From Fimbriimonadaceae bacterium (lineage in GTDB: Bacteria; Armatimonadota; Fimbriimonadia; Fimbriimonadales; Fimbriimonadaceae): 35,785 bases of DNA. Made by a program: the position numbers and the translations under genes. Below are positions 1 to 35,785 of this stretch, piece after piece; the stretch's first letter is position 1; each line of letters opens with the position of its first letter. Location: the NCBI GenBank assembly GCA_019638835.1, contig JAHBTC010000017.1, positions 1 through 35,785 of the forward strand, read 5' to 3'. The notes under the pieces were generated by a model that was not told where the DNA came from, searched no databases, and worked only from the letters and a program-made list of their open reading frames with translations.

Positions 1-753
1 CGCATCACCCGAGTGGACGAAAAGTGGCTCGTAAGCGGAGAAGATGTAAAGCAACTGCGTGATCTGATGGAGAAGTCCGATAAAGATCCGTCGGCGAAAT
101 CAGAGTTGGATTTGTTCCGAGCATTGATGCAGGACCGCGTGGATCATTCGATGGCTCCGGCCCGCGCGATGAAGAACCTGATGTCGGGCACCAGCGGCAA
201 AGTCACCGTCCGCTGGAAGGTCAACGGTGGCGACGAGCAAGAGACCGTTCTCAATCGAGCCGACATTCAAGTTGCACCTGTGGAGCGGAGAGGTGCCACA
301 TTGGTGCTCCGGGCGCTCACCGGTGCTGGCGAAGCACTCAAACGAGAACTCTCGTCCGGAAGCATTTCGGAAATTGACTTGCGAAGCGGCATGGTCTATG
401 ACCCCGAGGAGATTCGCAACGTCCTCGGCGTGCTTGCCCAGAACGACATCGAGCTTTCATTGTCGAACGAAAAGGGGTTCCCGGTAAAGGAGATCTTCGC
501 CAAAGGCGAATGGCAAGGCCCGACTCGCTTCACTCTCCTCGTGGACAAAAAGATGGCGGGTGGTTTGGCGATCATCGCGAAGGCATTGGCGGAACAAAGC
601 GACGTGACCCTAAGCGGAGACCTGCCGAAGGAGCCATACAATTTCGTCCAAGCATTCCGGCTTGCGGACGGCACGGGGTACACGCTCGTAACCGGACTGT
701 ATCCTAAGCCTGAGACAAAAGAGGTCGCGCAAGCGGAGGCAAACAACGAATGA
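1..753 (+). CDS. Hypothetical protein, 5'-truncated by window edge
   Basis: The reading frame is open right to the first base of the window, so the true start probably lies upstream. A GTG at 13 is the first possible start inside the window. About 250 residues are visible; they are charged and soluble-looking, with no signal peptide, membrane segment or motif that I recognise. The stop overlaps the ATG of the downstream S41 protease (ATGA at 750-753), so the two are translationally coupled and probably work together, but the sequence does not reveal a function. The C-terminus is Glu/Asn-rich (QAEANNE). I am confident that it is coding because of the coupling and the uninterrupted frame. Confidence 0.6.
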   Translation, partial: RITRVDEKWLVSGEDVKQLRDLMEKSDKDPSAKSELDLFRALMQDRVDHSMAPARAMKNLMSGTSGKVTVRWKVNGGDEQETVLNRADIQVAPVERRGATLVLRALTGAGEALKRELSSGSISEIDLRSGMVYDPEEIRNVLGVLAQNDIELSLSNEKGFPVKEIFAKGEWQGPTRFTLLVDKKMAGGLAIIAKALAEQSDVTLSGDLPKEPYNFVQAFRLADGTGYTLVTGLYPKPETKEVAQAEANNE

Positions 754-2000
754 CAACCGGACACCGAGTATTCGCTCTCGCCGTGGGAGCGGTTGCCCTG
801 TTCCTCGTCGGATTTTCTTGGACGGATATCTCCACCGGCGACGCTCCGAGCCCCACTGCTTTTCGGAAGCTAATTGTTCCGCAGACCCGCACGGCACCCT
901 CGCCGACGGAAGTATTCCGCGAAAACTTTTCTCTCATCCGCAATCAATCCGCGCTGGACATTGATTCAGAACGCTTGCGATTCGGCGCGATGTCCGGAGT
1001 GATGGCGTCGCTTGGCGATCCCCATAACGTCTACTTAGAGCCCAAAGTCAACGAACAGTTTGGGATTGAAACGGCCGGCGATTTTGTGGGTATCGGTGCG
1101 CGTTTGAGCCCCGACCCCCTCGGCGCGCGCGTCGTTTCTGTCTTCCCGGGTGGGCCCGCGTTGAAAGTCGGAATCAAGCCCGGAGATGTGATCATTGCGG
1201 TGGACGGAGTCAAGTCGGCCGGCAAGGAAGTGGACGACATCGTTGTCAATATCAGAGGTGAAGCCGGAACCCCGGTCACGTTGACCGTCAACCGCGACGG
1301 AGAGTCGGGACCGCTCAGTTTCACTCTCAAGCGCGCCCAAGTTTTCATCCCCATTGTTGAGCACAAACTTCTCGCTAACGATCGCGTGGGTTACATCTCC
1401 GTAAGCCAGTTCAGCGAGACGGCACCACGCCAGTTCGATGAAGCGCTTATCCCCATGAGCAAAATGAACTTGGATGGGATTGTGATTGACCTGCGAGGCA
1501 ATCCCGGTGGGTTGCTTGAAGCCGCTTCCTATATGCTTGGACGCTTCTTCGACGGCAAGGTCGTTGTGACAATGCGGAAGCGCGGTGGCGATGAAGAGGT
1601 GGTGCGTACTCCGATGGGACGTCGGCTCGACATGAGCACGCCCATCGTAATCCTGATGAACGAGGAGTCGGCAAGTGCGAGCGAGATCTTTGCCGGTGTA
1701 ATGCACGACTACAAGCGAGCGACCATCATCGGCGAGCACTCGTACGGCAAGGCCAGTGTTCAGCAACTCTTCCAGTTGCGGGACGGTAGCGCGGCGAAGA
1801 TTACGATTGCGGGCTATTACCTGCCCGTGAGTGAAGACATCAGCCGCAAAGTAGACGAGGACGGTATGTATTTGCGCGGCGGCATCCCAGCCGATATTGA
1901 AGTCAAACTTGACCTGTCGCCAACGACCATCGTGGGTGACGAAAAGAGTGACAACCAATTGCAAGAAGCAATCCGGTTCCTCATCGAGAGATCAAGTTAG
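750..2000 (+). CDS. C-terminal processing peptidase, S41A family, with PDZ domain
   Basis: This is a Ser/Lys-dyad protease of the CtpA/CtpB/Prc type, 416 aa, which in this family trims or degrades periplasmic proteins recognised by their C-termini. An N-terminal hydrophobic stretch (about residues 6-24) acts as a signal peptide or anchor. A PDZ domain covers about 105-195, with a carboxylate-loop-like GDFVGIGARL near 110. The catalytic domain follows. Catalytic Ser is S309 in NEESASASEIFAG and Lys is K334 in SYGKASVQQ; the 25-residue spacing matches Prc and CtpB. The ATG overlaps the upstream stop by 4 nt. The gene ends in TAG and is followed by a strong intrinsic terminator. Both catalytic residues are intact, so it should be active. 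Confidence 0.93.
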   Translation: MTTGHRVFALAVGAVALFLVGFSWTDISTGDAPSPTAFRKLIVPQTRTAPSPTEVFRENFSLIRNQSALDIDSERLRFGAMSGVMASLGDPHNVYLEPKVNEQFGIETAGDFVGIGARLSPDPLGARVVSVFPGGPALKVGIKPGDVIIAVDGVKSAGKEVDDIVVNIRGEAGTPVTLTVNRDGESGPLSFTLKRAQVFIPIVEHKLLANDRVGYISVSQFSETAPRQFDEALIPMSKMNLDGIVIDLRGNPGGLLEAASYMLGRFFDGKVVVTMRKRGGDEEVVRTPMGRRLDMSTPIVILMNEESASASEIFAGVMHDYKRATIIGEHSYGKASVQQLFQLRDGSAAKITIAGYYLPVSEDISRKVDEDGMYLRGGIPADIEVKLDLSPTTIVGDEKSDNQLQEAIRFLIERSS

Positions 2001-2040
2001 GCCCGTACCTCAAAGCAAGGAACGCATCGCCTAGCAATCG

Positions 2041-2080
2041 TACGGGAATCCAAGATTCAGAATTGGATTCCCGTATTTTT
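2041..2080 (+). terminator. Intrinsic terminator after the S41A protease
   Basis: A perfect 13-bp stem (2041-2053 with 2063-2075) with a 9-nt loop is followed by a T run (2076-2080). It ends the transcript of the S41A gene and separates it from the pilus locus starting at 2120. Confidence 0.93.
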
Positions 2081-2119
2081 ATCAGAAGGACGGGCTCTTA
2101 GCGCTCCGACTTCGATAAC

Positions 2120-3229
2120 GTGAGAGTGCGTAGCCGTAAACAGAAAGGTATCTCGCTCGTCGAGGTCGTATCGGCAACCGTCTGCGTCGGAGTCTTGGGC
2201 ACCGCTACCGTTGCGGGCACCACGGCGGCGCGGGCGCGACTCGGAGAATCCGTCCTGACACGCCAGGCCGTGTCGGCCGCGCAGAACAAGATTGAAACCT
2301 TGCGCATGATGGGCCGCCAGGCAACCTTGGCTCCCGGGACAATGACGGAGTCCGTGCTCCTGAACGACACCGTCCAGGCCACCGTCGAAACCGTGGTGCA
2401 GGGCAAGGCCCTTCCCGACGGAGAACTTTTCTCTTTGGAAGGGCTTGACGGCGACCCGGCGTCCATCTCGACCCGGGATCGGGAACTGGGCGAACTGATG
2501 GCCCTCCGTGTTCTCGGCAACAACGACCTCTCGCAGTTTGTGTCCATGGAAGGTGCTCCCAACTTCTGGACAATGGAGATAGAGTTTGGTAGCACCCTCA
2601 AGGACAACTCGAATGGCGCGGACACCGCCCCTGAGTTGATTCTCCTGGAGCGCGGTGGTAATGGTGGTCTCCAGATTGAACCGATTGATCAGGACGGAAA
2701 CTCCCTCGCCAAGGCATACGTGGTTTCACCCACTCAGGTCACGTTTTCGACCACGACGCCATCCTCCGGATTACCCAACAACCGCTCACGAGAAGAAGCA
2801 CGAGTTGTTGGTCTTGATCTGTCGGCCATCTTTGGCCTGACGGAGTGCAAGCGATTCCGGATCTCGCATGCGTCGGGGCCGCAACCGAATTTCAAGTTCA
2901 TTGGATTTGACACCACCGGTTGGCCGACCAACTCGCTTTCGCCGCAGTTCCGCGTCTCCGGCCCCGGAACCAACTCCTCCTACATCGGCCCGGTCATGCT
3001 GAACGGCATCGAGTCCGGCTCGTTCCAAAGTTCACGAATCGAAGTCGTCACCGGCGTGAAGAACTTCAGTTTCTCCGGAAATCTGAACCAATGCAAGTTC
3101 TACTCCCGCCCCTCAACCATTTGGGATGTGCAAGTGCGCGTCCTTTACCAAGCCACGTCTATGGTCGGCAAGCGTGACCGCGAGGTCACCGTCGACAGCG
3201 CTGTTTCCATCGGGACCCTTTACAACTAA
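2120..3229 (+). CDS. Minor pseudopilin, GspI/PilV-like
   Basis: The 369-aa protein has a type III prepilin leader: a short basic N-terminus (MRVRSRKQKG), cleavage expected after Gly, then ISLVEVV with the conserved Glu at mature position 5 and a hydrophobic helix to about residue 35. The long C-terminal globular part is not recognised. It is the first gene of a three-gene minor-pilin set and its TAA overlaps the next ATG (TAATG). The start is uncertain: GTG at 2120, or GTG at 2126; an in-frame TAG at 2099 excludes anything longer, and no good ribosome binding site is seen. Minor pilins of this type prime assembly and form the filament tip. Confidence 0.82.
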   Translation: MRVRSRKQKGISLVEVVSATVCVGVLGTATVAGTTAARARLGESVLTRQAVSAAQNKIETLRMMGRQATLAPGTMTESVLLNDTVQATVETVVQGKALPDGELFSLEGLDGDPASISTRDRELGELMALRVLGNNDLSQFVSMEGAPNFWTMEIEFGSTLKDNSNGADTAPELILLERGGNGGLQIEPIDQDGNSLAKAYVVSPTQVTFSTTTPSSGLPNNRSREEARVVGLDLSAIFGLTECKRFRISHASGPQPNFKFIGFDTTGWPTNSLSPQFRVSGPGTNSSYIGPVMLNGIESGSFQSSRIEVVTGVKNFSFSGNLNQCKFYSRPSTIWDVQVRVLYQATSMVGKRDREVTVDSAVSIGTLYN

Positions 3230-3900
3230 TGAAACATCTGCGACGCACCAAGCGAGGGTTCACCCTCCCCGAAACCGTTATCACCGCGAGCCTCTCGGCG
3301 GTGGTTGTCGGTGCATCCGCAACTCTCTTCGCGTTTAGCGTTCGAAGAGTGCAAAGCGAAACCGTTGAACTCAACGTCGTCAGCCAGGCCCACGCTCTTG
3401 CGGACGACATCGGCGAGACGATGAGCAACGCAATTTACGTCACGACCGATAACTCCAACGAAGCCCAAAAGGTTCTGATCATCAACGTGCCTTCGGAATC
3501 GATGGACTCGGATTTTGACGGCAGCGGCGACGTTCAGTCGCCCTCCATGATCGGCAATTCCGGTCGCGAAGTCTACGGATCAGATCGCATGTCCGGTTAC
3601 GTTTGGGGTCCGTCCGCCGATGGAACCTACCAAACCGTGATGAAGCTTGACCGTCCGAACGGGTCTTCGCAGCCTTGGCTCATGACCGTAGACGAAGAGT
3701 GGAGCAAACAAGACGGCCAACCGCGCTGGAAGATGATCCGCTCGGTGGACTTCGTGAACGACCCGATTGCGCGCACCACCAAGGTGACGATCATTGCGGG
3801 GGCAAACCTGAGCACCGGAGACGCGCCGGATGCCGCGAATGACGGACGCTCAACCACTTACCGATTGGAACGCACCTACTGCTGGGGGACTTCGCTTTGA
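3229..3900 (+). CDS. Minor pseudopilin, GspJ/PilW-like
   Basis: The 223-aa protein carries a canonical prepilin N-terminus: a basic leader (MKHLRRTKRG), cleavage after Gly, then FTLPETV with Glu5 in place and a hydrophobic helix to about residue 33. The globular part has no further motif that I recognise. The ATG overlaps the previous stop by 1 nt. Its own TGA overlaps the TTG start of the next gene (3897-3900), so the three pseudopilins are translationally linked. Position and order (I-, J-, K-like) match the tip complex of type II secretion and type IV pili; the specific GspJ assignment is inferred from order. Confidence 0.82.
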   Translation: MKHLRRTKRGFTLPETVITASLSAVVVGASATLFAFSVRRVQSETVELNVVSQAHALADDIGETMSNAIYVTTDNSNEAQKVLIINVPSESMDSDFDGSGDVQSPSMIGNSGREVYGSDRMSGYVWGPSADGTYQTVMKLDRPNGSSQPWLMTVDEEWSKQDGQPRWKMIRSVDFVNDPIARTTKVTIIAGANLSTGDAPDAANDGRSTTYRLERTYCWGTSL

Positions 3901-6305
3901 GAATCTCCCGTAAACGCCGCGGCGCAACCCTTCTTTACGTTGTGGTCACTGGTGCCGGCGTCGCGACCGTTCTTAGCGGTTTGACAGGATTTACCGCCGA
4001 GGTCTCCCGACGCGAAGGATTGAACGAGGAGAAAGCGACGGCGGTTGCCGCACTGGACGGCGTTCAGGAACTCATGCGATGGGAGATTCGCTCCATGGTC
4101 TACGGTGGCGTCGAGGTCAACGGCTATGACGAAGCCGTGGACACCAACACCGCAGCCGACACCGCCACATCTCTCCCCGCTGCAACGGCGGCAATCCGCG
4201 GGATGGCCGGATTCACGGGTTCGGTTTCCGAGAAGATTCCGACGAATATGGTCGTCCCCGCCGGGATGACGTATGCGGAAAGCACCGAGAACGTCAATGC
4301 CTTTGTTGAAGGATCGGGCGATCAAAGCAAACGATCCGAACGTAAGACGATGACGCTCGACACCCTCTATGGTGTGTTGTCTGGCGCAACCGTCGCCGAA
4401 ATCGGTTCGGATGGACTTTCCTACAATTACAAGCGAAAGACCGTTATCGGTGTGCCGTGGACGAATACAACCAACGTGCCCCGGCTGAAGGCAACGTACT
4501 ACTACATGAAGGGCGGACTCACCCCGCACCTTGATAGTGCGATCGGACTCAACGGGCCTGCTCTCGCCAGCAGCGGAATGGTGGAACTCGAATTGGGCGC
4601 GCATGGCTTCCCCGTCGCGACCGATTACGCGATCCAAAGTTCGCTCGCCCATATCAAACTGAACGGCACCGACCCGCAGTCCCGCGAAATCCAATGGTGG
4701 AATCCGGGTTATGCCGGGGGACGCACGATTGTCAAGGAGTTCGAAAGAACGGATACATTCCCCGTCAACTGGGAAAACCAAAAGGTGGGGGGCGCGACGC
4801 CTGTCGAACCTCGACTTCGGCTGATCCATTGGACCGGATCGTTCAACTTGGCGAAAGCCACCGACATCCAAGGGGCATCCATGCTCCTTACCACCAACGG
4901 GGATACCTGGGTTTACATCAACGGCAAACTTGCGATGGACCTCGGCGGCCTCAAAGGGTTAGTCACGTCGAACAGCATTGACCGACGGTGGATGCAAACC
5001 GGTGCCAACCGCATTGATATCTTCTATGCGAGCCGGCGCGGGGGCTACTACTTCGGGCTCAAGACGAACCTGATGTTCTCGCCAAACGAACCCGTGAAGA
5101 TCTTGCGGGATTCCAAGTTCGACCAGGGATGGGCAACGCTCACCCCGAAACTCTCACCGATGTCGGGCGTGCAAATGCTCGATAGCAAAGGCACCACCGA
5201 CCCGGACGACGTGGACCTCGGTATCGAGTCAAACCTTGTTGCCACCACACGCGGAGTGGCCTACAACGCTCCAACCGTGTCCGGTGATGTGGGTGCTCGG
5301 TTCACGCAAGCCACGGCGACCCTCCTGCTGTTCAACACCGCATGGGGACTCGATCTAAAGAATACGCTCAAGGTCTACCAGCGTGAGACGGCCACGGATT
5401 CCTGGCGATCGGTCAACTGGTTCGCCACGAACTCACTGGAAACCGGTTCTTACCGGCGAATCACAATTTCCACCGCGAAGGGTGAACTCAAAGAGAAGAA
5501 CTTCTTGATCGCGTTTGACGGTGCGAAACTGCTCGGATTGGCAAGCGGTTCCGTACGAATTGCCGACGTTGCGATGGTGACAACGACATTGACGTCTTCG
5601 CCCACGCTCTTCCTTCCTCCGTACGAAGAAAAGGCTGATTCCTATGCGCTAGTCGCTGGATCAAAAATTGAAGTCGAACGCCAAACTGACGTAGATGGCT
5701 CCGTATGGGGAGGCGACGATCTCAAACTGTACAGTGCGCCAATGTCGATCTCGAAGGACTTGTTCCTTGTCGGCGAAGTCCGCAAGCAAGGATCACTACT
5801 CCTAACGGTGTTGAACATTCTGGGAATTTCTACAACTTCGAGCAGGCCTCCGGGATTTGTCCTTGATGCCGGGGCCTACGATAGTCGTGCCAATCTGCGT
5901 TGTTCCGGCGGCACCGTGAGTGCGCTCGCCGTACCTTCTGGTCACTCAGCCGTAAACCTGTATTCTGACAACAGCCTGACCCTATCTAACCTGTCGATCC
6001 CTAGTGGCGGAACTATCTACGCAAAAGGGAGCTTGACAATCTATGGTGGGATCACAATGGATGCAGGGAAGGAACTCTATCTGATCGCTGACGGTGGAGT
6101 CATCATTGATGCACCAGTCGCCACTTCAACGGCAGCAGACTATTCTCGCATCCATATCATTGCGTCGCAAGATGTCCAGTTCAAGCGACCGGTGAACTGG
6201 AACGGCACGGTCAGAACCAATGGCAAAATGCAGTTCAAGGCCAAAAGTACGATGCGATACGTCGCACCTTCCATGTCTCCGCCTGGGGTTGCAACTACCG
6301 GGTAG
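3897..6305 (+). CDS. Very large GspK/PilX-like tip pseudopilin with fibro-slime/PA14-like domain
   Basis: The 802-aa product starts MRISRKRRGATLLYVVV: a basic leader, Gly cleavage site, hydrophobic helix, and no Glu at mature position 5, as in GspK, the pseudopilin that caps the tip. Around residues 195-380 is a fibro-slime/PA14-like module, with the signature DTWVYINGKLAMDLGG near residue 340. The C-terminal part (about 600-790) is rich in short Ser/Thr/Gly β repeats (SGGTIYAKGSLTIYGG), suggesting a β-helix or polymer-forming fold. GspK and PilX proteins are usually far shorter. The likely role is a tip adhesin or carbohydrate-binding cap. It starts at TTG inside the previous stop, and ends in TAG. 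Confidence 0.78.
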   Translation: MRISRKRRGATLLYVVVTGAGVATVLSGLTGFTAEVSRREGLNEEKATAVAALDGVQELMRWEIRSMVYGGVEVNGYDEAVDTNTAADTATSLPAATAAIRGMAGFTGSVSEKIPTNMVVPAGMTYAESTENVNAFVEGSGDQSKRSERKTMTLDTLYGVLSGATVAEIGSDGLSYNYKRKTVIGVPWTNTTNVPRLKATYYYMKGGLTPHLDSAIGLNGPALASSGMVELELGAHGFPVATDYAIQSSLAHIKLNGTDPQSREIQWWNPGYAGGRTIVKEFERTDTFPVNWENQKVGGATPVEPRLRLIHWTGSFNLAKATDIQGASMLLTTNGDTWVYINGKLAMDLGGLKGLVTSNSIDRRWMQTGANRIDIFYASRRGGYYFGLKTNLMFSPNEPVKILRDSKFDQGWATLTPKLSPMSGVQMLDSKGTTDPDDVDLGIESNLVATTRGVAYNAPTVSGDVGARFTQATATLLLFNTAWGLDLKNTLKVYQRETATDSWRSVNWFATNSLETGSYRRITISTAKGELKEKNFLIAFDGAKLLGLASGSVRIADVAMVTTTLTSSPTLFLPPYEEKADSYALVAGSKIEVERQTDVDGSVWGGDDLKLYSAPMSISKDLFLVGEVRKQGSLLLTVLNILGISTTSSRPPGFVLDAGAYDSRANLRCSGGTVSALAVPSGHSAVNLYSDNSLTLSNLSIPSGGTIYAKGSLTIYGGITMDAGKELYLIADGGVIIDAPVATSTAADYSRIHIIASQDVQFKRPVNWNGTVRTNGKMQFKAKSTMRYVAPSMSPPGVATTG

Positions 6306-6313
6306 CCGCTCAG

Positions 6314-6365
6314 AACCGTCTTAGTTGGTCGCAGAAAACCCTCCGTGACCAACTAAAGAACGGTT
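6314..6365 (+). repeat. Long inverted repeat between pseudopilin and HD-GYP genes
   Basis: Two nested stems are seen: 6321-6330 pairs with 6347-6356 (10 bp, perfect) and 6314-6319 pairs with 6360-6365 (6 bp), around a 16-nt loop. No T run follows, so it is not a standard intrinsic terminator. It lies in the only gap inside the first part of the pilus locus and may be an attenuator, an RNA-stability element or a binding site. Confidence 0.7.
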
Positions 6366-6400
6366 GAAACTTGCCGATAAATCTACCAGGGGCTCCTTCG

Positions 6401-7675
6401 ATGGAGTCTTTGGTGGATTGGTTTATGGACGTCATGGTCATCGGCGGAGCCGTTGTGGGGTTTGGCCTCATCGTCGGGCTCATAGTGACTTCTCTCCGGG
6501 TCGGAAAGAGTCAAAAAGCGGCGAACTTAGCCCGCCGGTCGTTGGACTCCTTCCTTACGTCCTCCCATACCTTCGCGGAGTTCAGCGCGGGGGGTGCCGC
6601 CCTCGCCGAAGCCGTTCGCGCGGCCGTCACGGCCACGGAAGCCGACTGCGGCTTCATCATGTTGTTCGACCGCGATCACCCCGGACGCCTGGTCACGGAG
6701 GCTGTGTATTCCGTAGACGACAACGACTCCTTCCCCACCGAAACTCTCCTGGGTGAGGGGCTTGCCGGCACGGTCGCGCACTCCGGGCAACTCGCGCACT
6801 GCGTCCGTAAGGATCAAGCAAATGACTCGTTCCGCGAACTGCCGGTCGGCACAAAGTCAGCCGTCTGCGTCCCCATCCGGAACCGACTGGTCAACGAGCA
6901 AGAGATTCGTACGAACGATGTCGCCGGCGTGATTCTGCTGGTAAGCAAGTCAAGCCATACCATTTTTCAGGGCAAGCACCTCGAATTGATCAGCGCGATG
7001 GGTGCCCTGATGAGCATGGCGGTCACCAGCCACTGGATCGGCGTCCATCACCGTAAAACCCTGCTCAACACCCTCATCCTGATGTCCACTACTCTGGAAG
7101 CGCGGGACCGGTACATGACGGGGCGGAGTCAACGCCTTTGCGAACTCGCCATGCACCTCGGTCGCAAGTTCGGCCTGAGCGACGAAGCCCTCGATGAGTT
7201 ACGGCTAGGCATGCTCCTGCAGGACATCGGCAGCATCAAGGTTCCCGATGCGGTTCTTCACAAGACCGGAAAACTGACGCAAGAAGAGTTCGACCTGCTT
7301 ATGCAGCATACGACGTTCGGCTACGAACTCTGCCGCCGACTCATGATGCCGCGCGGCGTTCTCACCATCGTCCGCAACCACCACGAGAAACTCGACGGAA
7401 CCGGCTACCCCGACGGCCTGAAGGGGGACCAAATGCCGCTTGCGCTTCGCATCGCTGCCCTCACGATCGCGTTCGATGCTATGGCCTCGCCGCGTGCTTT
7501 CCGTACGGCCCTCGACCTTCACGAGATTCTTACCCAACTCAATCTTGGCGCAGGATCGCAGTTTGACGCGGTTGTCGTTCAAACACTTCGCGAGTCGGTA
7601 GACGATCCTGAGTTCCAAAGGATTTATCCCACGCTCATCAACCGAACGACCATCAACTCGGAGGCAGCCGCCTGA
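6401..7675 (+). CDS. Membrane-anchored GAF protein with degenerate HD-GYP domain
   Basis: The order is one N-terminal membrane helix, a GAF domain (about residues 45-215), and an HD-GYP domain (about 235-400). HD-GYP proteins normally hydrolyse c-di-GMP. Here the key HD is QD (MLLQDIGSIKVPD), the usual Lys after DIG is Ser, and the later metal Asp (normally ADVFDAL) is Ile in LTIAFDAM. The HHE and GYPDG motifs remain. It is therefore probably a non-catalytic c-di-GMP binder or sensor controlling the neighbouring pilus machine; that role is inferred. ATG at 6401 is preferred because AGGGG lies 8 nt upstream; a TTG at 6371 would add 10 residues. pilM follows closely. Confidence 0.85.
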   Translation: MESLVDWFMDVMVIGGAVVGFGLIVGLIVTSLRVGKSQKAANLARRSLDSFLTSSHTFAEFSAGGAALAEAVRAAVTATEADCGFIMLFDRDHPGRLVTEAVYSVDDNDSFPTETLLGEGLAGTVAHSGQLAHCVRKDQANDSFRELPVGTKSAVCVPIRNRLVNEQEIRTNDVAGVILLVSKSSHTIFQGKHLELISAMGALMSMAVTSHWIGVHHRKTLLNTLILMSTTLEARDRYMTGRSQRLCELAMHLGRKFGLSDEALDELRLGMLLQDIGSIKVPDAVLHKTGKLTQEEFDLLMQHTTFGYELCRRLMMPRGVLTIVRNHHEKLDGTGYPDGLKGDQMPLALRIAALTIAFDAMASPRAFRTALDLHEILTQLNLGAGSQFDAVVVQTLRESVDDPEFQRIYPTLINRTTINSEAAA

Positions 7676-7695
7676 AAGCAGGCTCAGCAAACCAT

Positions 7696-8817
7696 TTGGT
7701 TGGCCTTGACTTGGGTTCTCACGGGCTCAAGGCAATCGTCATTCGGCAAGAGGGTCGCGCCAACATCCTAAGCCACGCTATTCAATTGAGCGTGGATTGC
7801 GGAGTGGATTGGGACACCGCGACACCACATGATCCCGCCGTTCGGGAACTCCGGGGCCAACTTGCGGCCGCCGGACTCAAAGGATTCGCTACGGCGTTTT
7901 CCATCCCCACGCAAGGCGTTGTCCAACGTTGGTTGGACTTCGAAGATCTCCCGGAAGAAGAGATCCCCGCCGCCGCCCGCCACCGTCTCCGCAAGTTCAT
8001 TGCCGACAATAACAAGGTTTACGTCACGATCAGCGAGGACACGGACCCGTTTTCGAATGAACGACTGGTGACGATCGCGCCGAAGGTGACCGTGGATCGG
8101 TACGCCGAGATGGTGCTTGCTCTGGGATTACGCCCCGTGACGGCCGAACCCGAATCGAACTCTCTTCTTCGTGTGGCAGGCAGCGTTCTTCGTCGCCGGA
8201 GTCCACTTTTGCGGGATGGCTCAGCGATTCTGATTGACATCGGTCTCCACCGAACCCGCGTGGATATCATCCGCGACGAACGTGTCGAATTCACCCGCGA
8301 GTTTCACTTTGGATCACACGGCTTTGTGGCCCGGATTGAGAAAGAACTAGTCCTTACCCAAGCCGAGGCGGAAGCCGCACTCGAACAGCCGACGACGAGG
8401 CTAAGCCCGCGAGGATGGCTCCAAGTTGCGACTCCCGGCGGTATCGCGCAAGTGGACGTCAACGAGCCCCTTGGTGTTTTGCTCCACGAAAGCAACCGCC
8501 TCATCCGCTACTTCCGTTCCATCTATCCCGAGCGCAGTTATTCGGGCACCGTCTGTTCGGCCTTGCTGACCGGTGGTCTCGCCGATCTGACCGGGTTGGT
8601 GGATTTCGTCGAACGATCTCTGGTGATGGAGACCGGAACCATTGATCCGCTATCGGTCGTGCGTGTGGACTTGCCCGAGGAGCAGTTCGTCACTCTCGCC
8701 CGCAGCCCCTACGTCTTCACCACGGCTACGGGCCTCGCCCTAGCCATACGCAACTTGAATCGACACGAAAAGGAGGAGCCCCATGATCGCACCCGCAACC
8801 GGCCGATCGCCGCGTAA
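7696..8817 (+). CDS. pilM: PilM, actin-like pilus assembly protein
   Basis: The 373-aa protein has the PilM/FtsA-like ATPase fold. The N-terminal phosphate-1 motif GLDLGSHGLKAIV is clear, and a second actin-like motif (ILIDIGLHRTRVDII) sits near residue 175. PilM is cytoplasmic and binds the N-terminal tail of PilN to join the inner-membrane platform. It is the first gene of pilM-N-O-P-Q in the canonical order, and its 3' end overlaps pilN by 35 nt. The start is uncertain: TTG at 7696 places the motif right at the N-terminus; a CTG at 7672 in the same frame would overlap the HD-GYP stop. No clear ribosome binding site is present for either. Confidence 0.88.
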   Translation: MVGLDLGSHGLKAIVIRQEGRANILSHAIQLSVDCGVDWDTATPHDPAVRELRGQLAAAGLKGFATAFSIPTQGVVQRWLDFEDLPEEEIPAAARHRLRKFIADNNKVYVTISEDTDPFSNERLVTIAPKVTVDRYAEMVLALGLRPVTAEPESNSLLRVAGSVLRRRSPLLRDGSAILIDIGLHRTRVDIIRDERVEFTREFHFGSHGFVARIEKELVLTQAEAEAALEQPTTRLSPRGWLQVATPGGIAQVDVNEPLGVLLHESNRLIRYFRSIYPERSYSGTVCSALLTGGLADLTGLVDFVERSLVMETGTIDPLSVVRVDLPEEQFVTLARSPYVFTTATGLALAIRNLNRHEKEEPHDRTRNRPIAA

Positions 8818-9394
8818 ACCTGCCCGCTATCTCGCCCACTGTAATGGCTTGCAGGAGTGGCATCTCTTGCAGTCCAAGCGCGCGGCAAGTCGAAAGGGCG
8901 CAAGTGGCAAACTTGTCCTTGCATCTGTTTTCATGTCTCTATCCTTCTTGGGGTCGGGACTAGCTGTCGTCATGAGCACGGCAAAGTCTTCGGTGGCGTC
9001 ACAGCAACTCTCCAAAGTGGAGTCGCAGATGCAGGCGCTTGGCGCCGGTGCGGCCGAAGCCGGCGTTCAACGCGAATACCGCGAGATCGTGGAAGGGAGC
9101 CTGAAGCACAATGCCGGCACCCTGAATCCGATCAGCATCGTGTTGAACGAGATGCCCCTCAACTGCTGGCCGGAAACAATTTCGGCGGCATACGAGCAGA
9201 AAGATTTCCAGGTGACAGGGCGGGCGTCTGCACTGACGACCGAAGTGAAGTACGAACTCGTCCGCAACATCGAGGATCAGGAGTCCACGCTCGAAGCGAA
9301 GATTGACTCTTTTGGACTGGAAATGCGCGAGGGACGTCAGTTGGAGCGATTCAACTTTGTCGCTCGCTATAAGGAGGGCGCGAAGAGTGAGTGA
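8783..9394 (+). CDS. pilN: PilN, inner-membrane alignment protein
   Basis: The 203-aa bitopic membrane protein has a roughly 42-residue basic cytoplasmic tail, one membrane helix (about 43-65) and a periplasmic part beginning with a short coiled coil. This is the PilN layout; the identification rests on position between pilM and pilO plus topology, since PilN sequences diverge widely. The start is well supported: AGGAGGAG at 8771-8778 lies just before ATG 8783, inside the end of pilM. PilN pairs with PilO in the periplasm and docks PilM in the cytoplasm. Confidence 0.82.
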   Translation: MIAPATGRSPRKPARYLAHCNGLQEWHLLQSKRAASRKGASGKLVLASVFMSLSFLGSGLAVVMSTAKSSVASQQLSKVESQMQALGAGAAEAGVQREYREIVEGSLKHNAGTLNPISIVLNEMPLNCWPETISAAYEQKDFQVTGRASALTTEVKYELVRNIEDQESTLEAKIDSFGLEMREGRQLERFNFVARYKEGAKSE

Positions 9395-9974
9395 CGCGAT
9401 TCATGAATCCGTACCCAAGATGGAACGACTCACCAAGATGATGGTGGCGTTCGGTGTTCTGGCAGTTCTGTTCGGTGGTTACACCTTCATGTCCGAATCG
9501 AAGCAGGCCGCCGACCTTCAGTCCAGGCTCACCGAAGAATCCAAGAAACTGGCTCAGGCCCAGCAGGACGCAGAGAACGTGGACCCCAACGGGAATTTCC
9601 ACCGGATCACGGGCGACCGAGTCGTACAAGTCTTTAGCCACCGCTTGCAGGAAGAGGCGCAAGCGGCGGGCATCCGGGTAGAGAAGGCGAGTCAAGACAA
9701 AAACATTGACCCACTTCTGCCGGCGGGTAACGCCCCGCAAGCCCCGTCCGGTTGGGGGATGGTGCAATACGAGTTTGAACTTAGCGGGCAAACGAGGTCG
9801 GTCCTCGGGGTAGTTCGCAAGATGGCTGAATCGGGCCTCGCATTCGAGATTGAGAGCCTCGGATTGATGCGGAAGCCCGGCACAACTGGCAACGGCGAAG
9901 TACTTGGGCGATTTACAGTCCGGCTCGTCACCCGAGGGGGAGCGGTGACTCCTCCAGGGGCGACCACATCATGA
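9387..9974 (+). CDS. pilO: PilO, inner-membrane alignment protein
   Basis: The 195-aa protein has a short N-terminal tail, a membrane helix at about 17-35, a coiled coil (about 40-60) and a ferredoxin-like periplasmic domain. That is the layout of PilO, the PilN partner. The start is GTG at 9387, with AAGGAGGG at 9371-9378 placed 8 nt upstream and an 8-nt overlap with the end of pilN. The same frame is open further upstream to 9303, but that extension runs inside pilN and has no ribosome binding site. Its stop overlaps pilP (ATGA at 9971). Confidence 0.82.
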   Translation: MSDAIHESVPKMERLTKMMVAFGVLAVLFGGYTFMSESKQAADLQSRLTEESKKLAQAQQDAENVDPNGNFHRITGDRVVQVFSHRLQEEAQAAGIRVEKASQDKNIDPLLPAGNAPQAPSGWGMVQYEFELSGQTRSVLGVVRKMAESGLAFEIESLGLMRKPGTTGNGEVLGRFTVRLVTRGGAVTPPGATTS

Positions 9975-10651
9975 AGTCCCTGCAAGGAAAGTCAGGTCTT
10001 CTCGTTATAGCGTGCCTCACGGTCCTCGTCATCGCGGGCAGCCTGATGCTGAAGAAAGCGGTGGTGACGCCCAAGCCGTCTGCCGCGAAGACAAACGCTC
10101 CGACCGCAAATGCCCCGGCCGCGACCGCGAACGCAACGGCGGCGAAGACCTCCTCGGGCGACGGACGACTTGCCGTCAAGTTTGTGCCCCTCGTGGTGGA
10201 TCCGTATTCGCGCCCCATGCCGGGCGACGAAGCGGTGCGAGAACAGATCCCGAACGGACTGTCCTTATCCGGGGTCAGTACGGGCCCTACCCGGACCGTA
10301 CCGACCGACTCTCCGCAGCGACTTGATCTTGGCCCGCTTCGGATTCAACCGCCGCCGCTCGAAGGCACGTTGCCCGACAGCGCGCCGACCAATCCGGGCG
10401 GAGGCAACGCGCTTCAAACCCCGGTGGATGAACCGATTGCGACTCCCGTTCGCATTGGCGTTCGAGGCGTAGTGGGGACGAATGCCGATCGCGCGTTCAT
10501 CGCGGTGGCCGGCGGTTCACCTCGCGCCGCCCGAGCCGGAACTGATTTAGGCGACGGCATCTCCGTTGTCCGTGTCTCTGAGCAAGGCGTCGTCGTACGC
10601 CGAGGCTCCCAAACCAAAACAATTCCTGTCGGAAAGGAAATCGAGTTATGA
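9971..10651 (+). CDS. pilP: PilP-like pilus assembly protein
   Basis: The 226-aa protein has an N-terminal membrane helix (about 8-27), an Ala/Thr/Pro-rich linker (about 30-60), a disordered Pro-rich middle and a C-terminal β domain of about 65 residues. The latter reads like the HR/PilP-GspC fold (VVGTNADRAFIAV, then GDGISVVRVSEQGVVV and KTIPVGKEIEL). In this family that domain links the PilNO complex to the secretin. Classical PilP is a lipoprotein; this one has no lipobox and appears anchored by a helix, as in GspC. ATGA overlaps link it to pilO and pilQ on both sides. Confidence 0.8.
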   Translation: MKSLQGKSGLLVIACLTVLVIAGSLMLKKAVVTPKPSAAKTNAPTANAPAATANATAAKTSSGDGRLAVKFVPLVVDPYSRPMPGDEAVREQIPNGLSLSGVSTGPTRTVPTDSPQRLDLGPLRIQPPPLEGTLPDSAPTNPGGGNALQTPVDEPIATPVRIGVRGVVGTNADRAFIAVAGGSPRAARAGTDLGDGISVVRVSEQGVVVRRGSQTKTIPVGKEIEL

Positions 10652-12540
10652 CATTCACATTGTTCGCCGCTCTTGCTTTGCAGCAAGTCCTCCCCGTCCT
10701 CGCGACGACTCCTGAGCCTACGGAGTTCGAACTCGTCGCCGTGCAGGATTCGGAACCGATGAGGGTTCCTGCTTGGTGGTTCAAGGTGAAGTCCGAGCCG
10801 GCAACGGTTCTCGATCGCCCCGCGTTCGGCAGAGCCCGACGTGCCACTTCCGCAACGGATGCTGAGTTGTTTACCGCTACCGTACGCTGGCTAAAGCCCG
10901 AAGAGCAGACGCGAGTTGCCGTGCAGATCACCGAGGCCGCCCGCGTAGAAGCCTTGGCTCAAGAGAAGCCGGTCACAAGCCAGAACGAGACGAACCCAAC
11001 CGTTTCTCGGTCTGCCGACCTGAAGCCGCGCGTAGAATCTCAGACCGAGCCGCCCGCCGTCCCGATCCCGCCAACTCCCCCGGTTGCACCCGTGCCGACT
11101 GTTCGGGAGGAACCAACTACCCCGGCAAGCGCGACCTCGCCGCTTCCCGCTGGTGCAGGACAGCGATCGCGACTTACACCCGCGCAACTGTTCCACCGCG
11201 ATCCTTCCTTCTCCGCTGATCCTTACGAAAAGAAAGTGACGGTGCAGGTGCAGGACATGGATATTGCGACCGTGCTCAGCACATTGAGTGAAGAGATTGA
11301 TCTAAACCTTGTTCTTCAATCCGCGTCGGACAAAACTCTCACTTTGAACCTGCGAGAAACTCCGTTCAATGAGGTGTTACGCACCATTTGTAATCTCACC
11401 GATCTCTATAGCGTGCGATTGCCGTACATGGTCGTGGTAGGCAGCAAAGAGGCTTTGTCCGCTCGCTACCCCACCGAGTTCGCCCTGGAATATCCGACGA
11501 CGCAAGCCGAAACTGCGGTCGTGATGAAGCGCGAAATCGTGCGCCTGAACTTCGTTGACTCAATCGAAGCCGCCAACGTTTTGCGTAGCCAATGGAAGGA
11601 AGAAGACTTGAAGATCGGCATTGGACCGATGCACTTCTCCCCCGGCGCTTCCGATGCGAATGTCATGGGCTCGGGCGGCATTTTGGATAGCCAGGGACAG
11701 CAGGGCGGAAGTGCCCCGCCGGCCAACGTCACGGATACCACGATTACCGGTAACCCGGCAAGCAAGACGCTGGTTCTTTATGGCGCGGATACCGTCATTC
11801 GGCAAGCGCTCGCCTTGCTTACCGACTTGGATAAGGCTCGTCCGCAAGTCAACGTCAGCGTTTCGATTTTGGACGTGCGGAACGACAAACTCGACGAACT
11901 CGGAATCAAGTGGGATTTCGGAAGCTTCTCTTTGACCGAGAACAGCCCGCCAGGGGTCGGTGTCATGCCGTTCCAGCGGTCGGGTTTCAATTTCCAGGCG
12001 ACAATCAGTGCGCTTGTCCGCGACGGAGCAGCCAAAGTTCTCGCCGAGCCGACGGTTGGAGTTATGGATGGACGGTCGGCCTATGTCCTCATCGGCGACA
12101 AACTCAAGTTCCCTGAACTCGTGGGCCGCGATTCCAACAATCAGCCAATCTTCAGCACCCGCGAAGAGCGCGTAGGTATCTATCTTCAGGTTGCCCCGAC
12201 GGTTTCGGCCGACGGTACGGTGACCATGTCCATCTTCCCGCAAGTCAGCACGGTGACGGGCTACACGGACTTCCAAGGAATCGGTCGCTACCCGATTATC
12301 TCGGCCCGCGAAAGCCGGTCTTCAGTTGCGGTCCAGAACGGAGATTCCATCGTCATTGGGGGCCTGATTCAAGAGCAGGACATCAAGACGTGGCAGGAAG
12401 TTCCGCTCCTCGGGCGTATCCCGTTCTTCGGCGAGTTGTTCCGATGGCGATCCAATAGCCGCGTTTCCTCGCAGGTGATCATTACCATCACGCCGCGCGT
12501 TGTTTGGCCGGAAAACCATGCATCTGGAACGATCGATTAA
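10648..12540 (+). CDS. pilQ: PilQ-like secretin, outer-membrane pore
   Basis: The 630-aa protein has a signal peptide (about 1-20), a Pro-rich linker (about 125-165), a secretin/TonB N-terminal domain (about 185-270), an N1-type domain, and a C-terminal secretin domain (about 400-625). The last is marked by VLAEPTVGVMDGRSAYVLIGD, the gate region, and QNGDSIVIGGLIQEQ with PLLGRIPFFGELF near the end. It forms the ring through which the pilus or substrate passes. ATGA overlap with pilP. No AMIN peptidoglycan-binding domain is visible, unlike PilQ of Proteobacteria. Confidence 0.93.
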   Translation: MTFTLFAALALQQVLPVLATTPEPTEFELVAVQDSEPMRVPAWWFKVKSEPATVLDRPAFGRARRATSATDAELFTATVRWLKPEEQTRVAVQITEAARVEALAQEKPVTSQNETNPTVSRSADLKPRVESQTEPPAVPIPPTPPVAPVPTVREEPTTPASATSPLPAGAGQRSRLTPAQLFHRDPSFSADPYEKKVTVQVQDMDIATVLSTLSEEIDLNLVLQSASDKTLTLNLRETPFNEVLRTICNLTDLYSVRLPYMVVVGSKEALSARYPTEFALEYPTTQAETAVVMKREIVRLNFVDSIEAANVLRSQWKEEDLKIGIGPMHFSPGASDANVMGSGGILDSQGQQGGSAPPANVTDTTITGNPASKTLVLYGADTVIRQALALLTDLDKARPQVNVSVSILDVRNDKLDELGIKWDFGSFSLTENSPPGVGVMPFQRSGFNFQATISALVRDGAAKVLAEPTVGVMDGRSAYVLIGDKLKFPELVGRDSNNQPIFSTREERVGIYLQVAPTVSADGTVTMSIFPQVSTVTGYTDFQGIGRYPIISARESRSSVAVQNGDSIVIGGLIQEQDIKTWQEVPLLGRIPFFGELFRWRSNSRVSSQVIITITPRVVWPENHASGTID

Positions 12541-14218
12541 GGATATTGTTGTCGAAGAGGGGTTCGTCTCCGGCGACCAACTCTCCGAGATCCTCGCGGG
12601 TCGAGCAGACGCAACGGAAAACGTTGGCGAAATGCTCGTTCGCCTCGGGTTAATCTCCGAGAAGCAACACCTTCAATGCCTCGGACTTCAAACGGGAATC
12701 CCGTTTGCAGACCTCGCGCGAACGCCTGTTGACTCCGAAGGGGCCAGACGCATCTCCCACCAGATCGCCATCCGTCACATGGCGATCCCGGTGGAGGTGA
12801 CGGAATACGCCGCTAGCGTGGCAATGGTCAACCCGCTCAACATTGCGGCCATTGATGAGATCCGAGAGCAACTTGGCGTAAACGTTGACCCAATGTGGGC
12901 CAGTGAGAGCGATGTTCGGGACGCTATCTTCAAGGTCTTCGGCAGCCTCGACAACTTGTCGGTTCTGGTGGGCGAATTCCACTCCGGTGATGTCGAGACG
13001 GTCGAGACAGGTTCAGACGAAAACGATCGCTCTTACGACATTGCCGAGAAACAGGATGGAGCCCCGGTCATTCGGTTGGCAAACGCCCTTCTCGCCAAGG
13101 CTATCCGCGCCAAAGCAAGTGACATCCACATTGAGCCCAGCGCCCGAGACACGAAAGTTCGCTTCCGTGTGGACGGCATTCTGCAAGAGGTCATGGTGAT
13201 TCCGAAAGCGGTTCAACGAACACTTGTGAGCCGCTACAAGGTCATCGCCGGACTTGATATTGGTGAACGCCGCATCCCTCAAGATGGCCGGTTTGCGGTC
13301 AATATCACCGAGGGCACTTACGACCTCCGTGTCAGCACCTATCCGACCGTCAACGGCGAGAAGATCGTCATGCGCGTCTTGGATAAGTCCAGCATCTCGA
13401 TTGACCTCCAAACTCTCGGTTTCAGCCCGTTTGCCCTTGAGCGAATCACGGCTCGAGCCGAAGAAAGCCAGGGTTTGATTCTTGTCACCGGACCAACGGG
13501 TTCGGGTAAGTCCACGACGCTCTACTCGATTCTCAACCATTTGAATGACAAGAGCCGGAACATCGTTACGATCGAGGACCCGGTCGAGTACCAACTGGAA
13601 GGCATCACGCAGGCGAACGTCAACAACGGCGCCGGGATGACCTTCGCGAACGGTCTGCGGGCGATTCTCCGGCAAGACCCTGACGTGGTTTTGGTCGGTG
13701 AATCTCGCGACCCAGAGACCGCCCAGACCTCGATCGAGGCTGCCTTGACCGGTCACCTAGTCTTAACATCGTTGCACGCAAACGATAGCGTTGCGGCCGT
13801 GGTACGCCTCCTCGAAATGGGCATTGAACCATTCTTGGTGAGTTCTTCGGTCACGCTCTCCATCGGCCAGAGACTCGTCCGTGTCATCTGTCCTCATTGT
13901 AAGGAGACGTATGTGCCGGACACGGCCCATGTGGAAGCCTTGGGGTTGCCGCACAATTTTGAGTACATCCACGGCGCAGGTTGCGAGAAATGCGGCGGCA
14001 CGGGATATCGGGGTCGTTGCGGAATCTACGAGGTTATGGACCTCACGTCGAAGATACGTTCAATGATCTTCGCGGGTGAATCCACGGACAGCATCCGCCG
14101 CGATGCAATCCGTCACGGCATGCGGTCCATGCGTCAAGACGCGATCTCGAAGGTCATGGATCACGTCACTACGGTAGAGGAAGTTCTTCGCGCTTCACCG
14201 GGAGAGGATGCAGCGTGA
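12518..14218 (+). CDS. pilB: PilB/GspE extension ATPase
   Basis: The 566-aa assembly ATPase has an N-terminal MshEN/GspE-N domain (about 1-140) and a core with Walker A GPTGSGKS (about 325-332), an Asp box in IEDPVEYQLEG, Walker B ending DVVLVGE (Glu about 395) and a His box in TSLHAND. A tetracysteine zinc site (CPHC at 458-461, CEKC at 489-492) is typical of PilB/GspE and absent from PilT, so this is the extension motor. The ATG at 12518 overlaps the end of pilQ by 23 nt; a TTG at 12500 would add only six residues. Its stop overlaps pilC (GTGA). Confidence 0.95.
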   Translation: MHLERSIKDIVVEEGFVSGDQLSEILAGRADATENVGEMLVRLGLISEKQHLQCLGLQTGIPFADLARTPVDSEGARRISHQIAIRHMAIPVEVTEYAASVAMVNPLNIAAIDEIREQLGVNVDPMWASESDVRDAIFKVFGSLDNLSVLVGEFHSGDVETVETGSDENDRSYDIAEKQDGAPVIRLANALLAKAIRAKASDIHIEPSARDTKVRFRVDGILQEVMVIPKAVQRTLVSRYKVIAGLDIGERRIPQDGRFAVNITEGTYDLRVSTYPTVNGEKIVMRVLDKSSISIDLQTLGFSPFALERITARAEESQGLILVTGPTGSGKSTTLYSILNHLNDKSRNIVTIEDPVEYQLEGITQANVNNGAGMTFANGLRAILRQDPDVVLVGESRDPETAQTSIEAALTGHLVLTSLHANDSVAAVVRLLEMGIEPFLVSSSVTLSIGQRLVRVICPHCKETYVPDTAHVEALGLPHNFEYIHGAGCEKCGGTGYRGRCGIYEVMDLTSKIRSMIFAGESTDSIRRDAIRHGMRSMRQDAISKVMDHVTTVEEVLRASPGEDAA

Positions 14219-15450
14219 CGGCATATCGGTTTCGCGTTCTGAACGCTGACGGCACGACCGAGAATGGTCGGATCGAAGCGGAATCCCTTGACCAAGCGGA
14301 AGAGGCGGCCTCCCGAAAAGGCAAGGTTATCTCCATTGTTCCGCTGCTGGAAGCTCGCGCGAACTCCGAGTCCCCGAAAGCAAAAGCGATTTCAAAGATC
14401 AGCGTCGGGAAAAAGAAAACGAAGACCGATGAAGTCATCACGGTCATCCGCAACATGGCCGTCATGGCTGAGTCCGGGGTACCCCTCAAGGAGGCTCTCG
14501 ACACCGTATCAGCAGAAGCCGGCACTCCTGACCTCACGAATGCGCTCCGCAAACTGCGCGATGAGGTTGTAGCAGGTCACGCCCTCGCAGACGCGATGCG
14601 TACTTTGCCAAAGTTCTTCCCCGAGATTGTATGCGACATGGTGTCTGTCGGAGAGGATGGCGGAAAGATGGACGCGGCCCTTTCCAGTGCTGCCGACCAT
14701 ATGGAGCGATCGGCGGCAATGAAGGCCAAAATAGTGAACGCTCTAATTTATCCCTGCATCCTTCTCGGCGTATCGCTCCTCTCGGTTGCTTCGCTCGTCG
14801 TGTTTGTGCTACCGCAGTTCATGGAGACGTTCAAGCAGATGGGCATTGAGCCTCCGATGCTCACGAAAATGCTCATGTTCGCGGGAGACTCACTTCGCAA
14901 GTGGCCGCACATCACTTTCGCGGTCATGGTTGGCCTTCACTTCGGGGGCAAGTACGCCCTCAAACAGCCGATCGTCGCCTCCAAGGTGCAGGCGATTATT
15001 CTGCGGCTTCCCGTTGTCGGCGACCTCATGACCAAGATCGCTATCTCTCGGTGTATACACACTTTGGCCTCCCTCACGGGCGCAAACATTCGTCTCGTAG
15101 AGGCGCTGCATCATACGGCAAAGGTTGCGGGCGTACCCGCGATCACGGCCGCGTTCGAGCAAGCGAAAACTGACCTTGAGCAGGGCGACACTTTAGGCGA
15201 ATCGCTCACGCGCACGAAGACGCTTCCCAGCACTCTTGTGCAACTCATTTCCATTGGCGAACGAACATCGCGTCTTCCACAACTTTTGAAGCGGGCCGCC
15301 GTTCAGATGGAGTCCGAAGCCGATGCGCGATTGAAAGCCGTCGTTTCACTCTTCGAACCGATGCTAATCGTTGTGATGGGCGGCATCATCGGCATGATCA
15401 CACTCTCCATTATCACACCGCTATTCACCGTGATCCAGAAGATCAACTAA
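14215..15450 (+). CDS. pilC: PilC/GspF inner-membrane platform protein
   Basis: The 411-aa polytopic platform protein has two tandem GspF domains. The first contains VIRNMAVMAESGVPLKEALD; the second contains HTLASLTGANIRLVEAL and ends with a membrane helix rich in Gly/Ile just before the C-terminus. PilC couples rotation of the PilB motor to pilin insertion. It starts at GTG overlapping the pilB stop. No terminator follows, and the pilin gene begins 60 nt downstream. Confidence 0.95.
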   Translation: MTAYRFRVLNADGTTENGRIEAESLDQAEEAASRKGKVISIVPLLEARANSESPKAKAISKISVGKKKTKTDEVITVIRNMAVMAESGVPLKEALDTVSAEAGTPDLTNALRKLRDEVVAGHALADAMRTLPKFFPEIVCDMVSVGEDGGKMDAALSSAADHMERSAAMKAKIVNALIYPCILLGVSLLSVASLVVFVLPQFMETFKQMGIEPPMLTKMLMFAGDSLRKWPHITFAVMVGLHFGGKYALKQPIVASKVQAIILRLPVVGDLMTKIAISRCIHTLASLTGANIRLVEALHHTAKVAGVPAITAAFEQAKTDLEQGDTLGESLTRTKTLPSTLVQLISIGERTSRLPQLLKRAAVQMESEADARLKAVVSLFEPMLIVVMGGIIGMITLSIITPLFTVIQKIN

Positions 15451-15510
15451 CTAGCGCAATTGACAGGACTTGAGCGGCGGGAAGCAACCGAAAATGACAG
15501 GGGTAAGGCC

Positions 15511-15951
15511 ATGATGCGAACGAATCAGAAGCGTAAATTGGGGTTCTCCTTGGTGTAGATGATGGTGGTCGCCTCCATTATCGGAATTCTCACGGCCATA
15601 GCTGTGCCGAAGTTCACCGAAGTGCAACGCAAGAGCAAAGAGTCGGCCCTAAAAACCAACCTTCAGGTTTATCGTTCTGCAGTCTATGTATTCTTTAGTG
15701 ATACGGGGCTCTATCCGCAGTCACTCAATGACTTAGCCGCTACCACTCAACCGGCCAATGGTTTGACACCGACCGCCGCCGTCCGATCCATTTCACCAGG
15801 CACTTGGCGTGGACCGTATGTCCAGCAGATTCAGTTTGACACCGTATCTGGCAAACCGCTAACCTATTCGGTGGCCAACGGAAGCGTCGGAACGATCAAG
15901 AGTTCAGCAACCGGAAACGATTCAAACGGCGTCGCGTTCTCGACTTACTGA
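15511..15951 (+). pseudogene. Type IV pilin/GspG-like pilin gene interrupted by TAG at the Glu5 codon
   Basis: From ATG 15511 the translation reads MMRTNQKRKLGFSLV, then TAG (15556-15558), then MMVVASIIGILTAIAVPKF. This is a textbook prepilin leader and helix in which the codon of the invariant Glu5 is TAG rather than GAG (one G-to-T change). The rest of the frame (15559-15951) is intact and pilin-like, with a YPQSLNDL motif and a C-terminal domain resembling GspG-type pilins. Translation from ATG 15559 would lack the leader and part of the helix and should not be exported. It could be a recent nonsense mutation, a sequencing or assembly error, or amber readthrough. It is the last gene of the pilus operon and overlaps the convergent S41B gene by 7 nt. 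Confidence 0.85.
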
Positions 15952-17234
15952 CCGCCCGAACCGGTTGCTCTCGCCTCAATCATGCTCCTCAGGCGCGTTG
16001 TCGCCGCAAGCATTACGGCATCGTTCTCGCCACTCGGAACCAGAACATCCGGTTGTACCGGGGCCTTTTCAAGCCGGACACCATTCGCCGTGATGAAATC
16101 GCTGATTGGGAACTGCATGGAGAACCCATAGGGCAAGCGAGCGCGAATTGAAGCCAGAACCGCTCCGGCGGTCGGTTGCCCGACAATGACTGCGTTGGCA
16201 TTCTCTCGCATTGAAGCGGCAAAAATCTCGCTCGCACTTCCTGAGCCACGATCCGTCAATACGGCGATCGGGCCGGTAAATGGATCGATTCCTCTCGCCC
16301 GCGTGCGCGTCTTAGCTTCCGTCCACTTCGCCACCTCAATAAGGTCCACGGAGTCAGGATTATCATGCGCCTCCCGGTATTGATCCACGATTCGGCGCGA
16401 AAGGAACGTGCCGTACACCGTTTGGTCAGGAAGGAGAATCGAAAGAAGATGGTTCAGGTTGTTCGCCGCTCCACCACCATTGCGCCGGACATCAATGATG
16501 AGTGCTTTCGCCTTCGCCGCCTCCTTGATGATCCGCTCTAAGTTTTCGCGCCCATATCCGTTAGAAAACGTGTAAACCCGGATCATAGCGATGTCCTCGG
16601 TTGGCCAGGTGAGGGGTTCAGGGCGCACCGTACTGAACGTCGCAACCGTCACGGTCACCGAGTGCAGGTCTTCTCCATGGCGATAATCAATGATCAATTG
16701 ATCGCCTTCGGCCCCGGACAGTGCCTCCGCGTTCTCTGGCTTTTCACCGTTGACCTTCAAAATGATGTCGCCCTCGCCAATGCCGGCCGTTGCGCCAGGA
16801 GAACCAGGAAACACGCTCCGCACGATGAGCCCCTCTCGGTGAACGGCAGCCCCAATCCCGACACCGATCGTAGAGGTGCGGCCGTAGTTGGCTGTCGCAA
16901 CCGGATTCATAAACCGGATATGACTAATGCCATACGAACGAAAAAGGCCGTTGACATTGTTGACGAACGCTTGCACCGTGTCCGATGCGTTTAGCGCGCT
17001 TTCTCGCTCCGCGACGACCGCATTCCAGTTTGAAAAGTCTACATTCGGCACAAACGCTCGGTCCTTGAGGACAGCACCGATGCCATCAAGAATTTCCTTT
17101 CGCTGTTCCGCCGTCAACGAAGTGAGCGGCGGATCAGGGGCCGCAGGGGGCGGATTCGGAGGGGCATTCTGGGCGAGAACAGACCCCGCGACCCACCACA
17201 AAGCGAGAACGCTACTCAAAACGCGACGCAACAT
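15945..17234 (-). CDS. Secreted S41 peptidase, S41B/tricorn-like, with PDZ domain
   Basis: The 429-aa protein has a signal peptide (about 1-21, ending SVLAQ), a Pro-rich linker, a helical domain, a PDZ-like domain (about 120-195) and the S41 core. The nucleophile is predicted as S333 in RGSGSASEIFAAS. The position that holds Lys in S41A is Ala here (QPTAGAVLA), which fits the S41B subgroup that uses His; H105 in YGISHIRFM is the candidate. ATG 17234 is preferred over GTG 17249 because it gives a clean signal peptide. It lies 59 nt after icd and ends inside the convergent pilin gene. Its substrate is unknown. Confidence 0.88.
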   Translation of the reverse strand: MLRRVLSSVLALWWVAGSVLAQNAPPNPPPAAPDPPLTSLTAEQRKEILDGIGAVLKDRAFVPNVDFSNWNAVVAERESALNASDTVQAFVNNVNGLFRSYGISHIRFMNPVATANYGRTSTIGVGIGAAVHREGLIVRSVFPGSPGATAGIGEGDIILKVNGEKPENAEALSGAEGDQLIIDYRHGEDLHSVTVTVATFSTVRPEPLTWPTEDIAMIRVYTFSNGYGRENLERIIKEAAKAKALIIDVRRNGGGAANNLNHLLSILLPDQTVYGTFLSRRIVDQYREAHDNPDSVDLIEVAKWTEAKTRTRARGIDPFTGPIAVLTDRGSGSASEIFAASMRENANAVIVGQPTAGAVLASIRARLPYGFSMQFPISDFITANGVRLEKAPVQPDVLVPSGENDAVMLAATTRLRSMIEARATGSGGQ

Positions 17235-17293
17235 AAGACTATCTTGCACTACGAAAGTACGACGATCTCAAGTGCCAGTGAAGAAAAAATCCC

Positions 17294-18742
17294 TTATTCG
17301 CCTTGACCGAGGGTGAACCCGGGTATGCCATCAAAGGTGTACAGTTGCTCCGTCTTGATGAAGTGGAGCCCCACCCTTTCGGCTTGATCAAGGGCTTGGA
17401 CTACGTCCTTCAGCGCCAACTTCACGCTTTCCTCAGCGCGGAATCTAAGACGCCAGTGATCAGTGCAGAATGTCTCTGGATAGCCATCGGGCCACACCTT
17501 GACCCCGCGGTTTGTGATCAATCGTAGGTTGAGCTTGTCGTTCTCCACCTTCTGCGCGATCGCTGCCAAGTCGTTCGGGGATCCGTCGTACTTGACAAAA
17601 ATGTCTACACCGACCAACTCCTGCACTTGCGGCGGTCGGGGCTTCAACCGGGGTACCGCCGAGCAGAGCGACCGCTCCTTATCGTAATGCACGGCCTTTA
17701 GAACGTTTGGCTTCTGCCCAAGTCGCGTAGCAACTGCTTCCGCGAACTCATCCGTACCCACAAGTTCAATCGATTTCCCGTCCCGATAGATGTCTTGCGT
17801 GTGAATGCCATCCTCAATCGTTCTAAGCCACGCGTTATGGATCCGCTCGGCTACTTCCGGGAGGCCAATATGAACGAGCATCATGATCGAGCCAAGTAGC
17901 AAACCGCTCGGGTTGGCAATCCCTTTGCCCGCAATCGGCGGCGCGCTCCCATGGATCGCCTCAAACATAGCGCATGACTCGCCAACGTTGGCACTTCCCC
18001 CAAGGCCAACGGAACCCGTGATTTGAGCCGCGATATCGCTGATGATGTCACCATACAAGTTGCTCGTCACGATCACGTCGAACATACTCGGCGTGTCGGC
18101 AAGTCGAGCCGAACCAATGTCGATAATCCAGTGGTCTTGCTCGATGTCGGAATACTCTTTGCCCACTTCGTCAAACACCGAGTGAAAGAGACCGTCGGTT
18201 AGCTTCATGATGTTGTCTTTCGTGAAGCAACTCACCTTCTTGCGGCCGTTGGCGCGGGCGTACTCAAAGGCGTATCGCACAATCTTCTCGGTGCCGGGCC
18301 GCGTGACGAGTTTGAGTGTCTGGTACGCGTCTTGCGTTTGTCGGTGCTCAATGCCCGCATACAGGTCTTCTTCGTTCTCCCGCACGATGACCACGTTCAT
18401 GTCCGGGTGGCGCGTAACGATATACGGAGAATAAGACACGCACGGCCGGACATTCGCATACAGTCCGAGCGTTTTTCGAACCGTTACATTGAGACTCTTG
18501 TAGCCTCCACCTTGGGGGGTCGTGATCGGCGACTTCAAAAAGACCTTCGTGCGCCGCAAACTTTCCCACGCATCGCTGGGAATGCCGCTTGAAACTCCCT
18601 TGAGGTAAACGCTTTCCCCGATCTCAATCGTCTCGTAGTCGAGGGGGGCACCCGCCGCATCGAAGATGCGAAGCGTTGCCTTCATGATTTCGGGTCCGAT
18701 GCCATCGCCGTGAGCAACGGTGATCGGAATGCGATGCGCCAT
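17294..18742 (-). CDS. icd: Isocitrate dehydrogenase, long Thermus-type with C-terminal extension
   Basis: The 482-aa cytosolic enzyme oxidatively decarboxylates isocitrate to 2-oxoglutarate in the TCA cycle. The isocitrate/isopropylmalate dehydrogenase core spans about 1-335: HGDGIGPEI near the N-terminus, the substrate loop region with VTVRKTLGLYANVRP, DIISDIAAQITGSVGLGGSANVG and a nucleotide-binding HGSAPPIAGKGIANP. A roughly 140-residue C-terminal extension follows; this is known from the Thermus thermophilus-type enzyme and absent from the E. coli enzyme. ATG 18742 gives the family-typical start MAHRIPITVAHGDG; a TTG 30 nt upstream is in frame. NADP use is likely from the family but not certain from the sequence. 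Confidence 0.93.
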   Translation of the reverse strand: MAHRIPITVAHGDGIGPEIMKATLRIFDAAGAPLDYETIEIGESVYLKGVSSGIPSDAWESLRRTKVFLKSPITTPQGGGYKSLNVTVRKTLGLYANVRPCVSYSPYIVTRHPDMNVVIVRENEEDLYAGIEHRQTQDAYQTLKLVTRPGTEKIVRYAFEYARANGRKKVSCFTKDNIMKLTDGLFHSVFDEVGKEYSDIEQDHWIIDIGSARLADTPSMFDVIVTSNLYGDIISDIAAQITGSVGLGGSANVGESCAMFEAIHGSAPPIAGKGIANPSGLLLGSIMMLVHIGLPEVAERIHNAWLRTIEDGIHTQDIYRDGKSIELVGTDEFAEAVATRLGQKPNVLKAVHYDKERSLCSAVPRLKPRPPQVQELVGVDIFVKYDGSPNDLAAIAQKVENDKLNLRLITNRGVKVWPDGYPETFCTDHWRLRFRAEESVKLALKDVVQALDQAERVGLHFIKTEQLYTFDGIPGFTLGQGE

Positions 18743-18784
18743 GCCTCCATGATGACTCACAGAGGCGGCCAAGAAAATGGGTGC

Positions 18785-19360
18785 CTAGGCGGAGAACCGC
18801 TTGATATACGGCCCGAACTCTTTCAACGCACTTACGAGGAACCCACGAGTCCGTTCATTTGCAAGTTCGCCTTCGCCATTGAACATCTCGTGGGCCATCG
18901 AAACCGCCACCTGTTGCGGCATGACATGTGCCTGGAGTTCCACGAAGACTTCGCGTACCACGCGCAGTGCTCGCACCCCGCCAAGTGCACCGGGACTCGC
19001 CCCTAGCAGCAGGATCGGCTTACCTTTCCAGACATTGCCTTGCTTGGATTCCGGATCCATTCGGCTTCCCCAGTCAATCGCGTTCTTCAGAAGTGGCGTG
19101 ATTGAACTGTTGTATTCAGGCGACGCAATCACAACCCCATCGGCGGCCATGATCGCAGCCCGCATCTGCAGTACAGAGTCCGGCAAGCCTTCCTGAGACT
19201 CTAAGTCGGCATCGTAGAGGGGCTGAGGATGGTCGCGGAAAGAAAACGTCTCGGTCGTCGCCCCCTCCGCATTCAACTTGTCCAAAGCATAAGTTAGAAG
19301 GGTTCGATTGTACGACTCGGCACGGGCGCTTCCTGAGAGGCCAAGGATATGTGGATTCAT
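18785..19360 (-). CDS. NADPH-dependent FMN reductase family protein
   Basis: The 191-aa flavodoxin-fold reductase has the FMN phosphate loop GLSGSARAESYNR near the N-terminus, then SPEYNSSITPLLKNAIDW, the hallmark of the SsuE/YieF/azoreductase-like family, and a third loop ASPGALGGVRAL. Such enzymes pass electrons from NAD(P)H to FMN, quinones, chromate or azo dyes; the substrate cannot be told. ATG 19360 lies 10 nt after the stop of the P-type ATPase, with AGGGG close upstream, so the two are probably co-transcribed. A link to metal stress is plausible from context only. Confidence 0.92.
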   Translation of the reverse strand: MNPHILGLSGSARAESYNRTLLTYALDKLNAEGATTETFSFRDHPQPLYDADLESQEGLPDSVLQMRAAIMAADGVVIASPEYNSSITPLLKNAIDWGSRMDPESKQGNVWKGKPILLLGASPGALGGVRALRVVREVFVELQAHVMPQQVAVSMAHEMFNGEGELANERTRGFLVSALKEFGPYIKRFSA

Positions 19361-19370
19361 GCCCCTATTG

Positions 19371-21266
19371 TTACGCCGACTTGCGGTGAGCAAGTAGCCG
19401 GAGCCCATTCAAAATGACCAAAACGGTAGAGCCTTCGTGCCCCACCACCGCGATCGGAAGTGCCCAGTTTCGGTACGCAGGGAAAACCCAGTCCCATGCA
19501 AAGGAGATGAGGGCAAGCATTCCAATCACGCCACCGGCGAATAGCAAGTTCGCCCGAATAATTCCGTTTGTGCGCTTCCCAAGGCTAAGCAAGTCCGGAA
19601 TCTTGTCCAATCGGTCTTGCATGATCACCACATCGGCAGCGTTGAGCGCAATGTCGCTACCGAGTCCGCCCATCGCAACACCGACGTGAGCCAGCGCAAG
19701 CGCTGGGGCATCATTCACGCCGTCACCGACGAACATCACTTTCTCGCCGTTTGCAACGGCTTCTCGGACGAGCCTTTCTTTGTCAGCAGGGAGAAGAGCC
19801 GCATGAACTTCCTCAACCCCAACTTCATTCGCAACGGCGTTGGCGGTTTCCCGCTGGTCCCCCGTAAGCATGGCAACTCGCTTCACACCGAAACGACGGA
19901 GCGACTCGACTGCTCTAGTTGCCTCTGCTCGCGGTTTATCGGCAAGGGCAAGCGCCGCAAACTTATCTCCGACCTGAAGCAGTGCCGTAGTGAATCCTTG
20001 CTTGGCAAACGCGTTGATGTGCTCCTCAATCTCGGGAGGCCAGCTCTCAAACATCCGCCTTTGACCAACACGTACCACCTGCCCATCCACTAAACCTTCG
20101 ACACCGTGGCCCGGCACAGAACGAAGGTCATCCACGGGGGGCAAAGGAATCTCCCAATCCTTGGCCTTCTCGACAATTGCAGTAGCAAGCGGATGGGTAC
20201 TGGCCGACTCAAGTGCGGCCGCGATCGCGAGCATTCGAGACGCTTCGTCACTCGGGTTCTCGCCGCGATGCCAACACGCATGATCCTCGCGACACACGCC
20301 GCCCGAAACAAGCGCTGGAGCGCAAACGCAGACTTCGACGAGTTCGAATGTCCCCGCCGTGAGAGTCCCTGTCTTATCAAGAAACACCGTCGAAATCTGA
20401 CCGGCATTCTCAATAAACTCACCACCACGAACAAGCATCCCATTCCTTGCTGACCAAGCTAAGGCTGATAAAGTGGTTGCGGGGACCGAGATTACGAGGG
20501 CGCACGGGCTGAGGGCTACGAGCAATGTAAGGGCCGCATAGAACGCTTCAGGCGTCGGTTGCTGCATCAAGAGCCGAATCGCAAATGCCACTGCCGCCGC
20601 TCCAATGACAAAGAACGTGTACCGTTGGCCGAACCATTCGCTGATTCGCTCGCCACTCGCCTTATTCTCCTGAGCGTCGCGCACCAACTCGACGATCTTC
20701 TCCAGCATCGTCTGACCGTGAGCCGCCGTGACCGACATCGTGAGGACACCATCAAGGTTTTGGGTGCCCGCCAAGAGTCGATCCCCAATCTGTTTCGGAA
20801 CGGTTCGAGACTCGCCAGTCATGGCTGATTCGTCAACGCTTGAATTGCCAGCGAACACCTCTCCATCCACGGGTACGCCCTGAAACGGAAGAACTTTCAC
20901 ATGGTCGCCAACGACCAATGACTCCACCGGCACTTCCTCTTCACCTTTGTCGGTCACTCGAAGTGCGCTGTCCGGTCGCAACTTGACCAGACCTTCAATT
21001 GCCGACTGCGTCTTCGCCATTGCGAAAGACTCCAAAGTCTCGCTCAGAGCAAAAAGGAAGAGAAGAATCGCCGCTTCCCGAGGGTGGCCAGATGCGAGCG
21101 CACCCAGAGCCGCAACGAGCATGAGTACGTGGACATCTAGCTTGCGCTTCGCGAGAGTTTCCCACGCCTCCTGGATGGCGTGGACGCTACCAAATGCCGC
21201 CGAAGCGTAGGCTACGGCTTCCCAACCAGGCACAAATGATGCCGCCAACGTAACCGCGCTCAGCAC
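19371..21266 (-). CDS. P1B-4-type heavy-metal ATPase (Co/Zn/Fe-like exporter)
   Basis: The 631-aa P-type ATPase has no N-terminal metal-binding domain. It shows TGES (about 150-153), the membrane metal motif SPC (253-255) instead of CPC, DKTGT (phosphorylated D297), an HP motif (358-359), GDGVND (514-519) and HEGST (610-614) in the last helices. SPC plus HEG(G/S)T defines the P1B-4 group, which exports Co2+, Fe2+ or Zn2+. Unusual is a Cys/His-rich insertion right after DKTGT (about 313-333: CVC, then CREDHACWH). The start is GTG at 21266; the frame is open further upstream to 21327, without ATG, GTG or TTG. An FMN reductase follows 10 nt later. Confidence 0.93.
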   Translation of the reverse strand: MLSAVTLAASFVPGWEAVAYASAAFGSVHAIQEAWETLAKRKLDVHVLMLVAALGALASGHPREAAILLFLFALSETLESFAMAKTQSAIEGLVKLRPDSALRVTDKGEEEVPVESLVVGDHVKVLPFQGVPVDGEVFAGNSSVDESAMTGESRTVPKQIGDRLLAGTQNLDGVLTMSVTAAHGQTMLEKIVELVRDAQENKASGERISEWFGQRYTFFVIGAAAVAFAIRLLMQQPTPEAFYAALTLLVALSPCALVISVPATTLSALAWSARNGMLVRGGEFIENAGQISTVFLDKTGTLTAGTFELVEVCVCAPALVSGGVCREDHACWHRGENPSDEASRMLAIAAALESASTHPLATAIVEKAKDWEIPLPPVDDLRSVPGHGVEGLVDGQVVRVGQRRMFESWPPEIEEHINAFAKQGFTTALLQVGDKFAALALADKPRAEATRAVESLRRFGVKRVAMLTGDQRETANAVANEVGVEEVHAALLPADKERLVREAVANGEKVMFVGDGVNDAPALALAHVGVAMGGLGSDIALNAADVVIMQDRLDKIPDLLSLGKRTNGIIRANLLFAGGVIGMLALISFAWDWVFPAYRNWALPIAVVGHEGSTVLVILNGLRLLAHRKSA

Positions 21267-21312
21267 GGTGAGAGTCGTATGAACTCGTTGCTCGATTCCC
21301 TTATTTTGGCCG

Positions 21313-21341
21313 ATGAGTTGGCGAGCCTATCGCCAACTCAT
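21313..21341 (-). repeat. Inverted repeat between the RND pump and P-type ATPase genes
   Basis: A perfect 12-bp stem (21313-21324 with 21330-21341) has a 5-nt loop. It lies 17 nt after the RND pump stop. No T run follows on either strand, so terminator activity is uncertain; it may protect the 3' end of the efflux mRNA. Confidence 0.6.
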
Positions 21342-21357
21342 TGCCTTAGGTTAGAGC

Positions 21358-24300
21358 CTAGTTTTCTTCTGCCGGTGCCACTTCGGGCTCTTCCGGCCGG
21401 CGGAACTTCGCAAAGAACTTGCCGACCGTAATCGATGCATCGTCGAAAATCGAGTAACTGCATGGGATGACAAGAAGCGTGAGAAGGGTTGAAAGGGTCG
21501 CCCCGCCAATCACGGTGATTCCAATCGTCTCCCGGAACTCAGACCCTCGGCCAATCGCCAACGCTACCGGCAACAAACCTACAATCAGAGAGATCGTAGT
21601 CATGAGAATCGGTCGCAATCGCGTGCGCCCTGATTCAACGAGGGCATCGTAGCGAGGCTCGCCCCGCTCCCTCAGGGTGTTCGTGTAGTCAACCAAAAGA
21701 ATGGCATTTTTCCCGACGAGCCCGATCATCGCCACGATACCGATGAATGCGATGACATTCAATGTAGTGTCCGTGATCAGCAAGGCGAGAATGGCTCCGA
21801 CCATCGCTTGCGGTTGCGCTAGCTGGATGATGAGTGGATACAAGAAGTTGTTGTACAGGCTCGCAAGAACAAAGTACACCAAAACGAGACCCAGAAGAAT
21901 CGCTCCGAAGAGATACTGGGATTCCCTCGCTTGAGCGTCTGCTTGACCAAGTGGTTTATAGGTCACGCCGGAAGGAACAATGTTGTCCTCTTCCAACCAA
22001 CGGTCAATCTCTCCCTGAACAGACCCGGCCGCGAATCCTGGCAGGAGATTCGTTTCCACGCGCACCTCAGGTTTTCGATCTACGCGATCAATCTTGTCCA
22101 CGCTGACCGTGTTGACCACCGTGGCTACGTCATTGACGTAGATGGGGCGGCCCCGGACGAAAGTCACCGGAATCTGAGTCAGCAACTGAGAATTGGTCTT
22201 CTCTTCTTCCGACATCATTACGCGCACGTCATATTCCAGCCCACCTTCCCGGTATTTGACCTGTTCGTCGCCTTCAAACATCGTGCGAAGCGCGAGGCCG
22301 AGTTGCTGCGTCGTGACCCCATCAAGTCCTTGCTTCGCCGGGTCTGGGATGACTCGCAATTCAGGCTTACCTGGCTTCGAAGTCAAGTCAGGTTGAATCA
22401 CACCCGCGATGCGCCCGGATTTTAGGCCCTCAATCACCTTCTCGGCAGTGGCCAATGCAAGATCACGATCCTCGCTCTGGAACGACATTTGAATCGGTGC
22501 TCCAAAGGCAAATCCCGATTCTGCCTGCACCTTCACCACTGCCCCTGGCACTTTGCCGATGCGCTCTACGAATTCAGAGGCAACCGTCGTGTCCGGCTTT
22601 TCCCGTAACGGCTCATCGTGGTGTGCCCACGGTAAGCGGTCAAGCAAAGCGGCCTTGTCATAAAGGATCACCTGAAGTCGGGCTAAGTTTGTTCCACTGC
22701 TGGATTGAGCAAACCCGGCACTGAGCGAACCAACACTCGTGTAGAGGAAGTGGATGTCGGGATGGTCGGCAATCCGCGACTCAACAAGCTTCACCGTCTC
22801 GGTCGTCGCGGCGAGACTCGCATCAGGCGCAAGTTCAATGTCCACGTTAATGCGCCCTGCGTCGCTTGGCGGCAAGAACGCAAATTTGAAGACATCCTCT
22901 TGTTTATACAGATTCCGGTACGCATAGCCGCCAAAGAACGCTAGCGGGAAAATCGCGAAGAACATCAGGGTCTTCGGGATGAGATCCCACTTCACGCGCC
23001 GCTTCAAGATTAGGTTGCCAATGAAGATTGCCAATCCAAGAACCACCACCATGAACGCTGGCCCCTGCATACTGGCGCCTTGCGCAAGCGCGGGCCCAAT
23101 GCCGGCCTTGAAGTCCGGGTTACCGGAAGCGTCTTCCGGCGCGATCATGAACGTACCGCCGATGAAAATGAAGAGGCCAACGAGAATGGCGAAGCCCATC
23201 CCAAATACCATCCAACGGTGGTCCAGCGACCACCTCAGAGTCTTGGCGTATCGGTTGCTGAACTTTGTGAAAAACTTGTTGAAGCCACGAGCAAACCAGC
23301 CCTTTGGGTTTTCAAAGTCCTCCCCCTTCCGGAACATTCGCGCGGCGAGCATCGGCGTGACGGTGAAACTGACGATGAGTGACACCAGCACACAGGTCGC
23401 ATAAGTCAATCCAAGCGGCTTATAAAACTGCCCGATGATGCCACCCATAAACGCGATAGGAAGAAAGACAACCACGTCCGCCAACGTGATGGCAATCGCC
23501 GCAATGCCAATTTCTGCGCGACCGTTGATCGCTGCCGTCTCTGGCTCCTCACCCATTGTGAGGTGCCGATACGTGTTTTCAATAACAACGATCGCGTCAT
23601 CAACGAGTACGCCGATGGCAAGCGACAACGCGACGAGGGTGATCGTGTTCAGCGTGAACCCAAAAAGCGGCACCATGATAAGAGCCGCAAAGATGCAAAC
23701 CGGGATCGCCGTCGCGACGATGACCGTGCCCCTCCAGTCATGTAAGAACATCCATGTGACGAACATCACGAGCACGATGCCGAATCCCAACGCAAATTGA
23801 AGATCAAACAGCGACTCTTCGATCTGGACTGAGGTATCGAGAGCGATGATAAAGTCAATGCCCTTGTCGCGCGTGATGCGCTCCAACATGTTGAGGTTGT
23901 CTTGCCCGGTCTTTGTCAGAATCGCGTGACTGACTTCTACTGCTGTACCGGTCTTCGATTTGAAGATCGTAACGGCAACCGCATCCTCACCGTCAAGGCG
24001 GAAGTTCGAGCGCTTTTCGACTTCGGCATCTTCAATCGTTGCGATATCCGAAAGCAAAACTTCATTGCTCAAACCAAACGGTTGATTAGGATCGGTAAGA
24101 CGAACCCGGATGTTTCCTAAGTCCTCGACAGTCTTCGCTTCTCCCGTTACACGAACGCTGACCTCACGGCCATTCTCCGTGATACGCCCTGCCGGCACGT
24201 TGAGGCTTGAAGCCTGAATCGCCCGTTGAATATCGAGGATGCCTACGCCATAGCGAAGCATGTCGTCGTGCCGTAATCGAACGTGAATCTCTCGCTGGTC

Positions 24301-24837
24301 GCCTCCGGCAACGCTCACAGAGCCAACCCCCGGCAATCGCGAAAACTCATCCTTCAACTCGTTGTCGAGGACATCTCTGAGTTCAAGTGAACTCAGTGTT
24401 TCGCTCGAAGCAACGAGGGTCATCGTCGGAGAACTAGTGGTGTCAATCTTCGCGACAATCGGATCCTCGGCGTCGGTGGGCAAGTCGCGCTTGATTGCGT
24501 CAATTCGGTTCCGAAACTCAGTTGCCGTCTCGTCCACATCGGTGCCGATTTCAAGATTGACAACAACCGAAGACACGGAATCTTGCGACGTACCATTGAT
24601 CTGCCGAATACCACTGACTCCGCTCACAGCGTCCTCAATGCGCCGAGTGATCAGGTTGTTGATTTCTTCCGGGCCAGCACCAGGATAGATCGTCGTGATC
24701 GTGATGACTCCAAACTCAACGTCAGGGTTGAGTTCCACCCGCGTGTTGCGATACGAGAGTATCCCCATCATGATCGTGGCGATCATGAACATGGCAACCA
24801 AAATCGGCCGCTTGATTGCGGCAATCGTTAGGTTCAC
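21358..24837 (-). CDS. RND efflux pump, HAE1/AcrB family, with extra transmembrane hairpin
   Basis: The 1159-aa inner-membrane H+ antiporter shows the proton-relay Asp pair D413-D414 (GVLVDDAIVVIEN), the partner Lys K1043 (VGKNAILLVDYTN) and the FLPIAFMGG motif, so it should be active. AcrB-type pumps are about 1030-1050 residues; here about 80 extra residues (roughly 568-648) follow TM7 and contain two additional hydrophobic helices (PAFMVVVLGLAIFIGNLIL; LMFFAIFPLAFFGGYAY) before the second porter loop begins (FLPPSDAGR). Its ATG overlaps the adaptor's stop (24834-24837), and a TolC-like gene and regulator lie upstream, giving a full tripartite operon. The substrate is unknown. Confidence 0.95.
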   Translation of the reverse strand: MNLTIAAIKRPILVAMFMIATIMMGILSYRNTRVELNPDVEFGVITITTIYPGAGPEEINNLITRRIEDAVSGVSGIRQINGTSQDSVSSVVVNLEIGTDVDETATEFRNRIDAIKRDLPTDAEDPIVAKIDTTSSPTMTLVASSETLSSLELRDVLDNELKDEFSRLPGVGSVSVAGGDQREIHVRLRHDDMLRYGVGILDIQRAIQASSLNVPAGRITENGREVSVRVTGEAKTVEDLGNIRVRLTDPNQPFGLSNEVLLSDIATIEDAEVEKRSNFRLDGEDAVAVTIFKSKTGTAVEVSHAILTKTGQDNLNMLERITRDKGIDFIIALDTSVQIEESLFDLQFALGFGIVLVMFVTWMFLHDWRGTVIVATAIPVCIFAALIMVPLFGFTLNTITLVALSLAIGVLVDDAIVVIENTYRHLTMGEEPETAAINGRAEIGIAAIAITLADVVVFLPIAFMGGIIGQFYKPLGLTYATCVLVSLIVSFTVTPMLAARMFRKGEDFENPKGWFARGFNKFFTKFSNRYAKTLRWSLDHRWMVFGMGFAILVGLFIFIGGTFMIAPEDASGNPDFKAGIGPALAQGASMQGPAFMVVVLGLAIFIGNLILKRRVKWDLIPKTLMFFAIFPLAFFGGYAYRNLYKQEDVFKFAFLPPSDAGRINVDIELAPDASLAATTETVKLVESRIADHPDIHFLYTSVGSLSAGFAQSSSGTNLARLQVILYDKAALLDRLPWAHHDEPLREKPDTTVASEFVERIGKVPGAVVKVQAESGFAFGAPIQMSFQSEDRDLALATAEKVIEGLKSGRIAGVIQPDLTSKPGKPELRVIPDPAKQGLDGVTTQQLGLALRTMFEGDEQVKYREGGLEYDVRVMMSEEEKTNSQLLTQIPVTFVRGRPIYVNDVATVVNTVSVDKIDRVDRKPEVRVETNLLPGFAAGSVQGEIDRWLEEDNIVPSGVTYKPLGQADAQARESQYLFGAILLGLVLVYFVLASLYNNFLYPLIIQLAQPQAMVGAILALLITDTTLNVIAFIGIVAMIGLVGKNAILLVDYTNTLRERGEPRYDALVESGRTRLRPILMTTISLIVGLLPVALAIGRGSEFRETIGITVIGGATLSTLLTLLVIPCSYSIFDDASITVGKFFAKFRRPEEPEVAPAEEN

Positions 24838-26321
24838 GCGCCGGGCTCCGCTGCTGTCGGAGACGGCTCAGACTTTGCGTCCCCTTCCTCGGGGTTGTTT
24901 ACGCTTACTCTCGTGCCGTCCACGATGATTGTCTTGCCTTTGAGTACGACTTCGTCGCCAGATCGCAATCCGATTGCTTCGACCAAATCCCCTTCTCGGT
25001 ATCCAAGGGTGACGGTTCGCTTACGAGCAACTCCTTCCTCAACCACAAAGACGTGAACAGAGTCCCCAGACCTAATCACGGCTGATACGGGGATCATCAC
25101 GACTCCCGTGCGCGATTCCGCGTTGATCGTTCCACGGGCAAACATCCCGACTTGCACTCGGTTCGGAAGTTGGGCGAGAGAGATACGGACCCCAAACAGA
25201 CGCCCCACGGAGTCGGCTCTCGGTTCTAGTGCATCGACTCTTCCCTCAAGTTGGACTCCCCGCACGGCGTCAATCGTCACTGTCACCGGCGCGCCAAGGG
25301 GAACATCCGCGATCTTTGTCTCCGGAACTTCGGCGCGGAAAAACGCCCCGTCGTTGGTGACGAGACGCATGATCGGAGTGCCCGGTGCGACCACGGTTCC
25401 TATCGCGAGAGGCGTTCCCAACACTCGACCCGAGAATGGTGCCCGGATCGAAGCATCATTGAGGGCCTTGCGCGCGAGGTTCACTGACTCATCCGCCGCG
25501 CGAACGTTTGCCCTTGCAGCCTCTACTTGCTCGTTGGCGAGAGAATCCCTTTGCTGGTTCGCACGTTGGACTTTGACGTTCTCTTCTGCCGCCCTGACTC
25601 CTTGCTCTAGGGCGCGAATATCCTCCGGTCGAACGGCGTCTGCCGTGATGTCAAGTTGCTCAACGGCCACATCGTACGCGGCAAGGGCGTTTTGATAGCG
25701 GTTCTCCGCTTGCTCATATGTCGCGAGTGCAATGGCACCCTCGTCGTAAAGGCGGCGGGCTCGCTCGCGGGCGGCTTCTGCGGTATCAAGATCGCTCTTC
25801 GCACGTCGCACATTGATCTCGGCCTGCGCTCGCTCCTCGCTTCTTGCCCCGTTCTGGGCCTTCTCAAGGTTTGCTTTTGCCTGAGCGAGTTGAGCCTCGG
25901 CGGCCCGAACTCCTGCTGCACTGATTGCCGGCGCCGTTCTCGCGTTCGTCAGCGCTTGCTGTAATGCCGATCGGGCAGAGGCGGCTTGCGCTTGGGCTTG
26001 GCTCAGCCGAGCCCGAGAATCTGCCGTTTCTTGTTGAGCGACAATTTGACCGGCGCTAACTTTCTGCCCCTCTCGGACAAAAACCGCCGTGATGCGGCCC
26101 GTAACCGAGGCACCGACTTGAGCATCGCGACCCGTCTCAATCTGACCCGTAACGGGAATGGAAACCTGCACATCCTGCGCGACTGCTTTATGGGTTGTTA
26201 CGTCAATGACCGGATCGGCCAAGGCTGCTTCAGTTTTTCGCCCTTGTTCTTGCGCTTCTCGGTCTACGCATCCCGTAATGGCGAAGAGGGTCAACGGAAT
26301 CAAGAACCAACTTAGTTTCAC
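24834..26321 (-). CDS. RND membrane-fusion (adaptor) lipoprotein
   Basis: The 495-aa HlyD/AcrA-family adaptor has a lipoprotein signal peptide with lipobox ITGC at about 15-18, so it is lipid-anchored. A lipoyl half-domain (VGASVTGRITAVFVREGQKVSAGQIV) precedes a long Ala/Gln/Arg-rich α-hairpin (about 95-290), then the second lipoyl half and β-barrel (SIRAPFSGRVLG) and a membrane-proximal domain. The hairpin is longer than in AcrA, suggesting a long reach to the TolC-like partner. It overlaps both neighbours by 4 nt. Confidence 0.93.
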   Translation of the reverse strand: MKLSWFLIPLTLFAITGCVDREAQEQGRKTEAALADPVIDVTTHKAVAQDVQVSIPVTGQIETGRDAQVGASVTGRITAVFVREGQKVSAGQIVAQQETADSRARLSQAQAQAASARSALQQALTNARTAPAISAAGVRAAEAQLAQAKANLEKAQNGARSEERAQAEINVRRAKSDLDTAEAARERARRLYDEGAIALATYEQAENRYQNALAAYDVAVEQLDITADAVRPEDIRALEQGVRAAEENVKVQRANQQRDSLANEQVEAARANVRAADESVNLARKALNDASIRAPFSGRVLGTPLAIGTVVAPGTPIMRLVTNDGAFFRAEVPETKIADVPLGAPVTVTIDAVRGVQLEGRVDALEPRADSVGRLFGVRISLAQLPNRVQVGMFARGTINAESRTGVVMIPVSAVIRSGDSVHVFVVEEGVARKRTVTLGYREGDLVEAIGLRSGDEVVLKGKTIIVDGTRVSVNNPEEGDAKSEPSPTAAEPGA

Positions 26322-27685
26322 GCTTCTACCTCCGGTGAGAGGTCGTCATCACCGACCGCTTGTTGCAAGGCGGCACGTGCCCGCCGGACTTCGAAGAGAG
26401 ACACCACTCGCGAGGAGAGAGCCGCTGTCAAATCGTTTTGAGAAGTAAGCACATCCAATAACGGGCCTTCGCCCTCGTCATACAACAGCTTTGCAAGGCG
26501 ATAAGCCTCTGCGGACAGTTCCACACTGTTGTTTGCAAATGTCAGGCCGCGTACGGCAGTTTCGTAGTTTGATCTTGCCGACCGAACGGCCAGCGCGATT
26601 CCCAGTTCTAATTGCTGTTGTTGCAGTTCCGCTTCAAGTGTGTTGGCCTCGGCTGTGCGAACCGCCGCGCGACTTTGGCCCGCGTCCACCAAAGGGACGC
26701 TGAGGATCAGACCCGCAAGAGAAGATTGGTCTTGCCCAGGCGAAGCCGCGACGACCCTCGTATGGCTCGCGCTCAAGTTGAGAGAGGGCCGGTACAGAGT
26801 TGCGCTGACAAACTCAAGTTCTTGAAGGCCAGCAATTCGGGCTTGTGAGGCATCTAGCTCGGCGCGACGAGCGATTGCCCGTGTCACAAGATCTGCGTTT
26901 TCAGCGACGCGCTCAAGCTCATCTTGCGGCTCAACCAAGGTAATCGGCGTGTCTATCGGCCGACTCATAGCGTTGTTGAGCGCTTGTTTTGCGACTACAA
27001 GTGTGTTCTCGGCGTCTAGGACCGCTTTGTTCGAACGCTGAACCTCGTTTTCAAGTCGCAGTACGTCGAACCGGGGTCGCTCACCAATCCTAAATGCGGC
27101 TTCGGTCGTGTCCCGACGCTCGACCGCGTTTTTTAGTTGGCTAGATTGAACTTCAAGCAATTCTTGAGCTTGCAACGCCTGCAGATAGGCGTTTCGAATG
27201 GTGCCCTTGGTTTCGTTGATCGCAGCACTGGTTTGGTACGTAGCCGCTTCGATGAACCAGTCGGCGGCTCGGACATTGGCTCTAAGTGATCCAGAAATAT
27301 CGATTGGCTTGATCAGCGAGACCACAAGACTGTTGAAGGAATCCGGTGAACTTCCACCACTGCTGTTCGCCGGCGGTTCCTCTTCCTGCCGTGTCCCATT
27401 CCCGGTTTGAGAGGCTACGGCTGCCGAACCGAAGATGCGGAAGTACTGGCCCTGAAAGTTGATTTTGAACCCGTCGGCGGAGCGGGCGCTGTTTCGATTG
27501 GCTCTAGCCCGATCTTCGTTGGCCCGTGCGATCTGCACGGCATAGCCGTTCTCGATCCCGATTGCAACCGCCTCTTCCATTGAAAGGGTTGGGGTCGCTT
27601 GCTCAAGAGGCGTGGGATTCTCGGGAGTAGGAACCCCTTCTTGGGGCGATAAAGCAATCGCAAGCGCGATCGCGAGCCAATTCAT
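26318..27685 (-). CDS. TolC-like outer-membrane efflux channel
   Basis: The 455-aa protein has a short signal peptide and two outer-membrane-efflux-protein repeats. Each begins with the typical helical pattern (LSMEEAVAIGIENGYAVQIARAN in the first; AVRTAEANTLEAELQ in the second) and is rich in Ala, Glu and Gln, forming the α-barrel. TolC-type conserved stretches are seen at RRDTTEAAFRIGERPRFDVLRLENEV and YDEGEGPLLDVLTSQNDL. It exports in a tripartite complex with the adaptor and RND pump encoded next. It overlaps the regulator gene upstream and the adaptor gene downstream by 4 nt each. Confidence 0.92.
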   Translation of the reverse strand: MNWLAIALAIALSPQEGVPTPENPTPLEQATPTLSMEEAVAIGIENGYAVQIARANEDRARANRNSARSADGFKINFQGQYFRIFGSAAVASQTGNGTRQEEEPPANSSGGSSPDSFNSLVVSLIKPIDISGSLRANVRAADWFIEAATYQTSAAINETKGTIRNAYLQALQAQELLEVQSSQLKNAVERRDTTEAAFRIGERPRFDVLRLENEVQRSNKAVLDAENTLVVAKQALNNAMSRPIDTPITLVEPQDELERVAENADLVTRAIARRAELDASQARIAGLQELEFVSATLYRPSLNLSASHTRVVAASPGQDQSSLAGLILSVPLVDAGQSRAAVRTAEANTLEAELQQQQLELGIALAVRSARSNYETAVRGLTFANNSVELSAEAYRLAKLLYDEGEGPLLDVLTSQNDLTAALSSRVVSLFEVRRARAALQQAVGDDDLSPEVEA

Positions 27686-27936
27686 TCTTGGACCTCCACG
27701 ATGGGAGTGGCCTTAGCCCTCTCCATGATCATTGTGAGGTGGGAGATGACTTCTTGCAGTTCATCCACTTTCACGAGCATAAGCCCCTTCATCTTGGGGT
27801 CCCGGACCATCATCACTTGATCGCCCGCCATGATGCCCAATGCTTGCCGTGCTTCATGCGGAATCACGACTTGACCGCGCTCGCCTACGCGTACTGTTCC
27901 GAAAAAGCACTCCTCAATAGGAAAGTTAGTTCCCAC
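27682..27936 (-). CDS. AbrB/SpoVT-family DNA-binding regulator
   Basis: The 84-aa protein has an AbrB/MazE swapped-hairpin β domain at about 12-55 (TVRVGERGQVVIPHEARQALG, then GDQVMMVRDP) and a C-terminal helix. Such proteins bind DNA as dimers. It is the first gene of the efflux operon, overlapping the TolC-like gene by 4 nt, so it likely autoregulates the pump. The start is GTG at 27936: no ribosome binding site is present, but TATGAT lies 6 nt upstream (27943-27948 on this strand), which fits a leaderless transcript. No alternative in-frame start exists nearby. Confidence 0.85.
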   Translation of the reverse strand: MGTNFPIEECFFGTVRVGERGQVVIPHEARQALGIMAGDQVMMVRDPKMKGLMLVKVDELQEVISHLTMIMERAKATPIVEVQE

Positions 27937-27942
27937 GCACGA

Positions 27943-27948
27943 ATCATA
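27943..27948 (-). promoter_or_regulatory. Predicted -10 box of the efflux operon, leaderless start
   Basis: TATGAT read on the - strand is separated by 6 nt from GTG 27936. The match to TATAAT is 5 of 6. No convincing -35 element is seen. The short distance implies that transcription begins at or next to the start codon. Confidence 0.5.
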
Positions 27949-27983
27949 CTTTTCATATTCTTCCGCACCTGGGACCTCAAGAC

Positions 27984-28020
27984 AAAAATACGCCCTGACA
28001 GAACACTGCTGCCAGGGCGT
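27984..28020 (-). terminator. Intrinsic terminator after rpsR
   Basis: On the - strand a 12-bp stem (one G-T pair) with a 7-nt loop spans 28020 to 27990 and is followed by a T run (27988-27984). It ends the rpsR transcript just before the efflux operon begins at 27936. Confidence 0.92.
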
Positions 28021-28039
28021 TCAGAGACCTCGTTGGTCT

Positions 28040-28399
28040 TTAGTTTGTCGGTCGAGGGGCGCGCGGAGCGCGGGGCTCATCCTTCAACTCGCGGATTACG
28101 AATGGCAGAAGCGCCATTTCGCGAGCGCGCTTGATGGCTCGCGTGATCATCCGCTGTTGCTTGGCTGTATTCCCGTTTTGTCGGCTCGGCAGGATCTTGC
28201 CGTACTCATTGAGGAAGCGGCGAAGCGTAGCCACGTCCTTATAGTCAACCGTGTCAATTTTGTTGGTGGTGAGATAGCTCACCTTACGGCGGCGTCGAGC
28301 GCGAGCCCGACCTTCGCCCGGACGTCCTTCAGCGCTGTCAACGGCACCTTTATCGGCTGCCGCATCGTTGTTCAAATCTTGGGTCGTATCTTCGGCCAT
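28040..28399 (-). CDS. rpsR: Ribosomal protein bS18 with N-terminal extension
   Basis: The 119-aa small-subunit protein has a diagnostic core [38 protein letters not shown] and [23 protein letters not shown]. It binds with S6 in the platform of the 30S subunit. The protein is longer than usual (commonly 75-100 aa): about 40 residues of acidic, then Arg-rich, sequence precede the core. ATG 28399 is chosen; another ATG at 28444 would add 15 residues with no family similarity. rpsR normally neighbours rpsF, ssb and rplI; none of these is here. Confidence 0.93.
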
Positions 28400-28739
28400 T
28401 TCGGTCTCTCGGAAAGGAGCATTATCTTGGCACAGAGCCGACATTTCGTTCGGGGCCTATTCGGGCTTCCTGCCCTTTTCCCCGCAATTCGCTATGGGAA
28501 CCCAGTAACTCTGAGCGGACAAGAGTACGGGACTTCACCAGATTCTGTCCTCTGCCCGTATTCGTGCCGAACTCGGAGTGAAGACGGCACGGAATCTCCT
28601 TTATGACGGTCGTTAGCCCGCGCCGTCAAAAACAAGCCAAGCCCAAACCGGGGCGGAAGATTCGCCATCAACCGCCCCAACCCCTCGCCCCCCGCAGGCC
28701 GTTCGATCGTTCGAGTGGCCTTGCGGGGTTAGGCTATCT
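28400..28739. other. Non-coding stretch between rpsR and the C11-family gene
   Basis: No convincing gene is seen in these 340 bases. Two hairpins stand out: 28690-28728 (stem CCCCGCAGGCC with one bulge, just after the C11 gene stop, no T run) and 28563-28591 (7-bp stem). On the - strand a promoter-like pair lies at 28624-28629 (TTGACG) and 28600-28605 (CATAAA) with 18-nt spacing, which would give rpsR a leader of about 190 nt. A 32-codon frame from GTG 28590 to 28492 has an upstream AAAGGAG but conflicts with that promoter. Confidence 0.45.
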
Positions 28740-30551
28740 CTAGGGGGCTTGAGCGAGCCACTCATCCCAGTTCGTATCGTTTGCGAATTTGAGCATTCGG
28801 TAATCGCTGCCGAGACTGGCGAAGAGTGAGGCGGACGAATCGTCAATGGCCAATCCATTGCTGAGAGATGAGTTGCTGTTATGGCCCTCATCGACGATCG
28901 CAGTCGTAGCGGCGGCGATGACATTCGTGGCCGCTGTCTTTACTGACTGTGGCGTTCCCGCATTCGAGTTCAGCAACTGACAAATGTGGATGAGGTCACG
29001 ATAGGTCCGCGTTGGCGTGTCGCTATATGCTTGGGCTTGGTTCCGGATTTGCGGCCATATCGTGAGGAGGCTCGACCGATTCGCAATCAGTTGCAAGGCA
29101 AGAGTATCCACCGCTGTTGCCAGCGCGGGAAGTTTGTTCGATTCGACGACGCTCTGTGTAATCTTCCGAGTCGCATAGGGGCCGTAGTTCAACATTCCGT
29201 CTACGAATTTCGTCGCGAGATTGAAGGTGGTGTCGTCGGGGTTAGCCGCCCACGGAGCAAACACGAGATCGTACGGATAACCGTCCGCCGGAGGGCTTTC
29301 TTCGCTACCCACAATGAAAGTGGCGTGGTTCCGCGCCTCGTAGGCCACTTCAGTCATTTGCATTAGACTCGCATCCCAGGCGAGGATATCGAACGTTTGA
29401 CCCGCAAGCGCCTGATCAATCTCCCAAGTTTGGATGCTGTTCTGCGATTCGTCGTCGTAGCTGAATCCGCGCGTCGGATAAGACTCGTCTACACCTCGTT
29501 TCCATCCATTTCCGTGGTTCCAGATGATCAGGCAGTAGCGGTCGGCAGGGTAGTTTGCTTTGCCCCAAACGACAAAGTCATTGAGTGTTTGTGGATCGCC
29601 CATATCCAGCGGATTCCCGACCCCGTCGGTTAGGTTGCCTTGGACGAGTTGGCTGGCGATATTGGAAGTCGTATCGTACGTCACGAGGTAACGACGAACC
29701 CCGTCGAATGAGGAAGAAGCGAAATTATTCTTGCTTTGCTTCCATTGCACCACGAACCTCACGTTAGGATTGTTCGCGACGGACTCCATCTGGTTCACGT
29801 TGAGGTCGCTCGCGCGGAAGAGATCGTTTGCGGCATTCAAATAAACCAGAACCGTCCACTTCGTTCTCTGCACGACGGTTTGAGTCACGGTAACGGGAAC
29901 ATCGGCCGACTGAGACCCTGCGGTCCAGTTTGCGGTCACCGTTGCGCTGCCGACAGCAACTCCCTCCACGACCCCTTGCGAGTCCACCGTAACGGCCGGC
30001 CCGTTCACGCTATATGTCACGGCACCGATGCCAATGAATCGCCCTCGACCGCCGGCGTCAACGGCGCGACTTACAAGCCGGCGACGATTGCCCGTTTTTA
30101 ATGCAAGACTCGACGGAGTTGCCACAAACTGGGTCGCAGGAGTGCTTACCGAAGTAGACAGTGAAGCAGAGCCACCGCACAAATCAATTACTTGCGAAGT
30201 CTCGGCGGTCGGGCTACCACCGGCGTTTGGCTGCGAATACAGCCGGGCACGAACTTCGTAAACTCCGGCTGTCACGGACGATGCGACGTATTCCGATTCA
30301 GTGTCGCCGTTGCGATTGAGTGAATCGGTGCGTATCACCACGCCGTTCCCATCAATAAACTGAAGGATCTGAGAGGCCGTTGCGGGCGCATTGCCCCATG
30401 TCGTCCGGTACACCAGTGTCCCACTACCCGTCGCGGGTGGACAGATATCTCCGAGAACCCGCCCTCCGGTCGTAGTCGTTACTCCGCCCCCTCCTCCACC
30501 GCACCCGATTGCGAGAATCACGGCGAAGCCAAACCAGACTCTTTCCTTCAC
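28740..30551 (-). CDS. Clostripain-family (C11) lipoprotein, catalytic Cys replaced by Ser
   Basis: The 603-aa protein has a lipoprotein signal (MKERVWFGFAVILAIGC, lipobox AIGC), a Gly stretch, an extracytoplasmic β region, a bacterial Ig-like (Big2-type) domain at about 143-222, and a C11 peptidase domain from about 228. The catalytic His is kept in IIWNHGNGW (H346). The position of the nucleophile, normally DACLM, reads DASLM (S395, codon AGT at 29367-29369), so normal cysteine protease activity is not expected. The SEE and DGYPYD motifs remain. GTG 30551 is preferred because it gives an ideal lipoprotein signal; the frame is open upstream to 30653. Its role is unknown. Confidence 0.85.
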   Translation of the reverse strand: MKERVWFGFAVILAIGCGGGGGGVTTTTGGRVLGDICPPATGSGTLVYRTTWGNAPATASQILQFIDGNGVVIRTDSLNRNGDTESEYVASSVTAGVYEVRARLYSQPNAGGSPTAETSQVIDLCGGSASLSTSVSTPATQFVATPSSLALKTGNRRRLVSRAVDAGGRGRFIGIGAVTYSVNGPAVTVDSQGVVEGVAVGSATVTANWTAGSQSADVPVTVTQTVVQRTKWTVLVYLNAANDLFRASDLNVNQMESVANNPNVRFVVQWKQSKNNFASSSFDGVRRYLVTYDTTSNIASQLVQGNLTDGVGNPLDMGDPQTLNDFVVWGKANYPADRYCLIIWNHGNGWKRGVDESYPTRGFSYDDESQNSIQTWEIDQALAGQTFDILAWDASLMQMTEVAYEARNHATFIVGSEESPPADGYPYDLVFAPWAANPDDTTFNLATKFVDGMLNYGPYATRKITQSVVESNKLPALATAVDTLALQLIANRSSLLTIWPQIRNQAQAYSDTPTRTYRDLIHICQLLNSNAGTPQSVKTAATNVIAAATTAIVDEGHNSNSSLSNGLAIDDSSASLFASLGSDYRMLKFANDTNWDEWLAQAP

Positions 30552-30613
30552 GCCCCTTTTGACGCTTTTTTTATGGACTTCGTTCTGAGTCCAGTATTCA
30601 AAAAGGGCCAGAA

Positions 30614-32529
30614 ATGCCGAAGATTGAAGTATCGCCGAACATTCCTTCCCCACCCCTCACGATTGGTCCGAAACTTTCGAACAACTCGGCGTCAACATCA
30701 TTGACGAGAGTGGTCCAGTTGATGTTGCGTTCCCCATCCAACTGAAGACCCCGGACGGTGAATCGCTGACTGTCGGATTGCCGTGGGCGACTGTATTTGA
30801 CCGGTTTGACAGCAGTCAGATAGGGGGAGCAGTTGTCAACGTTACTGGTGAGGTCGAGAATGCCTGGGGATTAGCACGGCGGGTGTCTTCCCTCGCTCCT
30901 GGAGTCAACGTCTTTGAATCCCAACTCGGGCTGCTGGCCGAAACCGTCTTTCGAGGTTTCGCTAGTCATCTCTTGCTCAGTGGCGTCCGCCTACTCGGGG
31001 CCCCGTTCCCGAAACAAGATCCCACCCATATGATCATCCTGGTGATCGAAGCCGCAGAAGAATATGATGCTTGGCGAAGGGCGGCTCTGAGTGAACGAAA
31101 AGCCGATGCGTTGAAGCGCATCGGAAAGGCGCTCACGATGAACCAAACGCAGCAAACGTTGTCCGTCGCCGCGACGCACGCGATCGCGTCAGCCGCGGAA
31201 CTTTCGGCGGTTTTCCTGTGGGTTCGGGGGCAGGACTCGTCCCGGCTTTCGCTTGCCGCCCATGTGGGTGCTAGCCGCACGGGGTTGATCCATCTGGAAG
31301 AGCTGAGTTTGGACGGCGAGCCTCACTGCTTGGCTGAACTCGTTGCCCAGCGACAGCGACCTCTTACCCTTGCTCGGGTGAGCGAATCTCCACTGGCGGC
31401 CGAAATCGAAGGCAAACTCTGTTATCTTCCTGCAGGCGGCGTAATTGTTTTGCCTCTGATCGCCGGGAATCGGCTCCTCGGAGTTCTCGAGTTGGTGGGT
31501 CGCGAAGACGATCCCGCCTTCCTCGATAGCGAAGAGCTCTTCTCAACCATCGGCGAGCACCTGTCGCTTGCCTTGCACTCTGCAATCCTCTTTGAAGCGA
31601 CCGAACGTCTAGCCAGCCATGACGCTTTGACCGGAATCGCGAACCACCGCACGATGCAGGAGTATCTCGCAACGCGAATGTTCGAGGCAGAACGCAAGAA
31701 CGAAGAAATGGGGGTCGTGATGATTGACGTGGACCACTTCCGTCGATTCAATGAGGAAGAGGGCCATGATGCCGGCGACGCGGTTCTACGTCGAGTCGCT
31801 CAATCGCTTAGCGACGGGGTGCGCCCTTACGATTTGGCCGCCCGTTACGGAGGCGAAGAGTTCGCCGTTATCCTCCCGCACGTCACCGAATCGAGCCTAC
31901 TGGAAGCGGCAGAACGGCTTCGTCAAGGAATTTGTCGCATTGAGCATCGGAGCGCGGACGGCTCGCCTCGGGTGATTACTGCCAGTTTGGGAGTTGCCTT
32001 GTTCCCGGCACATGCCAGCACGCCGAGTGGCCTCCTGAAAGCGGCCGATTTGGCACTGTACGCATCGAAGCGTAATGGTAGGAATCGCGTGACGATGTAC
32101 TCCCCAGACATCGGTGAAAGGGGTGAGGAATCGCGTCTGGATTTTAGTGCGTTGCGTGAGTGGTTCACGCTAGAGAGTCTCCAAACCGCTATGGCGACCG
32201 TTGACCTTATTGAGCCCTCACTTCAACGATTGACGAAGGTGCTCAAACTTACGCCCAGCCGCCAGGATCAGTTACGTAGGGCCGTTTTCGTCGCCCAGTT
32301 AGACGAAAGCACGCTATCTCAAATCAAGGATAGGGAATGGGGGCCGTCGCGCAAACTGGTTGAACGAGCGAATGCATCCGACGATGGCTCACCTCGGATT
32401 GTGAAGGTCACCGCCGTGCTTCTCGCCGTCGCCAAGGCACCTGAACGAAGAGTCACGTCTTCGGATTGGTCTGGGCGATTGGACCCAGAACTCGTCGCCA
32501 TCCTACAAGATCGTCCCGATGCGGCTTGA
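30614..32529 (+). CDS. GAF-GGDEF diguanylate cyclase, with probable N-terminal frameshift
   Basis: The domains are an unassigned N-terminal sensory region, a GAF domain (about 31110-31600) and a GGDEF domain (about 31610-32095) with an intact GGEEF active site (31849-31863) and RxxD inhibitory site RPYD (31822-31833). It should therefore make c-di-GMP with product feedback. About 140 residues of unassigned C-terminal sequence follow. The best start, ATG 30614 (AAAAGGG six nt upstream), is one frame off the main frame. The main frame has coding-like sequence from about 30655 to 30778 but only a TTG start at 30778. One missing base in the C-rich run at about 30645-30656 would join them (638 aa). 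Confidence 0.8.
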
Positions 32530-32555
32530 AGTGAAGTCAAGGAATCGGCTATTAT
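32526..32555 (+). promoter_or_regulatory. Promoter of rplU-rpmA
   Basis: TTGAAG at 32526-32531 and TATTAT at 32550-32555 are 18 nt apart, giving a good sigma-70-type match. The -35 box overlaps the stop of the cyclase gene. AAGGAGG follows at 32574-32580, ahead of ATG 32590. Confidence 0.7.
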
Positions 32556-32589
32556 CCCTGTTCGCTCCCGCACAAGGAGGTTGCAGTTT

Positions 32590-32907
32590 ATGTACGTGAT
32601 TGTTGAGACCGGTGGCAAACAATTCAAGGCCGCGAAGGACGACGTTCTGATCGTCGAGAAGTTGGACGGTGAAGTGGGCGATTCGGTCGAGTTGACCTCC
32701 GTGATGATGGTCGTCAATGGCGGCAACGTGAAGGTCGGTAGCCCGTTCGTGAAGGGCGCAAGCGTCAAGGCAACCATTGAGCGACAAGGCAAAGCGAAGA
32801 AGATTGAGGCGTTCAACTACAAACCCAAGAAGAACGTCCGCAAGCGCTGGGGGCACCGCCAGCCGCAAACGCATCTCCGCATCACTGCAGTTGAGGCAGG
32901 TAAGTAA
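32590..32907 (+). CDS. rplU: Ribosomal protein bL21
   Basis: The 105-aa 50S subunit protein begins [14 protein letters not shown], the family's standard N-terminus, and ends with [15 protein letters not shown], the conserved rRNA-binding part. The start is ATG 32590 with AAGGAGG ten bases upstream; a TTG at 32581 in the same frame is not used. Its TAA overlaps the ATG of rpmA, the normal partner. Confidence 0.97.
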
Positions 32908-33167
32908 TGGCACATAAGAAAGGGCAAGGCTCGTCCAAGAACGGTCGCGACAGCAATTCCAATCGTCTTGGCGTCAAGAAGTACGGTGGCGAGATCGTGA
33001 AGGCGGGCAACATCATTGTTCGGCAGCGCGGCACGAAGTTCCACCCGGGCACCGGTGTTGGAATCGGTAACGATCACACGCTATTTGCTTTGGTCGCCGG
33101 ACAAGTCAAGTTCGAAGGTCCGAAGGATCGACGCCGCGTCGCGGTCTACGATCACGAAACGAACTAA
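32907..33167 (+). CDS. rpmA: Ribosomal protein bL27
   Basis: The 86-aa 50S protein near the peptidyl-transferase centre starts [24 protein letters not shown], followed by [23 protein letters not shown], both diagnostic. No extra N-terminal leader, as found in Firmicutes L27, is present. It is coupled to rplU by TAATG. obgE, which often follows, is absent; a terminator comes next. Confidence 0.97.
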
Positions 33168-33184
33168 CGGTATCGATTCTGAAT

Positions 33185-33225
33185 AGAAACCCCGGAAGCC
33201 AGTTGGCTCTCGGGGTTTCTTCGAT
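33185..33225 (+). terminator. Terminator after rplU-rpmA
   Basis: A perfect 10-bp stem (33185-33194 with 33211-33220) contains an additional inner AGCC/GGCT pairing. The T-rich sequence that follows is moderate (TTCGATTTT). It ends the ribosomal operon. The rest of the gap to 33434 holds no recognisable gene, only a 7-bp hairpin at 33252-33271. Confidence 0.85.
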
Positions 33226-33434
33226 TTTGGCGGATTGTTTTTTTCTTGAATAGTTTTGCCCCGACAAAACTGCGTCTGGACTTTTCTGTTTTCTCCCACT
33301 CCTACGTTTAGAGAACCAGACAATGGAGGGAAGACCAGAGAGGGTCCGGCACTGCCGCCGGCGTAGATCGCCATGACCTCAAACCCATCGTTCTTCTCAA
33401 TGGTGAATGTCAGAAGACAAATCCGTGGCGGGAC

Positions 33435-34391
33435 TCAAACCAATCCCGCGCGAAGCAGATCCTTCAGCACCAGTAGCCCCACCGGGCGACCGTCAGCCAC
33501 AACCGGGGCCTCACCAATCTTTCGTCCGAGATTCTGAAAAACCTCTAGTGCCTCAAACGCCAACAACTCTGCATCAATCAGGGTCGGTCCGGTCGTCATC
33601 AGGTCGGCCGCAACTCCGGATCGCGGGTCATCCGAACGTAGGAAATGCCTTCGGAGGTCGCCGTCACTGATCAGTCCCGCCAATTCACCATTAGGTGAGA
33701 CGACGCAGGCCGCCCCAACCCCTGATCTGGTCATCGCTTCCATCACTTCTAAGACTGTAGCCGAGGGTGGCACCGCCGCCCAATCTTCGCCCGTCCGCAT
33801 GACGTCCACGACGCGGAGGGTCAGTCGCCGTCCCAGTGCTCCGGCCGGGTGGAACCGAGCGAAGTCCTGTGAGCCGAACCCCCTAGCCTCCATCGACGCC
33901 ACCGCCAAGGCATCACTCACAGCGAGCATGGCCGTCGTGCTCGTCGTAGGTGCAAGGTTATGGGGGCACGCTTCCTGAGGTACGCCCACGTCCAACACAA
34001 AGTCAGCAGCCCGCCCCGCACTGCTGTCGACTCGTCCAGTGATCGCCACCGTTGTGGCCCCTTGCGCGGCAAACGAAGGGAACAACCGAACCACTTCATC
34101 GGTTTCGCCGCTGTAGGTGTACGCCAGCACGAGATCTGCCTTCGTTACCATCCCCAGATCACCGTGAACGGCTTCGGCAGCATGAACAAAGAACGATGGC
34201 GTTCCGGTGCTACTGAGAGTCGCGGCGGCCTTCGCAGCGATATGTCCACTTTTACCGATGCCGCAAGTGATGACCCGCCCCGGAGTCGCAACAATCTTCT
34301 CCACCACTTGGTCAAAGACACCATCGAGTCGCGAAGCGAGAAGCCGCAATGCTTCCGCTTCTTCGATCAAGACTCGCTGGCCTGCGTTCAT
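33435..34391 (-). CDS. kdsD: Arabinose-5-phosphate isomerase (KdsD/KpsF), SIS plus two CBS domains
   Basis: The 318-aa cytosolic enzyme converts ribulose-5-phosphate to arabinose-5-phosphate, the first step to Kdo for LPS. The SIS domain (about 25-175) contains ITCGIGKSGHIAAKAAATLSSTGTPSFF and HAAEAVHGDLGM (HPAEA in most homologues, so Pro to Ala here). Two CBS domains follow (about 200-255 and 265-318), with VLEVMEAMTRSGVGAACVV and GLISDGDLRRHF. ATG 34391 overlaps the arginase stop by 4 nt, so the two share an mRNA, an unusual pairing. An outer membrane with Kdo-type sugar is implied. Confidence 0.93.
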   Translation of the reverse strand: MNAGQRVLIEEAEALRLLASRLDGVFDQVVEKIVATPGRVITCGIGKSGHIAAKAAATLSSTGTPSFFVHAAEAVHGDLGMVTKADLVLAYTYSGETDEVVRLFPSFAAQGATTVAITGRVDSSAGRAADFVLDVGVPQEACPHNLAPTTSTTAMLAVSDALAVASMEARGFGSQDFARFHPAGALGRRLTLRVVDVMRTGEDWAAVPPSATVLEVMEAMTRSGVGAACVVSPNGELAGLISDGDLRRHFLRSDDPRSGVAADLMTTGPTLIDAELLAFEALEVFQNLGRKIGEAPVVADGRPVGLLVLKDLLRAGLV

Positions 34392-35353
34392 CGGACCGGC
34401 TCTCCGGCATATCGGTGAAGAACTGTGCGCCCAAAGAGCGATGCCACCCATTCAACGGCCATCTTCGCGGTTTCATTGTTCTGGTCAGCGAGGGGGTTGA
34501 CTTCAACCACATCCATGCCGATCCAGCGGTAAGGCTTACTCGCGTCGCAAAACCATTCGTGCATGATCTCGGCGATCATGTGCCCTTCGCGGTAGGTGAA
34601 TCCACCGCGAACAGCCGTGCCCGTTCCCGGCGCGTAGATTGGGTCCAGTGAGTCCACATCGAAGCTGATCCAAAGGTTCTTGGCGCCGGATGCTTTCAAC
34701 CAAGCGTCCACTTCTGCCATGACCCCGCTGACACTCCGGTGGTCTACGTCCTGCATAGTCCATGCTTTCGCGTTTGCCAGCTTCTTGAGATTGTTCGCCT
34801 CGCCAGGGTCAACATCGCGCAGTCCAATCCAACCCACGCGACCCTGCAGTCCGGGCTTGCCAACGATCTGGTCTAAAATCCGATCCCAGGAAGGCATCAA
34901 CTCGTCCGAACCTGCTCCTCCCATCCGAGAAAGAGCCGCGACCGGCATTCCGTGGAGATTTCCGCTCGGGCTCGTATCCGGAGTGTTCAGGTCCATGTGA
35001 GCGTCAATCCAGAGCACCGCAAGGTCTCCTCCCGTGTGCTCTAGGGCGGCCGAAATCGAACCGATTGAGAGGCTGTGATCTCCCCCCATCACAAGGGGGC
35101 GCCCCCCTGAGCGAAGCGAATCAAGGGTTTGGGATTTGAGCCGTTCGTAAACTTCGCAGGCGAACGAGGCGATATCGTCACGGTTCAAGGGTTGGTCAGC
35201 GGTGAGCGGTTCGCTATTCAGGTCGTGGCGGACCGTTTCGCCTTGCCCTTCGATCGCCGCGCGCAGGCCCGCCATCCGCATCGCAATCGGCCCCAACCGG
35301 CTCCCGGAAAGTCGTCCGCACCAATCGAACGGCGCGGCAATCAGATCCACCAT
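34388..35353 (-). CDS. rocF: Arginase family enzyme, arginase type
   Basis: The 321-aa Mn-dependent ureohydrolase has all metal motifs: GGDHSLSIG, WIDAHMDLN, SGNLHGMPVA and SFDVDSLDP. The SGNxHGMP form is typical of arginase rather than agmatinase, so arginine to ornithine plus urea is the likely reaction. The ATG at 35353 has no ribosome binding site; TAAACT lies 6 nt upstream (35360-35365), suggesting a leaderless mRNA. Its stop overlaps kdsD. pdxT is divergent, 59 nt away. Confidence 0.93.
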   Translation of the reverse strand: MVDLIAAPFDWCGRLSGSRLGPIAMRMAGLRAAIEGQGETVRHDLNSEPLTADQPLNRDDIASFACEVYERLKSQTLDSLRSGGRPLVMGGDHSLSIGSISAALEHTGGDLAVLWIDAHMDLNTPDTSPSGNLHGMPVAALSRMGGAGSDELMPSWDRILDQIVGKPGLQGRVGWIGLRDVDPGEANNLKKLANAKAWTMQDVDHRSVSGVMAEVDAWLKASGAKNLWISFDVDSLDPIYAPGTGTAVRGGFTYREGHMIAEIMHEWFCDASKPYRWIGMDVVEVNPLADQNNETAKMAVEWVASLFGRTVLHRYAGEPVR

Positions 35354-35359
35354 GGTCCG

Positions 35360-35365
35360 AGTTTA
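35360..35365 (-). promoter_or_regulatory. Predicted -10 box of rocF-kdsD, leaderless start
   Basis: TAAACT on the - strand is 6 nt from the rocF ATG. The match to TATAAT is 4 of 6. The -35 element is weak. Confidence 0.45.
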
Positions 35366-35399
35366 CTTATGGTCTCGCTTCCGGTTCCCTGTCGTTCAG

Positions 35400-35405
35400 T
35401 AAAAT
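35400..35405 (+). promoter_or_regulatory. Predicted -10 box of pdxT, leaderless start
   Basis: TAAAAT lies 7 nt before ATG 35413, with 5 of 6 matches to TATAAT. No Shine-Dalgarno sequence occurs between them. The -35 region is weak. Confidence 0.5.
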
Positions 35406-35412
35406 TCCTCCT

Positions 35413-35785
35413 ATGGCGCGGGTTGGCCTCTTGGCCGTTCAGGGTGATTACGCGCGCCATCGTCTGGCATTTCTTCGCTCGGGAGTCGCCGATGAGGACA
35501 TTCTTGATGTTCGCACTCCGGAAGACCTCGCGAAAGTCGAGCGACTTGTGATCCCTGGCGGAGAAAGTACGACAGTTGGTTTGCTCCTTCAGCGGTTTGG
35601 CTTAGGCGCAGCGATTCAAGAACGAGCCAGAACGGGGATGCCGATTTGGGGCACTTGCATGGGGATGATCTTGCTCGCTAAAGCCGTAGAAGGCCGCGAT
35701 CAATTCACCCTTGGTTTACTGGACATCACGGTGCGCCGCAACGCGTTCGGGGCGCAGATTCATTCTTTCGAGGATTCGGTTTCTT
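35413..35785 (+). CDS. pdxT: PdxT, glutaminase subunit of PLP synthase (3'-truncated by window edge)
   Basis: The first 124 residues of a class I glutamine amidotransferase begin MARVGLLAVQGDYARH. Then come PGGESTT, GTCMGMILLA with the nucleophilic Cys, and VRRNAFGAQIHSFE, all diagnostic of PdxT. The enzyme supplies ammonia to PdxS for pyridoxal-5-phosphate synthesis. The frame is open to the last base of the window; the catalytic His and Glu lie beyond. No ribosome binding site precedes the ATG. Confidence 0.95.
   Translation, partial: MARVGLLAVQGDYARHRLAFLRSGVADEDILDVRTPEDLAKVERLVIPGGESTTVGLLLQRFGLGAAIQERARTGMPIWGTCMGMILLAKAVEGRDQFTLGLLDITVRRNAFGAQIHSFEDSVS

Follow-up and report, generated by a model that had tools for sequence, protein, structure and literature searches.

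An in-frame amber codon at the Glu5 position of a GspG-like pseudopilin gene in a Fimbriimonadaceae bacterium: a probable recent nonsense mutation

In the genome of an uncultured Fimbriimonadaceae bacterium (Armatimonadota), the GspG-like major pseudopilin gene of a type II secretion (T2SS)-like operon carries a single in-frame TAG at the codon for Glu5, while the remainder of the gene and the operon is intact and UAG functions as an ordinary stop codon. We consider it probable that the operon's sole close gspG homologue recently acquired a nonsense mutation in its Glu5 codon, and that this mutation has reached fixation or a high frequency in the population sampled. The base, read in one assembly, would then be real. 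The window analysed here, i.e., the whole stretch of 35,785 nucleotides, belongs to a 2.74-Mb assembly (207 contigs, 97.8% complete, 3.54% contamination).

Results

The frame at 15511-15951 (+ strand) translates as MMRTNQKRKLGFSLV, the amber stop and then MMVVASIIGILTAIAVPKF, continuing to AFSTY and the terminal stop. The TAG (15556-15558, +) is codon 16 of a 147-codon frame and falls on residue 5 after the Gly/Phe prepilin cleavage site. No second internal stop was found among these 147 codons, all remaining ones being sense, and Glu is encoded in every aligned relative, in agreement with the earlier note, which had described an amber stop at the invariant Glu5 codon of an otherwise undamaged gene. 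The read-through product shows 64-65% identity to its same-genus relatives (E about 1e-58), and the frame is therefore a genuine coding frame beyond chance. Note that the landing of the stop on Glu5 is not itself significant, since 44 codons of the gene lie one base change from any stop and 25 from TAG, giving a chance of about 1 in 25-44 for a position that was noticed precisely because the stop fell there. The open frame after the stop (15559-15951, +) starts with ATG ATG, lacks the leader, the cleavage site and residues 1-5, and as a stand-alone protein had no Pfam match at E<=0.001. The viral contigs searched with the site gave no match.

With the TAG read as Glu, the frame exceeds the cut-offs of the prepilin profiles TIGR02532 (26.9 bits vs 16.3) and PF07963 (30.6 bits vs 21.2), and it displays a class III (prepilin) signal peptide with the G/F site followed by a hydrophobic helix. 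GspG was the top-scoring type II secretion profile, but TIGR01710 (52.9 bits, E 3.8e-14, cut-off 88.85) and PF08334 (17.5 bits, cut-off 21) both remained under their curated cut-offs, so that the gene is named only GspG-like. It shares with the GspG family (TIGR01710; PF08334 plus the PF07963 N-methylation motif) the prepilin N-terminus, the hydrophobic helix, the C-terminal pattern W[KR]GPY...DPVSG...Y and the proximity of GspD, GspE and GspF, and differs from it by these scores and by the stop that stands in place of an encoded Glu5. Profiles and neighbours identify what had been called a pilin gene as GspG-like, hence related to type II secretion, and do not clearly make it a type IV pilus pilin; judged from its sequence and context, it would belong to a T2SS-like system and is not evidently a pilus gene.

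The pseudopilin gene is the last of an operon (all + strand) in which the PilM-, secretin-, ATPase- and GspF-like genes are all open. Immediately upstream lie an intact GspF/PilC-like inner-membrane protein (14215-15450; PF00482, E 5e-56; TIGR02120, 1.1e-96), an intact GspE/PilB-like assembly ATPase with an MshEN domain (12500-14218; PF00437, E 2e-131; TIGR02533, 4.7e-172) and an intact GspD/PilQ-like secretin (10648-12540; PF00263, E 4.6e-39; TIGR02517 best), preceded by very weak candidates for a GspC-like protein (9971-10651; NF041515, E 0.013, far under cut-off) and a GspM-like protein (9303-9974; PF04612, E 0.022, under cut-off), and by a PilM/GspL-like actin-fold protein (7696-8817; PF11104, E 6e-15). 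Two probable minor pseudopilins of 369 aa (2120-3229; weak PF07963 match, under cut-off; 40% identity to its orthologue in the same-genus genome G001) and 223 aa (3229-3900; weak PF07963/TIGR02532 matches, under cut-off; 44% to the G001 orthologue) are also present. The former displays a sub-threshold match to XDP2, an exosortase-dependent surface protein family (E 7e-12). An 802-aa operon protein (3897-6305), without Pfam family and with a sub-threshold fibro-slime match, is only 27% identical to its syntenic G001 counterpart and is fast-evolving.

The window is syntenic with the same-genus relatives G001 and G002, whose Glu5 codons are GAG and GAA, respectively; Glu is invariant at this position in the other 11 alignment rows. 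By parsimony on the aligned sequences, Glu5 is the ancestral state. The comparison with close relatives proposed in the earlier note thus returned a sense codon in both of them and a single lesion in the window. The nearest named relatives, Armatimonadetes bacterium Uphvl-Ar2, assigned to Fimbriimonadaceae by its authors (PMC5629041), and 'Chthonomonas sp.' UBA2785, both have a syntenic gene with the Glu5 codon; they apparently correspond to G001 and G002.

Relative-rate counts with nine outgroups gave 7-14 window-specific against 10-17 G001-specific changes. The window branch thus shows no consistent acceleration, which speaks against a long-standing pseudogene. Identity to G001 is similar for the pseudopilin (63%) and GspF (61%). 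The second-to-third codon position ratio of the pseudopilin (0.50) lies at the high end of that of its neighbours (0.25-0.52), a difference too weak to call. The lack of visible decay implies that the stop is young, that the base is wrong or that the protein is still made.

Global reassignment of UAG in the source genome is ruled out by four lines of evidence. The prfA gene (RF1) scores above its cut-off and is uninterrupted, and the best match to PylS (TIGR02367) reached 20.6 bits against a cut-off of 178.15. Of 295 genes sampled from about 524 kb, each 250 aa or longer, 74 (25%) terminate in TAG, and where a TAG-ended gene could be compared with an orthologue, the two ends lay within 10 aa of each other in 10 of 11 cases. 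UAG is therefore not globally reassigned, as the earlier note had held. The search for an amber-suppressor tRNA that it had suggested returned no CUA anticodon among 43 tRNA matches (ARAGORN; one uncalled match, read by eye, is Arg UCG), a set that is slightly incomplete since Tyr and Asn tRNAs are missing from it. Pattern matching aimed at CUA-type anticodon arms recovered only a tRNA-Glu already known (anticodon CTC) and sites that are not tRNAs, and no CUA tRNA was found by pattern search in G001, G002 and a further genome of the family (G007). The case shares with pyrrolysine amber recoding (PylS/pylT) a UAG within an open frame; unlike in that system, PylS is not above cut-off, a CUA tRNA was not found, RF1 is intact and UAG is a common terminator.

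Among about 55 genes of the source genome compared with syntenic G001 and G002 genes, the pseudopilin gene is the sole one with a clear internal stop. An ab initio scan of about 524 kb, at thresholds that would miss stops this early in a gene, revealed no other convincing interrupted gene, most candidates being adjacent genes that share a frame; nonsense lesions, real or artefactual, are therefore rare in this genome. Across the order, 2 of the 75 GspG-like matches listed contain an in-frame TAG (the source genome and G007) and none of the 75 a TAA or TGA, while in-frame stops were absent from about 150 listed GspF-type control matches. A TAA suspected in a paralogue of another genome (G056) was not reproduced in the profile search. 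The orthologue in G007 (G007:C1:246775-247188, minus strand; L015:1498-1914) has an otherwise open frame, and its TAG replaces the conserved K/R residue within W[KR]GPY, unlike the Glu5 stop of the source genome. Since the window gene was chosen for its stop, a second stop among some 70 genes is only mildly surprising. An apparent gspE frameshift in G007, suggestive of operon decay, proved to be a run of 26 N (L118:11318-11343). An in-frame TGA in G007:C2 (L254:5552) separates the sulfate-permease part of a SulP-like transporter gene from its STAS part, so that this genome carries further lesions, real or not.

The earlier note had also proposed that the strain might be pilus-negative, which overreaches, since the interrupted gene is a GspG-like pseudopilin of a T2SS-like operon and the genome encodes more than 20 further pilin-like genes (those examined have GAA or GAG at the Glu5 position), with another PilC/GspF locus on contig C68. 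None of these genes is a close gspG paralogue, the next match having an E-value of 9e-9. Two prepilin peptidase matches were identified, and processing capacity therefore remains. In-frame stops in the pilin matches of contigs C132 and C135 are located upstream of the prepilin start, outside the gene. On the 4-kb contig C49, three type IV pilin-like genes of very similar sequence stand in tandem; they may encode the actual pilus subunits or reflect a repeat at which the assembly broke.

Discussion

Under a recent nonsense mutation, the ribosome would halt after codon 15. Since translation would end before the hydrophobic helix, no pseudopilin would be made and the secretion pseudopilus would fail to assemble, so that loss of function is predicted from the sequence. 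The change would be young, as neither accelerated decay of the pseudopilin gene nor an interruption elsewhere in the operon is seen. Glu5 itself is dispensable for processing, and Glu5 mutants form no homopolymeric type IV pili but can join mixed filaments (PMC4471445). This reading, which is the one we retain among the three hypotheses of the earlier note, nevertheless relies on a base supported by one assembly only (207 contigs, 3.54% contamination), proposes a lesion of a kind rare in this genome, where no other clearly interrupted gene was seen in about 524 kb, and, as a unique random event, leaves the in-frame TAG of the same-family G007 orthologue unexplained.

The draft state and contamination of the same assembly, the otherwise undamaged gene and operon, and the fact that one base change suffices would also fit a consensus or sequencing error, or a minority allele picked by the assembler, with Glu retained in the living population. 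We regard such an error as less likely than the nonsense mutation, although it is an alternative to be taken seriously, because the assembly looks clean, with no other clear internal stop in the syntenic genes compared or in the scanned 524 kb. Translation through the UAG, by a suppressor tRNA, programmed readthrough or leaky termination, might instead yield enough pseudopilin and perhaps keep its level low. The frame downstream of the stop looks constrained, G007 offers another gspG interrupted by UAG, and Belinky et al. (PMC7918605) argued that such readthrough occurs frequently. In our study, programmed readthrough nonetheless received no positive support, and readthrough of any kind seems improbable: a CUA tRNA was not found, PylS stayed under its cut-off, RF1 is intact, and the RNA fold 3' of the TAG is unremarkable (z -0.62). 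The stop site is not conserved either, since the two TAGs occupy unrelated codons (Glu5 vs K/R in W[KR]GPY) and there is no third among the listed GspG-like matches. Near-cognate tRNAs at UAG are those for Gln, Lys, Tyr and others, and mostly not Glu. The stop position thus argues against useful readthrough, since such tRNAs usually insert another residue than Glu.

It appears still slightly less credible that some Fimbriimonadaceae tolerate or exploit UAG in this pseudopilin gene, with low-level readthrough setting its dose and independent UAGs having arisen in the functional gspG of two genera. Finally, ribosomes that terminate at the TAG could reinitiate at the ATG of 15559 and make a 130-aa membrane protein without leader and residues 1-5. 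The two ATG codons directly 3' of the TAG and the open 130-aa frame would allow it, but this product would lack the Gly-Phe cleavage site and Glu5 and would not be processable as a pseudopilin. In addition, the intact G001 and G002 genes share Met-Met after Glu5, which therefore did not arise as a start, and we consider this the most improbable of the explanations.

Single in-frame stop codons are common in bacterial genes whose sequence is otherwise conserved, and many of them persist only briefly (Belinky et al. 2021, PMC7918605). Our case shares with those a single nonsense codon, a frame conserved on both sides and apparent youth; unlike them, it concerns a single genome and an assembly-critical residue, and the stop position is not conserved across species. 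Readthrough of this codon, if it occurs, would make the gene a rare example of a stop placed at such a residue. If instead, as the nonsense mutation implies, the base is real, one of the secretion machines of this population has probably been lost through its main subunit, with the other genes still open, and the window would capture decay at its earliest stage.
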